A stretch of 64,000 nucleotides of DNA from Rhizobium leguminosarum (lineage in GTDB: Bacteria > Pseudomonadota > Alphaproteobacteria > Rhizobiales > Rhizobiaceae). Each line of letters opens with the position of its first letter. Position 1 is the first letter of the stretch. The stretch lies in assembly GCF_017876795.1 (NCBI RefSeq), contig NZ_JAGIOR010000001.1, positions 2,258,501 to 2,322,500 of the forward strand. Direction: 5' to 3'. The notes below the pieces were generated by a model, which saw only the letters and a list, made by a program, of their open reading frames with translations, made no database searches and was not told where the DNA came from. Shown here piece after piece: positions 1 to 64,000 of the stretch. The translations under genes and the position numbers were made by a program.

Positions 1-120
1 CCGAATAAATTGATTCCGCTTGAGATGGCGCCACCGCTCAACGAGCGACGGCGCTGTCTCTTTGTTCTTACGCAATTCCGGACGCAAAACCGCAGCACAC
101 TTTTGCTGGAATTGCTCCAA

Positions 121-220
121 AGCGCGTCGCATCAAATTTGATTCATGCGACGCGCTTTAGCCCTTTGTTTTATGCATGTCGTTGTCCCGGAACCGCTGCA
201 CACTTCCGGGCGACATGCAT
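121..220. repeat. Two intergenic palindromes downstream of carB
   Basis: Positions 1-225 hold no gene. Two inverted repeats are visible. One has 12-base arms at 121-132 and 145-156 (AGCGCGTCGCAT and its complement). The other has arms ATGCATGTCG at 172-181 and 211-220, with an inner pair CCCGGAA/TTCCGGG at 186-192 and 204-210. Related pieces recur at 37864 and 42670, so this looks like a dispersed rhizobial palindromic element. It may also help end the carB transcript, but no clear U-tract follows on the minus strand. Confidence 0.6.
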
Positions 221-225
221 TAATC

Positions 226-3200
226 TCAGGCGAAGTAGCTCTGCAGCGGCCGCACTTCGAGATTGCCGGCCTTCAGCGCCTTGATCGCCTGGGCGGCGGC
301 CTCGGCACCTGCCATCGTCGTGTAGTAAGGCACCCTCTGCATCAGCGTCGCGCGGCGCAGCGACTTGGAGTCGGAGATCGCCTTGTTGCCGTCGGTGGTG
401 TTGATGACGAGCTGGACCTGACGGTTGCGGATGGCGTCCTCGATGTGCGGGCGGCCTTCCAGCACCTTGTTGATCTTGGTGGCGGTGACGCCGTTTTCGG
501 CGAGGAAACGGGCGGTGCCACCGGTCGCCAGCACCTTGAAACCCTGTTCGACGAGGATGCGGATCGCCGGCAGCACGCGCGGCTTGTCCTCGTCGCGCAC
601 GGAGACGAAGACCGTTCCGTCACGCGGCAGCTCGACGCTGGCGCCGAGCTGCGATTTGGCGAAGGCCAGCGCAAAATCGGTGTCGAGGCCGATGACTTCG
701 CCGGTCGAGCGCATTTCCGGGCCGAGCAGGGTATCGACGCCGGGGAAGCGGGCGAAGGGGAAGACGGCTTCCTTGACGGCGATGTGGGTGAGTTTGCGCG
801 GATCGGGCTTTTCGCCATAGGCGGCAAAGGTCGCGTCGAGTTTTTCGCCTGCCATGACGCGGGCGGCGATCTTGGCGATCGGCGCGCCGATGGTCTTGGC
901 GACGAAGGGCACGGTGCGCGAGGCGCGCGGATTGACTTCGAGAACGTAGATGATGCCGTCCTTGATGGCGAATTGGACGTTCATCAGGCCGACGACATTG
1001 AGCGCCTTGGCCATCGCCTTCGCTTGGCGTTCCAACTCATCGAGCATTTCGGGGGAGAGCGTGCGCGGTGGCAGCGAGCAGGCGCTGTCGCCGGAATGGA
1101 TGCCGGCTTCCTCGATATGCTCCATGATGCCGGCGACATAGACGTCGGTACCGTCGGAGAGGCAGTCGACGTCGACTTCGATGGCGTGGCTGAGGTAGCT
1201 GTCGAAGAGCAGCGGGTTCTTGCCGAGCAAGGTGTTGATCTGGCCGGTCTTATCGTTGGGATAACGCTGTTTGATGTCCTCAGGCACCAGTTCGGGAACC
1301 GTGTCGAGCAGGTAGGTCTGCAATTGGCCTTCCGAATGCAGGATCTGCATGGCGCGGCCGCCGAGCACGTAGGACGGGCGCACGACCAGCGGGAAGCCGA
1401 TTTCGGCGGCGACCAGGCGGGCCTGCTCGACCGAATAGGCGATGCCGTTGTTCGGCTGGTTAAGGTCAAGCTTCATCAAAAGCTTCTGGAAGCGGTCGCG
1501 GTCCTCGGCAAGGTCGATCATGTCGGGCGCGGTGCCGAGGATCGGGATGCCGTTCTTCTCAAGCGCCTCGGCCAGCTTCAGCGGCGTCTGGCCGCCGAAC
1601 TGGACGATGACACCGACGACTTCGCCCTTTTCCTGCTCAGCGCGCAGGATCTCGATCACGTCCTCGGCGGTCAGCGGCTCGAAATAGAGGCGGTCCGAGG
1701 TGTCGTAGTCGGTCGACACGGTTTCCGGGTTGCAGTTGATCATGATCGCTTCGTAACCTGCATCCTTCAGCGCGAAGGCGGCATGGCAGCAGCAATAGTC
1801 GAACTCGATGCCTTGGCCGATGCGGTTCGGGCCGCCGCCGAGGATGACGACCTTCTTGCGGTCGGACACGTCAGCCTCGGAGCGGGCGGCGCCGACGAAG
1901 GGTGTCTCGTAGGTCGAATACATATAGGCGGTCGGCGAAGCGAATTCGGCGGCACAGGTATCGATCCGCTTGAAGACAGGGCGGACGTTGAGGCTATTGC
2001 GGAATTCGGCGACCTGCTTGGGGCGCTTGCCGGACAGCGTCGCCAGACGCGCGTCGGAAAAGCCCATGGCCTTCAGCATGCGCAGGTTGGCGGCATCATC
2101 CGGCAGGCCGTGCTCGCGGATACGGGCTTCCGTGTCGACGATGTTCTTGAGCTCGGCGATGAACCAGGGATCGATCTTGCAGCCTTCATGCACCTCTTCG
2201 ATGCTGAGGCCCATGCGCAGCGCCTGGGCGACCATGCGCAGACGATCCGGGGTCGGCGTGCCGATGGCGGCGCGGATGGCGTTGTGGCTGGATTCGCCTT
2301 CCTCGGAGTCGGGGATTTCGATCTCGTCGAGGCCGGTCAAGCCGGTTTCGAGGCCGCGCAGCGCCTTCTGTAGCGATTCGGCGAAGGTGCGGCCGATCGC
2401 CATGACTTCGCCGACCGACTTCATCGCGGTCGTCAGCACCGGCGAGGCGCCGGGGAATTTCTCGAAGGCGAAACGCGGGATCTTGGTGACGACGTAGTCG
2501 ATCGACGGTTCGAAGGAGGCGGGCGTTGCGCCGCCAGTGATGTCGTTGTCCAATTCGTCGAGCGTATAACCGATGGCGAGCTTGGCGGCGACCTTGGCGA
2601 TCGGGAAGCCCGTGGCCTTGGAGGCCAGCGCCGACGAACGCGAGACGCGCGGGTTCATCTCGATGACGACGAGGCGGCCGTCTTTCGGATTGACGGCGAA
2701 CTGGACGTTCGAGCCGCCGGTCTCGACGCCGATCTCGCGCAGCACCGCGATCGAGGCGTTGCGCATGATCTGGAATTCCTTGTCGGTCAGCGTCAGCGCC
2801 GGCGCGACGGTGATCGAATCGCCGGTATGGACGCCCATCGGGTCGATGTTTTCGATCGAGCAGATGATGATGCAGTTGTCCGCCGTGTCGCGGACGACCT
2901 CCATTTCATATTCCTTCCAGCCGAGCACCGATTCCTCGACCAGCACTTCGGTGGTCGGCGAGGCGTCGAGGCCACCGCCGACGATCTCGAAGAATTCCGA
3001 GCGGTTATAGGCGATGCCGCCGCCGGTGCCGCCCATGGTGAAGGAGGGGCGGATGATGGCGGGCAGGCCGACATGGTCGATCGCCTGGGCGGCGATCGCC
3101 ATGGCGTGGCTGATGTAACGCTGCTTGCGATCGCTCTCGCCGAGGTTCCACTGGTTTTCCAGTTCGTCGAGTGCCTTGTCGAGATCGGATCCGGAGAGGC

Positions 3201-3714
3201 TTTCGCGGAGCTTGTTGCGCTCGGCCTCGTGCGTCTTGCGGTCGAGGTCCTTGATGTCGGTGGCGTTCGCCAGCATCGAGCGCGGCGTTTCCAGCCCGAT
3301 CCGGGCCATCGCCTCGCGAAACAGCGCGCGGTCCTCGGCCATGTCGATGGCGGCGGGCTTGGCGCCGATCATTTCGACATTGTAGCGGTCGAGCACGCCC
3401 ATGCGCTTCAGCGACAGCGCGGTGTTCAGCGCCGTCTGGCCGCCCATGGTCGGCAGCAGCGCATCGGGGCGCTCCTTGGCAATGATCTTGGCGACGACCT
3501 CTGGGGTGATCGGCTCGACATAGGTAGCATCGGCAAGGCCCGGATCGGTCATGATCGTCGCCGGGTTGGAGTTGACGAGGATGACGCGGTAGCCTTCCTC
3601 CCTCAGGGCCTTGCAGGCCTGGGTGCCGGAATAATCGAACTCGCAAGCCTGGCCAATGACGATCGGTCCCGCGCCGATGATGAGGATCGATTTGATGTCT
3701 TGGCGCTTCGGCAT
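226..3714 (-). CDS. carB: Carbamoyl-phosphate synthase large subunit
   Basis: This is the large, synthetase subunit of carbamoyl-phosphate synthase. It makes carbamoyl phosphate from bicarbonate, ATP and ammonia supplied by CarA, feeding arginine and pyrimidine synthesis in the cytosol. The 1,162-residue protein has the usual length and the duplicated ATP-grasp architecture. The first half begins [20 protein letters not shown]; the second begins near residue 625 with [22 protein letters not shown]-terminal methylglyoxal-synthase-like allosteric domain follows after about residue 1010 ([19 protein letters not shown]). The ATG at 3712-3714 gives the canonical MPKRQ start. It is not in an operon with carA, which lies 5.9 kb away on the same strand. 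Confidence 0.98.
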
Positions 3715-3998
3715 GGGCGATATCCATTGTCTGGCTGCGCAAAAAGCCGGCCAGGGTGGGAGATCACCGGGTCGGGTCGCGCATTGATGGTCTTTTCAGG
3801 CTAGAAGCGGCTTATAGGCAAATGTATTTGCAAACGGAACCCCATAAATCGCGGAATCGACAGGAATCCAACGCCGCGCGGAAGACTATTTTCGTCAGGC
3901 ACGACCACCAGCCCCTGATGAACTCGCTGGAATTCCAGCCGTCGACGGATATATAGATTCTTTAGGTGCAATCACGGGCATTGCCGGGGAGAACGAAG

Positions 3999-4919
3999 AT
4001 GGAATGGAGAGGCCGGCGTCAGTCCGACAATGTCGAAGATCGCCGCGGCGACCCGAGCAGCGGCGGTTTCGGCCGCGGCGGTGGCTTTAACTTTCCCTCC
4101 GGCGGCGGCGTTCGCCGTGCCGGCGGCGGCTTGAGCATCGGCACGATCATCTTCCTCGTCGTGATCTATTTCGTCTTCAAGATGATGGGTGTCGACCTAC
4201 TGCAGGTGCTCGAAGGCGGTGGCATGTCAAGCGGTCCGGGCTACGAGCAGAGCCAGTCTCAAGGCACGCGCACGCCCGCCAATGACGAGATGACCGCCTT
4301 CATGCGTACCGTGCTTGCCGAAACGGAGGATACCTGGACGGGCATCTTCCAGGCGCAAGGCCAGACGTACGAGGAGCCGCGCCTCGTGCTGTTTTCGGGC
4401 TCGACGGCATCGGCCTGCGGCTCCGCATCGGCGGCGACAGGGCCGTTCTACTGTCCCGGCGACCACAAGCTCTATCTCGACACGGATTTCTTCCAGGAAC
4501 TCTCCGACCGTTTCGGCGCGTCAGGCGATTTCGCCGAGGCCTATGTCGTCGCCCACGAGGTCGGCCATCACGTGCAGAACCTGCTCGGCATCCTGCCGAA
4601 GTTCAACCAGGCCCGCCAGCGCATGAGCGAGGAGGAGGCCAACAAGATGTCGGTGCGCGTCGAGCTGCAGGCCGATTGCTTCGCCGGCATCTGGGGCAAA
4701 TACACCCAGCAGAAAGGCCTGCTGGAGTCAGGCGATCTGGAGGAAGCGCTGAACGCCGCTCAGCAGATCGGCGACGATACCCTGCAGAAACGGTCGCAGG
4801 GTTATGTCGTGCCTGAGAGTTTCAACCACGGCACCTCACAACAGCGCGTCAGATGGTTCAAGCGCGGCTTCGACAGCGGCCAGCTGTCGGCTTGCGACAC
4901 GTTCTCAGGGCCGGTTTGA
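3999..4919 (+). CDS. Neutral zinc metallopeptidase (YpfJ/KPN_02809 family)
   Basis: This is a membrane-anchored protein of the neutral zinc metallopeptidase family; its substrate is unknown. The ATG at 3999, preceded by GGGGAGAACGAAG, gives MEWRGRRQSDNVEDRRG, the usual family start, and 306 residues. An Arg/Gly-rich N-terminus is followed by one membrane segment (about residues 43-63, IGTIIFLVVIYFVFKMMG). The peptidase domain has the HEVGHH zinc motif within VVAHEVGHHVQNLLG and a downstream ELQADCFAGIW motif supplying the third ligand region. It appears complete and is transcribed alone, divergent from carB. Confidence 0.9.
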   Translation: MEWRGRRQSDNVEDRRGDPSSGGFGRGGGFNFPSGGGVRRAGGGLSIGTIIFLVVIYFVFKMMGVDLLQVLEGGGMSSGPGYEQSQSQGTRTPANDEMTAFMRTVLAETEDTWTGIFQAQGQTYEEPRLVLFSGSTASACGSASAATGPFYCPGDHKLYLDTDFFQELSDRFGASGDFAEAYVVAHEVGHHVQNLLGILPKFNQARQRMSEEEANKMSVRVELQADCFAGIWGKYTQQKGLLESGDLEEALNAAQQIGDDTLQKRSQGYVVPESFNHGTSQQRVRWFKRGFDSGQLSACDTFSGPV

Positions 4920-4973
4920 GGGTGAGGGAATAACGCCTGTGTTGGAAGAGCGGGTGATTGCCCTTCCACCTGC

Positions 4974-5969
4974 TCACCTCTCACTGTCCATATGCTGCAG
5001 CATATGCTCGGGATAGCGCCTACCGGCAGCCGCATCCTTCGGCACGGCGCGTTCGATGGCGGCGAAATCTTCTTCCGATAGGTCGACCGCGCGCGAGCCG
5101 AGAGCCTCGGTCAGCCGGTCGCGGCGGCGGGCGCCGATGAGCGGGACGATATCCTTGCCCTTGGCGGCGACCCAGGCGATGGCGATCTGGGCGACCGAGA
5201 CGCTTTTTACCTCTGCAATCTCACGCAGCTTTTCCACCAAAGCGAGGTTCTGGTCGATATTGCCTTCCTGGAAGCGTGGGCTGTAGGCACGGAAATCGCC
5301 GGCCGTCGCACCCTGGCCCTTTTGCCAGTGGCCGCTGATTAGGCCGCGCGAGAGTACGCCATAGGCGGTGATCGAGATGCCGAGTTCGCGTGTCGTCGGC
5401 AGGATCTTCTCTTCAATGCCGCGCGAGATCAGCGAATATTCGATCTGCAGGTCGACGATCGGGGCAACGGTGGCGGCGCGGCGGATGGTGTCGGCGCCGA
5501 CTTCCGACAGGCCGATGTGCCTGACATAACCCGCTTTGACCATATCGGCGATGGCGCCGACCGTGTCCTCGATCGGCACGTTCGGATCGAGCCGGGCCGG
5601 GCGGTAGATGTCGATATAGTCGACGCCGAGGCGCTGCAGTGTATAAGCGAGGAAGTTCTTCACCGCGACCGGCCGGGCGTCGACGCCGTTCCAGCCGCCT
5701 GCGGGATCGCGCAAGGCCCCGAACTTGACACTGATGACGGCATCCTCGCGCCTGCGGCCCTTCAGTGCCTCGCCGATCAGCATCTCGTTATGGCCCATGC
5801 CGTAGAAATCGCCGGTGTCGAGCAGGTTGATGCCGGCATCCAGCGCGGCATGGATCGTCGCGATGCTTTCTGCTCTGTCGGAGGGGCCGTACATGCCCGA
5901 CATGCCCATGCAGCCGAGGCCGATGGCCGAGACTTCGGGTCCGGTCTTTCCCAAACGGTAGGTCTGCAT
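4974..5969 (-). CDS. Aldo/keto reductase
   Basis: This is an NADP-dependent oxidoreductase of the aldo/keto reductase superfamily, of the YhdN/Tas-like type with a TIM-barrel fold; the physiological substrate cannot be told. The 331-residue protein starts MQTYRLGKTGPEVSAIGLG. It has the catalytic-site regions around LDTGDFYGMGHNE (Asp/Tyr), VISVKFGALRD (Lys) and the family motif YIDIYRPARLDPNVPIEDTV. The C-terminus carries the NADP-phosphate-binding PLIGARRRDRLTEAL stretch. It is convergent with the metallopeptidase gene and has no obvious operon partner. Confidence 0.93.
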   Translation of the reverse strand: MQTYRLGKTGPEVSAIGLGCMGMSGMYGPSDRAESIATIHAALDAGINLLDTGDFYGMGHNEMLIGEALKGRRREDAVISVKFGALRDPAGGWNGVDARPVAVKNFLAYTLQRLGVDYIDIYRPARLDPNVPIEDTVGAIADMVKAGYVRHIGLSEVGADTIRRAATVAPIVDLQIEYSLISRGIEEKILPTTRELGISITAYGVLSRGLISGHWQKGQGATAGDFRAYSPRFQEGNIDQNLALVEKLREIAEVKSVSVAQIAIAWVAAKGKDIVPLIGARRRDRLTEALGSRAVDLSEEDFAAIERAVPKDAAAGRRYPEHMLQHMDSER

Positions 5970-6304
5970 TGTCTTCTCCTCAATCAGCGCCCGAGCAGTG
6001 CTGTCGGGTGCTGTTTTACAGCCTTCGCCCCTGCGCGATAATCCGGATGGCGTCGAACGGGCCGTGCGGCGGAATGCACAATGAACGATCTTTTCTAGAA
6101 TGATCTGGATGCCGTTATCGCGATTGCAAGGGAGTCAATGATTACGTTGCCGCGCTCTCCGGTTGAGGCATTGTATAAATTGCCCGTTCAGCACTATCAA
6201 AAACTTTGAAATGTTCACGGATTGTTTCGGTTTCTGTTCTGAGCTATGTCACTTTCTCGGCGACGAGATCGTCTTTTCAGGACCAACCGCTGTAGAGATG
6301 CCTC
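5970..6304. other. Divergent intergenic space, no gene seen
   Basis: These 335 bases separate the divergent aldo/keto reductase and TetA-like genes and should hold both promoters. I see no convincing operator, RNA gene or open frame with coding character. Confidence 0.4.
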
Positions 6305-7555
6305 ATGCTTGATCCTAAATTCGTTCGCCGCGGCCTTTTTCTGGTCTTCATCATCCTTTTCCTCGACATTATCGGCATTGCTATCATCATGCCGGTGCTG
6401 CCCGCCTATCTGGAGCAGTTGACCGGCGGCGGCGTCAGCGATGCGGCGATCGACGGCGGCTGGCTGATGCTCGTCTATGCCGGCATGCAATTCCTGTTCG
6501 CGCCACTGCTCGGAAATCTCTCCGACCGGTTCGGCCGCCGGCCGATCCTGTTGCTTTCGGTGCTGACTTTTGCGATCGACAATTTCATCTGCGGCATCGC
6601 CACCAGCTTCTGGATGCTGTTCGTCGGCCGCGTGCTTGCCGGCATCAGCGGCGGCAGTTTCGCCACCTGCTCGGCCTATATCGCCGACATCAGCACCGAG
6701 GAGAACCGGGCAAAGAACTTCGGATTGATCGGCATCGCTTTCGGCGTCGGCTTCACGATCGGCCCGGTCATCGGTGGTGTGCTTGGCGAATTCGGCCCGC
6801 GTGTGCCGTTCCTCGGCGCGGCTGCGCTTTCGCTGGTCAATTTCATCGCCGCCTGCTTCCTGCTGCCGGAAACCCTGGAGGCGAAAAACCGCCGCCGGTT
6901 CGAGTGGAAACGTGCCAATCCGCTCGGCGCGTTGCGACAGATGCGCCACTATCCCGGCATCGGATGGATCAGCCTGGTCATGTTCCTGTTCTTCCTGGCA
7001 CATGCCGTTTATCCCTCGGTCTGGTCGTTCGTCTCGACCTACCGCTACGGCTGGAGCGAGGGCCAGATCGGTCTGTCGCTCGGCATTTACGGCATCGGCG
7101 CGGCGACCGTCATGGGACTGGTTCTGCCGCGGATCGTGCCGGTTCTCGGCGAATGGAAGACGGCTCTGCTCGGCCTCTGTTTTTCGGCCGTCGGGCTCAC
7201 CGGCTATGCCTTCGCCTGGGAAGGCTGGGTCGTCTATGTCATCATCGTTGCGACCGTCATGGAGAACGTCGCCGATCCGCCGCTGCGCAGTATCGCCGCC
7301 GGCAAGGTGCCGCCCTCGGCGCAGGGCGAGCTGCAGGGCGCCCTGACCAGCCTCAGCAGCATTACCACCATCCTCGGGCCGCTGATCTTCACGCAGTTGT
7401 TCAGCTATTTCACCCGGCCCGAGGCGCCCGTCACCTTTGCCGGCGCACCCTATCTGACCGCCGCCCTGTTCATCCTGGTGGCCGCCGGCGTGTTTCTCGT
7501 CCGGGTCCGGGTCCGGGTCCGTGAGCCGGCCGAGGCGCTGGAAGCGGCGGGTTGA
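6305..7555 (+). CDS. TetA-like MFS drug/H+ antiporter
   Basis: This is an inner-membrane major facilitator of the tetracycline-resistance (TetA/TCR) type, expected to export drugs by proton antiport. The 416-residue protein has about 12 membrane segments. The motif-A sequence GNLSDRFGRRPILLLS lies between segments 2 and 3, and the motif-C-like GFTIGPVIGGVLG lies in segment 5. No TetR regulator is adjacent, so this is probably the chromosomal rhizobial homologue rather than an acquired resistance gene; specificity is unknown. The C-terminal tail contains a short in-frame hexanucleotide repeat (GTCCGG, about 7499-7520) encoding VRVRVRVR. A hairpin with arms GATGATGA/TCATCATC lies at 7576-7596, just after the stop codon. 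Confidence 0.9.
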   Translation: MLDPKFVRRGLFLVFIILFLDIIGIAIIMPVLPAYLEQLTGGGVSDAAIDGGWLMLVYAGMQFLFAPLLGNLSDRFGRRPILLLSVLTFAIDNFICGIATSFWMLFVGRVLAGISGGSFATCSAYIADISTEENRAKNFGLIGIAFGVGFTIGPVIGGVLGEFGPRVPFLGAAALSLVNFIAACFLLPETLEAKNRRRFEWKRANPLGALRQMRHYPGIGWISLVMFLFFLAHAVYPSVWSFVSTYRYGWSEGQIGLSLGIYGIGAATVMGLVLPRIVPVLGEWKTALLGLCFSAVGLTGYAFAWEGWVVYVIIVATVMENVADPPLRSIAAGKVPPSAQGELQGALTSLSSITTILGPLIFTQLFSYFTRPEAPVTFAGAPYLTAALFILVAAGVFLVRVRVRVREPAEALEAAG

Positions 7556-7650
7556 TCGATCAGAAATGATGATGCGATGATGAATTTTTCATCATCTGCC
7601 TGGTTTGGGGTAGTTCTTTGCGGGACTTTGATCTAAGCCCGGAGGATATT

Positions 7651-7669
7651 TCGCCGCAAGTTGCGGCGA
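7651..7669. promoter_or_regulatory. Near-perfect inverted repeat in the MATE leader
   Basis: TCGCCGCAA, a single G, then TTGCGGCGA form perfect 9-base arms about 28 bases before the MATE start codon. AT-rich extensions ATATT (7646-7650) and AATAT (7672-7676) are also symmetric. This looks like an operator for a dimeric regulator or a leader hairpin; the binding protein is unknown. Confidence 0.45.
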
Positions 7670-7697
7670 CGAATATTTCAATCACAGGACTGGTGTC

Positions 7698-9101
7698 ATG
7701 GACACGCCGATCGACGCGCGCAGGCTTGCGCCGACAACCGATAATCGTTGGGGCGCACATTTCCGTGCAACGCTGGCGCTCGGCATTCCGTTGATCGGCG
7801 CGCAGCTTGCCCAGCTCGGCATCAACACCACCGACGTGATGATCGTCGGTCGTCTCGGCGCTGAACATCTGGCGGCGATGGTGCTTTCGGCGCAATTCCT
7901 GTTCACGATCCTGATCTTCGGCTCGGGCTTTGCCATCGCCGTCATTCCGATGGTGGCGCAGGCCTATGGCCGTGGCGACGTCGTCTCAGTCCGCCGGGCG
8001 CTGCGCATGGGTCTGTGGGTAGTGATCGCATACCGGGTCATCATGCAGCCGGCCTTCTTCAATTCGGAACGGATCCTTCTCTTTGCACAGCAGAAGCCCG
8101 AGGTGGCCAAGCTCGCTCACGGGTACATCATGATCGGCCAGTTCGGCCTGCTGCCGGCGCTGCTCTTCAACGTCATGCGCGCGCTGGTCAGCGCCATCGG
8201 CAAGGCGGGCATCATCCTCAACGTCACCATCGTCACGCTGGTGATGAATGCGATCTTCGCCTATGCCCTCGTGCTTGGCCATTTCGGCTTTCCGGCGATG
8301 GGGCTCGAGGGCGCGGCGATTGTTTCGGTCGTCGTCCAGACAGCTGGTTTCCTCTTCATCCTGGCTTTTGTGCAGCGGCGGGAAGAGACGCGGCGCTACG
8401 AGATCTTCGTGCGGTTCTGGAAGCCCGACTGGCATGCTTTGCTGGAGGTCATCCGGCTTGGGCTGCCGATCAGCGTGACCATCCTTGCCGAAGTCAGCCT
8501 ATTCACCGTGGCCTCGCTGCTGATGGGTTATATCGGCACCATCGAGCTCGCCGCCCACGGCATCGCCCTGCAATGGGCCTCGATCGCCTTCATGATCCCG
8601 CTCGGCCTCAGCCAAGCGGCGACGGTGCGCGTCGGCGTCGCGCACGGGCAGGGTGATCACCGGGGGGTGGTACGCGCTTCGATCATGGTGCTCATCCTTG
8701 CCTGCGCCATTTCGGCGGTGGGCTCGGTGCTGTTTGCCACCATGCCGCAATTCCTCGGCAGCTGGTTCCTCGACGTTCACTCGCCGGAGGCGCCCCAGGT
8801 GCTTGCCTATGCCGGACCGTTGATCGTCGTTGCCGGGCTTTTTCAGCTGGTCGACGGCCTGCAGGTGATCGCCAACGGATTGCTGCGCGGCCTCAAGGAC
8901 GCACGTGTGCCGATGATCATGGCGTTGATTGCCTATTGGCCGATCGGCTTCTTCCTTGCCTGGGCCTTTGCCTTCCCGCTCGGCTTCGGCGGCATCGGTA
9001 TCTGGTTCGGGTTCCTCGTCGGGCTGGCGGCCGCTGCCGTCATGCTCTGCTGGCGGTTCTACCTTCTCCTTCGCCGGGAAGGAGCGACGGCCAGCGCTTG
9101 A
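7698..9101 (+). CDS. MATE family multidrug efflux protein (NorM-like)
   Basis: This is an inner-membrane multidrug and toxin extrusion transporter that should export cationic compounds using an Na+ or H+ gradient. The 467 residues form about 12 hydrophobic segments in two related halves. Recognisable family stretches are LIGAQLAQLGINTTDVMIVG (segment 1), GIALQWASIAFMIPLGLSQA and NGLLRGLKDARVPMI in the second half. The start at 7698 follows a 142-base gap after the TetA-like gene. The two pumps may be co-regulated, but the palindrome just upstream suggests separate control. Confidence 0.92.
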   Translation: MDTPIDARRLAPTTDNRWGAHFRATLALGIPLIGAQLAQLGINTTDVMIVGRLGAEHLAAMVLSAQFLFTILIFGSGFAIAVIPMVAQAYGRGDVVSVRRALRMGLWVVIAYRVIMQPAFFNSERILLFAQQKPEVAKLAHGYIMIGQFGLLPALLFNVMRALVSAIGKAGIILNVTIVTLVMNAIFAYALVLGHFGFPAMGLEGAAIVSVVVQTAGFLFILAFVQRREETRRYEIFVRFWKPDWHALLEVIRLGLPISVTILAEVSLFTVASLLMGYIGTIELAAHGIALQWASIAFMIPLGLSQAATVRVGVAHGQGDHRGVVRASIMVLILACAISAVGSVLFATMPQFLGSWFLDVHSPEAPQVLAYAGPLIVVAGLFQLVDGLQVIANGLLRGLKDARVPMIMALIAYWPIGFFLAWAFAFPLGFGGIGIWFGFLVGLAAAAVMLCWRFYLLLRREGATASA

Positions 9102-9115
9102 GCCGGCCGCGTAGC

Positions 9116-9436
9116 TCACGCCGCGACAGGCTTGTAGCTGGCGATATCGGCGCGGATGCCGAGACGCGCAAACAGTTCCTGCGGATCGAAATTCACCGCC
9201 TTGTGCGCGGCGGCGACGGCTGCCCGCGCACGCTCGACGACCTCGGTATTTTCCCATTCGGCAATGGTGACGAAATTGAATTCGCCGGGACCGGCGACCT
9301 GCTCCAGTACCCGATGGTCGATGAAACCCTCCTGTACCTCAAGCACCTTATGGGTCATCATCACTTTGACGAGAAATTCCTCGCGCGCCGCAGCCGGCAC
9401 GACGAATTTGTCGACACGAAAGAAAGCTCCGCTCAT
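9116..9436 (-). CDS. Antibiotic biosynthesis monooxygenase (ABM) domain protein
   Basis: This is a 106-residue single-domain protein of the dimeric alpha/beta-barrel ABM superfamily, which includes cofactor-free monooxygenases acting on quinones and redox-cycling compounds. It begins MSGAFFRVDKFVVPAAAREE and has the family features VMMTHKVLEVQEGFIDHRVL and FNFVTIAEWENTEVVERA. The start follows a good Shine-Dalgarno (GGAGAAA). The gene is convergent with the MATE gene, 14 bases away. A SoxR-type promoter lies directly upstream, so the protein probably belongs to the response to redox-cycling agents. The catalytic activity is inferred from the fold only. Confidence 0.85.
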   Translation of the reverse strand: MSGAFFRVDKFVVPAAAREEFLVKVMMTHKVLEVQEGFIDHRVLEQVAGPGEFNFVTIAEWENTEVVERARAAVAAAHKAVNFDPQELFARLGIRADIASYKPVAA

Positions 9437-9470
9437 TCATTTTCTCCTGCATCAGATGTTTGCAGGGAGC

Positions 9471-9501
9471 TTTGTAGTTCCTCAAGTTAAGTTGAGGTCA
9501 A
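9471..9501 (-). promoter_or_regulatory. Putative SoxR-controlled promoter of the ABM gene
   Basis: Read on the minus strand, -35 TTGACC (9496-9501) and -10 TACAAA (9471-9476) are separated by a 19-base spacer, the over-long spacing typical of MerR-family promoters. The 18-base dyad at 9480-9497 (CCTCAAGTTAAGTTGAGG on the plus strand) matches the known SoxR box CCTCAAGTTAACTTGAGG at all but one position. The transcript would start about 28 bases before the ABM start codon. No soxR gene is in the window. Confidence 0.75.
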
Positions 9502-9510
9502 TGCGGGAGG

Positions 9511-9541
9511 TAAAATAAAAGCCCGCTTGCGCGAGCCTTTA
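9511..9541 (-). terminator. Rho-independent terminator after carA
   Basis: On the minus strand, AAGGCTCGC, loop GCAA, GCGGGCTT is followed by TTATTTTA. The hairpin lies 25 bases past the carA stop codon and before the SoxR-type promoter, so it isolates the two units. Confidence 0.7.
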
Positions 9542-9565
9542 TCTGAAATGCCTATTTATTGGAAA

Positions 9566-10771
9566 TCAGCGTTCGGCGAGTGCCGGTTCACCCTTCTTCT
9601 CGCGCACCATGTTGATGAAGCGGCGGAAGAGATAGTGGCTGTCCTGCGGGCCGGGAGAAGCTTCCGGATGGTGCTGGACGGAGAAGACCTGCTTGCCGAG
9701 CACGCGTAAGCCGCAATTGGTGCCGTCGAAAAGCGAAATGTGAGTCTCTTCAACACCATCGGGCAGTGATTTCGAGTCGACCGCGAAGCCATGGTTCATC
9801 GAGACGATCTCGACCTTGCCGGTGGTATGATCCTTGACGGGATGATTGGCGCCGTGATGACCCTGATGCATCTTCTCGGTCTTGGCGCCGAGGGCAAGAC
9901 CCAACATCTGATGGCCGAGGCAGATGCCGAACACCGGGATATCGGTCTTAACAAGCGTCTTGATCACGGGCACGGCATATTCACCGGTTGCCGCCGGATC
10001 GCCCGGGCCGTTCGACAGGAAGATGCCGTCCGGCTGCATGGCGAGCACGTCTTCGGCGCTCGTTGCGGCCGGCACAACGGTCACCTTGCAGTCGAGACCG
10101 GCAAACAGGCGCAGGATGTTGCGCTTGACGCCGTAGTCGAGGCAGACGACGTGGTATTTCGCGTCTGTTGCGGCGAGTTGGCCGTAACCTTCATTCCAGA
10201 CCCACGGCGTTTCCGTCCATTGCGAGGACTGGCCCGACGAGGCGATCTTGGCAAGGTCGAGACCTTCGAGGCCGCTCCAGGCCTTGGCTTCGGCCTTCAA
10301 CGCCTCGATGTCGAAGACGCCGTTCGGATCGTGGGCGATCACTGCGTTCGGGGCGCCATTCTCGCGGATCCAGGCGGTCAGCGCACGCGTGTCGATGCCG
10401 CAGAGGCCGATGACGCCGCGCGCCTTCAGCCATTGGTCGAGGTGCTTGGCAGCGCGGTAATTCGAGGGGTCGGTGATGTCGGCTTTGAAGATGACGCCGA
10501 CGGCGCCGTGGCTGGCGGCTGGCGTCAGATCCTCGATGTCTTCATCGTTGGTGCCGATATTGCCGATATGCGGGAAGGTGAAGGTGACGATCTGACCGAG
10601 ATAGGAGGGGTCCGTCAGGATCTCCTCATAACCGGTCAGCGCCGTATTGAAGACCACTTCAGCCGGCACCTTGCCGGTGGCGCCAATGCCCTTGCCTTCG
10701 ATGACCGTGCCGTCGGCAAGAACGAGCAGGGCGGTCGGCTTTTCGATTGTCCAGGGTGCTGTCGCGGTCAT
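9566..10771 (-). CDS. carA: Carbamoyl-phosphate synthase small subunit
   Basis: This is the glutamine amidotransferase subunit of carbamoyl-phosphate synthase; it hydrolyses glutamine and channels ammonia to CarB. I chose the ATG at 10769-10771 (MTATAPWTIEKPTALLVLAD), giving 401 residues as usual in Rhizobiales. A longer frame to 10912 exists, but its extra 47 residues do not look like the family. The N-terminal CPSase domain has GYEEILTDPSYLGQIVTFT. The class I amidotransferase domain has the nucleophile in FGICLGHQMLGLALGA and the His/Glu pair in VQHHPEASPGP. It ends with its own terminator. Confidence 0.97.
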   Translation of the reverse strand: MTATAPWTIEKPTALLVLADGTVIEGKGIGATGKVPAEVVFNTALTGYEEILTDPSYLGQIVTFTFPHIGNIGTNDEDIEDLTPAASHGAVGVIFKADITDPSNYRAAKHLDQWLKARGVIGLCGIDTRALTAWIRENGAPNAVIAHDPNGVFDIEALKAEAKAWSGLEGLDLAKIASSGQSSQWTETPWVWNEGYGQLAATDAKYHVVCLDYGVKRNILRLFAGLDCKVTVVPAATSAEDVLAMQPDGIFLSNGPGDPAATGEYAVPVIKTLVKTDIPVFGICLGHQMLGLALGAKTEKMHQGHHGANHPVKDHTTGKVEIVSMNHGFAVDSKSLPDGVEETHISLFDGTNCGLRVLGKQVFSVQHHPEASPGPQDSHYLFRRFINMVREKKGEPALAER

Positions 10772-11043
10772 CTTCATCCCGTTTCCGGCGGCCGGTGCGC
10801 GCATTGCGGCGCTCGCCGCCATTTGATCTCGCAGGCGTGTGGACACGGCAATGCCGCGCGCTTCAGGCCTGATTACGTATTTTGGTGCAGGTGGCGGTAA
10901 ATAGCCATGCATTCGTCTGCGGTCAATCTTTCTAGCCGAGATTGCCGCCGTTTTCCTGCGCTTTATCGCGTCGACCGCGCAATTTATTTGATCCGCCGCA
11001 TCAGCGTGGTTTATGAAGCGGCATCAAAACAGGAGTGAAGACC

Positions 11044-11496
11044 ATGCTGCGCGATCAACTCGCCACCCAGCTGAAAGAGGCGATGAAGGCCAAGAATGCG
11101 GAGCGGCTTTCCACCGTCCGGCTGATCCAGGCCGCGGTCAAGGACCGCGATATCGCCAATCGCGGCACCGGCAAGGAGCAGGCGAGCGACGACGAGATCC
11201 TGCAGATTCTCGCCAAGATGGTGAAGCAGCGCGACGAATCGGCAAAGATCTACGAGGAGAATTCCCGGCCGGAGCTTGCCGCCAAGGAGCGCGCCGAAAT
11301 CATCGTCATCCAGGATTTCATGCCGAAGCAGCTTTCGGACGGTGAGGTGCGCGCCAATGTCTCGGCGATCATCGCCGAGACGGGTGCCGCGGGCGCCAAG
11401 GACATGGGCAAAGTGATGGCGGCGCTGAAGGAGCGTTATGCCGGCCAGATGGATTTCGCCAAGGCGTCGGCGACCGTCAAGGAACTTCTGAGCTAA
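11044..11496 (+). CDS. GatB/YqeY domain protein
   Basis: This is a 150-residue YqeY-type protein, a free-standing form of the helical tail of GatB (tRNA amidotransferase); its role is uncertain, possibly linked to tRNA or amidotransferase function. The ATG at 11044 is preferred because AGGAG at 11031-11035 sits at the right distance, although a GTG at 11035 is in frame. Family landmarks are MLRDQLATQLKEAMKAKN, ERLSTVRLIQAAVKDRDI and the C-terminal KDMGKVMAALKERYAGQMD. It is divergent from carA; the gap presumably holds both promoters. Confidence 0.9.
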   Translation: MLRDQLATQLKEAMKAKNAERLSTVRLIQAAVKDRDIANRGTGKEQASDDEILQILAKMVKQRDESAKIYEENSRPELAAKERAEIIVIQDFMPKQLSDGEVRANVSAIIAETGAAGAKDMGKVMAALKERYAGQMDFAKASATVKELLS

Positions 11497-11503
11497 ATCC
11501 GGC

Positions 11504-12391
11504 TCAGCTGACACGTCTTGCCTGCGGCTCCTCACGGACCGCAGGCCCGAGCACCGCTTCGACTGCGGCATCGATGATGGCGAATTTCGCCGCCTGATAG
11601 TTCCAATATTCGAGGATGAAGCGGCGCGACAGCCAGAAGTCGCCCTTGCGGGAGGGGGCTGTCCACCCGACACTCTCCATCGCCGCTGCCTGTGTCAGAA
11701 GCCGCTTCAGGTGGGTGTTGGAGATCATGAACTGTTCGCGGATTTCCCTGAGTGACAGAGGGCCGAGCACGACACGTTCGGCCGTCCGGGGAAATTCCGG
11801 AAGGCGCGAGATCAGGTAGTCCATCACCAGCCCGCCGGTATTTGCCCAGTTGAAGAGGTTGAAGGTGGGGCCTGGATTGCGCACCGCTTCGCTGCCGATG
11901 ATCGCCCTGGCGATCCGCGGCTGGATCGCTGCCATCATCGCCGAGGGATCGGCGGTGACCTTGCCGGCGCGTTCACCGCCATCGAGGTTGTCGAGGATCA
12001 TCAGATGGGCCACGAGCCATCGGGTGAAATGCTGCTCAGCGGTTTCCGTGGGCTCCAGATAGCGCGTGCGCTTATCGGGGCCGGGAACCGGCCGCAGGAA
12101 ACGATAGGCCAACATTTCCTGCATGAAGGCCGCGGCCGTGTTTCGGCTGGCGATGTCGTTCCTGACCGCAAAATCGATGAAGCGGCCGGAATAGAGGCCG
12201 CTCTTGCCGTCGCCAGGATAACCGTAATGAAGCGCGAAGCCGGCATGGGCCATCAGCCAACGCTGCTGCGCGGCGAAAATCGAGGCGATGCGAGGGCTCT
12301 CGCGATAGATCGAGAGCATCTGATCGGCGCAATGCAGAATCGCAGCGAGAAAGCGATCGTCTGCTGCGAGATTTTCCGCGGTAAAAGCCAT
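11504..12391 (-). CDS. Conserved hypothetical, winged-helix-like C-terminus
   Basis: I do not recognise a named family. The ATG at 12389-12391 (MAFTAENLAADDRFLAAI, 295 residues) is favoured over an upstream ATG because the promoter -10 at 12418-12423 would place the transcript start between them. The protein is soluble and helical. Residues about 215-265 (SLREIREQFMISNTHLKRLL, then a basic wing) look like a helix-turn-helix, so it may be a transcription regulator. The stop codon is 8 bases from that of the YqeY gene, in convergent arrangement. Confidence 0.6.
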   Translation of the reverse strand: MAFTAENLAADDRFLAAILHCADQMLSIYRESPRIASIFAAQQRWLMAHAGFALHYGYPGDGKSGLYSGRFIDFAVRNDIASRNTAAAFMQEMLAYRFLRPVPGPDKRTRYLEPTETAEQHFTRWLVAHLMILDNLDGGERAGKVTADPSAMMAAIQPRIARAIIGSEAVRNPGPTFNLFNWANTGGLVMDYLISRLPEFPRTAERVVLGPLSLREIREQFMISNTHLKRLLTQAAAMESVGWTAPSRKGDFWLSRRFILEYWNYQAAKFAIIDAAVEAVLGPAVREEPQARRVS

Positions 12392-12417
12392 TTGGAGAGG
12401 TCCAGGAGTTCGGCGCA

Positions 12418-12446
12418 TACATCTTCATGCAAGCGTCGCCTGTCAA
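12418..12446 (-). promoter_or_regulatory. Sigma-70-type promoter
   Basis: On the minus strand, TTGACA (12441-12446), a 17-base spacer and GATGTA (12418-12423) resemble a housekeeping promoter. A second TTGACA starts 11 bases further upstream. It would drive the winged-helix-like gene and supports its start at 12391. Confidence 0.5.
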
Positions 12447-13059
12447 CGGTTTTGTCAATAAGCGGTTAATTTCAAAGGAGAGTTGTCGCAAAGGGAGCCA
12501 AAATTTAAGAAGGCAGGAGCTGGGGGCGCTCCTGCCTTCTTGCTCTTTGCTTCCGCCGGCAAACGCAGGGCCGAGGCCCAAGCCGGAGGGTATTTGCAAA
12601 GGCACCCTTGCGAAGCGGCGCCGGGGGTAGGGATGGTGCTTCGCTCGGGGATCGCTTTGTTGAGATCGAACCTATTGCGGTGCGGCGGCTTGTTCAAATT
12701 ACAAAAAAATAATAATTGCCGAAAACGTCGGTTCTGGAGGCGCCGCAGCAAAGGCTCGGCAGGCGCCGCCGGGATAGGGCTGCACAATCGACGCACGAGA
12801 TAAGTGTCTGTTTTAGAACGTTTTAATTCAACTCTGCTAAAGGTCGTCGCTCTAGTCGAGACATTTGTAACGGTGGAATTTCAGTGCTTGAAAGACAATA
12901 ATGTCGCACCCTGTCGCAGGGGGCGATAACGCGTTTTTGATGGGATAAACAGCGCGGATGGCACTGGGTGCACTTGCCTGTGAATAGCGGGTTTTCATGA
13001 CAAGTTTCGTGGCATGGGGCGGCAAAGCAGCTTATATGGAGGTTGGCCAAGAGGTATAA
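12447..13059. other. Long intergenic region before dnaG, with a strong hairpin
   Basis: This 613-base gap has no convincing gene. A perfect 13-base inverted repeat lies at 12508-12520 and 12528-12540 (loop TGGGGGC). On the minus strand it is followed by TTAAATTTT, so it could end a minus-strand small RNA started in the dnaG leader. A T/A-rich tract lies near 12700-12720. The rest shows nothing I can name. Confidence 0.4.
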
Positions 13060-15066
13060 ATGCGCTTTTCCAACACCTTTCTCGATGATATCCGCGACCG
13101 CGTTCCGATTTCGAACGTGATCGCGCGCCGCGTGAGCTGGGACAAGCGCAAGACCAACGTGTCGCGCGGCGATTACTGGGCTTGCTGCCCGTTCCACGGC
13201 GAGAAGTCGCCGAGCTTCCACTGCGAGGACCGGAAAGGCCGCTATCACTGCTTCGGCTGCGGCGTCACCGGCGACCATTTTCGCTTCCTCACTGAGCTGG
13301 AAGGCCTGAGTTTTCCCGAGGCGGTGCAGCAGATCGCCGATATGGCCGGCGTTCCGATGCCGCTTGCCGATCCTGTGATGGAGAAGCGCGAGAAGGAGCG
13401 CGGCTCGCTGATCGACGTCATGGAAACGGCGACGCAATTTTTCCAGGATCAATTGCAGACGGCGAATGGGGCGAGGGCGCGCGCCTATCTGCGCGACCGT
13501 GGGCTGACCGGGCGCACCATTGAGACCTTCCGTCTCGGCTATGCGCCTGACAGCCGCAATGCGCTGAAGGAATTTCTCGCCGGCAAGGGCGTACTGAAAG
13601 AGCAGATCGAGGCCTGCGGCCTGGTCGTTCATGAAAACGTGCCGGTGTCCTACGATCGCTTTCGCGACCGCATCATGTTCCCGATCCTCTCGTCGCGGGA
13701 AAAGGTGATCGCTTTCGGCGGTCGCGCCATGTCGGCCGATGCGCCGGCGAAATATCTGAACTCCAACGAAACGGAGCTCTTCCACAAGGGCAACGTCCTT
13801 TACAATTTCGCCCGCGCGCGCCGCGCGATCCAGGGTCCGGGTCGCAGCGATGCTCAGGATGACAATGCGACCGGCACCATCATCGCCGTCGAAGGCTATA
13901 TGGACGTGATCGCGCTCTATCAGGCGGGCATCGAGAACGCCGTCGCGCCGCTCGGCACGGCGCTCACCGAAAACCAGCTCGAGCTGCTCTGGAAGATGGT
14001 GCCGCAACCGGTGCTCTGCTTCGACGGCGACGGCGCCGGCATTCGTGCCGCCAATCGCGCCGCCGAACTGGCCCTGCCGCATCTGAAGCCCGGCCGGTCC
14101 GTCCGCTTCGCGCTTCTGCCTGATGGCAAGGACCCGGACGATCTCGTGCGCGACGATGGGCGCGCACCCTTCGACAAGGTGATGAGCCAGGCGAAGCCGC
14201 TTTCGGAGATGCTGTGGAGCCGGGAGATCAACACCGGCAAGTTCGACACGCCCGAGGCGCGCGCCGAACTTGAGGCGCGGCTGAAACAGCTGGTCGCCGT
14301 CATCGCCGACGAGAATGTGCGCCGCCACTACCAGCAGGATATTCGCGACCGGCTGAACACCTTCTTCCAGCCGCAGTTCCAGAACCGCAACAATGGCGAA
14401 CGCCGCGGCTTCAACGGCAACGGCAATTCCCGGACGGGCCGCGACAATGCGGGCAAGGCAGGGCCGAAAAGCCCCAGCGTCATTTCCGACCGGCTCGCCC
14501 GCTCGGGCCCTGTGCGTGGCCACCGGGACAATACGGCGTTGCGCGAAAGCGTGCTGGCGCTGACCATCGTCAATCATCCGGCCCTGATGATCGACGATTA
14601 TGACGAGATCGCCGCGATCGACTACGACAGCCGCGAGCTGCAGCGGCTCTGGTCGGCCATGCTTGGGGCAGCCGCTGCGGTCGCCGGCCCGCATCTGACG
14701 CGCGACTATCTGACCGAACGGCTGGAATTCGAAGGCTTCGGCCCTCTCATCAAGAGCCTCGACCAGCAGGTGCGCAATGCCAGGCTCTGGACGGCGACCG
14801 AGGAGGCGGCGATGGAGGATGCGCGTGAGGGTTATCGCCAGGCGCTCGCCTTCCACAAACGGGCAAAAGCGTTGCGCCGGCAGAAGATGGAGCTCGAACG
14901 CGAGATTGCGCTGGCGACCGAAGCTGGCGACGGCGAGGCGATCGTTCAGCTGATCCGAGCCCAGCAGGAAGTGCATTTCGAAGGGGTGCGCCTTGAGAAC
15001 CAGGAGGCGATCATCGACGGCTTCGGCGTGCTTTCCGGCCGCGTCAAAGGGGCGGCGAACCACTGA
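13060..15066 (+). CDS. dnaG: DNA primase
   Basis: This primase makes RNA primers at the replication fork. The 668-residue protein has the N-terminal CHC2 zinc finger (CPFHGEKSPSFHCEDRKG, then YHCFGCG), the RNA-polymerase core with the TOPRIM motif (VEGYMDVIAL and CFDGDGAGIRAANRA), and a long C-terminal helicase-binding domain. The ATG at 13060 gives the canonical MRFSNTFLDDIRDRVPI. Its stop codon overlaps the recQ start by one base. In many proteobacteria dnaG directly precedes rpoD; here recQ, kbl, tdh and a GFA gene lie between, plus the inserted element. Confidence 0.97.
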   Translation: MRFSNTFLDDIRDRVPISNVIARRVSWDKRKTNVSRGDYWACCPFHGEKSPSFHCEDRKGRYHCFGCGVTGDHFRFLTELEGLSFPEAVQQIADMAGVPMPLADPVMEKREKERGSLIDVMETATQFFQDQLQTANGARARAYLRDRGLTGRTIETFRLGYAPDSRNALKEFLAGKGVLKEQIEACGLVVHENVPVSYDRFRDRIMFPILSSREKVIAFGGRAMSADAPAKYLNSNETELFHKGNVLYNFARARRAIQGPGRSDAQDDNATGTIIAVEGYMDVIALYQAGIENAVAPLGTALTENQLELLWKMVPQPVLCFDGDGAGIRAANRAAELALPHLKPGRSVRFALLPDGKDPDDLVRDDGRAPFDKVMSQAKPLSEMLWSREINTGKFDTPEARAELEARLKQLVAVIADENVRRHYQQDIRDRLNTFFQPQFQNRNNGERRGFNGNGNSRTGRDNAGKAGPKSPSVISDRLARSGPVRGHRDNTALRESVLALTIVNHPALMIDDYDEIAAIDYDSRELQRLWSAMLGAAAAVAGPHLTRDYLTERLEFEGFGPLIKSLDQQVRNARLWTATEEAAMEDAREGYRQALAFHKRAKALRRQKMELEREIALATEAGDGEAIVQLIRAQQEVHFEGVRLENQEAIIDGFGVLSGRVKGAANH

Positions 15067-15548
15067 TGCCGCTGACCGAACGGAACGAACCGGGCTTTTC
15101 CGCCTCCGATGCGCTGTTTTCCGCCGGTCGCGCGCCGCTCGAAATCCTCAAGCAGGTCTACGGCTATTCCTCCTTCCGCGGCAAGCAGCAGCAGGTGGTC
15201 GAGCATGTGGTTGCCGGCGGCGATGCCGTTGTGCTCTTCCCCACCGGGGCGGGCAAATCGCTGTGCTTTCAGATTCCGGCGCTCTGCCGCGACGGCGTCG
15301 GCATCGTCGTTTCGCCGCTGATTGCGTTGATGCGCGATCAGGTGGAGGCGATGAAGCAGCTCGGCATCCGGGCCGCCGCGCTCAACTCGTCGCTGTCGCG
15401 CGAGGAGTTTATCGCGGTCCGCCGCGCGCTTTCGGTAGGTCAGCTCGATCTTCTCTACGTGACACCCGAGCGCATTCTCACCGACGGTTTCCGCGAGCTG
15501 ATCGCCAACGAAAAGATCGCGCTGTTCGCGATCGACGAGGCCCATTGT
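15066..15548 (+). pseudogene. recQ: recQ, 5' part (interrupted)
   Basis: This is the first 161 codons of the chromosomal ATP-dependent DNA helicase RecQ, starting ATG at 15066 in the dnaG stop codon. It has helicase motif 0 (YSSFRGKQQQ), Walker A (LFPTGAGKSLCFQ), motif Ia (VSPLIALMRDQV) and the start of the DEAH box (FAIDEAHC). After the Cys codon at 15546-15548 the sequence changes to element DNA; the frame runs 18 more codons and stops at 15602. The rest of the gene resumes at 24028. A truncated 178-residue product lacking motifs III-VI could still be made. Confidence 0.95.
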
Positions 15549-15589
15549 TTTCCCGTATTCACGGTTTGGCCTCTAAACACAAGGTATCA
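15548..15589 (+). repeat. Left terminal inverted repeat (bipartite)
   Basis: Block 1 is TTTTCCCGTAT (15548-15558) and block 2 is AAACACAAGGTATCA (15575-15589), separated by 16 bases. Both recur inverted at the right end, block 1 exactly and block 2 with one mismatch. The first T may belong to the recQ Cys codon. Confidence 0.8.
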
Positions 15590-15884
15590 GCGATCCCATT
15601 GAATCCGCAAGTGGTTTTATCATATGCCGGGCTTTAACTGGCCGCATACTCCTAAAGCATCCGCCGACCAGGCGGATTCCGTCTTGGGTATACGAGCCGT
15701 TCGGACAGCGACCGCTAGAGTCTGGCAGTCCGTTCGGCACGGATACAAAAGATGTCGGGCGATAGCCCGTCAGTTTCATATCGCAAAGCGAGATGCTTGG
15801 CTTTAGCTTCCTCACTCTGCCGACGAACACAATCAGACCACCGACTGCCATCAACGACAAACAGCTCCCAATTGCCTCATTCAT
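15573..15884 (-). CDS. Uncharacterised 103-residue protein coupled to the element recQ
   Basis: The ATG overlaps the stop of the element recQ in an ATGA arrangement, suggesting translational coupling. The product begins MNEAIGSCLSLMAVGGLIVF, a possible membrane segment, followed by a basic stretch; five Cys lie along the chain. I recognise no family. The 3' end of the frame overlaps block 2 of the left inverted repeat, so it is either a true small gene or chance read-through into the element end. Confidence is modest because no coding signal beyond the coupled start is visible. Confidence 0.4.
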   Translation of the reverse strand: MNEAIGSCLSLMAVGGLIVFVGRVRKLKPSISLCDMKLTGYRPTSFVSVPNGLPDSSGRCPNGSYTQDGIRLVGGCFRSMRPVKARHMIKPLADSMGSLIPCV

Positions 15885-17737
15885 TCCGCGTCCGAAATGA
15901 TTTCCATAAACCGGTGCCCGTATCGTTCGAGCTTGGTCGCACCGACGCCGGAGATCGACAGCATTTCCCGATCTGACGTCGGCCGCTCGGTGGCGAAGGC
16001 AATCAGCGTGGTATCTGGGAAAATCACATAAGGAGCGACTCCGAGTTCCTTGGCCATCGCCATCCGTTCGGCTCGCATCGCCTGGAAGAGCTGTTCGTCG
16101 CGACCAGACAGACCTGCAACTCGTGGCGCTCTTTGCGTGCGAGATTTGTCGTTCTTGCTAATTTTCTCGCGGTGATCCTTACGCAGGACAACGTTGATTT
16201 CTTTCTTGAAGACCGCGCGAGCCGACTCATCGAGCTTGATGGCTCCGAATTCGTCATGTGCGACCGATATGAAGGAATGGGCGAGCAGCTGTCTGAAGAC
16301 CGATTGCCAGGTGGTGGCCGGTAGGTCCCTGCCTGCGCTGAAGACCGGCATCTCTGTGTGACCGAACTTCGACGTGCGGTCGGTGACCTTGCCGACCAGA
16401 ACGTCAATCAGGTGAGCTACGCCGAAACGCTCGCCGGTTCGATAAACGGCCGCCAAAGCCTTGATGCAAGCTTCCGTTCCGTCCCAAGTTTCGACCGGCT
16501 GATTACAGGTGTCGCAATTGCCGCATCGCGCGGACGCCGCCTCGCCGAAATGGCCAAGTATTGCTTTTCGACGGCATCCGGCAGTTTCACAGATGCCGAG
16601 CAGGGCATTCAGCTTGGCCCGCTCAATACGCTTGATCTCGTCTGTAGCTTCGCCTTCGTCGATCATCCGCTGACGCTGGACGATGTCGGACATCCCGTAG
16701 ATCATGAATGCCTCAGACGGGAGGCCATCGCGACCAGCGCGTCCGGTCTCCTGATAATAGGCCTCCACCGAGGAGGGGAGGTCGACGTGGGCGACATAGC
16801 GAACGTTTGGCTTGTTGATGCCCATCCCGAAGGCGACGGTCGCGACCAGGCAAAGGTCTTCTTCCAGACGGAAGGCATCCTGGTTGGCTGCCTTCTCGTT
16901 CGGGTCCATCTTCGCATGGTAGGCCTTGGCCTTGATGCCGTGCTCGTTCAGCCAGTCGGCGGTCTCTTCGACCTTTTTCCGTGAGAGGCAATAGACGATC
17001 CCGCTCGATCCCTCATGTCTCTTCAGGAATCGGAGAAGCTGATTGCGGGCATTGTCTCGCTCGACGATCTCATAGGATATGTTGGGGCGGTCAAAGCTGT
17101 CCATGTAGACGGCAGCGTCGTCCAGGTCCAGCTGTCGGATGATATCGGTCCGCGTGTGGGCGTCGGCTGTCGCGGTCAAGGCGATGCGCGGCACACCCGG
17201 ATAAAGCTCCTTGAGCTTTCCGAGCCCAAGGTAATCTTTCCGGAAATTATGTCCCCAGGAGCTAACGCAATGACATTCATCGATTGCGATCAGGGAGATC
17301 GGCACCGTCCCGAACAGATCGGCGAACCCCGGCATGACGACACGTTCCGGTGTCACATATAGAAGCTTGATCTTACCAGCTCGTAGGCTGGATCTGACAC
17401 GGCGGGATTCTTCTTCGGTCTGTTGAGACCAAAGACATTCGGCCGCCACGCCCAACGACTTCAGTTCTTCAACTTGATCTCTCATCAACGCTATTAGCGG
17501 CGAGATGACAATAGTCGTCCCTGGAAGGCAAACCCCAGGTATCTGGAAGCACAGTGACTTACCCTTGCCCGTTGGGAAAAGCACAAGGGCGTCGCCGCCC
17601 TCCATAACGTGACGAATCACGCCTGCCTGTTCTCCCCGGAAGCTGTCGTAACCCCATATGCTCTTCAGCACGCCTTCGGGAGACTGACGGTTATCAAAGA
17701 GGGCGGAGGATGCGGAACTATTGCTGGCAGCAGACAT
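15881..17737 (-). CDS. recQ: Element-borne RecQ helicase (complete)
   Basis: This is a full-length 3'-5' DNA helicase of the RecQ family, likely able to replace the interrupted host enzyme in repair and recombination. From ATG 17737 (MSAASNSSASSALFDNRQ) it has 618 residues; an in-frame extension to 17812 is less likely. Visible parts are Walker A (FPTGKGKSLCFQ), a DECH box in place of DEAH (AIDECHCVSSWGHNFR), motif VI ([14 protein letters not shown]), the zinc-binding Cys set (CRRKAILGHF, CGNCDTC), the RQC winged helix, and a C-terminal HRDC-like end (LSISGVGATKLERYG). It aligns closely with the host fragments, so it is of alphaproteobacterial type, but its codons at the insertion point differ. 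Confidence 0.93.
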   Translation of the reverse strand: MSAASNSSASSALFDNRQSPEGVLKSIWGYDSFRGEQAGVIRHVMEGGDALVLFPTGKGKSLCFQIPGVCLPGTTIVISPLIALMRDQVEELKSLGVAAECLWSQQTEEESRRVRSSLRAGKIKLLYVTPERVVMPGFADLFGTVPISLIAIDECHCVSSWGHNFRKDYLGLGKLKELYPGVPRIALTATADAHTRTDIIRQLDLDDAAVYMDSFDRPNISYEIVERDNARNQLLRFLKRHEGSSGIVYCLSRKKVEETADWLNEHGIKAKAYHAKMDPNEKAANQDAFRLEEDLCLVATVAFGMGINKPNVRYVAHVDLPSSVEAYYQETGRAGRDGLPSEAFMIYGMSDIVQRQRMIDEGEATDEIKRIERAKLNALLGICETAGCRRKAILGHFGEAASARCGNCDTCNQPVETWDGTEACIKALAAVYRTGERFGVAHLIDVLVGKVTDRTSKFGHTEMPVFSAGRDLPATTWQSVFRQLLAHSFISVAHDEFGAIKLDESARAVFKKEINVVLRKDHREKISKNDKSRTQRAPRVAGLSGRDEQLFQAMRAERMAMAKELGVAPYVIFPDTTLIAFATERPTSDREMLSISGVGATKLERYGHRFMEIISDAE

Positions 17738-17916
17738 CGTCAGACACCCTGCGACGGGCGTCTGGGCCGCTGACGCTGTAAACCAAGGAATTTCATCGTG
17801 CCTCATTACCATGATTCGCTATGTGTTCACCCGGTGAAGCTGAGGTTTCCATGCTTCTTGACATAGGTCAGGCATTCAAAGAATGCTTTGCCATGCTGAT
17901 GGGGGGACGTTGGCCG

Positions 17917-18492
17917 ATGTCGCTTAAGCGAACTGTCGTGTTTATGCTAACCGCCATGGTTTTCAGCGTCACGGTTGGCGCTGCACCCGCATTTGCTGAG
18001 AACCCGTCGCGCGACAAATGCACCTGCGACCTCGAAAAGGGCGACCCGCCAGAAAATGGCGCCTGGGTCCAGAACGCGACGTCCTGCTGGTCGACCGAAA
18101 TTCGAGAGCGGCAATGGTGCGACATCACCGTCCAGAGCCTCGCGACCGGCGCCGGGCAGACCTCCGTCGTGCTGGAGGTGCTCGGACAAGCACGCGACCC
18201 GGCTTCGCTGGTAGCGGCCATGCAGGACCGCTTCCAGCAATTCGCCGCTACCGCCAGTCGGAGCGATACCGGCCTGGATATCAATCGGGCCCGCGAGGTG
18301 GTCCCGGGCATCTTGAAAGCAAATGACGATGTCATCCAACGCTGTGTCGATGCCGCAACCAAACGAAAGCGCGGCTTTCGGCTCGAAGGCAGAGACACGC
18401 TCATGTGCCAGGTTAGCGAGGTCAGCGGATGGCTTCGGGTGGAATTCCAAGTCGGCGAAGCAAGGGTCGCCTACATGATCGGCTCTCCGTGA
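17917..18492 (+). CDS. Uncharacterised exported protein
   Basis: I do not recognise the family. The ATG at 17917, after GGGGGGACG, gives a classic Sec signal peptide (MSLKRTVVFMLTAMVFSVTV, cleavage after AFA). A longer frame from 17821 is less likely. The mature chain of about 165 residues has six Cys, including a CTC motif near its start, and no membrane segment, so it should be periplasmic with disulfides. It is divergent from the element recQ and only 6 bases before the next gene, so the two probably form an operon. Confidence 0.6.
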   Translation: MSLKRTVVFMLTAMVFSVTVGAAPAFAENPSRDKCTCDLEKGDPPENGAWVQNATSCWSTEIRERQWCDITVQSLATGAGQTSVVLEVLGQARDPASLVAAMQDRFQQFAATASRSDTGLDINRAREVVPGILKANDDVIQRCVDAATKRKRGFRLEGRDTLMCQVSEVSGWLRVEFQVGEARVAYMIGSP

Positions 18493-18498
18493 GGACCC

Positions 18499-18999
18499 AT
18501 GGCTGACCTCAAAAAATTTGCGCTGTGGGTTGGGCTGGCAGTTGCGGGAGCGGTGGTCACGGTCTGGGTCCCCGATACCTACAGCTGGATTTTGGCTCAG
18601 TTCAAGCCGACGCCAACAATCAAGATCGACTTCCAGGCAACGAACGCCTGCGGGGGCGGTAGCCTCACCGACTTGAAACGGCACTTCGATAATCAATCCG
18701 TTCGGCTGGAATGGGGTGCTGATCGGCTGGTCATCTGCGATCCGGATGACCTGCAGACCAATGCCGTCAACATCGCTGGCGACATCGCCCGCAAGTTTCC
18801 CGGCTGCTTGGACTACCGATCCGAGTCCTTGCGCCTGATGAGGGCGAGCGCTGCCGTTTGCTCTATGGGTTCGAGGAACATTTTTATCTGCGATGGGGAA
18901 AAGGGTTCTGTTTCGCCGGGGCTAACGGCACTCGGCAGCCAATCAATGCCCGTGACCGAGTGCTTGGCAGCAACTCTCCAGAAGTTCGGGTTCGAGTAG
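18499..18999 (+). CDS. Uncharacterised membrane-anchored protein
   Basis: The 166-residue product begins MADLKKFALWVGLAVAGAVV, a single N-terminal membrane anchor. A mostly hydrophilic domain with six Cys (NACGGGSL, VICDPDD, FPGCLD, AVCSMG, FICDGEKG, TECLAA) follows, and it probably faces the periplasm. It follows the exported protein gene by 6 bases. The shared Cys-rich, exported character suggests the two products work together at the envelope. No family recognised. Confidence 0.6.
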   Translation: MADLKKFALWVGLAVAGAVVTVWVPDTYSWILAQFKPTPTIKIDFQATNACGGGSLTDLKRHFDNQSVRLEWGADRLVICDPDDLQTNAVNIAGDIARKFPGCLDYRSESLRLMRASAAVCSMGSRNIFICDGEKGSVSPGLTALGSQSMPVTECLAATLQKFGFE

Positions 19000-19111
19000 A
19001 AATCGGGGCGTCGCGTACCCTTGCGAATGGGCAGAACCCATCTCCAGGCCAAAACATTGCGGGAGCGAAATCCGTGCCTTACCTCTGCAGCAGAAACAGG
19101 GGAGTACGGTG

Positions 19112-19459
19112 ATGAAGACAAAAGCAGATTGGCGCGAAATCGGTTTTGATCAGGGCGTTTTGGCCGGTAATGCCGACATGTATGCGGCTTGCGATTTCGG
19201 ATCGCATGAGAACAATCTGGCGCAAGGCCACGCGCTTCTCGGCGGAGAATATGCCTTGGTAACAAGCAAGTATCGCGATTTTCCCGATCACGATTGCTGC
19301 GCTGCCTGGATGGCTGGTGTCATCGAAGGTTCTACCAGCGTCGGCGCTCGGATGGGCTATACGACGGGAACACCAGACCTGGCTTCTGGTATCGAGGGGG
19401 CCATGCAGCTTCATTTGATGATCGTCAGAGATACTCGACCGGCCAGTGCCACCAATTGA
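19112..19459 (+). CDS. Uncharacterised 115-residue protein
   Basis: The ATG at 19112 is preferred over a GTG at 19109 because GGGGAG lies 8 bases upstream. The product is soluble, Cys-containing (YAACDFG, HDCCAAWMAG) and rich in Gly, with repeated Gly-Ala helices (DQGVLAGNADMYA, WMAGVIEGSTSVG, GIEGAMQLHL). No family is recognised. It lies 110 bases after the membrane-anchored gene on the same strand. Confidence 0.5.
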   Translation: MKTKADWREIGFDQGVLAGNADMYAACDFGSHENNLAQGHALLGGEYALVTSKYRDFPDHDCCAAWMAGVIEGSTSVGARMGYTTGTPDLASGIEGAMQLHLMIVRDTRPASATN

Positions 19460-19938
19460 ACGAGACGAACACGGCGTTGGCGAAGGTCCGATAAGGCTCA
19501 AGAGACCTGAAATTAAATTTCTCGGCTCTCGGAACGGTGGCGGCTGCGGCGTCGACAATACTGTCAGACACCGAGAGGTCAGGGGGTGGCAGTCAGACCT
19601 CTACTTTCCGATTTAGGAAACATTTCCTTGCGCGAAATTTTGTGGCAAGGAAATGTCTGAAAAAATATAAGTATTGCGCTTTGTTGTCTCGGAAGCATGG
19701 TCGTTTAAAAATAGGTTTATCAATTATATTGTTGAGTTAATTTGTATAATTTAAATAACCTTTAGTTTAAAATCGTGTTATCACTCGGTTTTTATCGCTG
19801 TATTTCGGAAAATATACATTAAAATACGCTCAGAAATTTGTTTCAATGGCCTAGATATATCATGTGTTGCCGATATTATTTCCTGTTCTATAGTATTTTC
19901 ATCGACGGTCCGGCGATCTGACCGTCTCGTAGTAAGCC
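19460..19938. other. Low-GC intergenic tract with inverted repeat
   Basis: No gene is visible in these 479 bases. From about 19600 to 19920 base composition falls well below the surroundings, with long A/T runs. A perfect 12-base inverted repeat, ACATTTCCTTGC (19620-19631) and GCAAGGAAATGT (19645-19656), opens the tract. A weaker repeat GAGGTC/GACCTC lies just before it (about 19575-19600). It could be a joint between two acquired segments, a promoter region for the next gene, or an old element end. Confidence 0.4.
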
Positions 19939-20340
19939 ATGGAGGCGGCAATCGCTAACATTCAGTTCGACAATATTGAAGGCGACATTCACGTCTATTC
20001 ATCCTTTGATGCCGGACCGGACGTCATCGGATTTGGCCTTGATACTTTGGCTGAGGCGATCAGTCGGGTTCGGGAGGACAATCATTTCGAGATCGAGTCC
20101 GTCTTCGAAGACATGCAGGCTAAATCCCTGCCTGGATGCCAGATCACCTTTGAGATTGATGAGGTGGGCCAACAGAGAGGTGTCCTGGACCTCAAAGTAG
20201 TAGTCGACGGCCATCAATTCGATCTGGGCAGCTATTTCGTTTTCGCCGAGGGAAACGGGATGACCGGATTGCGGTCGAATGCGGCTATCCGAGAGAAAAG
20301 GGCGTTGAGCGCATTCGATGGCGTCGATTGCCCGTCGTAA
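19939..20340 (+). CDS. Uncharacterised 133-residue soluble protein
   Basis: The product begins MEAAIANIQFDNIEGDIHVY. It is acidic, has no signal or membrane segment and alternates predicted strands and helices; no family is recognised. It is the first gene after the low-GC tract and lies 116 bases before the next cargo gene. The start is the only ATG in the area; the preceding bases give no strong ribosome site. Confidence 0.45.
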   Translation: MEAAIANIQFDNIEGDIHVYSSFDAGPDVIGFGLDTLAEAISRVREDNHFEIESVFEDMQAKSLPGCQITFEIDEVGQQRGVLDLKVVVDGHQFDLGSYFVFAEGNGMTGLRSNAAIREKRALSAFDGVDCPS

Positions 20341-20456
20341 TACGCCGGACGGTCTTGGCCCCAAAAGCGAGGCGCGACAATCGTCGTGGCTACCGAAACG
20401 TTACAGGCGCCAATGCCTTCCACAATAATCACGGTTAAAATCAAGAACGGACCGCA

Positions 20457-21623
20457 ATGCGCATCCATTTCAACGATACCAAGTTTGTACGTCACCTGGG
20501 AAAGCAACTGACCAGAGAGGTCCGTTCGTGGGGCGATGAAATCTCTCTAAAAGAAGCGAACCGGATTATATCCAGAGCGTTCGGGTATGAGAGCTATGAT
20601 GAACTTCACAAGCTTGTTGGCTTTGTCGATCCATCAGAACCTGACAAATTCTTATCTCCCGAAGAGAAAGTGCGGCGGTTCACGCAATACGTGGACGTAC
20701 TGGCCGACAATGATTTTTCTCCTGAAGAAGCGATTGGTCTCGTGACGAAGCTCCGGTCGGGATATTGGTGGGGCTTTGGGCGAGAGACTGTAGCAGCCCT
20801 CGTGGAGCCGGAAATCGCTGCTTCGCCGATCAAAATGCAATTCAGGAACCCGCAAGTTGTCACTCGCTTTTATCGGACGTTCAAACGTGCGCTCAGGCAC
20901 GCTGATGTGACGGTCCCATTTGGCATCCGCAAGCTGATGGCGAAGGTTTTCGGGCACGATTCGTATGTGCAGTTTATGGCTTGCGCGGGTCATGGCGTTC
21001 CGACGCCCTCAGACTTCTACGTTTCCCCGGAGGAGCTGGACGAACGGATCGAGGCATATTTGCGCGTACTGAAGGAAGCTGGCCTCTCTGATGACCAAGC
21101 GAATAGCGTTCTACATAGTGCGGGTGCCGAAGGGTGGTGGCAGCTGAAGCAGCTTCAACGGAGAGGGGACCCTCGGCAAGAGGATTTCGCTGATCGTATC
21201 GAGGGAACGGGCACGCCCACCTGGCGACCGAACGGCACCGAAAACTCGGTTATTCACCGTTTGCCCGCTCGTCCAGTTCAATACGCGTATGTGATGCTCG
21301 AATTTGACGATCCGTATGACGAAGCTCACCTCTGCGCCGTGTTGCGCAACGGGCAACAGTTTCTTGGATATTGCGACGACGTCCTTGGGGCGTTTCTCGA
21401 CAAGGTCGATTATGAGCTTCGTGCCGAAGTCGCGTCTATCTACCGGGAAATCCTCACGATGCCGGACACCATGGCGGAATTCTTGATCCTGCGGGAGCTT
21501 GGGAAGCAGCGGGTCTCTGGGCTGAACTTCTTAAGCAATAAGTACCGGGGATCGTTCGAGAACTACGCTGGCTTCCTCCAGCAAGGAGGCAAGCAGCAAT
21601 TCCAGACCGTCCTGCATGCTTGA
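20457..21623 (+). CDS. Protein with two glyoxalase-related helical domains
   Basis: This is a 388-residue soluble protein of unknown role. Two stretches resemble each other and the small helical domain annotated as glyoxalase-related (PF20066 type). Near residues 13-52 it reads LTREVRSWGDEISLKEANRI then FGYESYDELHKL. Near residues 142-178 it reads TFKRALRHADVTVPFGIRKL then FGHDSYVQFMAC. Between and after these are acidic helical regions (FLSPEEKVRRF, YVSPEELDERI), which also look duplicated. Such domains occur in mobile-element genes without proven enzyme activity, so the name should not be read as glyoxalase function. Confidence 0.55.
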   Translation: MRIHFNDTKFVRHLGKQLTREVRSWGDEISLKEANRIISRAFGYESYDELHKLVGFVDPSEPDKFLSPEEKVRRFTQYVDVLADNDFSPEEAIGLVTKLRSGYWWGFGRETVAALVEPEIAASPIKMQFRNPQVVTRFYRTFKRALRHADVTVPFGIRKLMAKVFGHDSYVQFMACAGHGVPTPSDFYVSPEELDERIEAYLRVLKEAGLSDDQANSVLHSAGAEGWWQLKQLQRRGDPRQEDFADRIEGTGTPTWRPNGTENSVIHRLPARPVQYAYVMLEFDDPYDEAHLCAVLRNGQQFLGYCDDVLGAFLDKVDYELRAEVASIYREILTMPDTMAEFLILRELGKQRVSGLNFLSNKYRGSFENYAGFLQQGGKQQFQTVLHA

Positions 21624-21701
21624 CAGGACGAACAGCGAGGGCGCCGCAGGTGATCCACCAACGGCTCCGCCGTCCGCTCTCTCGTGCATAGATCAGTGGC
21701 G

Positions 21702-22790
21702 ATGACCAAACCGACCATTCACTGGAAGACCGTCTGGTACCACGGCACGCGCACCCATATCGTCACCTTTTCGGCCGTGTCCGATGCTGAGCAGGGCGAA
21801 ATCGAAGCGGCTGCCGATGGAGAAGGCTACGAGCGCGACGGGGAATTCTGGACGCCGCCCGCTGGCCCGAATGACTTCTTTGAAATCGCGCGGCTTAAGG
21901 GCTTCGATCTTGAATTCGGGCGAGAGGATGAGGACGGACCTCTTAATCTCCATCGCCTTTACCCTACCGATGAGACCCGCAATCGACTGGAAGCGACCCC
22001 GGATTTTACGCTCTGGAAGTTGGCTGGATATTGTCCGGTCCAGGCCGAGAGATGGGTCCTGGCCAGACTTCGAAACGAGCAGTTCTTTAGCCTTGTCGAT
22101 CTCAATATCCGCATCAGCGCCTTGATCGAGGACCTCAATACCCGAACTATGCGGCGGTATGGCAAATCTCGACGCGCCTTGTTCGATGAAGTTGAGCGCT
22201 CTGAGCTCAAGCCGCTGCCTTCAACGCCGTTTGAGTATGCGGAATGGAAGACCGCCAAGGTCCATCCCGATTACCATATCGAGGTCGAGAAGACCTTCTA
22301 TTCCGTGCCGCATGGACTGATCGGAAAGCGGGTAGATGTCAGGCTAACGTATCGGACTGTCGAGATCTTTTTTGACCACAGACGTGTGGCCAGCCATATC
22401 CGGAGTTCGCAGCGCTCAGGCCACGTCACCGTCAATCAACACATGCCCAAGGCGCACCAGCGCTACGCAAACACGACACCCCACACGTTACGCCGGGAAG
22501 CAGCGAAGGTTGGGGCCAATACGGCGACTTTTATCGAACGTCTGCTCAGCGACCGCCCACATCCCGAACAGGGCTACCGGTCCGCTCAAGGCGTTCTCTC
22601 CCTGGCGCGCCGCTACCAATCCGACCGGCTGGAGCGGGCTTGCGAACGGGCGCTGATCATCAACGCACTGAGCTATTCGTCTGTTGCCAACATTCTCAGA
22701 TCTGGTCTCGATCAGGCTCCGGCCATGAGCGAGGCCGTGAAGCCGGCGCCGCCGCACGGCAATATCCGCGGCAAAACCTACTACCAATGA
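21702..22790 (+). pseudogene. istA: Chimeric, 5'-deleted IS21-family transposase (istA)
   Basis: From about residue 112 (codons near 22035) the frame is a clear C-terminal IstA: AERWVLARLRNEQFFSLVDL, the RRALFDE and EYAEWK motifs, YHIEVEKTFYSVPHGLIGKR and HPEQGYRSAQGVL. The N-terminal helix-turn-helix and most of the DDE domain are missing. They are replaced by about 110 residues of unrelated sequence (begins MTKPTIHWKTVWYHGTRTHI) fused in frame. The product cannot be an active transposase. The unrelated N-part may be the remains of another cargo gene joined by a deletion. Confidence 0.85.
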
Positions 22791-22802
22791 AGAGGACATC
22801 AG

Positions 22803-23579
22803 ATGCTGACACATCCGACACTGGAGCAGATGAACACGCTTGGTCTTGCCGGCATGGCAACGGCCTATCGCGAGCTTATCGAACAAGCTCATGGAAATGA
22901 CCTTAGCTTCGACGAACGACTGGGGTTGATGCTTGACCGGGAGATCGCCGTAAGAACTGACCGCCGGCTGACAAACCGGCTCGCCACCGCAAAACTTCGG
23001 TTCGCCAATGCTTCGATCGAAGACATCGATTTTGGATCCCATCGCGGCCTGGACCGCCGTAACGTCCTATCTCTGGCGCAAGGTGCATGGCTGAAGGCGA
23101 ACGAGAACCTGATCCTGACCGGCCAGACAGGGACCGGCAAGACGTGGATTGCTTGTGCTTTTGCACGCCAAGCGGCCCGCCTCGACTATTCGGTCCTCTA
23201 CGTTCGTATGCCGCGGTTGTTTGAGGACCTCGCGCTTGCCAGGCTGGACGGGCGCTTTCCGCGCCTCATCGACAAGCTTGCACGGGTTCACCTCCTGGTG
23301 CTCGATGATTGGGGAACCCACACCTTGAACGACCGGCAGCGCCTTGATCTGCTAGAGATATTCGAGGAGCGATATCGACGAAAGTCGACCCTGATCACCG
23401 CTCAACTTCCCGTGGCTGCCTGGCATGAGATGATTGGAGAGGCCACTTTAGCTGACGCAATCTTAGACCGTATTGTTCATAACGCACACCGCATAACGCT
23501 CGAAGGCGACAGCATGCGGAAGCGGAAAACACCAATGCTCTTGACCGGCGCCGAAATAAACGAAATCAATCACCCCTAA
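22803..23579 (+). CDS. istB: IS21-family ATP-binding helper (istB)
   Basis: This is the AAA+ helper ATPase of IS21-type transposition, 258 residues and apparently intact. It has Walker A ([11 protein letters not shown]), Walker B ([10 protein letters not shown]) and the family start [20 protein letters not shown]. It follows the istA relic by 12 bases with a GAGGA ribosome site. Without a working IstA it has no transposition partner here, though it could act with IS21 copies elsewhere. Confidence 0.93.
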
Positions 23580-23613
23580 CAGCAACTAGGCAGGCGGAAT
23601 TCGATCGAACCCG

Positions 23614-23680
23614 CTGTCCGCGACTTAGCGAAATGCCTGTCCGCGACTTGCTGAAATGGCTGTCCCGATTCACCGAAATC
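23614..23680 (+). repeat. IS21-type terminal repeats
   Basis: Three direct repeats with a 23-base period begin CTGTCCGCGACTT (23614), CTGTCCGCGACTT (23637) and CTGTCCCGATTCAC (23660), each ending GAAAT. They are the multiple transposase-binding repeats of an IS21-family right end; the IS probably ends near 23685. The matching left end is missing, removed with the 5' part of istA. Confidence 0.75.
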
Positions 23681-23683
23681 CGC

Positions 23684-23890
23684 AGTGACATCCCTGTTGC
23701 CGTCAGTCACGAACTCTTTCATCCAGATGGCGTGTTCATTGTCAGAGCTTGCCAGCCAGCCGAAGAATCTTCGGGCACCTGCAGTTTTGACACCGGAGCC
23801 GACCATGTCGCCAAATCTGTCGGCCAATTCACATTTCAGGTCTGTCTTAATCTCTTCCCAAGTCGGTATGTCCGCAAGCGCAGCTGGCAT
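23684..23890 (-). pseudogene. 5' stub of an unidentified gene cut by IS21
   Basis: On the minus strand a frame starts at 23890 after a good ribosome site (GGAAGAG) and reads MPAALADIPTWEEIKTDLKC onward for about 68 codons, then enters the IS21 end repeats. The stub is soluble and helical (FFGWLASSDNEHAIWMKEFV). I recognise no family. It shows that the IS interrupted a gene of the element. Confidence 0.5.
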
Positions 23891-23989
23891 TGACTCTTCC
23901 TATCGTGAAGGTATAGGGTGCTCTCGTAATTGTAGGTAACTAATCAACTGATTCTATTTCCAAAAAGTTACTTTTTTTAGCGCCCTATT

Positions 23990-24020
23990 TGATACCTTTT
24001 GTTTATGCGATACGGGAAAA
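23990..24020 (-). repeat. Right terminal inverted repeat (bipartite)
   Basis: Block 2 (TGATACCTTTTGTTT, 23990-24004) and block 1 (ATACGGGAAAA, 24010-24020) are the inverted partners of the left end. Here the blocks are 5 bases apart, against 16 at the left, a difference of about one helical turn. Seven extra bases (TGAATTT, 24021-24027) separate block 1 from recQ. Confidence 0.8.
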
Positions 24021-24027
24021 TGAATTT

Positions 24028-25410
24028 GTCTCGCAATGGGGCCATGATTTCCGGCCGGAATATCGCGCGCTCGGCCGGCTCGGCGAACAATATCCCGGCG
24101 TGCCGAGGGTGGCGCTGACGGCGACGGCCGATCCGCATACGCGCGACGACATTATCGAGCGGCTGGGGCTCGAGGCTGCCGAGATCTTCACCACCAGCTT
24201 CGACCGTCCGAACATCGCTTACGAAATCGTCGAGCGCGACCAGCCGCGTCAGCAGCTGTTGCGGTTTCTGTCCGGCCACAAGGGAAACAGCGGCATCGTC
24301 TATTGCCTGTCGCGCGCCAAGGTCGAGGATACGGTCGAATGGCTGAACGGGCAGGGCGTGCGCGCACTTGCCTACCATGCCGGCATGGACCGGGCGGTTC
24401 GCGACGCCAATCAGGATGCCTTCCTGAAAGAAGAAAACCTCTGCCTGGTCGCCACCGTCGCCTTCGGCATGGGCATCGACAAGCCGAATGTGCGTTATGT
24501 CGCTCATCTCGACCTGCCGGGTTCGGTGGAGGCCTATTATCAGGAGACCGGGCGTGCGGGCCGTGACGGCCTGCCGTCCGAGGTCTGGATGGCTTATGGC
24601 ATGGCCGACGTCATCCAGCGCGGCCGGATGATCGACGAAGGCAGTGCTGCCGCGGAGATCAAGCGGGTCGAGCGCGCCAAGCTCAATGCATTGCTGGCGA
24701 TCTGCGAGACCGCGTCCTGCCGCAGGCAGGCGATCCTTGCGCATTTCGGCGAGGCGCATGCGGGCCAATGCGGCAATTGCGACACCTGCCTGAAGCCGGT
24801 CGAGACCTGGGAGGGCACGGAAGCGGCGGTCAAGGCGCTGGCCGCAATCTACCGTACTGGCGAGCGCTTCGGTGCCGGCCATGTCGTCGACGTGCTCGTC
24901 GGCAATGTCAACGAAAAGACCGAGCGTTTCGGCCATGTCGATATGCCGGTCTTCGGCGCCGGCAAGGATATTCCGTCGCGCGTCTGGCAGTCGGTCTTCC
25001 GCCAGCTGCTCGCCATGGGGTTGGTCCGTGTCGATCACGAGGCTTATGGGGCGCTGAAGCTGGAGCCGGAGGCGCGGGCCGTCTTCAAGCACGAGCGGCA
25101 GGTGTTCTTCCGCAAAGACCGCCCGGCCTCCGAGCGGCGCACGAAGAAGGTGGAACGCAGCGAACGCAAATCGGGACTGTCAGGCGCCGACGGTACGCTG
25201 TTCGAGGCGTTGAGGGCCGAGCGCATGGCGATCGCGAAATCGCTCGGCGTGCCGCCCTATGTCGTCTTTCCCGATACGACGCTGATCGCCTTTGCCACCG
25301 AGAAGCCGCGGAGCCGCAAGGAATTGCTCGCCATATCGGGCGTCGGGCAGGCGAAGCTCGAGCGTTACGGCGACGCCTTCCTCGAGATCATCCTGGCGCA
25401 GGATGGCTGA
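24028..25410 (+). pseudogene. recQ: recQ, 3' part (interrupted)
   Basis: This is the remainder of chromosomal RecQ from [16 protein letters not shown] to the stop codon. It has helicase motifs III-VI ([43 protein letters not shown]), zinc-binding Cys ([17 protein letters not shown]), the RQC winged helix and an HRDC-like end ([15 protein letters not shown]). The frame is open back into the element's right end to a TTG at 23989, so a helicase fragment without ATP-binding motifs could be made. No further damage is visible, which implies a recent insertion. Confidence 0.95.
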
Positions 25411-25516
25411 GCGGATCGGCCGATGTTCCTGCTGATTTCGGTCCAGCGCTGAAGAAGACAAGCCGGCGGCGATATGCTAACCCGGCTGGCACTGATATCG
25501 TCAGGAAGGGCCGCCC

Positions 25517-26704
25517 ATGACCTCGCAGTTTCTCTCTCATCTCCAAGCCGAGATTTCGGCGCTGAAGGATGCCGGCCTATATAAATCCGAGCGGGTGATC
25601 AGTTCCAAGCAGGCAGGCGAAATTGCGATTTCGACCGGCGAGCGGGTGCTGAATTTCTGCGCCAACAATTATCTCGGCCTTGCCGGTAATGAGGAACTGG
25701 CCGAGGCCGGCAAGCAGGCGCTCGACCGCTACGGCTACGGCATGGCCTCGGTGCGCTTCATCTGCGGCACGCAGGAAGAGCACAAGCAGCTCGAAGCACG
25801 AATCTCCACCTTTCTCGGCATGGAAGACACGATCCTCTATTCCTCCTGCTTCGACGCCAATGGCGGCCTTTTCGAAACGCTGCTCTCCGAGGAAGACGCG
25901 ATCATCTCGGACGCGCTGAACCATGCCTCGATCATCGACGGCGTCAGGCTTTCGAAGGCCAAGCGCTTCCGTTACGCCAACAACGACATGGCAGCACTCG
26001 AAGAGGAATTGAAAAAGGCCGAAGGTAGCCGCTTCAAGCTGATCGCCACCGACGGCGTCTTTTCGATGGACGGCATCATCGCCAATTTGGGCGGCGTCTG
26101 CGATCTCGCCGAGAAATACGGCGCGATGGTCATGGTCGATGACAGCCATGCGGTTGGCTTCGTCGGCAAGAACGGTCGCGGCTCGGCCGAACATTGCGGC
26201 GTCGAAGGCCGGATCGACATCATCACCGGCACGCTCGGCAAGGCGCTCGGCGGCGCTTCCGGCGGTTATACCTCGGCCAAGGCCGAGGTCGTCGAATGGC
26301 TGCGGCAGCGCTCGCGACCCTATCTGTTTTCGAATACGCTGGCGCCGGTCATCGCGGCTGCCTCGCTCAAGGTGTTCGACCTGATCGAAAACGGCGATGC
26401 CTTGCGCAAGCGCCTGTCCGACAATGCCGATCTCTTCCGCACAGAAATGACCAAGCTCGGCTTCACGCTCGCCGGCAAAGGCCATCCGATCATCCCGGTC
26501 ATGCTGGGAGATGCGAAGCTTGCCCAGGACATGGCGAGCCTGATGCTGAAGAGGGGCATCTATGTGATCGGATTCTCCTTCCCCGTCGTGCCGAAGGGCC
26601 AGGCCCGCATCCGCACGCAGATGTCGGCGGCGCATTCGCGCGAAGATGTCGAGCGGGCGATTGCGGCTTTTGCCGAGGCTGGGCGGGAACTGGGCGTGAT
26701 TTGA
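25517..26704 (+). CDS. kbl: 2-amino-3-ketobutyrate coenzyme A ligase
   Basis: This PLP enzyme cleaves 2-amino-3-ketobutyrate with CoA to glycine and acetyl-CoA, the second step of threonine degradation after Tdh. The 395-residue protein is complete. It has the alpha-oxoamine synthase motifs [44 protein letters not shown] and the PLP lysine in [14 protein letters not shown]. It lies 212 bases upstream of tdh, with a RIME-like repeat between them. The pair is the standard threonine-to-glycine operon. Confidence 0.97.
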
Positions 26705-26711
26705 GAATGGG

Positions 26712-26886
26712 GCTGCCCTCACCCTAACCCGACCGGGGTCGAGCCACAGGTCTCGACCCGTCCTTCGGACCCCCGTAAACGGGGCGAGGGGACGTGCCCT
26801 GCGAGAGGTAGGTGGGGACGGAGAGGGCGCCGCTTGTCCCTTCGCCCCGCCTGCGGGGAGAAGGTGCCGGCAGGCGGATGAGGGGC
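26712..26886. repeat. RIME-like intergenic mosaic element (copy 1)
   Basis: This Rhizobium intergenic mosaic repeat shows the typical CCCTCACCCTAACCC start, a CCGTAAACGGGGCGAGGGG palindrome, the CGCCCCGCCTGCGGGG hairpin and a GGATGAGGGG end. Compared with copy 2 (43809) it has about 40 extra bases near 26730-26770 (including GTCGAGCCACAGGTCTCGAC), so it is composite. Its place between kbl and tdh means it is transcribed. Confidence 0.85.
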
Positions 26887-26916
26887 AGGAATAGGCACTG
26901 ACCAAGGGATACAGAT

Positions 26917-27954
26917 ATGTCGAATATGATGAAGGCGCTGGTCAAGTCGAAGGCCGAAGTCGGGCTCTGGATGGAGAATGTGCCGGTGCCGGAGGTCGGG
27001 CCGAACGACGTGCTGATCCGGGTGAAAAAATCGGCGATCTGCGGCACTGACGTGCATATCTGGAACTGGGACCAGTGGGCGCAGAAGACCATTCCGGTGC
27101 CGATGGTCGTCGGGCATGAATTTTCCGGCGAGATCGCCGAGATCGGTTCGGCGGTCACCCGCTATCATGTCGGCGAACGGGTTTCCGGCGAGGGCCATAT
27201 CGTCTGCGGCAAGTGCCGCAACTGCCGGGCCGGCCGTGGCCATCTCTGCCGCAACACGCTCGGCGTCGGCGTCAACCGGCCGGGTTCGTTCGGCGAGTTC
27301 GTCTGCATTCCCGAAAGCAATGTCGTGGCGATCCCGGAGGATATATCCGACGAGATCGCGGCGATCTTCGATCCGTTCGGCAATGCCGTGCACACGGCGC
27401 TTTCCTTCGATCTGGTCGGCGAGGACGTGCTCGTCACCGGCGCCGGGCCGATCGGCATCATGGGCGCGCTCGTCGCCAAACGCTCCGGCGCCCGCAAGGT
27501 TGTTATCACCGATATCAATCCGCACCGGCTGGCGCTGGCGCGCAAGCTCGGCATCGACCATGTCGTCGATGCCTCGAGCGAAAATCTGGCTGACGTGATG
27601 AAGGCGATCGGCATGACCGAGGGTTTCGACGTCGGTCTCGAAATGTCAGGCGCCGCACCCGCCTTCCGCGACATGATCGACAAAATGAACAATGGCGGCA
27701 AGATCGCCATTCTCGGTATTGCGCCGGCGGGCTTCGAGATCGACTGGAACAAGGTGATCTTCAAGATGCTCAATCTCAAGGGCATCTATGGCCGCGAAAT
27801 GTTCGAGACCTGGTACAAGATGATCGCCTTCGTCCAGGGTGGTCTCGACCTTGCGCCGATCATCACCCACCGTATCAAGATCGACGAATTTCGCGACGGC
27901 TTCGAGGCGATGCGGTCGGGCAACTCCGGCAAAGTCGTCATGGATTGGATGTGA
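26917..27954 (+). CDS. tdh: L-threonine 3-dehydrogenase
   Basis: This zinc-dependent medium-chain dehydrogenase oxidises L-threonine to 2-amino-3-ketobutyrate with NAD+, supplying Kbl. The 345 residues include the catalytic-zinc ligands ([10 protein letters not shown] and [14 protein letters not shown]), the structural-zinc Cys set ([15 protein letters not shown]) and the nucleotide motif [13 protein letters not shown]. The start [12 protein letters not shown] at 26917 is the usual one. It ends 10 bases before the GFA-type gene, which may be co-transcribed. Confidence 0.97.
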
Positions 27955-27964
27955 GGAAGACAAG

Positions 27965-28312
27965 ATGCTCTATGAAGGAAGCTGCCATTGCGGAAAGGTC
28001 ACTTTCGAGGTCGAAGGTGAATTCACCGAGGCCATCGATTGCAATTGTTCGCTCTGCCGACGGCGGGGCGGGCTTCTGGCCTTCGTGCCGCGTGACAAGC
28101 TGGTGCTGAAGACACCCGAAGCCGATCTTTCGACCTATGCATTCAACAGGCATGTCATCCGGCATCACTTCTGCGCCAATTGCGGCATCGCCCCGTTCGG
28201 CGAAGGCGTGGCCCCGGACGGTGCGGCGATGGCTTCGATCAATCTGCGCTGTATTCCCGCGGTCGATCTCGGCGCGCTGAAGGTGACGGCCTATGATGGT
28301 GAGGCAAAGTAG
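27965..28312 (+). CDS. GFA family zinc-binding protein
   Basis: This 115-residue protein belongs to the glutathione-dependent formaldehyde-activating (Gfa/CENP-V) fold. The zinc-binding Cys are visible in GSCHCGKV, CNCSLCRR and FCANCGIAPFG. The family name rests on one member; most homologues have no proven formaldehyde role. The gene follows tdh by 10 bases and is probably read from the kbl-tdh promoter. Confidence 0.9.
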   Translation: MLYEGSCHCGKVTFEVEGEFTEAIDCNCSLCRRRGGLLAFVPRDKLVLKTPEADLSTYAFNRHVIRHHFCANCGIAPFGEGVAPDGAAMASINLRCIPAVDLGALKVTAYDGEAK

Positions 28313-28778
28313 CCAGGATTGGTCCGGACAGAGGCGAATAGACCGCCGGTTGGACTGAAAAACTGGCCGAAACGAATGGCGCAGCCGGCAAAATCCATGC
28401 TGCCCTTGTCTTTTGTGTGCCGCATCTTAAATAAGCTTCGCAATCGCAGCCGCGGTTCAAAGCCTGTGGATAAGGCTTTTTCCGATTTTTCGTGAGCTTT
28501 TTTTGTGGAAAAGCTTGACGAGAGCAAAAAATGTGGGAATCACCGTTCGACTTGTTGAAACGGTGAACTGGGTCAAGGCGGATCGCGCAACCATGGCCGG
28601 AATCCAAAGGCAAGAAAACTTTGCTGTCCGGTGCCGGCGATCGTGGTTAATCAGGCTTTAAATGTCATCCCGTTAGGTGGGCAATGGTGATTCGAGGGCG
28701 GCGCGAGCGACGCGTCCGGCCCTGAGACGGCCCATTACCGCAGCGAGATTGGATAGCGTCAGGAAGGCGACGATATAA
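28313..28778 (+). promoter_or_regulatory. rpoD leader region with DnaA-box-like sites and hairpin
   Basis: No gene is visible in these 466 bases. A perfect DnaA box, TGTGGATAA (28465-28473), and a close variant, TGTGGAAAA (28504-28512), lie 39 bases apart in the same orientation in an AT-rich stretch. An 8-base inverted repeat, TCACCGTT (28540-28547) and AACGGTGA (28559-28566), follows. TTGACG at 28515 could be a -35 element, but no good -10 is visible. The region should contain the rpoD promoter. Confidence 0.5.
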
Positions 28779-30824
<2,046 letters not shown>

Positions 30825-30849
30825 GGCTTCGACGCCGCGTTATGATTGG

Positions 30850-30882
30850 AAAAGCCGGGCTTCATGCCCGGCTTTTGCTTTT
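30850..30882 (+). terminator. Rho-independent terminator of rpoD
   Basis: AAAGCCGGGC, loop TTCAT, GCCCGGCTTT then TGCTTTTG forms a perfect 10-base hairpin 26 bases after the rpoD stop codon. Confidence 0.9.
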
Positions 30883-31082
30883 GTGATTAACACCAATGAT
30901 CACGATGGCTTTCTTGTCCCTCTGTGGTGACAAGGGCTATGATCCCGGCTCACGGGGGAAGGATCGATCGCGACGCGCGAGCGAGGTCGACGTAGCCTTG
31001 TGTGGGCCAATCCTCCGCTAGATCCGGATGGTTTTAAGCTTGGCCGGCTTAAAATTTGAATCCGGATCTGCATCAAAGAAAT

Positions 31083-31132
31083 AGAGCATGCTGTCGTCCG
31101 AAAACCGCTCACAGTTTTCGGCGTCATGCTCT
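31083..31132. repeat. Rhizobial palindromic repeat (copy 1)
   Basis: Nested inverted repeats AGAGCATG/CATGCTCT (31083-31090, 31125-31132) and CCGAAAAC/GTTTTCGG (31098-31105, 31114-31121) surround CGCTCACA. A second, slightly divergent copy lies at 54211-54256. It sits just before the GYD gene. Confidence 0.7.
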
Positions 31133-31144
31133 GGGAGGTGCGAC

Positions 31145-31438
31145 ATGACCACTTACATTCTTTTGATCGATTGGACGGATCAGGGCATCCGCAACGTTCG
31201 CGACTCGACAAAACGGCTGGACGCGGCGAAGAAATTGCTCGCCGGCGTCGGCGGCTCCTTCAGCCAGTTCTTCCTGACGATGGGCGGGCATGACATGGTT
31301 GCCGTCTGGGAGGCGCCCGATGACGCGGTGATGGCGCATTTTACGCTGTCGCTCGCCATGGGCGGCAATGTGCGGACCGAGACGCTGAAGGCATTCCCGG
31401 AAGCGGCCTATCGGGATCTCATCGGCTCGCTCGGCTGA
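31145..31438 (+). CDS. GYD domain protein
   Basis: This 97-residue GYD-domain protein has a small ferredoxin-like fold of unknown function. It begins MTTYILLIDWTDQGIRNVRD and carries the region GGHDMVAVWEAPDDAVMAHF that corresponds to the family's G-[YH]-D signature. GGGAGGTGCGAC precedes the ATG at 31145 as ribosome site. It stands alone behind a palindromic repeat. Confidence 0.85.
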   Translation: MTTYILLIDWTDQGIRNVRDSTKRLDAAKKLLAGVGGSFSQFFLTMGGHDMVAVWEAPDDAVMAHFTLSLAMGGNVRTETLKAFPEAAYRDLIGSLG

Positions 31439-31616
31439 ATGCAATTAATGATTGTGTATTTTATCCGTTGCATGGCTTCGGCTGTGCTGGCACTGTCGTG
31501 CGGTGCTTTAATTTCCGCGGCAGGGCTCCCGGCCCGATTTTTCGGCAAGCTTCATGATGAAAGCGCTCCTCAGTTTCATGATCGTCAGCGATCGTCCGAC
31601 TGCCGCTTGCTGACCG

Positions 31617-32351
31617 ATGGAACTGGCGGCGGGCAAATGGGATGGCGGGATCCGGCGGGGCGCGGCTGCGTCGTTTGCGCTGCATGCCGCTGCGCTCCTG
31701 CTTCTTCTGCTGTTGTTGCCGAAGGCTGAGCCGCCGCCATTGCCCGATGACGGTCTCTCGGTGGAGATCGTGCCGCAGCCCTTCGGACCACCGAAAACGG
31801 CCGAGCCGGTCAAGGCGCCCTCGCCGGAACCGACAAAGCCCGAAGCCGCAGCGCCCGAAGCCGAGCGGACTGCTCCGGTCGCCAATAATGCGCCTGCTGC
31901 GGCAATGCCGTCCGTGACGCCGATCGCTCCGTCGGCGGCAAAACCGGCCGAATTCGTCGCGGCAAGCCGGCTGTTTTCCGACATGGTGCTGGCCGATCCG
32001 CGCAGCCGGGGCGCCCGCGAGGCACTGCGCGGCCTTGCCGGCAGCGAGCGCAATCTGCAGCTCTGCGACCTCGAGGCGCTGGAGCAGGTCCGCCGTGCGC
32101 GGCCGGAGATGCGGCCGGATACGCTCGCCCCCTATGCGATGGCGCCGGAGAGGGGCAGGGGCAACAGCGTCGAGGTGAGGGGCGGCGCCTTCCGCAGCAA
32201 CAGGGCATGGTACAACATCCAGTTCAAATGCGGTCTCGATGCCGGCTCCGGCAAGGTCGTGTCCTTCGCCTTTCTGGTCGGCGATGCGATTCCGCAAGGC
32301 GAATGGCAGGCGCACAATCTGGTGGCCGACGACGGGGCTGCCGACCAATGA
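31617..32351 (+). CDS. TonB-like protein with DUF930 domain (first of two)
   Basis: The 244-residue protein has a TonB-like layout: a short cytoplasmic start, one membrane segment (ASFALHAAALLLLLLLLPKA), a long Pro/Ala-rich periplasmic linker (residues 38-110), and a C-terminal DUF930 domain (SRLFSDMVLADPRSRGAREA through WYNIQFKCGLDAGSGKVVSF). DUF930 is a rhizobial domain of unknown function. The next gene has the same architecture, so they are tandem paralogues. The start at ATG 31617 gives the expected short N-terminus. Confidence 0.75.
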   Translation: MELAAGKWDGGIRRGAAASFALHAAALLLLLLLLPKAEPPPLPDDGLSVEIVPQPFGPPKTAEPVKAPSPEPTKPEAAAPEAERTAPVANNAPAAAMPSVTPIAPSAAKPAEFVAASRLFSDMVLADPRSRGAREALRGLAGSERNLQLCDLEALEQVRRARPEMRPDTLAPYAMAPERGRGNSVEVRGGAFRSNRAWYNIQFKCGLDAGSGKVVSFAFLVGDAIPQGEWQAHNLVADDGAADQ

Positions 32352-32429
32352 CTTCAATCGCGGCTGCGATCACGCGGTTTTTTTCTTTTGTGGCTTGATG
32401 CTGCCGGTTTTAGAGGCCACATCGCTGTT

Positions 32430-33479
32430 GTGACAGAAGAAGACGTCGTACCGGCGGAAACGCAGCACGAAACGAGAAAACAGCGGCCTGAAATCCGCTG
32501 GGGTGTCGTCGCGTCCGTGCTTCTGCATGTCCCCCTTGTCGCGCTTCTGATCTTTGGGCTGCCGAAGATCGAGCCGAAGCCTGCCGAAGACGAGAGCGTG
32601 AAGGTCGAGCTCGTCCCGCCGCCGGAGGAGAAGAAGCCGGAGCCCAAGCCCGAGGAAAAGCCACCGGAGCCGAAGCCGCCGGAAGAGGCGAAGAGGCAAC
32701 CGCCACCACCGCCGCCGCCTCAGCCTCCGGTGGCTAAGAAAGCTCCCGCGCAAGCGAAGCCGATGCCGACCCTGCGCCCGGTCATTGAGTTTGGTGATAA
32801 GAATAGCGGCCCCGAAAAGTCGCTGACGGGAAATTCTTCGCAAGGTGAAGCGAAACCTGCGGCAATCCCGCCGCAGCAGGATTCCGAAACGGCGCAGGTG
32901 CCGAAAAAGGCGGCGGCCGATAAACCTAAAACTGAAGAGCCTCCATCAAAACCAATGCCAGATGATGTGAAGCTTCCTGAGGTTGCGACGGCGGACGTTT
33001 CGCCGGAGCGTAATGGGCCGCCGACAGACGTGTCTGGCGAAACCAATACGACGATCGAGCAGGCCAAACCGCCTGAAGAAAAGACCGCCGAGACGCCTAA
33101 AGCGATTGCTAAAAACGGCGATCTACCCAAGGCAAGAACGCTGTTTTCACAGACGGACGATGGCAGTTCGTTTGCGCAAACTGCGATCAATGGCCTTCCA
33201 CGTAAAAATCGAGTGGCCACGCTTTGCGCCACCGAGCTTCAGGCCCAACTTGTTCACGGTTCGCCGCGTTATTTCCCCATCTCACTGCCCAGTTTTGGAT
33301 TGCGAGCCGGCAGCATTCTTAACGTCGACGATGCGGCCTTTCGCACAGCCAAAGGCTGGTACCACGTTCGTTTCCGGTGCGAGTTGGATGAGGGAGCGAC
33401 GAAAGTCGTGTCGTTTGCGCACGAAGTCGGCGGGTTGATCCCCCGCAGTCAGTATGCGAAGTATGATATTCTTGACTAG
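32430..33479 (+). CDS. TonB-like protein with DUF930 domain (second of two)
   Basis: This paralogue of the preceding gene has a membrane segment (WGVVASVLLHVPLVALLIFG), a long Pro/Lys/Glu-rich linker (PPPEEKKPEPKPEEKPPEP and more) typical of TonB spacers, and a C-terminal DUF930 domain (NRVATLCATELQAQLVHG; GWYHVRFRCELDEGATKVVS). I chose GTG 32430 (VTEEDVVPAETQ), giving 349 residues; a TTG at 32388 adds only 14 atypical residues. A role in energising or spanning the envelope is inferred from architecture only; no ExbB/ExbD genes are near. Confidence 0.75.
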   Translation: MTEEDVVPAETQHETRKQRPEIRWGVVASVLLHVPLVALLIFGLPKIEPKPAEDESVKVELVPPPEEKKPEPKPEEKPPEPKPPEEAKRQPPPPPPPQPPVAKKAPAQAKPMPTLRPVIEFGDKNSGPEKSLTGNSSQGEAKPAAIPPQQDSETAQVPKKAAADKPKTEEPPSKPMPDDVKLPEVATADVSPERNGPPTDVSGETNTTIEQAKPPEEKTAETPKAIAKNGDLPKARTLFSQTDDGSSFAQTAINGLPRKNRVATLCATELQAQLVHGSPRYFPISLPSFGLRAGSILNVDDAAFRTAKGWYHVRFRCELDEGATKVVSFAHEVGGLIPRSQYAKYDILD

Positions 33480-33581
33480 GCCTTGCGATGGGATTGCGTC
33501 TCACTGGCAACAAGCCACACGCAAGGAACCGCATCTAGCCTCTCCTCATGGCCGTGATGTTACGGTGAAGAGGACAATGAT

Positions 33582-33743
33582 ATGTCGAACGAGATCGAGC
33601 GTTTTCTTGAGCGTCAGGATGAAGCCGTGAGCGCGCTGTTCCTGGAACACAAGGGTGACGAGCTGACCGATATTCTGGTGGCGGCTCTGGAAGAGGCGTT
33701 CGAAATCCTTCTCGAAGCCGCGCCTGCCGGCACCATTCATTGA
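33582..33743 (+). CDS. Small acidic protein upstream of the APH-like kinase
   Basis: This 53-residue frame begins MSNEIERFLERQDEAVSALF and ends TIH. It is acidic and entirely helical in character. It starts after GAAGAGGAC and its stop overlaps the TTG start of the next gene (TTGA), indicating translational coupling. No family is recognised. The coupled arrangement and good start context argue that it is real. Confidence 0.5.
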   Translation: MSNEIERFLERQDEAVSALFLEHKGDELTDILVAALEEAFEILLEAAPAGTIH

Positions 33744-34528
33744 CATTTTCTGAAAGATTGCCGGCTGGATCGCTTGGGGCGCGGCTGTCGGGTTACCGGA
33801 TGGAGCGGGATGCGCTCGGTCGTTCCGCAGCAAGCGTCTTCCGCCTGGAAGGTGAGGGCTTGCCGGTCCTCTACCTTAAAGTCGAGGCGATGGAGCCATT
33901 CGGCGAGCTTGCCGATGAAGCAACTCGGCTCAGCTGGCTCAAGGCCTCCGGTCTGCGGTGCCCTGACGTGATCGCACACGAGAGCGACGGCGAGCGCAAT
34001 CGGCTGCTGATCAGCGCGCTGCCCGGGAATGATCTCGCGAGCGCATCGACACTGACGCCGTTGGCGCGGGTCGAACTGCTGGCGGCGGCCCTTCTCGACC
34101 TGCATCGTCTGCCGATCGCATCCTGCCCCTTCGATCATCGGCTGGAGAGCCGCATTGCGGTGGCCAAAGCGCGGATGCGGGCCGGCATCGTCGACGAGAC
34201 CGATTTCGACGGGATGCGGCTTGGGAAAAGTGCCGAGGCCCTGTTTCTCGAGCTCGAAAGCAGAAGGCCGGACCGCGAGGATCACGTCGTCGCCCATGGC
34301 GATGCCTGCCTGCCGAATTTCATTGCCTCGGCAGAAGGTTTCTCCGGCTATATCGATTGCAGCCGCCTCGGCGTCGCCGATCGCTATCAGGATATCGCGC
34401 TCGCCTGCCGCAGCATCGCCCATAATTTCGGCGCGGCGCTGGTGCAGCCCTTCCTCGATCGTTACGGCATGCCGGCCACGGATCCGGCCAGGCTCGATTA
34501 TTTCCAGCTGCTCGACGAGTTCTTCTAG
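33740..34528 (+). CDS. Aminoglycoside phosphotransferase-like kinase (APH(3') type)
   Basis: This is a 262-residue protein kinase-like-fold phosphotransferase. The APH catalytic loop is clear (VVAHGDACLPNFIA, His-Gly-Asp and Asn), followed by a metal-binding Asp region (GYIDCSRLGVADRYQDIALA). The N-terminal Lys and Glu regions are LYLKVEAMEPFGELADEATR. The family phosphorylates aminoglycosides, but chromosomal members often act on other substrates, so resistance is possible, not shown. The TTG start at 33740 overlaps the preceding stop, giving MTFSERLPAGS. Confidence 0.85.
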   Translation: MTFSERLPAGSLGARLSGYRMERDALGRSAASVFRLEGEGLPVLYLKVEAMEPFGELADEATRLSWLKASGLRCPDVIAHESDGERNRLLISALPGNDLASASTLTPLARVELLAAALLDLHRLPIASCPFDHRLESRIAVAKARMRAGIVDETDFDGMRLGKSAEALFLELESRRPDREDHVVAHGDACLPNFIASAEGFSGYIDCSRLGVADRYQDIALACRSIAHNFGAALVQPFLDRYGMPATDPARLDYFQLLDEFF

Positions 34529-34587
34529 CCATTGCCCCATCTCCATCCGGCTGGCAGAGTGGCCGCAATCGAACCTGCGGGCAGACG

Positions 34588-35394
34588 ATGGCGAAGAACC
34601 AGTTCAGGATGTTGCGCTCTCTTCTCACCGGCGTCGAAGCGGTGGAAGCGGAAACGCATCACAGTTTTTCCAGGCACACGCATGAGCAATTCGGCATCGG
34701 CCTCGTCTCATCAGGGGCGCAGAAATCGCTGAGCGGCCGCGGCATGGTGGAGGCTGCGGCCGGCGACATCATCACGGTCAATCCGAACGAGGTGCATGAC
34801 GGCGCACCGATCGGCCCGCGGCGGTCGTGGCGCATTCTCTATTTCGATCCTGAGATCGTCGCCGGCCTGTCGCGAGAGATCGGCGACGGCGGGGCAGGGC
34901 GATCGGAAATCCCGCACCCGGTCATCCGCAATAGGGCGATCGCCGCCCGCTTCGAGGTGCTGTTTGGTGCGGTCACCGGCGGTGGAGCGGCCGATGCTCT
35001 GCTCCGCGAGCAACTGCTTCTGCAACTCGTCGCCGATGTCCTGCGCGAGCGCGGCGACGCCGACAAGCGTCCGCCGGTACCGGCGTCGATCCGCGCGGCC
35101 CGAGATCTGATCGATGACGATCCGCTGGCGGCCGTCTCTCTCGCCGATCTCTCGCGGGAAAGCGGGCTCAGCCGCTTCCAGGTGCTGCGCGGTTTTGCCA
35201 AGGCGACGGGATTGACGCCGCATGCCTATCTTGTCCAGGCCCGCATTCATATCGCCCGGCGGCTGATCGCTCAGGGAACGCCGCTTGCGGAAGCGGCCTT
35301 TGCCAGCGGCTTTGCCGATCAGAGCCACATGACGCGGGTCTTCGTGCGCAAATACGGTCTGTCGCCCAGCCTCTATGCCGGCGGCTTTCTCTAA
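34588..35394 (+). CDS. AraC family transcription regulator
   Basis: The 268-residue regulator has an N-terminal cupin-like sensor (HSFSRHTHEQFGIGLVSSGA, AAGDIITVNPNEVHDGAP) and a C-terminal pair of helix-turn-helices (SLADLSRESGLSRFQVLRGF and EAAFASGFADQSHMTRVFVR). The type with GHxxSGAQ/NPxEVHDG often controls a neighbouring exporter gene. The adjacent EamA-type gene would fit but is broken, so the regulator may have lost its local target. Confidence 0.92.
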   Translation: MAKNQFRMLRSLLTGVEAVEAETHHSFSRHTHEQFGIGLVSSGAQKSLSGRGMVEAAAGDIITVNPNEVHDGAPIGPRRSWRILYFDPEIVAGLSREIGDGGAGRSEIPHPVIRNRAIAARFEVLFGAVTGGGAADALLREQLLLQLVADVLRERGDADKRPPVPASIRAARDLIDDDPLAAVSLADLSRESGLSRFQVLRGFAKATGLTPHAYLVQARIHIARRLIAQGTPLAEAAFASGFADQSHMTRVFVRKYGLSPSLYAGGFL

Positions 35395-35473
35395 AGACCC
35401 GGCGCCTGCAATTTCGTTCAAGACCCGACCATGTCCCTGCTGTTTCCTCGGCGCTCCCAACAGGAGACGTTGA

Positions 35474-36288
35474 ATGTCGAGACAGGTTCATGGGTATTTC
35501 TATCTGGCGCTAGCGATGCTGACTGTGGGAAGCACGGTGATTGCCAGCAAGCTGATTGCGTCCGGCTGCCGAAGCTCTCCAAGGAAGATTGCCTGATCCT
35601 CGTCATCCAGGCCGGCGCCGGCAGCGTCGGTTATACGACGCTGCTGATTTCCGGCCTGAGCTTGACATCGGCGGCGGATGCCGGCGTGATCATCGGCACG
35701 CTGCCAGTGGTGTCGGCGGCGATCGCCATCCTGCTGCTTGGCGAACGGCCGAAGCCTGCTCTGCTTGTTGCCGTGGCGCTGGCGACGGCAGGCGTGTGTT
35801 CGATCGCCTTCAGCCCGGATGCTTCAGGCGGATCATTCTCCGGCAATGCGCTGATCTTCTGCGCGGTCGTCTGCGAGGGGCTGTTCATCCTGCTGAACAA
35901 GAGGCTGAAGACGGAGATCCCGCCGCTTGCCCAGTCGACGCTGATGGCCGGCATCGGTTTCATCGTCGCCATCATCCCCGCGGTGTTCGAAGCGCCTCTC
36001 GCACAGGGCATTTCCACAAGCGCTGTCGTTGCGGTCGTCTATTATGCGTTGGTGCCGACCGTCGGCGGCTTCCTGCTTTGGTATGCCGGTGCGGCAAGGG
36101 TGAGCGGCACGGAAGCAGCGCTCTTCACGGCGCTCGCGCCGGTTTCTGCCGTCATGCTGGCTTTCCTCATCCTCGGCGAGCCGGTCGGGCTGAACCAGAT
36201 CGCCGGCGTCACCTGCGTGCTGGCGGCCGTGCTCGGGCTCGCCCTTGCCGACAGCCGGGTGGCGCTGAAAATATCCGGAGGGAGATAG
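35474..36288 (+). pseudogene. EamA/DMT transporter gene with internal deletion
   Basis: The N-terminal start is at ATG 35474 (MSRQVHGYFYLALAMLTVGS, then VIASKLIASG), the first membrane segment of a drug/metabolite transporter. After about codon 31 the frame breaks. The transporter continues from LPKLSKEDCLILVIQAG in another frame through GEPVGLNQIAGVTCVLAAVL to 36288. The second membrane segment and linker expected between the halves are missing, so a deletion near 35562-35570 removed roughly 30 codons and shifted the frame. A frame from 35431 spans the area but its first 50 residues are not transporter-like. Confidence 0.75.
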
Positions 36289-36291
36289 GCC

Positions 36292-36984
36292 ATGCAATTC
36301 CGTCATTCCGATGCCATCTGGCAGGACTTTCCGGAGCTTCGCGCCGGCGCGCTTCATGTGGACGCTATTCAGGCAGATGCTGATGTCGAGGCGGCGATCG
36401 CCAGCTTCAGCGCGATTGCCGAGGGCCGGCTGGCCGCAGCGCCGGAAGGTGAGTTTCCGGAAATCCAGGCGTGGCGGCGCGGCTTTTCCCGCATGGGGCT
36501 GAAGCCGACGCAATATCGCTCAGCCTCCGAAGCGCTGCTCCGCCGCTTCCGCCAGGAGCATGGCCTGCCGCGCCTGCATCCGCTCGTCGATCTCTGCAAT
36601 GCGATTTCGCTCGCCTTCGCCATTCCGATTGCCGTCTTTGACACCGAAAAAATCACTGATGATCTCGAGGTCCGGCGGGCCGGGGGCCACGAGACTTATC
36701 TGACCTTCGGCGGCGAAATCGAGCATCCGGATCCGAACGAGGTGATCTTCGCAGACAGCGCGGAGAGGGCGCATGCGCGGCGCTGGACGAACCGGCAGAG
36801 CGGGCTTTCGGCGGTGCGGCAGACGACGCGCTCGGTGCTGATCGTTGCCGAGGCCCTGCATGCTTCCGCCGGCGAGGATATCGGCACACTGATCGAAACG
36901 CTCGCGAATGCACTGACACGTCACTGGCCGGCGGCGCCGAAAACGGGGATGCTGAGTGTTGGATCGCGGCGTTTCGAATTCTAA
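36292..36984 (+). CDS. B3/B4 domain protein (PheT tRNA-binding-like)
   Basis: This 230-residue stand-alone B3/B4 domain is the fold found in the phenylalanyl-tRNA synthetase beta subunit. Landmarks are WRRGFSRMGLKPTQYRSASE, LHPLVDLCNAISLAFAIPIA and ANRLTxRW-type sequence WTNRQSGLSAVRQTTRSVLI. Function is unproven; tRNA or aminoacyl editing is inferred from the fold. ATG 36292 lies 3 bases after the EamA stop, preceded by GGAGGGAGATAG, so the two were one operon. Confidence 0.88.
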   Translation: MQFRHSDAIWQDFPELRAGALHVDAIQADADVEAAIASFSAIAEGRLAAAPEGEFPEIQAWRRGFSRMGLKPTQYRSASEALLRRFRQEHGLPRLHPLVDLCNAISLAFAIPIAVFDTEKITDDLEVRRAGGHETYLTFGGEIEHPDPNEVIFADSAERAHARRWTNRQSGLSAVRQTTRSVLIVAEALHASAGEDIGTLIETLANALTRHWPAAPKTGMLSVGSRRFEF

Positions 36985-37066
36985 TGCCGGTCGTCAGGAA
37001 AGGTCTTGGGCCGGCCGCATGCCCGCCCTATCTCCACAGCATCGATATTTCCTGGAGACGAACCGC

Positions 37067-37465
37067 ATGTCAGATAAGTCGATCAAGATCCCGGGGCCGG
37101 ACCATCCGATCACCATCGAGCACAATCCCTCCCGCGTCGTCGTCACGCTTGGCGGCAAGGTGATTGCCGATAGCCGCGATGCGCTGACGCTTTGCGAAGC
37201 CTCCTATCCGCCGGTGCAGTATATTCCACGCAAGGATGTGGACATGGCGCTGCTGCAGCGCACCGACCATACTAGCCATTGCCCCTATAAGGGCGATGCC
37301 GCCTATTACAGCATCATTCCGGGCGGCGAGCGGTCGAAGAATGCCGTCTGGACCTACGAGGCGCCGAACGCCGCGGTCAGCAACATCAAGGGCCATCTCG
37401 CCTTCTATCCCGACCGGGTCGACGGCATCGAGGAAATGGCTTCGCCGGAAGCGGGCACCTTCTGA
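37067..37465 (+). CDS. DUF427 domain protein
   Basis: This 132-residue DUF427 protein is a small beta-rich protein of unknown function. It has the family sequences RVVVTLGGKVIADSRDAL, YPPVQYIPRKDVDMALLQRT and the conserved HTSHCPYKGDAAYYSI. The ATG at 37067 (MSDKSIKIPGPDHPI) is preferred over an in-frame extension to 36956 that overlaps the B3/B4 gene. Confidence 0.9.
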   Translation: MSDKSIKIPGPDHPITIEHNPSRVVVTLGGKVIADSRDALTLCEASYPPVQYIPRKDVDMALLQRTDHTSHCPYKGDAAYYSIIPGGERSKNAVWTYEAPNAAVSNIKGHLAFYPDRVDGIEEMASPEAGTF

Positions 37466-37542
37466 CGACAGAGGATGTTGCCGGACATGCGGGGAACATG
37501 TTGGCTGCGGGGTCGTTGAATTGATCTAGCGGGGGATGTGTC

Positions 37543-37776
37543 GTGCCGAAATTCTAATTTCAGCTCCTCGATCGTGATGGTGTCGGGGCGACGGAGACCG
37601 GATATGAATTCGCCTCCATCGAGGCCGCCAAAGCAGAGGCGCGGCGCGTGCTCGCCGAAATGGCCGCCGAAGGCCTGCCGGCCGAGCCTCTGAACATGCT
37701 GTCGGTGGAACTCTTCGACGAAAGGCGGCGGCCGCTTGCGGAAATCCGGCTGATTCTCGAGGAAATCGCCAAATAG
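37543..37776 (+). pseudogene. DUF6894-type gene with an early in-frame stop
   Basis: From GTG 37543 the frame reads V-P-K-F, then TAA at 37555-37557, then FQLLDRDGVGATETGYEFAS on to TAG 37774. The pattern xKFYFxLxDGxG is that of the small DUF6894 family, and the stop stands where the Tyr codon (TAT/TAC) is expected. The rest of the 77-codon frame is undamaged. An intact family member lies close by on the other strand (37960-38205). Confidence 0.65.
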
Positions 37777-37863
37777 TCGCGGCCGGAATGCTGCTTCCGA
37801 GGTTGGCCAGAGCAATGACGCGACTATGTCAAATTTAATTGCCGGCTATGAAGGCGGCCCCTA

Positions 37864-37883
37864 ATGCATGTCGCGACATGCAT
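37864..37883. repeat. Perfect 20-base palindrome
   Basis: ATGCATGTCG followed directly by CGACATGCAT is a perfect palindrome. The same arms occur with a spacer at 172-220, so this is a compact form of that dispersed repeat. AAAGCGCGTCGC follows at 37894, as at the window start. Confidence 0.6.
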
Positions 37884-37959
37884 AAAAGAGCCAAAGCGCG
37901 TCGCGGCGACCGAGTCGGATTGATGCGGAGAGGCCGGCGGCAACCCTGAAAGGCCGCCG

Positions 37960-38205
37960 CTACCGCAAGACGTCGAGCCATTCATTGTTGAAGACGAGAC
38001 TGGCGACCGTCACCGGGTCGCCGCTCTCGTTGCGAACTGTGACGGCGATGACCGCGCGATCACCCGCAGGCAGTTCGTCACGGGCCACATCCAGCAGGAT
38101 GCGGGTCACCTCTTTGGGAATGTCGTCACGAGATCCGAGCTCGGTGCCGTGCTCGTCGCGTGTGGGACCTTCGCCGTTATGCAGATCGAAAAAGTAGCGA
38201 GCCAT
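37960..38205 (-). CDS. DUF6894 family protein
   Basis: This is an 81-residue protein of unknown function with the family signature MARYFFDLHNGEGPTRDEHG and a predicted strand-helix-strand fold (IPKEVTRILLDVARDELPAG; RAVIAVTVRNESGDPVTVAS). It is transcribed alone. A related but broken gene lies 180 bases away on the plus strand. Confidence 0.85.
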   Translation of the reverse strand: MARYFFDLHNGEGPTRDEHGTELGSRDDIPKEVTRILLDVARDELPAGDRAVIAVTVRNESGDPVTVASLVFNNEWLDVLR

Positions 38206-38334
38206 GTTCTTTCCTGTGCGTCACAGGGGAAATTACAAATGAAGACGATTGTTCCCGAGGCGAGGCATTGATTCCTATAGAAAATACAGGTCGCATCGGC
38301 ATGATCCCCTCTTGCGATATCGGCGGACGAGCCC

Positions 38335-38475
38335 GTGATTGAAGCCCTGCTGCTCAACCTTGGGAGCCGCGATGTGCTGTCGGCCGAGGAGGAAAGCCTT
38401 CTCAGGTCGATCCTGCTCAAGGACCGGCGCTTAAGCGCCCGGGATCAAGCTTGTGTCATGCGACGCCTCGTATGA
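38335..38475 (+). pseudogene. 5' stub of a Crp/Fnr-type regulator gene
   Basis: GTG 38335 opens a frame reading VIEALLLNLGSRDVLSAEEE, then SLLRSILLKDRRLSARD. This matches the N-terminal start of rhizobial Crp/Fnr regulators up to the SARxD turn. The cyclic-nucleotide barrel and helix-turn-helix that should follow are absent; the frame stops at 38475 and an MFS gene begins soon after. A deletion between the two genes probably removed the rest. Confidence 0.55.
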
Positions 38476-38597
38476 CGCAACCGGGTCACGCAAGCGCATT
38501 CCGATTGACAAACAGCTTATCGGAGCAGAACACCGTTCCGACCTTCCCAGAACTCCCAAGAAGGCTGGCGCAGCCGCGGCCGGCCGGTGACATCACA

Positions 38598-39818
38598 ATG
38601 GACATATCCAAAGGCCCGCGGAGCGTTCTTCGCCACCCCGGCTATCTGAACTTTGCTGCCTCCCGCGTCTTTTCCTCGCTTGCCTTCCAGTCCATCGGCA
38701 TTGCCATGGGCTGGATGATCTATGACCAGACGCACAGCGCCTTTGCGCTCGGCCTCGTCGGCCTCTGCCAGTTCCTGCCGATGGCGCTGCTGACCTTCGT
38801 CGTCGGCCATGTCGCCGACCGGTTCGATCGGCGGCGCATCGGCCTCGTCTGCCAGGTGATCGAGGCGGTGACGGCGCTGGTGCTGGCGGTGGCGACCTGG
38901 CAGCACTGGCTGACGCCGGCCGGCATCCTCGTCGCCGTCACCGTGCTCGGCGCCGTCGTCGCCTTCGAGCGGCCGACCATGGCGGCGCTGCTGCCGAACA
39001 TCGTGCCGGCCTCGATGCTGCAAAAGGCGGTCGCAACCTCCACTTCGCTGATGCAGACGGCGCTGATCATCGGCCCCTCGCTCGGCGGCCTGCTTTACGG
39101 CCTGAACCCGGTGGCGCCCTTTGCCGTGTCGGCGCTGCTCTTTGCCGTCGCAAGCTTCAACGTCATCTCGATCCGCATGCAATGGGCGCCTGCCAAGCGC
39201 GAGCCGGTGACGCTTGCGTCGGTCTTTGCCGGCGTCTCCTTCATCCGCAGCCGGCCGGTGATGCTCGGCACCATCTCGCTCGATCTCTTCGCAGTGCTGC
39301 TCGGTGGCGCGACCGCGCTCTTGCCGATGTTTGCCCACGATATCCTGCATGCCGGCCCCTGGGGACTGGGCTTCTTGCGCGCCGCACCGGCGGTCGGCGC
39401 GCTCGCCATGTCGATCGTGCTGGCCCGCCGGCCGCTGGAAAGCAATGTCGGGCGCAAGATGCTTGCCGCCGTTGCGGTGTTCGGCGTCGCCACCATCGTC
39501 TTTGCGCTCTCCACCAATATCGCGCTTTCCGTCACCGCACTGCTCGTCGTCGGCGCGTCCGATACGGTGAGCGTCGTCGTGCGCAGCTCGCTGGTGCAGC
39601 TTCTGACGCCGGACGAGATGCGAGGCCGCGTCAGCGCCGTCAACTCGCTGTTCATCGGCACCTCCAACCAGCTCGGCGAATTCGAATCCGGCATGATGGC
39701 GGCAGCCCTCGGACCTGTGGCCACCGGCATCGTCGGCGGGCTCGGCACTGTTATCGTCGTGCTTCTGTGGATGCGGCTCTTCCCCGACCTGACCAAGGTC
39801 AAGACGCTGCAGGGTTGA
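38598..39818 (+). CDS. MFS transporter (EntS/DHA3-like)
   Basis: This 406-residue major facilitator of the MFS_3/EntS type is an exporter of small molecules such as siderophores or drugs; the substrate is unknown. It has about 12 segments with motif A (GHVADRFDRRRIGLVCQV), the family motif GAVVAFERPTMAALLPNIVP and SSLVQLLTPDEMRGRVSAVN in the second half. I chose ATG 38598 (MDISKGPRSVLRHPGYLNFA). The upstream in-frame extension to 38451 overlaps the Crp-like stub and lacks transporter character. Confidence 0.9.
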   Translation: MDISKGPRSVLRHPGYLNFAASRVFSSLAFQSIGIAMGWMIYDQTHSAFALGLVGLCQFLPMALLTFVVGHVADRFDRRRIGLVCQVIEAVTALVLAVATWQHWLTPAGILVAVTVLGAVVAFERPTMAALLPNIVPASMLQKAVATSTSLMQTALIIGPSLGGLLYGLNPVAPFAVSALLFAVASFNVISIRMQWAPAKREPVTLASVFAGVSFIRSRPVMLGTISLDLFAVLLGGATALLPMFAHDILHAGPWGLGFLRAAPAVGALAMSIVLARRPLESNVGRKMLAAVAVFGVATIVFALSTNIALSVTALLVVGASDTVSVVVRSSLVQLLTPDEMRGRVSAVNSLFIGTSNQLGEFESGMMAAALGPVATGIVGGLGTVIVVLLWMRLFPDLTKVKTLQG

Positions 39819-39894
39819 TGCATGTCTGGTGCGTTGAAAGCAGCGGCGGCTCCGGTTAGGGTCCGCGCAAATCATTATTCGGCGGGGGCCGCGC

Positions 39895-40491
39895 GTGACG
39901 ATAAGCTTTCTAACCTATGCAATGGCGGCGGTTTTCGCCTTGGCGCCGGCCGCAGCACGGGCCGAATGGCAGGCTGTGGAAGAGGTGCGGCCCTATTCGA
40001 TATCGGGAACGACCGGCGCCGAACTCTACAAATCGATCGGGGCGCGGGGGCCTGAAGCCGGGGCGAGCCGGGCGATCGCGCATACGACATTCAAGCTGAC
40101 CTGGACCCGGAAATACGAACCGCAGGGCAACGCCTGCGTCATCACGACCAACCGGCCGAAGCTCATCATCACCTATACACTGCCGAAGCCATCGGCTGCG
40201 CTGCCGCCGGCCATTGGAAGCAGCTGGGATGCCTTCATTGCGGGCGTGCACGCCCATGAGCGGGTGCATGGCGACACCATCAAGGCGATGGTTAGGGAAA
40301 TCGAGACGACGAGCATCGGCCTTACTGTTGCCGACGACCCCGACTGCAAGAAGATCCGGATAGAGCTGACCCGCCGCCTCGGCGAGATCTCCCAAAGACA
40401 GCGCCAGAGCGGCCGCGACTTCGACAAGATCGAACTCGGCGAAGGCGGCAATATCCAGCAGCTCATCCTCAAGCTGGTGAATGGGCCCTGA
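39895..40491 (+). CDS. DUF922 family periplasmic putative metalloprotease
   Basis: The 198-residue protein has a signal peptide (MTISFLTYAMAAVFALAPAA, cleavage near ARA-EW) and a DUF922 domain with the zinc-protease-like motif AGVHAHERVHGDTIK (HExxH). The family is common in alphaproteobacteria and called a putative secreted Zn-dependent protease; activity is unproven. GTG 39895 is the start that gives the signal peptide. Confidence 0.82.
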   Translation: MTISFLTYAMAAVFALAPAAARAEWQAVEEVRPYSISGTTGAELYKSIGARGPEAGASRAIAHTTFKLTWTRKYEPQGNACVITTNRPKLIITYTLPKPSAALPPAIGSSWDAFIAGVHAHERVHGDTIKAMVREIETTSIGLTVADDPDCKKIRIELTRRLGEISQRQRQSGRDFDKIELGEGGNIQQLILKLVNGP

Positions 40492-40537
40492 TTGGGCCGA
40501 AGCGTGCCGAGAGACGGCCGCTCTGGCGTGTTGAGAC

Positions 40538-40888
40538 TCAGGACGTCCGGATCGTGCCGTCCGGGCTTGCCTGATCGACCGCCGCCGGCAGGTGTTGCGC
40601 GAGGATATTCGCCACCTGGTCTGTCGGCACGCCAAGCTTCTGCGCAAGCGAGACGAGATATTCGTTCGAGAGTGCGGAACGGATTTCGTCTGGCGTGATC
40701 GGCTGGTTTTCGCCACGCCCGAGCCAGGAATTGACACGCGACCCGAGGCCGGCGTCGTTCAGTTTCGTCACCACGCCGTCCAGCCCGCCGAATTGGGAAA
40801 AGGCATCGGACATCAGTCCGCCGAGGCCGCCCGGATGGTTGCTGATCGCCTTGCTCAGCATGCCGCCCAAATTGTCAAACAAACTCAT
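40538..40888 (-). CDS. YidB-like (DUF937) protein
   Basis: This is a 116-residue YidB-type DUF937 protein, small and Gly-rich, of unknown function. It begins MSLFDNLGGMLSKAISNHPG and carries the family pattern GLGSRVNSWLGRGENQPITPDEIRSAL in two adjacent pieces. The stop codon lies 46 bases from that of the DUF922 gene, in convergent arrangement. Confidence 0.85.
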   Translation of the reverse strand: MSLFDNLGGMLSKAISNHPGGLGGLMSDAFSQFGGLDGVVTKLNDAGLGSRVNSWLGRGENQPITPDEIRSALSNEYLVSLAQKLGVPTDQVANILAQHLPAAVDQASPDGTIRTS

Positions 40889-40958
40889 TGCATCCTCCGT
40901 GTGGATCGTTATCGACGCCGCCTTCCGGCGGCGCCTGATATAGCCGAGCGAAATGACG

Positions 40959-41444
40959 TCAGGACTTCAGTTTGCTGTTGCAGATGCTGTAATAGCCGCC
41001 GCCCTTCTTGATCCAGGTGAGGCCGCCCAGGCTGTCATTGGCCTTGTCGACTTTGTATTGATCGAGACAGGTATGCATTCTCGCCTTGCCCGGGGACTCG
41101 CTTGCGTATTTCGCCGAGACCTTGGTGGGGAAGACCACGCCCTTCGGAGCCTTGGTCGTGGTTGCCGGCGGCTCGGATGCATTGTCGGTATTGGCCATCG
41201 TCGGCTCTTCGTTCTTGGCATCGCCCGCAGCAGGTGGGGCGGCCGCAGGTGCTGCCGCCGCATCGGTTCCGCACTGCGCCTTGCGGAAATCGTTCCACTT
41301 CATTCCGTTCAGGCTGTTGGCCGCTTGTGCCGCTTTGTATTTGGCGCTGCATTCGTTCATCGTCAGCGCATTCGCGTGAGATGCGAAGGTGAATGCTCCG
41401 ATACCAAGGGCGACGGCTGTTCCGATAGAAGCAAGTTTGATCAT
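40959..41444 (-). CDS. Secreted Cys-containing protein of unknown function
   Basis: ATG 41444 follows GGAGGATGTATTC and gives a signal peptide (MIKLASIGTAVALGIGAFTF, cleavage near ANA-LT). The mature chain has two related parts, MNECSAKYKAAQAANSLNGM..FRKAQCG and MHTCLDQYKVDKANDSLGGL..YSICNSK, joined by an Ala/Pro-rich linker. It therefore appears to be an internal duplication of a small two-Cys helical unit. It is probably periplasmic; the function is unknown. Confidence 0.7.
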   Translation of the reverse strand: MIKLASIGTAVALGIGAFTFASHANALTMNECSAKYKAAQAANSLNGMKWNDFRKAQCGTDAAAAPAAAPPAAGDAKNEEPTMANTDNASEPPATTTKAPKGVVFPTKVSAKYASESPGKARMHTCLDQYKVDKANDSLGGLTWIKKGGGYYSICNSKLKS

Positions 41445-41711
41445 GAATACATCCTCCACGAGTTGTATTGATGTCGACGCCTGAACGCGGGCACACGCCG
41501 CGTAGGCGGGTGCTGTCAGGCAACACCAGATCGCGGAGCAATACTGTCAAATTTTAGGCATTCATTATATAAGTGAAGAATAAATCAGTAAATGTCGATA
41601 TATCCACCTTGCCGGTCCACTTCCGATCGAGTGAACGGTCGGTCGGTCTGGACCTGCCCGGCTGGTCTCCTATTTCTCCCGTCAGCGTGAGATAGATGGA
41701 GGAGGTGTGCA

Positions 41712-42065
41712 ATGTCCTATGTCGACGGTTTCATCGTGGCGGTGCCGAAGGAAAATATCGAAGCGTATAAGAAATTCTCTGCCTTCGCCGGCTCGATCTG
41801 GAAGGAATATGGCGCGCTCGAATACGTCGAATGCATCGGCGACGATGTGCCGCATGGCGAGTTGACCTCCTTTCCCCGCGCCGTGCAGGCGAAAGAGGAT
41901 GAGGTGGTGGTGTTTTCCTGGATCGTCTATCGGTCGCGGCAGGAGCGCGACGATATCAATGCCAAGGTGATGGCCGATCCCCGGCTCAAGGGCGACCAAT
42001 GGCAGATGCCGTTCGACGGCAAGCGAATGATCTATGGCGGCTTCGAGACGCTGCTCAGGCTCTGA
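41712..42065 (+). CDS. DUF1428 family protein (YbaA-like)
   Basis: This 117-residue DUF1428 protein has a dimeric alpha/beta-barrel fold of unknown function. It has the family sequence MSYVDGFIVAVPKENIEAYK, CIGDDVPHGELTSFPRAV and FDGKRMIYGGFETLLRL at the C-terminus. GGAGGTGTGCA precedes the start. It is complete. Confidence 0.92.
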   Translation: MSYVDGFIVAVPKENIEAYKKFSAFAGSIWKEYGALEYVECIGDDVPHGELTSFPRAVQAKEDEVVVFSWIVYRSRQERDDINAKVMADPRLKGDQWQMPFDGKRMIYGGFETLLRL

Positions 42066-42150
42066 TGCCGGTGCTCCCGCTTTCGAGGCATTGACTTGGC
42101 CGCCGTGACGCGCCAACTCGCGGGGATACACTCCGAGACGGGAGAGCGCT

Positions 42151-42573
42151 TTGCCCCAGACGGTCCTTACACTAGCCACACGCGGGCAGGGACTTTACGA
42201 ATTCACCGACCAGGCGGAGGCATTCGTCAGCGCGTCGGGGCAGGAGGAGGGGCTTCTCACCGTCTTCGTGCGGCACACCTCCTGTTCGCTGCTGATCCAG
42301 GAAAATGCCGATCCCGACGTACAAACCGATCTTCTCGCCTTCTTCCGCCGCCTCGTGCCGCTGGCCTCCGATCCCGCGATGGGCTGGGTCGTGCATAGGG
42401 CCGAGGGGCCGGACGACATGCCGGCGCATATCAAGGCGGCGCTAACTCAGGTGTCGATCGGCATCCCCGTCGCGGGGGCGCGGCTGATGCTCGGCACCTG
42501 GCAGGGCCTTTATCTGTTCGAACATCGCGACCGGCCGCACCGGCGCGAAATCGTCCTGCATCTCAGCACCTGA
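42151..42573 (+). CDS. yjbQ: YjbQ family (UPF0047) protein
   Basis: This 140-residue member of the YjbQ/UPF0047 family can weakly replace thiamine-phosphate synthase in E. coli; its true role is unclear. Conserved features are VFVRHTSCSLLIQENADPDV, DDMPAHIKAALT and the C-terminal GTWQGLYLFEHRDRPHRREI. The TTG start at 42151 gives MPQTVLTLATRGQGLY, matching family length. It is 85 bases after the DUF1428 gene on the same strand. Confidence 0.88.
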   Translation: MPQTVLTLATRGQGLYEFTDQAEAFVSASGQEEGLLTVFVRHTSCSLLIQENADPDVQTDLLAFFRRLVPLASDPAMGWVVHRAEGPDDMPAHIKAALTQVSIGIPVAGARLMLGTWQGLYLFEHRDRPHRREIVLHLST

Positions 42574-42729
42574 AAGGATTAATCCTTCTGAATGAGAACT
42601 GAATGCGCGGTTCGAACGCCATTCAGTTTGCAGCGTCTACTGTCGAGACAATCCCTGACGGGAGAGTTCAGGCATGTCGCGCGATAACGACATGCGTAAA
42701 GACAAAGAACAAATCGACGGAGACACCCC

Positions 42730-43035
42730 ATGACGCATTTGCTCGCCAAAGCCTCGCTTGCCGCATTGCTCGCCCTCTGCTCCATTCCGGTCACGGCTTC
42801 CACCGCGGCAGCCGCAGGGCCGCAGACGAACTTCGTCGTCGAAGCGCAATACTATCGTCCGATCCGCGGTTGCTCGCCGATGCACGCGGTGCGCAAGGCG
42901 CGCGACTTCGGCCTGCGCGATGCCCGCATCACCCGCATGTCGCCGCGCGTCGTCGTCGTTGCCGGGCGTGAGCGCCGCGGCTGGGACAAGATCACCTTCG
43001 CAAATGTCCGCGGCTGCCCGCTGATCCGGCGCTAG
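42730..43035 (+). CDS. Small secreted protein (first of a tandem pair)
   Basis: The 101-residue protein has a signal peptide (MTHLLAKASLAALLALCSIP, cleavage near AAA). The conserved C-terminal module reads RGCSPMHAVRKARDFGLRDA, then ITRMSPRVVVVAGRERRGWD and KITFANVRGCPLIRR. The next gene ends in a similar module, so the two are tandem paralogues. Two Cys, one near each end of the module, may form a disulfide in the periplasm. Function unknown. Remnants of palindromic repeats lie just upstream (42600-42700). Confidence 0.75.
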   Translation: MTHLLAKASLAALLALCSIPVTASTAAAAGPQTNFVVEAQYYRPIRGCSPMHAVRKARDFGLRDARITRMSPRVVVVAGRERRGWDKITFANVRGCPLIRR

Positions 43036-43268
43036 CGATAGGCCCGAAAATCGGAATCGGTTTTCGGAAAGCATGATGCGCAACGCGTCTGAAAGACTTC
43101 CCGGCAAGCGCCCAAGCGGCGCTTGCCGGCCGCTTTTGCCTTGACGGCGACACTTTCACTTGTCTCTTGTCTAACCCGTATGGGTGATTCCCAAATGACG
43201 CTTCGGCGGAATGCGGAGTAATAGACGGGCGGCCCGGCCGCACCGACTTTCAAACGAAAGGTTTTTCG

Positions 43269-43628
43269 ATGATGCAGTTTTTGGCAAAGGCGGGTCTTGC
43301 CGCCATGCTGACAGCCGGCACCCTTGCCGGCACGGTGGCGCCTGCCGCCGCGCAGTTGAATATCATAATCGGCGATCAGGATCGTGATCAGCCGCGGGAT
43401 TACCGCCGTCCGCCGCCCGGCTATGAACGTCCACCTCTGGGCTACGATCGCCGGCCGCGCGGGTGCGATCCGCGTCTTGCTCAAGATATGGCCCGGGATT
43501 ATGGCTTCCGCCGCGCCCGCGTCGTCGATATCACGCCGCGCCGAGTTATCGTCCAGGGCTGGACACGTCGCGGTCCCGACGAGATAAGCTTCGGCAACGT
43601 CCGAGGCTGCCCCGCTCTGCGCCGCTGA
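43269..43628 (+). CDS. Small secreted protein (second of a tandem pair)
   Basis: The 119-residue paralogue of the previous gene has a signal peptide (MMQFLAKAGLAAMLTAGTLA, cleavage near AAA-Q) and an inserted Pro/Arg/Tyr-rich stretch (PRDYRRPPPGYERPPLGYDR). The same C-terminal module follows (RGCDPRLAQDMARDYGFRRA, ITPRRVIVQGWTRRGPD, EISFGNVRGCPALRR). The start is one of two consecutive ATG codons. Function unknown. Confidence 0.75.
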   Translation: MMQFLAKAGLAAMLTAGTLAGTVAPAAAQLNIIIGDQDRDQPRDYRRPPPGYERPPLGYDRRPRGCDPRLAQDMARDYGFRRARVVDITPRRVIVQGWTRRGPDEISFGNVRGCPALRR

Positions 43629-43808
43629 TATCAAGTAGAATACCGCCTGGTCTCCCCGATGCGGCGGCCAGAACCGCCTTTGCCAGTCTCCCCGGATCGG
43701 CAAGGGCGGTTTTGTTTTTGTAGAATTCTTTTGCGCTCAGTTTGACTCCGCCGTCTCCTCGGCGTCATCCAGGCATTGGCCCACAGCTGATCCGGTTGTC
43801 GGTGGCTG

Positions 43809-43945
43809 CCCCTCACCCTAGCCCTCTCCCCGTAAACGGGGCGAGGGGACGTGGCCTGCGAGGTGTTGGTGAGAGACGGAAAGGTTGCGGCTATCCCCCT
43901 TCGCCCCGCGAGCGGGGAGAAGGTGCCGGCAGGCGGATGAGGGGC
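43809..43945. repeat. RIME-like intergenic mosaic element (copy 2)
   Basis: This copy has CCCTCACCCTAGCCCTCTCC, the CCGTAAACGGGGCGAGGGG palindrome, the CGCCCCGCGAGCGGGG hairpin and a GGATGAGGGG end. It is the shorter, standard form compared with copy 1. It sits downstream of the minus-strand SIMPL gene and may end its transcript. Confidence 0.88.
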
Positions 43946-43964
43946 TGACGCGCAGCACCATCAT

Positions 43965-44705
43965 TTACTGTTCGATGGCAAAGGTCACGGTGACGCTGAC
44001 ATTGTAGTTGTTCTCGCCGCCCTGGACGGGAACGGCAGTGTCGGAGGCTTCCTTCATCATCGTTGCGCGATAGGCGGGCTGCGGCATCGGGCGGGGGACG
44101 TTCTCGGTGATCTCGATGATGCGGCCGAGCTTGACGCCGGCGGCTTCGCTTAGCGTCTTCGCCTTCTTGACGGCCTCGGCGACGGCATTCTTGCGCGCCG
44201 CTTCAAGAGCTGCTTCCGGTTTGTCATTGGTGAACTGGATGTCGCCGCCCTGGTTGATACCGAGGGTGACGGACTGGTCGATCACCTGGCCGAGTTTGGC
44301 GAGATCGCGCAGCCTGACGGTGACCGAATTGATGGTCTGGTAGCCGATCAGCTGCGGCTGCTGTTGCTGGCCATCGACCGGCTGCGGATAGTTGTATTGC
44401 GGCTGGATGGAAAAGCCGGAGGTCTGCAGATCACGTTCGGCAATGCCGCCGTCCTTCAGCGCCTTCAGCACCTCGTTCATCGCCTTGTTGTTCTCATCAA
44501 GCGCTTCGCGGGCGGTCTTCGCCTGCTTTACGACCGCGAGATTGACGACCGCCATATCGGGAGCGATGGCCGATTCGCCATCGCCGGTCACCGAAATCAC
44601 CGCCTCGCGCGGCTTTGCCTCCTGCGCCCATGCAGGCGCTGCGCTGCCAAGCGGCAGAGCCAGAAGAGCAGTCATGAGAAGTGTCTTGGAGAGAATCGGC
44701 GCCAT
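43965..44705 (-). CDS. SIMPL domain (DUF541) periplasmic protein
   Basis: The 246-residue protein has a signal peptide (MAPILSKTLLMTALLALPLG, cleavage near AWA-Q) and a SIMPL/DUF541 domain. Family landmarks are VISVTGDGESAIAPDMAVVN, NNKAMNEVLKALKDGGIAER, LQTSGFSIQPQYNY and the Cys-free C-terminal ENNYNVSVTVTFAIEQ. Members of this family (BP26 of Brucella, YggE of E. coli) form periplasmic oligomers linked to stress; the precise role is unknown. Confidence 0.92.
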   Translation of the reverse strand: MAPILSKTLLMTALLALPLGSAAPAWAQEAKPREAVISVTGDGESAIAPDMAVVNLAVVKQAKTAREALDENNKAMNEVLKALKDGGIAERDLQTSGFSIQPQYNYPQPVDGQQQQPQLIGYQTINSVTVRLRDLAKLGQVIDQSVTLGINQGGDIQFTNDKPEAALEAARKNAVAEAVKKAKTLSEAAGVKLGRIIEITENVPRPMPQPAYRATMMKEASDTAVPVQGGENNYNVSVTVTFAIEQ

Positions 44706-45028
44706 GTTTCATTCCCTAGTTGTCGTTTCCCGGAACCACTTTCTGTCGGTTGATTGTGAAGCTATTGCGGCGGAAGGGAAGGGTGGATGCGCACGGAGAT
44801 AAAAATTTGCGGGGGCGTGCGGGAGGAACTCGAATCCGGCTCGACGGTGAATAACGGAGAGGGGGGCGCCACGGCACGCCCTCTCCATTCTGGGCACGGA
44901 CATCACCGGCTTGGTCTGCATTCCCACGGTTTCGCAGACGCCGAAGGCCGGCCTGTCGACTGGATCCTAGTTCCGGAAGGAATTGCCTGATTCTTGAGCA
45001 GAAGCCGCTGACGGCTTCGCGACGGGCT
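44706..45028. other. Intergenic space, nothing recognised
   Basis: These 323 bases lie between the SIMPL gene start and the end of the 48-residue frame. They should include the SIMPL promoter. I see no repeat, RNA gene or coding frame that I can support. Confidence 0.35.
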
Positions 45029-45175
45029 TTACGCGCCGAAATCGTCCATAAACGACGGATGGATCGCAGGCTTGCGCTCTTCGCGCGCGTCGCGAAAACG
45101 CTGGGGAACCGCACCGAGACCAGTGACAAAACGGGTCAGGAGATTGCGGTTGAAAAGTTTATGCAGGGCACTCAT
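45029..45175 (-). CDS. Small 48-residue protein
   Basis: This short frame reads MSALHKLFNRNLLTRFVTGL then GAVPQRFRDAREERKPAIHP, ending MDDFGA. It has an amphipathic basic N-terminus and an acidic end, and its composition is protein-like rather than random. No family is recognised. It could be a conserved rhizobial small protein, but comparison is needed to be sure. Confidence 0.4.
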   Translation of the reverse strand: MSALHKLFNRNLLTRFVTGLGAVPQRFRDAREERKPAIHPSFMDDFGA

Positions 45176-45421
45176 GGCAGTTCACTCATTCTTTTTTTTG
45201 TTAGCCGGCAGCATATATTTTGGCCAAGCTGCCATCGCAATGGGCAATTTTACATGACAGTTATGCGACAGTGCATGGCTCGGAGGCAGCTGAAAGGCGA
45301 TCACATTGGCGTTAGACGGGGCCGGGGCGGCCAACTGCTATAAATCCTCACAATCATGCGTGATCGCGTGGTAGATTGCCCTCTTGGGCTAAAATCAGGC
45401 CCCTCCGAAGGAGAAGCTCAG

Positions 45422-45613
45422 ATGAACCGATTTTTCGCATTTATCGCGACCGGAACGCTGATCAGCCTTGCCGCGATCACTTCGGCCTGCACTTCATCCG
45501 GAAGCCTCGACCAGACTTCGTCGATCGGCGGCTATTATCAGGAGGAGCTGCCGCTAAACCCGGCCTGCAGGGGTGGGTTCAGGCCTAGTAACGGCGGCAC
45601 CTGCAGCTATTAG
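45422..45613 (+). CDS. Small lipoprotein
   Basis: ATG 45422, after GGAGAAGCTCAG, gives a 63-residue protein. It has a lipoprotein signal (MNRFFAFIATGTLISLAAIT, lipobox-like TSAC) and a short tail with SIGGYYQEELPLNPACRGGF and a final TCSY. A gene facing it at 45880-46074 encodes a related lipoprotein with the same PACRxGF..CSY ending, so the two are paralogues. Function unknown. Confidence 0.65.
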   Translation: MNRFFAFIATGTLISLAAITSACTSSGSLDQTSSIGGYYQEELPLNPACRGGFRPSNGGTCSY

Positions 45614-45879
45614 AAAAGAGTCCTGAGCACTATGTCGGAGGACGAAGTCAGCCTGATGCTGTCATGGCGATAGCCGATGTTTCGCCCCCACATCGCCCCT
45701 ATGGCCCAATCCACGACTGGCTTGTCATGGACCGAGCAAGCGGAGTTTGCAGTTAGGCAATTACGACCAACTGCCTGCAGCCGGCGGCTCCACTTTTCCA
45801 TCTGACAAGCATGGCCGTGCCGAAAGATGCGGCACCGACCCAAGGACCTGTCACGGCACTGACGGCCACTTTTCCAGCG

Positions 45880-46074
45880 CTAATAGCTGCACGGACGATC
45901 ATTGCCGAATCCATCACGGCAGGCGGGCCGGAGGGCAAAATCAGCGCTGTGAGGGGTATACCCGACCGAGCCCGTTTGCACCGAGTCATGTGAGCTCGTA
46001 GTGCAGGACGATGCCGACATGGAGATGACCAAGACGGCTGTCATGGCTGCCAATAGTTTGCGAGTTTGAAGCAT
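45880..46074 (-). CDS. Small lipoprotein (paralogue of 45422)
   Basis: ATG 46074 (MLQTRKLLAAMTAVLVISMS, then ASSC) gives a 64-residue lipoprotein whose tail ends FALRPACRDGFGNDRPCSY, like its neighbour. An upstream ATG at 46089 adds five residues. The pair is convergent with about 266 bases between the stop codons, suggesting an inverted duplication. Function unknown. Confidence 0.6.
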   Translation of the reverse strand: MLQTRKLLAAMTAVLVISMSASSCTTSSHDSVQTGSVGYTPHSADFALRPACRDGFGNDRPCSY

Positions 46075-46358
46075 ATGACCATCCAGCATTGCCCAAAGAG
46101 TGTCCTTGTATTCCTGACAACTAGGGTCGATGTGGCATTCCGATAACTGTGCTTGTCGATCAAGATTTCGTTATTTGTTGACAAACCTTCGCCAGCTTCA
46201 CCCGAGGGCTATTCCTAACCCGGGGGAGCCCGTTAGCTCTCCAAATAGCCACGCTAATTAGGAAACGCCCGCCGCCGAGATATTCGGTTTTCCGGCTTGG
46301 GCCGTGCCACAATGAACATCACCGCTTTGGACGCCTGCTCGGCGTCCAAGGTTATCAC

Positions 46359-46568
46359 TCAGTGAAGCCCTTGCAGTCTGTTCCGCCGCTCTGCCAGCAG
46401 TTCATTTTGAACCAAATTCCTGGCATTGTCCGAAAGACCATTCGGCCCGAGCAGGCCAAGTTCGGTAAACCGCGCTTCGATTTCCTTAGGAATGCTATCC
46501 GCTTCGTGTTGGCAAAGGCGCACAAGCCACTTCCATTCGTCGCTAGTCATATCCCTGTGCACGACCAT
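46359..46568 (-). CDS. Hypothetical 69-residue protein
   Basis: The frame reads MVVHRDMTSDEWKWLVRLCQ, HEADSIPKEIEARFTELGLL and ends RNRLQGLH. It is soluble and helical, with a possible small helix-turn-helix. No family is recognised. It lies at the left edge of the accessory patch, next to a truncated recombinase, and may belong to that acquired material. Confidence 0.4.
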   Translation of the reverse strand: MVVHRDMTSDEWKWLVRLCQHEADSIPKEIEARFTELGLLGPNGLSDNARNLVQNELLAERRNRLQGLH

Positions 46569-46715
46569 GAATTGCTACCCCTCCCGAGAACAACGATATC
46601 CATTAATAAGTACCACAACTTCTATCGAAACGCAGGTGGCTCGACGATCAGGCTGATCATGCGCGTATCAATCCGCCGAAACCGCCACAGGCGAGGGACA
46701 TCTTCACGCCGTTAA

Positions 46716-47237
46716 ATGCGCCTCTCCGAACTCGTGGGCCTTGATCACAGTGCAGTCACCATCGGCACAGGTGCGCACATCCGGTGTTTTGGGAAGGGGC
46801 GCAAGGAACGCACTACGCCGATCACCAGAATGCTCAATGCTACGCTCAAGGCCTGGTTGGATGAGCCGCCGGTTGGGAACGGCAGTGCTCTTTTCCCGAC
46901 CGTTCGCGGCGGGCGAATGAGCCCTGATGCAGTCCAGTATCTTCTGGCCAAATACGTTTTGGCAGCATCGAAGGGCTGCCCGTCGTTACGATTAAAGCGG
47001 ATATCACCCCATGTCCTTCGACATAGCGCGGCGATGGAGTTATTGGATGCTGGTGTGGACAGCACGGTGATCTCATTGTGGCTCGGCCATGAGTCCACGC
47101 GGTCCACGCAGCCGTACTTGCATGCCCACCTGGCAATCAAGGAAGCCGCTCTAGCCAAGATCGACCCGTTCAATAAACAATCGCCTGGCAGGTTCAGCGC
47201 TGGCGATGAGCTATTGGCGTTTCTCGACAAACTTTGA
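46716..47237 (+). pseudogene. Tyrosine recombinase, C-terminal fragment
   Basis: The frame is the catalytic half of a site-specific tyrosine recombinase. It has the first Arg region (MRLSELVGLDHSAV), RKERTTPITRML, the HxLRHSAAM box (ISPHVLRHSAAMELLDAGVD), LGHESTRSTQPYLHAH with the Tyr nucleophile, and a short tail. The N-terminal DNA-binding domain is missing; upstream sequence does not continue the family in any frame. This type often occurs in sets of three recombinase genes on plasmids and transposons. It is inactive here. Confidence 0.85.
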
Positions 47238-47438
47238 TCCCTGGCGGAGCCGATGACATCGCGGTGAGGGCCGCGATGTCACGACGAGCCCACCAATCAT
47301 CGAGGAGCTTTCACTAAGGGCCTGAGACGGAACAAACGATTCGTTAGATCTTGGTAGATTACTTGGTGTAGAGATGAGCGATGCTGGACGGAGGTTAAAC
47401 TTTCTGATTCAGTGGGCGAATGAATTTGAGCGACCTGG

Positions 47439-48686
47439 ATGATTGATATCGCGGCGATCAAAGCTCGCTTTGAGACGCTTGCGCCTTATCTCGATGAGCG
47501 GGCACGGCGTTTGTTGGCGGCAACCGAGGCTCGCGCGGCGGGCCGGGGTGGAGTGACGGCGGTTTCGGCGGCGACCGGCGTTGCGCGCAGTACGATCGGG
47601 CGCGGTCTTACGGAGTTGCGGACCGCAGATGCACGACTGGAACGCCGGGTTCGGCGGCCGGGCGGCGGCCGCAGGCCAAAGATCGAGACTGAGCCGGGCC
47701 TCTTGGCTGCACTTGAAGAATTGGTTCAATCGGCGATCCGTGGCGATCCTGAAGCAGCATTGTTGTGGGTGAGCAGAAGCCAGCGCCACCTTGCCGGCGC
47801 ATTGGCACAACGCGGCTTTACGGCCAGCCAGAAGTTGGTTGGTCGGCTGCTGCGCAAGCTTGGCTTCAGCCTCCAGGCCAACAAGAAGACCTTGGAGGGG
47901 GCGTCTCATCCTGACCGCGACACCCAGTTCGAACACATCAACGAGAAGATCAAGCAGTTCCAGGCGGCCGGCCAGGCCGCCATTTCGGTCGACACAAAGA
48001 AAAAGGAGCTGGTTGGCGATTTCAAGAACGGCGGGCGTGAGCTGCGTCCCAAAGGCGGCCCCGAACCCGTGCGCGTTCACGACTTCAAGATACCCGAACT
48101 CGGCAAGGTCGCACCTTACGGCGTCTACGACATCACCAACAACTCGGGTTGGGTGAATGTCGGCATCGATCATGACACCGCCGCCTTTGCCGTAGAGAGC
48201 ATTCGACGGTGGTGGAATGTCTTGGGAAAGAGCCGCTATCCTGGTTCAACCGGTCTACTCATTACCGCCGATTGCGGTGGCAGCAACGGGGCCCGTGTGC
48301 GACTGTGGAAGCGCGAGCTTCAATCATTCGCCAATGAAACTGGGTTAGCTATCACGGTCGCTCACCACCCGCCGGGGACCAGCAAATGGAACCGCATAGA
48401 ACACCGGCTATTTGCATTCATCACACAGAATTGGCGCGGCAAGCCCCTCGTCAGTCATGAGGTCATCGTTCAACTGATCGGGGCCACGACGACGGCCAAC
48501 GGGCTCGACGTTCAATGTTGCCTCGACGAAAATGACTATCCCAAGGCCATCAAGATCACCGATGCTGAAATGAATGCAATCAATATTGATCGTGATCCCT
48601 TCCACGGTGAGTGGAACTACACGATTTCGCCCACCTCCGTTGTGTCCGATAGCGCTATCGCCGAGAGTGTTGCCGATGATCGATGA
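47439..48686 (+). CDS. ISAzo13-family DDE transposase
   Basis: This 415-residue transposase belongs to the ISAzo13 (Rhodopirellula-type) family and is apparently intact. The N-terminal helix-turn-helix region reads GGVTAVSAATGVARSTIGRG. The DDE residues lie in AISVDTKKKELVGDFKNGG, LLITADCGGSNGARV and SKWNRIEHRLFAFITQNW. The ends of the insertion sequence could not be fixed: no clear inverted repeat was found by eye around 47240-47430 and 49020-49200. Its stop codon overlaps the next gene by 11 bases. Confidence 0.9.
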   Translation: MIDIAAIKARFETLAPYLDERARRLLAATEARAAGRGGVTAVSAATGVARSTIGRGLTELRTADARLERRVRRPGGGRRPKIETEPGLLAALEELVQSAIRGDPEAALLWVSRSQRHLAGALAQRGFTASQKLVGRLLRKLGFSLQANKKTLEGASHPDRDTQFEHINEKIKQFQAAGQAAISVDTKKKELVGDFKNGGRELRPKGGPEPVRVHDFKIPELGKVAPYGVYDITNNSGWVNVGIDHDTAAFAVESIRRWWNVLGKSRYPGSTGLLITADCGGSNGARVRLWKRELQSFANETGLAITVAHHPPGTSKWNRIEHRLFAFITQNWRGKPLVSHEVIVQLIGATTTANGLDVQCCLDENDYPKAIKITDAEMNAINIDRDPFHGEWNYTISPTSVVSDSAIAESVADDR

Positions 48687-49017
48687 TCCTGAGAAAACCG
48701 ATCACCTTGTTCGTGAACTCGAGGCGTCACTTCCCCTCGAAACGAGGCTGTCTCAAACGCTTAAAATAACGCTGACCAAGCAATCCCCGGATCTCGAGAT
48801 CCCCGATGGTTGCAACGTGACAAGCCTTTTCTACATGGGAGAAGAGGGCGGGATTGTGTGCGCGTTGGACATCGGCGGACCGGAAACCAAAACCCCCTGC
48901 ATCGTCTCCATCACGCATCTCATCTTTAACAAACGGATGCCGCCGTTCCGGCAAATCGACGCCTATCAACGGCACCGTATCAAGAAGCTCAAACAGCAAA
49001 ACGGTCGCAACTACTGA
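48676..49017 (+). CDS. Uncharacterised gene overlapping the ISAzo13 transposase
   Basis: The 113-residue frame starts at ATG 48676, inside the last codons of the transposase (MIDDPEKTDHLVRELEASLP). It ends with a basic tail (YQRHRIKKLKQQNGRNY). It has no signal or membrane segment; the middle (LFYMGEEGGIVCALDIG) looks like a beta sheet. The overlapping start suggests translational coupling, so it may be an accessory protein of the insertion sequence. No family recognised. Confidence 0.55.
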   Translation: MIDDPEKTDHLVRELEASLPLETRLSQTLKITLTKQSPDLEIPDGCNVTSLFYMGEEGGIVCALDIGGPETKTPCIVSITHLIFNKRMPPFRQIDAYQRHRIKKLKQQNGRNY

Positions 49018-49203
49018 CCTTCAATCCGGACATAAGCCAGACACCGGTTTGTCAAAATATGCAGTGCTTATATGGCGTCAGATCCTAAGGCAGGAAAGCG
49101 CCAATTGCGGTCATATAGCTACCGCAATTTCATCAGTTGCGGCAGCGTCCATTAACGACTGAGAATTGCTGGGACAATTCAAAAGAACCAGCATGACATC
49201 CAG

Positions 49204-50138
49204 CTAGTCCCTGGCGGTCCACATGGGAAACGTCTCTCGTTGGTCTCCCGCTCTGACCGCCTCCAGGTAACGCAGCTTCCAAACGTCACCAATGAACGCC
49301 TCCATCGTCGTGGGCAATTTCGGACGATCCTCGTGCTCCCCATGGAACCTTACGATGCCATTATTCAAAGCGTCAGCACTCAGGGTGTCGTCCTGCCATT
49401 TCTCCGGCGTCCCGAACCGCGCCAGAAATTCAGCCTGCACGTCTTTACGGGTTGTCTCGATGTATCGGTACTCCACCGGCCTGCCGATCTCCTTGCCAAT
49501 GATCACGGCCACATCGAGACATCCTCCGAGCCGGCTTCGAGATAGACGCGGTGTCTGCCGGTCGGATTGGTCAGTTCCTTCGCTGCCAGCCATGCGATGT
49601 CATCGGTGGTAACCCAGGGCATCTTCAAATCTGGTTTGCAGAACCAAGCAATTCGACCGTATTTGGCAACCGGCCTCGTCCACATTGCCACGTCGTCCAT
49701 GAACCAGGCGGCGCGCAGGTGGACCAAATTGATATTGCCGAGTTCGTTGAGCTTTTCGTCCAGATCGTGGAAGCACTCGAAATGACCCGTCTTCCCCTTC
49801 ACGTCCGAACCCATGGCCGTCAGGCTTACGGCCAGTTTGACGGAGGATTTTTCGAGCGCATCGACAAAGCGCTGGGCAACAGCGGGGTAGTGGCCCTCAA
49901 TGTTGTTCCAATCGGTCTTCACCATCAGGAACGCGGCATCTGCACCCTGGAAAAATTGGTCAAGGTCTCCCGTTCCCGTGTCAAAGCTTCCCAGGAATGG
50001 CTCTGCGCCGAGCTCGACCAGTGCGTCAAGCGCTGGGCCACCTCTCGATAACGCTCTGACCTGATGCCCGGCGCTCAATAGGGTCCGGGTCAGCTTAGCG
50101 CCAACTCGTCCCGTGGCGCCGACGACAGAAATTCGCAT
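49204..50138 (-). pseudogene. NmrA-like NAD(P)-binding protein, frameshifted
   Basis: ATG 50138 begins MRISVVGATGRVGAKLTRTL, a Rossmann GxxGxxG start of the atypical short-chain dehydrogenase (NmrA) group. This frame continues through WVTTDDIAWLAAKEL to RVYLEAGSEDVSMWP and stops at 49503. The rest of the protein (DVAVIIGKEIGRPVEYRYIE, ending FPMWTARD at 49204) is in another frame. A one- or two-base change near 49520 therefore breaks the gene. It is divergent from the neighbouring AraC gene, the common arrangement for an AraC target. Confidence 0.8.
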
Positions 50139-50212
50139 GACAGTCTCCTTTCGGTGGTTGATCACCCAGTGGTAGACTATTGCAGTCCGTACGAATTTGG
50201 AGATAATGCCAA

Positions 50213-51076
50213 ATGATCTCAAAATCGGGCCAATCCGCAAAATTGCTGCGTTCCTGCTACGACGACTTTGATCCCGACTGGTCAGATCGCCCGGCGTTCG
50301 CTGTCCGACTGGACTTCAGTGACTATGAGGCTGAAGTGCCCCAGCACCAGCATAAGCAAGGGCAGCTCATTTTTGGCTCTGCACGGGGCCGTCACATGCA
50401 GGACCGAGAACGGCATCTGGATTGTCCCACCAGACTGCGGAGTCTGGATACCCGGCGGTATGCCCCACAGCACCCAGGTCACGTCCAACGCACGCCTGTC
50501 CTATCTGTTCGTTCAACCCGAGGCGGCGACGCTGCCGCAGGAGTGCTGCACTCTGTCTGTGTCGCCGATGCTCCGCGAGATTATAGCGCGACGATCAGGA
50601 TGAGACGAGTCTCACCTTGTTTGTCGCCGCGCAGCGAGATGATCCTCCGACTGGCGGATGTACCGGTCAATTATGCTCCGGACGATCATGTTGGTCGTAT
50701 GGTGCGGGTCTTGCTGGATGAACTGGCGCAAATGCCGATACAGGGGCTGGACTTACCCGCGTCCAGCCATCCCAAAATCGCCGCGATCACCGCTGCCCTA
50801 ATGGCGGAGCCGAGCGACCGTCGCACCCTGGTCGATTGGGCGGCACACGTTGCCATGAGTGAGCGATCCTTAAAGCGGCTGATGGTCCAGGAAACGGGAC
50901 TGACCTTCGGCCGATGGCGGCGGCAACTGCATCTGGTCATCGCGTTGCGCGAACTGGCCAGCGGCGCGACGGTCCAGAGGGTATCGAGCGACTTGGGATA
51001 CGAATCCGTTACCGCCTTTATCGTCATGTTCAAGAAGGCATTGGGTACAACGCCAACGCGCTACTTCGCGAGCTGA
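50213..51076 (+). pseudogene. AraC family regulator with two compensating frameshifts
   Basis: The frame is open throughout, but its middle third is not regulator sequence. The cupin start (VPQHQHKQGQLIFGSARG) switches at about 50385 into another frame that carries AVTCRTENGIWIVPPDCGVW and IPGGMPHSTQV up to about 50600. It then returns to the first frame (SPRSEMILRLADVPVNYAPD) and ends with the AraC helix-turn-helix (LVDWAAHVAMSERSLKRLMV, VSSDLGYESVTAFIVMFKKA). Two opposite indels restore the C-terminal frame; the sensor domain would be scrambled. Sequencing error is the alternative. Confidence 0.75.
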
Positions 51077-51459
51077 TTTGCCGAACGGCCAAATTCGGCA
51101 ACGCCGGTCGGCCTTTGCGGTACGTATCATGTCCGCAAAGGGCCGATCCCGGTCTTCCAACCCATTCAAACTATGCCGAGCTTTCAATGTTGGATTACCG
51201 GAAATCTCGGGCTTTAGGGAATGGGCTCGGCATAGTATCGGGCTCGGGATAAGTCCGCGACCTGCACATCGACACCCTGAAAGTGAAGAGCCGGTATTTT
51301 CACTAGGTCGCCCAAGCTGGCATCAGATCCTTGAATTGCGTGCGGGCTTCTTACTAAGCAGACCGGAGCGCTGAGGGGCGTGAGCGCGATCGATGTAGCT
51401 TGAACAAACTCGCGCAAACCCCCACTATCGCTCCGCGTCAGGGGCGATGTGAGGGCGAC
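51077..51459. other. Intergenic space, nothing recognised
   Basis: These 383 bases between the two AraC-type genes contain no frame or repeat I can support. The promoter of the second regulator should be here. Confidence 0.35.
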
Positions 51460-52392
51460 ATGAGGAAACAACGTCAAACTGAACTAGCTGACATCAGTAC
51501 GGTTCGTTCCCATGTCGGGGGCTGGCCGATATCGACGGCTGGAATGTCGAGCACCTCTCGCGGACTGCATTTCGACGTCAGGGACGTGACGCACGGCGTC
51601 GAAATGATAGTGCCAGCCTGTGACCACCACGCCGTCCTCGTCGCGCTCGGATCCTCAAGGCAGTTCCGTTTTCACACGAACGTGGCGTCACGCGAGGTCT
51701 CGTGCCGGGCAGGGGACATTATCGTCGTGCCCTCTGGAAGTCCCGCTAGGTTCGGTGGCGCGGTCCCGCCAATCCTTCGGATTGGAATCGATCCGGAGCA
51801 GCTAAGCGCCAGTTCGTCTCTGACCGCTTCGATCCGAGGCAAGGACGACCATACCGGCTCCATCCTCTATGCGAACGACACTTTTGCCCTCTTCATTGGC
51901 GGCGCGATAATAGAGGAAATGCGAAGGCCGGAAGCGGAATGGCGGGTGGCGCTCCTTCGTCATCTCGCCGAGGCTTTGACGGTACATTTCGTCACGCGGT
52001 ATGGCGTCCATACGGTTTCGGAATACACGGGCGAAATCAGCGATCGCGAGGCCATCCGACGCTTGATCGAGCAGCTTGGGCGGACGACCCGCGACTTCCC
52101 CGACGTGGCCGCGCTGGCAAAGAAGTCAGGCCTAAGCCATTTCCACTTCATTCGCGTGTTTAAGTCCGAAATTGGAATGACACCAGGTCGGTACGTCGAG
52201 CAATGCAAGATGGAACACGTTAAGTCGATGATCGAAATGGCGGACTCGCCGCTGGCGGACATAGCCGAGATGCTCGGATTTGCCGATCAGAGCCATCTGA
52301 CGCGCCGTTTCAAGACGATCGTCGGATGCACGCCCGCTGCCTATGCTCGTGCTCATGGTCGCAGAGCGGCTGCCAGCATAAAGGCTATTTAA
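51460..52392 (+). CDS. AraC family transcription regulator
   Basis: The 310-residue regulator has an N-terminal sensor of the AraC_binding_2-like type (GLHFDVRDVTHGVEMIVPAC, AGDIIVVPSGSPARFGG) and a C-terminal double helix-turn-helix (VAALAKKSGLSHFHFIRVFK, IAEMLGFADQSHLTRRFKTI, VGCTPAAYARAHG). ATG 51460 after GAGGGCGAC is preferred over an in-frame TTG at 51400. It probably controls the two alpha/beta-hydrolase genes that follow in the same direction. Confidence 0.9.
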   Translation: MRKQRQTELADISTVRSHVGGWPISTAGMSSTSRGLHFDVRDVTHGVEMIVPACDHHAVLVALGSSRQFRFHTNVASREVSCRAGDIIVVPSGSPARFGGAVPPILRIGIDPEQLSASSSLTASIRGKDDHTGSILYANDTFALFIGGAIIEEMRRPEAEWRVALLRHLAEALTVHFVTRYGVHTVSEYTGEISDREAIRRLIEQLGRTTRDFPDVAALAKKSGLSHFHFIRVFKSEIGMTPGRYVEQCKMEHVKSMIEMADSPLADIAEMLGFADQSHLTRRFKTIVGCTPAAYARAHGRRAAASIKAI

Positions 52393-52453
52393 TCCCATTT
52401 TCGCAATAATATACTAGTTGACGCGCGATTTTGCCCTGTTTCTGCAGATCTGA

Positions 52454-52469
52454 CATGAGATATCTCGTG
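52454..52469. promoter_or_regulatory. Candidate operator before the hydrolase genes
   Basis: CATGAGATATCTCGTG is a near-perfect 16-base palindrome (one mismatched pair) around GATATC. It lies in the AT-rich 195-base gap between the AraC gene and the first hydrolase, 119 bases before its start. It could be a regulator site; AraC proteins more often use direct repeats, so the link is uncertain. Confidence 0.3.
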
Positions 52470-52587
52470 AAATTTCTACTATTGGCAATTTTCTTCCATT
52501 TTTAGCAAGATTGAGCCATGCGTATCGGCTCCCGACGGATTATAACAAAATCACAACCAGCGAAGAGATGGTGACGGGGAAAGAGCC

Positions 52588-53274
52588 ATGAAACTCAAGA
52601 ACATAGTTCTAGTACATGGCTACTTCCTGGACGGAAGTGCCTGGTCGAAAGTGATACCTCTCCTCGCTGGCCGCGGAGTACATCCGATCGCAGTGCAGTT
52701 GACGTTGAATTCCTTTCGGGAGGACGTTGCGGTCGTGAACAGAGCCATCGAGATGCAGGATGGCCCCGTGATGCTCGTCGGACAGTCCTACGGCGGAGCG
52801 GTCATCACGGAGGCTGGAAACCACGTGAAAGTGGCCGCGCTCGTCTACGTCGCTGGCGCCGCTCCCGACAGCGGGCAGTCGGTCGACGATTGGTGGAGCG
52901 GATACGCCACCGCGGCCGTGGTCGATGAGCTTAGACCCTGGGGAGACGCCCACCTCACACTTTCTCGGGACGGCGTGCGAAAATACCTCGGACAGGACCT
53001 TTCCGTGGAAGAGGCCGATATCGTCTATGCCACGCAGGGACCCTTGGGCACGGCGACGACGGTCGAGAAGATCTCCCATGCCGCGTGGCGCACGAAGCCG
53101 TCCTGGTACCTTGTGACCACGCTCGACCACACGGTTCCGCCGGCGGTGCAGCAGGATTCTGCCGATCGGATGGGCGCCGAGATTATGGTGATACAGGCCA
53201 GCCACCTGCCAATGCTTTCGCGGCCCGACGCGGTCGCGACGTTCATCGACAACGCGGCCGCGTCCTTCGACTGA
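52588..53274 (+). CDS. Alpha/beta hydrolase (first of two)
   Basis: This 228-residue alpha/beta-fold hydrolase is of the small esterase type with the oxyanion motif VLVHGYFLDGSAWSKV, the nucleophile elbow VGQSYGGAVI, and late Asp and His positions in TTLDHTVPPAVQ and IQASHLPMLSRP. The substrate is unknown; relatives include esterases and haloperoxidase-like enzymes. It is followed at 202 bases by a paralogue, and both lie downstream of the AraC regulator. Confidence 0.88.
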   Translation: MKLKNIVLVHGYFLDGSAWSKVIPLLAGRGVHPIAVQLTLNSFREDVAVVNRAIEMQDGPVMLVGQSYGGAVITEAGNHVKVAALVYVAGAAPDSGQSVDDWWSGYATAAVVDELRPWGDAHLTLSRDGVRKYLGQDLSVEEADIVYATQGPLGTATTVEKISHAAWRTKPSWYLVTTLDHTVPPAVQQDSADRMGAEIMVIQASHLPMLSRPDAVATFIDNAAASFD

Positions 53275-53475
53275 TAATTCGGCCAGAGGCTGAAGGCAGA
53301 GGCATAAATCGTCATCCCGTCCTTGCTTCGCCTTGGCGGCGATACGACGGACTGCGTCCGCTTACATTCCAGTTCGACCCAGCGCGTCAGGCTCGGTCAC
53401 AGAAGCTTCGAGAGAAGCCGTTGGCTCGCTTGCCCCCCAACGGAAACATTAACCCAACTAGAAAGGAACATCACA

Positions 53476-54177
53476 ATGACTACCTCTACGAAACCTACCA
53501 TCGTGTTCTGCCATGGAATCTGGGCCGACGGCTCATGCTTCAGCAAGGTCATTCCTGCGCTGCAGGCGGACGGGCACGAGGTCATCGCCGTCCAGTACGG
53601 TCTGGACTCCTACGAGGAAGACATCGCCACGGTCAAACGGACGCTCAATCGTGTCGGAAGCCCGGTGATCCTCGTCGGACATTCCTATGGCGGTGCCACG
53701 ATCACGGCCGCCGGCAACGACGATCGTGTCGTCGGTCTGGTCTTCCTCGCCGCTGTCGCTCCAGACACCGGGGAAACGGTCCAGGATCAGCTCGACAAGT
53801 TTCCGTCGGACATCTTCAACCATGTCGAGGCAGCAGACAACCGCGCCTGGATGCTGCCGAGTGGGGTAGAGTTCTTCGCTGGAGATCTGCCGGAGGCGGA
53901 GCGGAAGCTTGTCTGGGCCACTCACTACGCCCCTGTCGCCGATCTTTTCCATCAGCAGAAGCTCGGCGCCAGCGAGATCGCGTGGAAGTCCAAGCCGAGC
54001 TGGTACGTGCTCGCAACGCAGGACCACACGGTTCATCCTGATCTTCAGCGCTGGGTGTCCAAGCGTATGAACGCAACGGTGACCGAAGTGGAGAGTAGCC
54101 ACGTGCCGATGCTTTCCCAGCCCGACGTGGTCATCGACGTGATCCGGAAGGCTGCGGCAGCGATCCAGAGCCGCTGA
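53476..54177 (+). CDS. Alpha/beta hydrolase (second of two)
   Basis: The 233-residue paralogue of the preceding gene has TIVFCHGIWADGSCFSKVIP, nucleophile elbow VGHSYGGATI, Asp in ATQDHTVHPDLQ and His in VESSHVPMLSQP. ATG 53476 after AAAGGAAC is the natural start; a longer frame from 53323 is not hydrolase-like. The sequence difference from the first copy is large, so the duplication is old or the two were acquired together. Confidence 0.9.
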   Translation: MTTSTKPTIVFCHGIWADGSCFSKVIPALQADGHEVIAVQYGLDSYEEDIATVKRTLNRVGSPVILVGHSYGGATITAAGNDDRVVGLVFLAAVAPDTGETVQDQLDKFPSDIFNHVEAADNRAWMLPSGVEFFAGDLPEAERKLVWATHYAPVADLFHQQKLGASEIAWKSKPSWYVLATQDHTVHPDLQRWVSKRMNATVTEVESSHVPMLSQPDVVIDVIRKAAAAIQSR

Positions 54178-54210
54178 CCGGTTCGATCCTGTTCTACATT
54201 AAAGAGTTAG

Positions 54211-54256
54211 AACATGATGTCGCCCGAAAACGCTCACACTTTTCGGCATCATGCAC
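54211..54256. repeat. Rhizobial palindromic repeat (copy 2)
   Basis: CATGATGTCGCCCGAAAACG, then CTCACACTTTTCGGCATCATG, shows the same nested arms (CATGATG/CATCATG and CCGAAAA/TTTTCGG) and central CTCACA as copy 1 at 31083. It lies between the second hydrolase and the RidA gene. Confidence 0.7.
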
Positions 54257-54278
54257 TGGAGAGGCCGTCGCAAGACCG

Positions 54279-54325
54279 CCTTGAACCCGTTCCGATCGGC
54301 GACGTCGATCGGAACGGGTTCAAGG
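54279..54325. repeat. Perfect 20-base inverted repeat before RidA
   Basis: Arms at 54279-54298 (CCTTGAACCCGTTCCGATCG) and 54306-54325 are perfect complements around a 7-base loop GCGACGT. The hairpin would be very stable and ends 21 bases before the RidA start, in its leader. CATTTAAATT follows, which is not a clean U-tract, so a terminator is possible but not certain. Confidence 0.7.
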
Positions 54326-54346
54326 CATTTAAATTAAGGACGCATC

Positions 54347-54730
54347 ATGCAGATACGACACAACCCGGCCAGCCGCGAGCCCGCCACATATACGCATGGC
54401 ATCGAGGTTATCGGAGAGGGTCGAACTCTCTACATCAGCGGGCAGATTGGGATCGACGCCGACGGCAACATTCCGAAAGGTATCGAAGCCCAATCGAACG
54501 CGGTCTTCGACAATCTGAAAGCGGTTCTACACGAGGCTGGCATGACCTCCGAGCACTTGGTCAAAACAACGGTGTTCTTGACCGATCGCGACTGTTTCCG
54601 GACATTCGCCGCCGTTCGACAAGCTCATCTCGGGTCCGCCAAGCCTGCGTCCACATTGGTGATCGTGTCGGGGCTGGTGCATCCGGACCTCCTCCTCGAA
54701 GTCGAGGCTATCGCCATAGCGAATCCTTGA
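54347..54730 (+). CDS. RidA family protein (enamine/imine deaminase)
   Basis: This is a 127-residue RidA/YjgF-type protein, a trimeric enzyme that hydrolyses reactive enamines or imines. It has YTHGIEVIGEGRTLYISGQI, the central AVFDNLKAVLHEAGMTSEHL and the C-terminal VSGLVHPDLLLEVEAIAIAN, where the family usually has the active-site Arg nearby (ARPASTLVxV); here the equivalent is AKPASTLVIV, with Lys in place of Arg. This may mark a member without classical deaminase activity. It may be co-expressed with the hydrolases despite the hairpin. Confidence 0.85.
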   Translation: MQIRHNPASREPATYTHGIEVIGEGRTLYISGQIGIDADGNIPKGIEAQSNAVFDNLKAVLHEAGMTSEHLVKTTVFLTDRDCFRTFAAVRQAHLGSAKPASTLVIVSGLVHPDLLLEVEAIAIANP

Positions 54731-54945
54731 TCTCCCGTCTGGGGGCATCTGTTATCTGCGGCTGGCCATCGACAAGTAGTCGGTATAGCCCACGGCCTGC
54801 CCGGACCCACTTCCAAAGCGCGGAACTTCCACCTTCCCAAGTCGAGCGTCCTGCCGCCCGTGACAGATCCGACGCATTCGAGGAACCACGAGGCCAATCG
54901 GTTGTTGTTTGGGCAGATCTGGCACGAAGAGGGACGGCAACAGCC

Positions 54946-55579
54946 TCACCTCAGCAGGCCGTCGATATCGAACTCTTCCCAGCCACGCAACTCTGCGGCT
55001 GCAACATCAGACTGCCCTTTGGACTTGCTCGGCGCCTTGGCCGCCTTCTTCAGCGAACGGGTCAGCTTCGCTCTGTATGCAGCCCGCCGCCTGTTCTCCG
55101 CCCTTGCGGCAACGTCCTCCTCGCGCCATTCCTCGACCACGGCTCGGTCGAGCAGGTCTTCCACGATACGGGGATCGAAGACATGGAAGGTGATCTGTCT
55201 CGCACGACCGCTCAGCCTCACCGTGCGTGTTCCCGCGCTCGGAAGACGGCCGTCCTTCAGCCAGCGATGCCGTTTCGTTTGCAGAAATGCCAAGGATGTC
55301 CTGAATTTCTCGCGGAATGACCGGCAGGCTCTCGATACCGTCCAGCGCATTGGTGACGGTGTCGGTCGTCAAGGCGAACTCGTCCTCGCAGTCTTCCGCC
55401 ATTCCCAGGGTCAGCGCCATGCCATTCACATCGAGCGATTTCCGTACTTCTGAAGGCAGACCAGCTCTGACTTCCAACAGAATGCCTTTGGCACGGACGT
55501 TGGATCCGAACGTAGCCGCAGGCGATAGCGTCCACGTCTCGACCAGTGCGGGAGCGCCGATGATTTTCTGTTTTGGCAT
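54946..55579 (-). pseudogene. Frameshifted uncharacterised gene
   Basis: On the minus strand a frame from 55579 (MPKQKIIGAPALVETWTLSP) runs to about 55270 (IQDILGISANET). The protein-like sequence then continues in another frame (HRWLKDGRLPSAGTRTVRLS, VEDLLDRAVVEEWREEDVAA, AELRGWEEFDIDGLLR) to 54946. The protein would be about 210 residues, with a helix-turn-helix-like middle and a basic C-terminal helix (YRAKLTRSLKKAAKAPSK). No family named. It is a broken gene at the right side of the accessory patch. Confidence 0.6.
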
Positions 55580-55999
55580 CTGGCCTAGATGGGTTTGACA
55601 CCGTTCTTGGTCAACAACGAGGAATGGCCTTCGTTCCGAAGGCGACGAACGCAGTTCAAAGCTTTACCTGCCGGGTTCATCCGACACAGCGCAATAAAAA
55701 AGGCCGGGGCGAAATCGCACCGACCTTCTCAATATCGTTCATCACACCAGTGCCAGTACATCCGTGGTCAAGGGTAGGGGAACGACTTCGGCTATCGCGA
55801 ACGCTCTCGTGGAGCACTCACCAGCAATGCCGATGCAGGATACGTAGCCGTTGATTGTGTTCGTTTCAAGTCCACAGCGAGAAGTTCGGTGAAACTAGGC
55901 GTCGATGTGCTCGGCGGTGATCTTGCCGAGTGGGAGCGGACTTCCGGCCCTGCATCCCAGGCTCGCTCTTCATCGCCGCGTAGAGCCGGTCGAGAAAAA
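55580..55999. other. Intergenic space, nothing recognised
   Basis: These 420 bases lie between the frameshifted gene and the tRNA fragment. Short frames exist on both strands but none has family character. It may hold the original downstream flank of the tRNA gene or further decayed material. Confidence 0.35.
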
Positions 56000-56049
56000 T
56001 GGTGGGCCCGGAGGGACTCGAACCCCCAACCAAGCGGTTATGAGCCGCT
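56000..56049 (-). tRNA. 3' fragment of a CAU-anticodon tRNA (attL)
   Basis: On the minus strand the sequence holds the anticodon arm AGCGG-CTCATAA-CCGCT, variable loop TGGTT, T arm GGGGG-TTCGAGT-CCCTC, acceptor strand CGGGCCC, then ACCA. The 5' acceptor strand and D arm are absent; beyond 56049 the sequence is unrelated. It is therefore not a functional tRNA but the duplicated 3' part left by integration. The anticodon CAU means elongator Met or lysidine-modified Ile. The intact tRNA should be reconstituted at the far right end, outside the window. Confidence 0.8.
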
Positions 56050-56053
56050 AAAA

Positions 56054-56206
56054 TGTAGCCCGGATGAGACCTAGTTCGCCTGTTGTCACCTGTCAACAAC
56101 CCTATGATTTTGTTGTCACTTGTCAACTTTTTGGTCCAATGCGGTCCTATTGCGTTTCACCGAAACGCCGCTTATGTTGTAGCCCACACGTAGCACAATG
56201 TAGCCC
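56054..56206. promoter_or_regulatory. Repeated sites between attL and integrase
   Basis: Two palindromic sites of the form GTTGNCANNTGNCAAC lie at 56082-56097 and 56112-56127, 30 bases centre to centre (about three helical turns). Three direct repeats TGTAGCCC lie at 56054-56061, 56178-56185 and 56199-56206. One set is likely integrase arm sites and the other a regulator operator; which is which cannot be told from sequence. Confidence 0.6.
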
Positions 56207-56221
56207 ACGGGAACGCGGACC

Positions 56222-57556
56222 ATGGCAAAGAAGAAATTGACGGACATTAGCGTTGAAGCGCTGAAAAAGACCGGTTCGCGATATGACACGATGGATAGCC
56301 ACACGCCGGGTTTCGGCGTGCGTGTCGGGACCAGTGGGAAGAAGACCTTCATCCTCTACACGCGATTCCCCGGTTCGTCGGCACCCACGCGGCGGGAGCT
56401 TGGTGAGTATCCGATAATGTCTTTAGCTGAGGCCCGTGATAAGGCTCACGATTGGCAAAAGCTGATAAAACAGGGCATTGATCCAAAGTACGCCGAAGAG
56501 CGTGATCGGGCAGAACAGGCTCGTAAGCGGATCAACACCTTCGCCGCCGTGGTGGGGGACTACCTTCGCTACCTTCCGACCCGCGATCGCAACCGGCATT
56601 CGGAACAGGATGAGCGCGAAATACGTCGCGAACTGCTGGACGATGCGCGAAACCCGTGGGTCAAAAAAGCGGTGGCTGATATCACTGATACCGAAATCGG
56701 CGAACTGATCGCGGCAATCCGAGACCGGCCCGCTCCGGGACAAGCTTACAACGCACTAGGTCACGTTAAGTCGATCTTCGCTTGGGCTATGTGGCCGGAG
56801 CGTCGCTCGGGCTATGGGCTGAGAGATAATCCGACTCGGGACATGGCACCTAAGCATTTTGGGCTTTCGAAGACGGTGCGAACCCGTGTCTTCAGTGACG
56901 ACGAGATTGTGGCGTACTGGAATGCAACGTATCGGATGAAAGGGCCGCTTGGCCCATACTTCAGAATGCTGATGTTGACGGGTCAGCGGAAAGACGAAGT
57001 GTCCGGCGCGCGCCGTCGGGAATTCGACGCCTCAAATGCAATCTGGACGGTGCCTGAAGAACGCTTCAAGTCGGGGGTTGATCACCTTGTCCCTATGACG
57101 GAAACGGTCGCGACTTTGATCGCAGCAATGCCAACGTACAGCGCAGGTGACTGCATCTTTTCGTTCACGTCGGGTGCGAAGCCAATCAATGGTTTCAGTC
57201 GCGCCAAGGCAGCGCTTCACGACGCCATGCTTCTAGAGATGCAGCGCGTCAACGATCAGGCCGAATTGCCTGATTGGACATTGCACGATGTCCGGCGCAC
57301 GGTCAGAACTCGACTTTCTGGTCTTCGAGTCAACGCCGACGTGGCGGAAATGGTCATCGGTCACGGGAAGAAGGGACTCGAGCGCGTCTATAATCAACAC
57401 CAGTACGCCGACGAAATGCGGGACGCGCTCACGAAGTGGGAATCGGCGCTGCGGCGGCTTCGGATGTTGCCAAAGCTTGACCGGTTTCGAGCAAAGAAAA
57501 TGCATATAAGTCGTGCAAAACCGACGTCAAACGTGGTCGTTTTGAGAGCGTCCTGA
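56222..57556 (+). CDS. int: Phage-type tyrosine integrase
   Basis: This 444-residue integrase of the P4/tRNA-targeting type catalyses insertion at and excision from the tRNA gene. The N-terminal DUF4102-like domain reads LTDISVEALKKTGSRYDTMD, then GFGVRVGTSGKKTFILYTRF. A SAM-like core-binding domain follows at about residues 100-200. The catalytic domain has Arg in LTGQRKDEVSGARRREFD, LPDWTLHDVRRTVRTRLSGL (HxxR) and VIGHGKKGLERVYNQHQYAD with the Tyr nucleophile. It is adjacent to attL, is read away from it, and has a terminator behind it. Confidence 0.95.
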   Translation: MAKKKLTDISVEALKKTGSRYDTMDSHTPGFGVRVGTSGKKTFILYTRFPGSSAPTRRELGEYPIMSLAEARDKAHDWQKLIKQGIDPKYAEERDRAEQARKRINTFAAVVGDYLRYLPTRDRNRHSEQDEREIRRELLDDARNPWVKKAVADITDTEIGELIAAIRDRPAPGQAYNALGHVKSIFAWAMWPERRSGYGLRDNPTRDMAPKHFGLSKTVRTRVFSDDEIVAYWNATYRMKGPLGPYFRMLMLTGQRKDEVSGARRREFDASNAIWTVPEERFKSGVDHLVPMTETVATLIAAMPTYSAGDCIFSFTSGAKPINGFSRAKAALHDAMLLEMQRVNDQAELPDWTLHDVRRTVRTRLSGLRVNADVAEMVIGHGKKGLERVYNQHQYADEMRDALTKWESALRRLRMLPKLDRFRAKKMHISRAKPTSNVVVLRAS

Positions 57557-57576
57557 ATGATCAAACTGCATCGATC

Positions 57577-57608
57577 AGCCCGCCTTTCACCAAAGGGCGG
57601 GCTTTTTC
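57577..57608 (+). terminator. Rho-independent terminator after integrase
   Basis: AGCCCGCCTTT, loop CACC, AAAGGGCGGGCT then TTTTCTTT lies 20 bases past the integrase stop codon and separates it from the alpA unit. One base is unpaired in the stem. Confidence 0.88.
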
Positions 57609-57615
57609 TTTGCCT

Positions 57616-57631
57616 GTTGACAGGTGACAAC
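57616..57631. promoter_or_regulatory. Repeated palindromic site before alpA
   Basis: GTTGACAGGTGACAAC is the exact reverse complement of the site at 56082 and fits GTTGNCANNTGNCAAC. It lies 104 bases before the AlpA-like start codon, a plausible operator position. Confidence 0.65.
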
Positions 57632-57734
57632 AATTCTAAACAGAAACAGGAACTTAGGGCCGCTAGGCAATGGGGGTAGGTACGTGGGATAACCTCCCTG
57701 CAACTCGAATGGACCGCATTATAAGGAGTAAAAA

Positions 57735-57932
57735 ATGCGCCTACTTGCACTGAAAGAACTCAAGACAACGAAGGGCGTGCCATATTGCAAGGCGTCCCTC
57801 TACCGGAAAATCTCCACGGGTGAATTTCCAAGGCCGATCCGTCTCGGTGAAAATCGTGTCGCGTGGCTGGAATCGGAAGTCGATACTTGGATCAAAACGC
57901 ACATACGCGCACGCGATGCGGTGGTCGCATGA
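57735..57932 (+). CDS. AlpA-type regulator/excisionase
   Basis: This 65-residue MerR-like winged helix-turn-helix protein of the AlpA type reads MRLLALKELKTTKGVPYCKA, SLYRKISTGEFPRPIRLGEN and RVAWLESEVDTWIK. AlpA proteins act as excisionases or activators of integrase in P4-like elements and as inducers in phage satellites. A very good ribosome site (AAGGAG) precedes the ATG. Its stop overlaps the next start (ATGA), so the early genes form one operon. Confidence 0.9.
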   Translation: MRLLALKELKTTKGVPYCKASLYRKISTGEFPRPIRLGENRVAWLESEVDTWIKTHIRARDAVVA

Positions 57933-58300
57933 ACTCAAATGAAAACCCGATAAGCGCGCCAACGCCGATCGGGTCAAATGCAGTTAGGAATATCTTCCCC
58001 ATGTGTATAGCTGAAAATGTTGCCCCACGTCAACTGACCGTGGTGCTTGAAGTCGGAAAAACGGCCGTTGCTGCCGACCAGATTGTCGCTCACCTCAAAG
58101 CTTCCGGCTCGCCAATAGTGCGGTCGTGGCGCGGCTTCCTCTACGTACCCAATCGCCAACCGGCTCGCGTCCGCGCCGCCGAGCTTGCGGGAATTGTAGA
58201 ATTGCATTGCATCATTTCCAAAGAAGGAGACGTGATCGACGTGCCTGACAAGCTGGTCAGCGCTGTTGCGGCATCTCCAGTTTGGGAGGTAGTCCGATGA
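57929..58300 (+). CDS. Uncharacterised early gene of the element
   Basis: ATG 57929 overlaps the alpA stop; the product has 123 residues (MNSNENPISAPTPIGSNAVR). It is soluble, with a strand-helix pattern (QLTVVLEVGKTAVAADQIVA, LHCIISKEGDVIDVPDKLVS). Its stop overlaps the start of the primase gene (ATGA), indicating coupled expression. I recognise no family; the position suggests a replication or regulatory accessory protein. Confidence 0.6.
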   Translation: MNSNENPISAPTPIGSNAVRNIFPMCIAENVAPRQLTVVLEVGKTAVAADQIVAHLKASGSPIVRSWRGFLYVPNRQPARVRAAELAGIVELHCIISKEGDVIDVPDKLVSAVAASPVWEVVR

Positions 58301-60675
58301 GCAATCTTGATATCGCATTGCAGTATCACCGCGACGGCTGGCAAGTTATCGCCGCAAACCAAAGCAAAAAGCCTGTCCACCCGTGGAAAAGTTCGCGTCT
58401 CTCCGATCATGACGTTCACCGCTTTTTTGGTGGGACGGACAATCTGGTCGGCATCGTCACGGGGGCGCAATCTGGGATTTTTGTGGTCGACCCCGATGAA
58501 AAGAATGGAAAGCAGGGAATTGCAGCCTTGGCTGCTGCCGGTGAGTTGCCGCCGACGTACACTGTCCGAACTCGGAGCGGCGGTCGTCACCTATATTTCC
58601 GCCATCCGGGAAATGGCGTACGTATCAAGACGATTTCCGAAATTCTTCCCGGTGTGGACGTTCGCGGCGACGGTGGCTACGTCGTTGCGCCGGGAAACAA
58701 TGGTTATGAGGTAATCGACGGCAATCCTATGGCCGAAGCGCCGTCATGGCTGTTGGAGATGGTCACTGCCGTTGATCTCCCTGGCATGGGTGATGCGCAA
58801 ACGCCGTCCGATCTTACGGAAGCTTTGCATGATCAAGCAGTGAAGAATGCTGCCATTTACCTGCAGCGATTGTCGGCGAACTGCGACCGTGAAACTTGGC
58901 TTCGGGTTCTTATGGCCGTTCATGAGATGACACGCGGCAGTGCGGCGGGCTACGAGCTTGTCCTGAAGTGGAGTGCAACGGGCGGTCCAGCGTTTAGCGG
59001 AGAAAAGGACGTCAGCGACCGTTGGAAGTCCTTCACCGTGAAGGCCGGAGGCATCGGGGAGGGTACTCTTCGCCACCTCACAGACGGGGACGCCGATCTG
59101 GAAATCTTCACTGCCGGGCTAGTGATCGGTCAATTGCCAAAGGAAGCCCAACTTACCGCTCCGTTCGTTCCGCACAGAATCGTGGAGACAGTGGACACGC
59201 ATCTCGTCGCGGATCAGACTACTGCCGCGCTCAAGGCAGTCGGCGCGCCGTTTTATCATCGTGGTGGGAAGATGGTGGAGCCTGTGGAGCGTGATGGCAA
59301 AGTCACGCTCTCAACCGTCGAACAAGCTGGCATGATCGATCACATGTCGCGAGCCGGGGACTTTGTTCGCCTGAAAATGGTGACTGTTGAAGCGGAAGAC
59401 GGAACCAAGTCAAAGCAAGTTGTCGATGTGCCGATCAAGCCGCCCGTCGATGTTGCTAGCGTGGTACTTTCACGCGCGAAGAACGCGAATTTCGACACCA
59501 TCCATGGGACATCGAAAATTCCGGTAATGCGGTCCGACGGGTCTATTGCTTCCGCACCCGGTTACGACAAGGCGACAGGGATTTACATCGCAAGGGACGT
59601 TCCGACACTTCCGCCGATCCCGGACGCTCCAACACTCGATGATGCAAGGGCTGCATTGTCATTGCTCCTTGAGCTTATCGCAGAGTCCCCGATTGCTGAC
59701 GACGCAAGCCGATCAGTGGCGATTTCAGCGCTCATGACGCCAGTTTTGCGGACCCTGATGGACGTCGTGCCGCTTCACGCATTCACGGCACCGGAAGCCG
59801 GTTCGGGCAAGTCGTTCTTGTGCAACCTTGCTGGGACGTTCACCTATTTGTCGGGGTACGTCCCAGCGATTTCGATCGGGGACGATGAAGCGGAATTCGA
59901 AAAGCGATTGGCTTCGCAATTGATGACGGGTCAGCCGGTCCTTCTGTTCGACAACGTGAACGGAACGATCGGTGGCGATCTTGTTTGTCAGGCTGTGACA
60001 GCGCCCATGGTAAGCCTTCGCCCACTCGGTCGGTCCGAGATGATTGAGGTGAAGAACAACTATATGATTTTGGTCAACGGCAACAATTTGAGCGTTGTGG
60101 CAGACCTTGTTCGCCGTACGGTTCGTTGCACCATGGATTCGAAAACCGAAAATCCTTGGGAACGTGAGTTTCGACGCAATCCCATCAGGGAAGTCTTAGC
60201 CGATCCCGGTCGCTACCTTGCGGCGGTGTTCACGATCGCTCGGGCCTATATGATCGCCACCGGTAAGCAAAAGCTTCGCCCGTTCGCGTCATTTGAGCAA
60301 TGGAGCGACTCGGTTCGTGCGCCACTTATCTGGCTTGGCATGGCTGACGCTCTCGATACGCAGTACGCTCTGAAGTCGGACGACCCGGCGCGGGACGCAT
60401 TGGCCGGTATCATCGGGCTTTGGCAGTGGGCCGGGCCGGTGACGGCTGGTCAGATAATCACGGGAGTTGATCCGAATACGCCGGGTGTCGAGAGCGGTGG
60501 GAATGCCGACCTTCGCGCGCACCTTCTTTCGATCGCTTCTACAGATGGCCGAACGATCAATCCGAACAAGCTCGGAGCATGGTTCAAAGCGAACGACGGA
60601 AAGCGGGCGAACGGGCGAACGTTACGAAGGACGCATGACAGTCACGGAAAACGATGGCTGTTCTCAATTGAGTAA
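58297..60675 (+). CDS. Primase-polymerase/helicase replication protein
   Basis: This 792-residue replication initiator combines two enzymes. The N-terminal bifunctional primase-polymerase (AEP) domain has the metal-binding pair at Asp65/Asp67 (GIFVVDPDEKNG), His98 in SGGRHLYFRHP and Asp121 in PGVDVRGDGGYVVAPG. A PriCT-like helical domain follows (residues about 190-270, NCDRETWLRVLMAVHEM). The C-terminal ATPase/helicase has Walker A near residue 500 (APEAGSGKSFLC), Walker B near 547 (PVLLFDNVNG) and sensor MILVNGNN. Prim-pol/helicase fusions replicate plasmids and phage satellites from an adjacent origin; a candidate origin follows directly. Confidence 0.92.
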   Translation: MSNLDIALQYHRDGWQVIAANQSKKPVHPWKSSRLSDHDVHRFFGGTDNLVGIVTGAQSGIFVVDPDEKNGKQGIAALAAAGELPPTYTVRTRSGGRHLYFRHPGNGVRIKTISEILPGVDVRGDGGYVVAPGNNGYEVIDGNPMAEAPSWLLEMVTAVDLPGMGDAQTPSDLTEALHDQAVKNAAIYLQRLSANCDRETWLRVLMAVHEMTRGSAAGYELVLKWSATGGPAFSGEKDVSDRWKSFTVKAGGIGEGTLRHLTDGDADLEIFTAGLVIGQLPKEAQLTAPFVPHRIVETVDTHLVADQTTAALKAVGAPFYHRGGKMVEPVERDGKVTLSTVEQAGMIDHMSRAGDFVRLKMVTVEAEDGTKSKQVVDVPIKPPVDVASVVLSRAKNANFDTIHGTSKIPVMRSDGSIASAPGYDKATGIYIARDVPTLPPIPDAPTLDDARAALSLLLELIAESPIADDASRSVAISALMTPVLRTLMDVVPLHAFTAPEAGSGKSFLCNLAGTFTYLSGYVPAISIGDDEAEFEKRLASQLMTGQPVLLFDNVNGTIGGDLVCQAVTAPMVSLRPLGRSEMIEVKNNYMILVNGNNLSVVADLVRRTVRCTMDSKTENPWEREFRRNPIREVLADPGRYLAAVFTIARAYMIATGKQKLRPFASFEQWSDSVRAPLIWLGMADALDTQYALKSDDPARDALAGIIGLWQWAGPVTAGQIITGVDPNTPGVESGGNADLRAHLLSIASTDGRTINPNKLGAWFKANDGKRANGRTLRRTHDSHGKRWLFSIE

Positions 60676-60680
60676 ACATA

Positions 60681-60706
60681 AACCCCGGTTATTCGCCGGG
60701 GTTTTT
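60681..60706 (+). terminator. Rho-independent terminator after the primase gene
   Basis: AACCCCGG, loop TTATTCG, CCGGGGTT then TTTCATT forms an 8-base hairpin 5 bases past the stop codon, ending the early operon. Confidence 0.85.
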
Positions 60707-60710
60707 CATT

Positions 60711-60921
60711 GCGGGGAGTGCTGCGGGGACTTTGCGGGGAGTTGCAAATCACTCCCCGCAACAATAAAACGATTACTTTCAATGATTTATGGGCTTACTG
60801 CGGGGAGTGCGGGGAGTTTTCTTCATCCTTTACATGTGAGAAAATTATTAAGTAGGTGTCTCCGGAAAATATCTGGCGGCGGGGGCGCTGGAAAACTCCC
60901 CGCAGTCCCCGCACTCCCCGC
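60711..60921. repeat. Iteron cluster, probable replication origin
   Basis: Nine copies of GCGGGGAGT or its variant GCGGGGACT lie in 211 bases. On the plus strand they start at 60711, 60723 (variant), 60734, 60800 and 60809. On the minus strand they start at 60751, 60895, 60904 (variant) and 60913. Copies at 60800/60809 and at 60895/60904/60913 are head-to-tail with a 9-base period. AT-rich stretches at about 60760-60795 and 60818-60875 lie between the clusters and could melt. The place directly behind the primase-helicase gene is that of satellite and plasmid origins. Confidence 0.8.
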
Positions 60922-60963
60922 AAATTGCCGTGGAATCCACAAAAATCGCTACGGATGGTTCTG

Positions 60964-61137
60964 ATGGATCATTTTGAGCGGTTGGATGGCAACCCTACGA
61001 ACAGACCGACCAGCCGACTTTTTATCAGTGGGACTGACCAAGCGGTCATCAACCACGTGGTGTATCTATCCAATCCCTTGAATCGCTTGATATCAAAGGC
61101 TTTCCCGCCGTGGTTTGGCTACGGCGGGGCTACATGA
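60964..61137 (+). CDS. Possible small gene after the origin
   Basis: ATG 60964 opens a 57-residue frame (MDHFERLDGNPTNRPTSRLF, ending WFGYGGAT). It is soluble with no family features and no strong ribosome site. It may be a chance frame; the gap otherwise holds only the promoter of the packaging genes. Confidence 0.2.
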   Translation: MDHFERLDGNPTNRPTSRLFISGTDQAVINHVVYLSNPLNRLISKAFPPWFGYGGAT

Positions 61138-61158
61138 TGAACGATCGAGGCGCTGAAA

Positions 61159-61590
61159 ATGCAGAATCTACCGGGCATGTGCGCCCCATCTATCCCATCG
61201 CTACCATCGGGGAACGCGCCACAAGCCGCCACGATGCCCCCTACGTCTTCCAAGGTACGTCTTCAGACGCTTCAAGACCTTGATGGGCGTTCCAGTGCCT
61301 ACAAGGCCGCGACGCGTCTCCGTGACGACATGATCGATGACGCGGGCGGTGTCGATACGTTGTCAGCCGTCAAGCTGAAGCTGATCGAGTCCGTAGCGAC
61401 CATGACGGCTGTGATCGACCACTACCACGCACTCATTCTCAGCGGTGATCCGTCCGCTCCGATAGCTGAACTCGCCACCCTTACAAACACCCGGAACAGA
61501 ACGGCGGCAATGGTCGGTCTCGGCAAGCTGACCAAGACCTTGGACCTTCGCAGCTACATGGCTGACGAGTACGGCGAGGGCGGTCGATGA
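61159..61590 (+). CDS. Gene in the terminase-small-subunit position
   Basis: The 143-residue product begins MQNLPGMCAPSIPSLPSGNA and has a long helical body (SSAYKAATRLRDDMIDDAGG, KLKLIESVATMTAVIDHYHA, TRNRTAAMVGLGKLTKTLDL). Its stop overlaps the large terminase start (ATGA). Size, helical content and position fit a small terminase subunit or an equivalent DNA-recognition protein, but no family sequence is clear. The N-terminal 30 residues are Pro/Ser-rich and may be unstructured. Confidence 0.55.
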   Translation: MQNLPGMCAPSIPSLPSGNAPQAATMPPTSSKVRLQTLQDLDGRSSAYKAATRLRDDMIDDAGGVDTLSAVKLKLIESVATMTAVIDHYHALILSGDPSAPIAELATLTNTRNRTAAMVGLGKLTKTLDLRSYMADEYGEGGR

Positions 61591-63038
61591 GCAACACGAA
61601 CATCATGCGCGCACTCACCGACAAACGGCTGATCGGTGCGGCCCTTGGCAATCTCGACAACTGGCGGAATTGGAACGTTATATGGAAAGCGGCTTTCGGT
61701 CTCGGCGGTACGCTCTTGCCGCACGAACACGCGTTCTTCAAGTCGGTCAGCGGTGGTCGTGCGTTGCCAAGGGCACCTATTCGAAAGCTTCACATCATAT
61801 CCGGGCGGCGTAGCGGGAAGTCACGGCAAGTTGCAGCTATAGGCTGCGCACTGGCACTGTATGCAGACCGTTCGAAGCTTGCGCCGGGCGAAACGGGTTA
61901 TGTGATGATCCTAGCGCCGACCAAGGAGCAAGGCGCGGCGATCTTCGATTATGCAGTAGCGTTTCTCGAAACATCACCCATCTTGAAGCAGGAAATCGAG
62001 GGCATAACAGCGAACGAAATCCGGCTGAAGGGGAACACGGCCATTATCGTTCAGGCCGCTGATCCACGTACGGTCCGTTCGAAGTCGCTACTTGCCGCGC
62101 TGGTCGATGAATCGTGCTTTCTTCGCGATACGAACGATACGGAGCTTTATCGCGCTATCACGCCCGCGACGCTGACGACACAGGGCCTGTGGATTTCAAT
62201 CAGTTCAGCGGGTAAAAAGTCGGGTCTAATGTACGATCGATACCGCGATCATTTCGGCCAAGACTCGAATTCCGATCTGGTCATCCAAGCGAAGACGACC
62301 GACCTGAACCTGACGATCGATCAGCGCGAAATCGACGCTGCCATTGCGGACGACCCGGAGGCCGGACGATCGGAGTACGAATCCGCATGGCGTGCCGACC
62401 TGTCCACGCTGTTCCCGGATGACATCATCGACGCCGCGATCGTCAACAATCGGCCCGAATTCCTTCCGTTCGATCCGACTGTGAAGCGGTATCATGCCTT
62501 CGTGGACATGAGCGCAGGTCGGCACGACGCGTCAACGCTGTGCATCGGTCACGCTGTAGGCAACAAGTTCGTTTCGGACGCTGTTCACTGGCGTCCGGCT
62601 CCCCACGATCCACAAGCGGTCACCGCCGAATTCGTGTCGATGTGTAAAGAATACCGCATACACGAAGTCACTGGCGACAACTTCGCCGGTTCCTGGGTAT
62701 CGGGTGCGTTCACAAAGCTCGGCATGACCTATCATCGGTCGATGAAAAATCGCTCGCAACTCTATTTGGAAGCGCTACCGGTATTCATGCAAGGCCGGGT
62801 AGAGATGGCAGATAGCAAGACGGTGCCAACCGTTCGCGAGTTGAAGAATTTGGAACGGCGCGTTGCAACGTCAGGTCGGGAAAGCGTTGACCACCCGAAA
62901 AACGGAACGGACGACGCTGCGAACGCCCTCGCCGGATGTATCCAGTCGGTGACAAAGCCGCAACGTCAGACACACTCGCTTGTCGCTCCGATGATGATCC
63001 GGCTCGTCGACAGTATGTCCGATACAACTGGAATGTAA
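61587..63038 (+). CDS. Phage terminase large subunit
   Basis: This 483-residue packaging motor combines ATPase and nuclease. The ATPase has Walker A (IISGRRSGKSRQVAAI), a coupling region YVMILAPTKEQGAAIF and Walker B (LLAALVDESCFL). The nuclease domain has acidic residues in RYHAFVDMSAGRHDASTLCI, EVTGDNFAGSWVSGAF and PKNGTDDAANALAG. It starts coupled to the preceding gene. Its presence means the element packages DNA itself, unlike classical satellites that borrow the helper's large terminase. Confidence 0.92.
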   Translation: MSNTNIMRALTDKRLIGAALGNLDNWRNWNVIWKAAFGLGGTLLPHEHAFFKSVSGGRALPRAPIRKLHIISGRRSGKSRQVAAIGCALALYADRSKLAPGETGYVMILAPTKEQGAAIFDYAVAFLETSPILKQEIEGITANEIRLKGNTAIIVQAADPRTVRSKSLLAALVDESCFLRDTNDTELYRAITPATLTTQGLWISISSAGKKSGLMYDRYRDHFGQDSNSDLVIQAKTTDLNLTIDQREIDAAIADDPEAGRSEYESAWRADLSTLFPDDIIDAAIVNNRPEFLPFDPTVKRYHAFVDMSAGRHDASTLCIGHAVGNKFVSDAVHWRPAPHDPQAVTAEFVSMCKEYRIHEVTGDNFAGSWVSGAFTKLGMTYHRSMKNRSQLYLEALPVFMQGRVEMADSKTVPTVRELKNLERRVATSGRESVDHPKNGTDDAANALAGCIQSVTKPQRQTHSLVAPMMIRLVDSMSDTTGM

Positions 63039-63040
63039 TC

Positions 63041-63056
63041 GTTGCCACGTGTCAAC
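63041..63056. promoter_or_regulatory. Repeated palindromic site after the large terminase
   Basis: GTTGCCACGTGTCAAC fits GTTGNCANNTGNCAAC, the same motif found twice before int and once before alpA. It lies 105 bases before the next gene, 3 bases after the terminase stop. Confidence 0.65.
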
Positions 63057-63160
63057 TATACGTAAATAAATGCCACGCGGAACACATCGAGACAGGGGCT
63101 TCTCAATGGGTATAACCGCGTGGCATTCTTCTGTCAGCGAAACAGTTGAGAGTATGTTAC

Positions 63161-63625
63161 ATGGCGAAAGCCGCAACGCCTAGCGAAGACCCCCGGACAC
63201 AACTTGCAGAACTCGAAAAGTTTGTCGCTGCGGAGAAGGAAAGACTTTCTTCCGCCGTGCAAGCCGCTGAAGATGCCGACCGCGCCAAGTCCGAAGCCGA
63301 CGAAGCCGAAAAGCTTGCCGCGCTCCGATCCGAAGCGTCGGTCGCTGCTGAATATCTCCTTGATTTGGCGAAACGCATCGATACGAAAGCCGCCGAACTG
63401 GTCAAACTTCTGCTTGAACGCCGCGACGCCGGGAACGAGTTCGCGCGCCAGTATGACCGCCGCGTGGTGTGGATCGGAAATCAGCACGCCCATATGGGGC
63501 TGATCGATTCATGTCTCGTGAACGCCGGATTGCATCACCTGACGCACATCCGGTCGCGCGGCGGACTCTCTCTTGAATATACGACGCGGCAAATGCTCGC
63601 TCCCGTCCTGAAGGCTGGCATCTGA
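63161..63625 (+). CDS. Uncharacterised gene between terminase and protease
   Basis: From ATG 63161 (MAKAATPSEDPRTQLAELEK) the product has 154 residues. Residues about 10-95 form a strongly predicted coiled coil rich in Ala, Glu and Lys (KSEADEAEKLAALRSEASVA). A short globular end follows (RRVVWIGNQHAHMGLIDSCL). It could be a head-associated or scaffold-type protein. Its stop overlaps the protease start by one base. No family recognised. Confidence 0.55.
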   Translation: MAKAATPSEDPRTQLAELEKFVAAEKERLSSAVQAAEDADRAKSEADEAEKLAALRSEASVAAEYLLDLAKRIDTKAAELVKLLLERRDAGNEFARQYDRRVVWIGNQHAHMGLIDSCLVNAGLHHLTHIRSRGGLSLEYTTRQMLAPVLKAGI

Positions 63626-64000
63626 TGACCGCTCCCGTCCGTATCGCGAAGGTTGATCGCTCGCTTGGTATTGTCTTCGGCTGGACCGTGATCAGCACCG
63701 TCGATGGCGCTGAATTCGTAGATTCGCAAAACGACCACATACCGGAGGCGGTTGCGTTGGAGGCCTTCGCGAAGTTTGCCGCTGGCGAACGGACACTAAA
63801 GCTTGATCACACCGGTTCGTCGCGCGGAACGATACTATTCATCTTCCCGCTGACGTCAGACATCGCCGCATCGCTCGGCATTGTCACGAAGCAGACCGGG
63901 ATTGTCATCGGCGTGAAGCCGGACGATCCGGCAATTCTGGACCAGTTCGCGGACGGGCGCCTTCAAGGCTTCAGCATCGGTGGACGTGGTGAAATCCATG
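63625..64000 (+). CDS. XkdF-type prohead protease (partial, runs off the window)
   Basis: The first 125 codons of a Peptidase_S78_2 (XkdF-like) serine protease are present; such proteases process scaffold and capsid proteins in phage heads. It begins MTAPVRIAKVDRSLGIVFGW. Family landmarks are TLKLDHTGSSRGTILFIFPL with the likely catalytic His, TGIVIGVKPDDPAILDQFAD, and LQGFSIGGRGEI, where the Ser corresponds to the nucleophile. ATG 63625 overlaps the previous stop. The 3' end lies beyond 64000. Confidence 0.82.
   Translation, partial: MTAPVRIAKVDRSLGIVFGWTVISTVDGAEFVDSQNDHIPEAVALEAFAKFAAGERTLKLDHTGSSRGTILFIFPLTSDIAASLGIVTKQTGIVIGVKPDDPAILDQFADGRLQGFSIGGRGEIH

Follow-up and report, generated by a model that had tools for sequence, protein, structure and literature searches.

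The host recQ gene in the analysed stretch of Rhizobium leguminosarum DNA (64,000 nucleotides, hereafter the window) is split at positions 15547/24027 by an insert of 8,473 bp (8.47 kb; 15548-24020), which itself encodes a complete RecQ (15881-17737). The original prediction, that an element breaks recQ and carries a complete replacement, is thus borne out, and its proposal that a host function is taken away by the insertion and given back by the inserted DNA agrees with the window sequence, the same arrangement being present in six further genomes. The best explanation of these data, to which a probability of about 0.72 is assigned, is an island that targets recQ, would rescue the host with a replacement recQ, and appears to protect itself by a changed insertion site in that replacement.

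As read from the junctions, integration would be the work of recombinases encoded near one end of the island, which would cut recQ within a conserved stretch; the left junction would keep the 6-nt spacer of the host, and the right one would have a different 6 nt. Host recQ is split in this way, the complete RecQ of a separate lineage that the island carries would supply the lost helicase, and the replacement, having a different insertion site, would escape targeting. Insertion would then be almost cost-free, and precise excision would return the host gene; loss of the recombinases (as in the window) or erosion of the host gene (as in genome G069) would make the replacement the only recQ and lock it in.

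Anatomy of the window insert

From their protein sequences, we take the gene directly before host recQ (15066) to be dnaG and those after 25410 to be kbl, tdh, and rpoD. The recQ parts and the insert consist of the following features.

15066..15547, plus strand: N-terminal part of host recQ with the DEAD domain, running to the attB spacer CCATTG (15542-15547) and stopping inside ...DEAHC
15548..15589: left end of the element, tip TTTTCCCGTAT and inner repeat TAAACACAAGGTATCA
15881..17737, minus strand: replacement recQ, 618 codons, insertion-site motif rewritten to DECHCVSSWGHNFRKDY
17821..18492, plus strand: cargo ORF without family match, real start probably further in
18499..18999, plus strand: cargo ORF without family match
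19109..19459, plus strand: cargo ORF without family match, homologue in the Pararhizobium arenae island (39% identical)
19939..20340, plus strand: cargo ORF without family match
20457..21623, plus strand: homologue of gene D, which adjoins the recombinase module in full-size islands (37-38% over 226-259 aa)
22046..23686, plus strand: IS21-family fragment in which istA keeps its 3' part, istB (22803-23579) is intact, and repeats of the right end lie at 23614-23659
23687..23890, minus strand: gene C stump, first 68 residues, stopping precisely at the start of the IS21 fragment; 56% (G795) and 50% (P. arenae) identical
23990..24020: right end of the element, inner repeat and tip ATACGGGAAAA
24021..24026: right spacer TGAATT, 6 nt, different from the host spacer
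24027..25410, plus strand: C-terminal part of host recQ to its stop, open, dN/dS 0.053 against the nearest intact relative

The tips form inverted repeats (15548-15558 and 24010-24020), accompanied by an inner inverted repeat of 16 nt with 94% complementarity (15574-15589 and 23990-24005), and about 270 nt of the left end align with the corresponding ends in P. arenae and G795 at 77-78% DNA identity. The gene C stump at the right end beside the IS21 fragment indicates that the window copy formerly had gene C and lost it; no recombinase is left in this copy, where the ends and the 68-residue stump of one module gene remain. The window insert is a decayed member of a Rhizobiaceae family of site-specific islands.

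Several other origins were considered and rejected. The IS21 piece, 98.5% identical to IS21 from three R. rhizogenes plasmids, is not the mover, as it lies inside the insert without its left part and does not border recQ. A phage origin was dismissed because PHROGs matches were confined to recombinases A and B of other islands, with 0/5 window ORFs matching. A defence function was set aside since in PADLOC the element RecQ matched RecQ-like models, mostly DpdF (up to 798.5 bits), as any RecQ would; a further five window ORFs run against PADLOC had no match.

Some further observations concern the surroundings of the insert. At 21684-22790 an ORF joins about 120 unrelated residues to the C-terminal part of istA of IS21, probably a chance fusion at the truncated IS21 end. 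Two more phage-integrase matches, at 46713-47126 (with an internal stop) and 56960-57406, lie in the lower-G+C half of the window and possibly belong to another island. Outside the window, C1, C2, C4, and C5 of the same genome (G000) contain many near-identical copies of phage-integrase genes arranged in tandem (products of about 417, 326, 396, and 300 aa), which resemble RIT elements (recombinase in trio), and 50 integrase matches were counted in G000 versus 6-13 in five relatives searched.

Recurrence at one place in recQ and the recombination module

A RecQ match was found in 148/148 genomes of the genus (weakest best E value 6.6e-260), of which nine were examined closely. In five of these nine, namely the window genome (G000), Rhizobium sp. 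CCGE 510 (G070), 16-488-2b (G105), and the 'Rhizobiales bacterium' isolates AFS066368 (G128) and AFS032198 (G135), recQ is interrupted at that very position, and the genome holds another recQ that is complete. A pattern scan of a species-representative genome collection for the rewritten motif returned 17 stretches, 16 of them in bacteria of Rhizobiales, including two new split cases, Ensifer sp. IC4062 (G541) and P. arenae (G554). The remaining match, in a Woesearchaeota MAG contig (L074), was set aside as chance. Seven genomes, with Rhizobium, Ensifer, and Pararhizobium among them, accordingly have recQ cut at one place, each with a complete replacement recQ, and six of the seven retain a tyrosine-recombinase module, the exception being the window copy. 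The distance from one recQ half to the other is 51.6 kb (G135), 54.4 kb (G128), 64.1 kb (G105), and 8.5 kb (window), these four being the islands uninterrupted by contig ends.

When 394 genomes of the family were scanned with an attR pattern at up to 2 mismatches, 26 matched: two exactly (window and P. arenae), 23 with intact recQ, and one with an eighth insertion (G795). The left end of the latter is 77% identical to that of the window over 273 nt, and its module is degenerate, the 599-aa gene C abutting an FtsH fragment. The exact rewritten motif was not found in G795, nor was a replacement recQ in the 1.23 of its 6.9 Mb that were fetched, mostly contig ends. Either a replacement with a deviating motif lies in another part of this genome, or the insertion is a genuine instance of an unrescued recQ. 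Copies of the element without recQ would speak against the original prediction; all seven fully checked insertions carry the gene, with G795 as the doubtful case.

The target lies in the codons between helicase motifs II and III, GAGGC[CCATTG]CGTCTCG, and the empty site is intact in 25/29 loci (L007-L035), the four without it (L007-L010) being element-type recQs. The left junctions read GCCCATTG, GCGCATTG or GCGCACTG, followed by TTTTCCCG, TTTTGACG, TTTTGGCG or TTTTCACG, with ATTTGACG in G105, and the right junctions read ...AAAA, then six bases, then CGTCTCGCAATGG or a variant. These six bases are TGAATT in the window, CCACAG in G070, GCACTG in G105, CCACGC in G128, CGGATG in G135, CCATGC in G541, and CGAATT in G554. 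The right spacer differs from the left in six of the eight insertions; G105 has GCACTG at both junctions, and in G795 the spacer is gone. A left junction with the spacer of the host and a right junction with a different one is the footprint of tyrosine recombinases with non-identical 6-nt spacers (PMC10214605, PMC5385486). Three of the four right spacers of G070, G105, G128, and G541 start with CCA like host spacers, while the window/P. arenae lineage shares YGAATT in both members, which suggests that there the right spacer may be borne by the element rather than acquired at each hop.

Three large conserved genes recur in full-size islands, A with about 530 aa and B and C with about 800 aa each, together with D. 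A and B match phage integrases weakly, below cut-off in Pfam and with E values of 2.3e-6 and 4.3e-5 to PHROG 216 (G105). By eye, A shows HRLR..GH..Y and B shows HMLRR or HMFRR..H..Y in the full-size islands, and both are absent from the window copy; these residues correspond to the R..H-x-x-R..H..Y set of tyrosine recombinases. C and D gave no match in Pfam, nor did C and the window homologue of D in PHROGs, and NCBIfam and PHROGs name no Gin protein. The G105, G128, G135, and G541 islands read outward, in the order A, B, C, D from attR, and P. arenae has C, B, A from attR; the D product has 363-401 aa (G105, G128), and an ORF of 159-213 aa sits between A and B. A to C would carry out the integration.

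The modules are highly divergent. G135 A and B are 36-40% and C is 31-32% identical to the G070, G105, and G128 counterparts, and P. arenae A, B, and C are 27-32% identical to those of G135, the same place in recQ being used nonetheless. Since G135 RecQ is 80-85% identical to the RecQs of G070, G105, and G128 against 31-40% for the module, gene and module look reshuffled. A profile of A had strong matches in 4/148 genus genomes, all four with split recQ, and four weak ones elsewhere, with no match in the genome of the window; in the order it matched 2/397 genomes (G460, G474). In a protein collection 22 relatives of A and 14 of C were found at the set cut-offs (about 8,000 candidates scored each), and in five cases a module homologue and a rewritten RecQ share the longest-contig size (23715, 44746, 30054, 132629, and 23156). 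No conjugation genes were found with Pfam in 20 cargo ORFs; the three islands from which these were drawn have, counting the module genes, 130 non-overlapping ORFs of 120 aa or more.

Five islands also contain a gene for an FtsH-like AAA/M41 protein of about 620 aa, which fell short of the FtsH cut-off in the copies scanned. It occupies the end away from the module in these five, and in P. arenae it is located beside the module (loci L048:16915-18780, L051, L054, L063, L093, and L096).

The replacement RecQ, its lineage and its altered site

The original prediction had described a full RecQ with ATPase, zinc, RQC, and HRDC parts, and this description was confirmed: DEAD, Helicase_C, RecQ_Zn_bind, RQC, and HRDC domains all exceed their Pfam cut-offs, and the protein scores 728.6 bits against TIGR01389 recQ (equivalog cut-off 640.2). 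GKGKS, DECH, GRAGRDG, and a four-cysteine zinc motif can be recognized in this putative helicase. The predicted gene limits, 15881..17737, also hold: an ORF extended to 17812 would add 25 codons, and the closest homologue in the database, P0001 with 618 aa, begins at the position corresponding to 17737. The protein had further been called closely related to that of the host; the relation is real, and the closeness is not that of a recent copy, as identity is 67% in the C part and 55% in the N part, which together with a separate clade rules out recent duplication of host recQ.

A phylogeny, the check suggested along with the original prediction, places the element gene inside RecQ, in a clade sister to rhizobial chromosomal RecQs. 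In this tree (126 rows, motif masked, quick method, with very long outgroup branches and a root for drawing only) 68 rewritten RecQs form one clade (SH-aLRT 99), adjoined by 46 ordinary RecQs (74 as one branch side), both groups together receiving 100. The element gene of Ensifer IC4062 groups with those of Rhizobium, so element genes seem to move between genera. Among element or sole genes, dN/dS was 0.041-0.062 in five of seven pairs (dS >0.8, unsaturated) and 0.084 in a close pair, the seventh being saturated, and control medians were 0.05-0.11 in 77 pairs sampled from chromosomal C parts. The rewritten recQ is under strong purifying selection, with dN/dS like that of chromosomal recQ.

The ordinary 17-residue motif at the insertion site is present in 57/58 ordinary and outgroup RecQs (46 of Rhizobiaceae type and 12 from other alphaproteobacterial families; the 58th ends in PDY) and in 0/69 rewritten rows, which read DE[ACS]HC[VI]S[SFTVA]WG[HN]NFRK[DE]Y; the solved RecQ 4q47 has the ordinary motif as well. 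The best 120 homologues listed for the window RecQ comprise 68 ordinary and 52 rewritten proteins. In DNA, the 24-nt core departs from the attB consensus at 0-5 positions among the 33 ordinary genes and at 0-7 among the 12 outgroup genes, compared with 7-11 for the 8 element genes and 8-12 for the 9 sole genes, and the serine codon is TCN in 33/33 ordinary rhizobial genes and AGY in 17/17 rewritten ones, with AGC in 2/12 outgroups. Of columns invariant in the 58, those changed in at least half of rewritten rows number 5/16 in the motif versus 7/123 elsewhere (p=0.005), or 3/16 versus 4/123 at a stricter cut (p=0.033), and the motif region is the top 17-residue window for change. The enrichment at the site is significant but moderate, and the changes are shared by descent in one clade and are not independent events. 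With its site changed in this way, the replacement recQ should not be an insertion target and would be immune.

Between motifs II and III lies an aromatic-rich loop through which ATP hydrolysis is coupled to the binding of DNA (PMC5490261). By our own reading of the motif, the rewritten stretch appears to be this loop; it retains tryptophan, phenylalanine, and arginine, and histidine is replaced by asparagine in 44/69 rows, a change that might lower activity.

Seventeen genomes with a rewritten gene (16 and that of the window) were compared, many of them drafts: seven have a split host recQ, one a scar (G069), and nine no trace of the ordinary gene, and an intact ordinary recQ was found in none of the 17. 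The rewritten recQ is the only recQ found in ten genomes (the nine and G069), the nine including Neorhizobium, Hoeflea, Ciceribacter, and Endobacterium. In G069 (CF122), another of the nine genus genomes examined closely, an element-type recQ, 91% identical to that of the window, adjoins dnaG, and the host gene is a short C-terminal scar. Short relics resembling the island left end and cargo flank this sole recQ between dnaG and kbl (L036:10943-11034 and 12950-14585), and they are read as a stage of domestication. From its domains, the selection on it, and the lack of another recQ, the replacement probably supplies the lost helicase.

It could be argued that the RecQ serves the element, perhaps when the element replicates or excises, and that recQ as a target is a coincidence. 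In group-2 islands recQ indeed lies near the recombinase genes, and G460 has a distant integrase A relative (27-34% identical) with no recQ in the 60 kb fetched around it. This reading is nevertheless improbable, since the rewritten gene has been retained in ten genomes where no other recQ was found, including nine that show no island traces, never stands beside an intact ordinary recQ in the 17 genomes, and has a dN/dS resembling that of chromosomal recQ.

The history of the changed motif is a separate matter. The replacement may be xenologous, a naturally divergent Rhizobiaceae RecQ lineage which spread horizontally and became island cargo, its carriers being favoured as recQ is the target; the motif would then have been different beforehand and not altered under island pressure. 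About 10 kb around each of the nine sole recQ genes showed no trace of the module, and three sole-type genomes (G540, G548, G552) share synteny for about 9-11 kb upstream, so a part of the sole group may be old and vertical; these nine genomes without island traces and a rewritten subclade (14 rows) without a known island member suggest that the different motif may predate the island. Against this, all 12 other alphaproteobacterial families sampled retain the ordinary motif (one with PDY), which makes the departure peculiar to the rewritten lineage and strongest at the insertion site. Xenologous replacement is a possibility at less than even odds; it departs from the best explanation in history and not in mechanism, and the odds of the two overlap.

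Predicted excision, known systems and significance

Under the best explanation, an island that inserts and rescues would have an inexpensive way out. When the flanks were joined at the recombination site, an open host recQ resulted in seven of eight insertions, and six of these show the motif exactly; one arm is decayed in G541, and G795 gave no open recQ. The C halves of host recQ are open in 7/7 examined. Relaxation of the broken halves was rejected as a general feature, because only G070, G541, and G554 exceed the 95% range of controls with similar dS; G000, G105, G128, and G135 lie within it, so that most broken host halves are without decay. Precise excision should consequently give recQ back and be harmless, and the replacement would lower the cost of insertion rather than punish loss.

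These data bear on the claim of the original prediction that loss of the element is costly and that it acts as an addiction module, holding the cell because loss of the element removes its only RecQ. The element RecQ is the only complete one found in the window genome and in G069, and the window copy has no recombinase to excise with. The joined flanks, by which precise loss would restore the gene, and the open C halves speak against the claim; moreover, recQ is not known to be essential in the bacteria studied. Addiction is very unlikely as a general account, and a cost of loss would arise only where excision is impossible (window) or the host gene is gone (G069).

By comparison with the descriptions of GInt and SE, the island family appears to be a new variant of GInt/SE/Tn554-like islands. 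Tn554 inserts into radC, a DNA-repair-type gene, and is not known to bring a replacement copy of its target. The recQ islands resemble it in site specificity, a 6-bp footprint, and inverted terminal sequences (PMC10214605). GInt islands (ginABCD; Bardaji et al. 2017, PMC5385486) are likewise large, with 2.5 to 70 kb of cargo, and have at one end a set of three recombinase-like genes followed by one more gene; they insert site-specifically in protein genes or close to them, with imperfect repeats at the junctions and a 6-nt staggered exchange. In GInt ginABCD lies at the 5' end and reads inward with a small fourth product, whereas the G105, G128, G135, and G541 islands read outward as A-D, P. 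arenae has C, B, A from attR, the D product is 363-401 aa (G105, G128), and the ORF of 159-213 aa sits between A and B. Bardaji et al. state that insertion probably does not fully inactivate the target and place two P. aeruginosa GInts at the end of a duplicated ribonucleotide reductase gene; no target replacement was noticed in their account. No ginC-ginD blocks were found in Alphaproteobacteria, according to PMC10214605.

SE (2023, PMC10214605) resemble the recQ islands in their target specificity, in having inverted repeats at the termini, and in pairing a recombinase of ordinary size with a large one. In SE one junction has the host 6 bp and the other a different 6 bp, with a strand bias; among the recQ islands six of the eight insertions show such unlike spacers. 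They consist of intA-tfp-intB-srap between imperfect inverted repeats, while in the recQ islands repeats are present, A and B match phage integrases weakly, and C and D are without match; SE differ as well in being described in Gammaproteobacteria only, with a median of 15.7 kb and no target-gene replacement noticed in that account. In open-licence PMC literature no report of recQ-inserting islands with a replacement recQ was found, which is weak evidence of absence.

Elements that repair the gene they enter include ICE SXT in prfC, prophage e14 in icd, and tRNA-gene islands. These supply the missing gene end at the junction, while the recQ island brings a whole separate gene with a changed site. 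A further likeness is offered by synthetic cleave-and-rescue and home-and-rescue drives, in which the target is destroyed and a recoded resistant copy is supplied; such drives are engineered, eukaryotic, and nuclease-based, while the recQ island is a natural bacterial integrative element whose insertion would be reversible by excision. It may tentatively be proposed, at less than even odds, that the islands represent a natural insert-and-rescue drive, in which a recQ lineage made insertion-proof under island pressure and carried by divergent modules hitting one place in recQ would gradually replace ordinary Rhizobiaceae recQ, the genomes with only the rewritten gene being the end state.

Many site-specific islands spare their hosts by using gene ends or tRNA genes. 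The elements of PMC8138268 and PMC5385486 likewise choose host-sparing sites. The recQ islands enter the middle of a conserved repair gene and bring a complete separate substitute with a changed insertion site. For annotation this is a warning, as a 'broken' recQ beside such an island does not necessarily denote a recQ-minus strain. It also raises the testable question of whether any target becomes affordable given an insertion-proof copy, and whether allele replacement of a core gene may thereby be driven.
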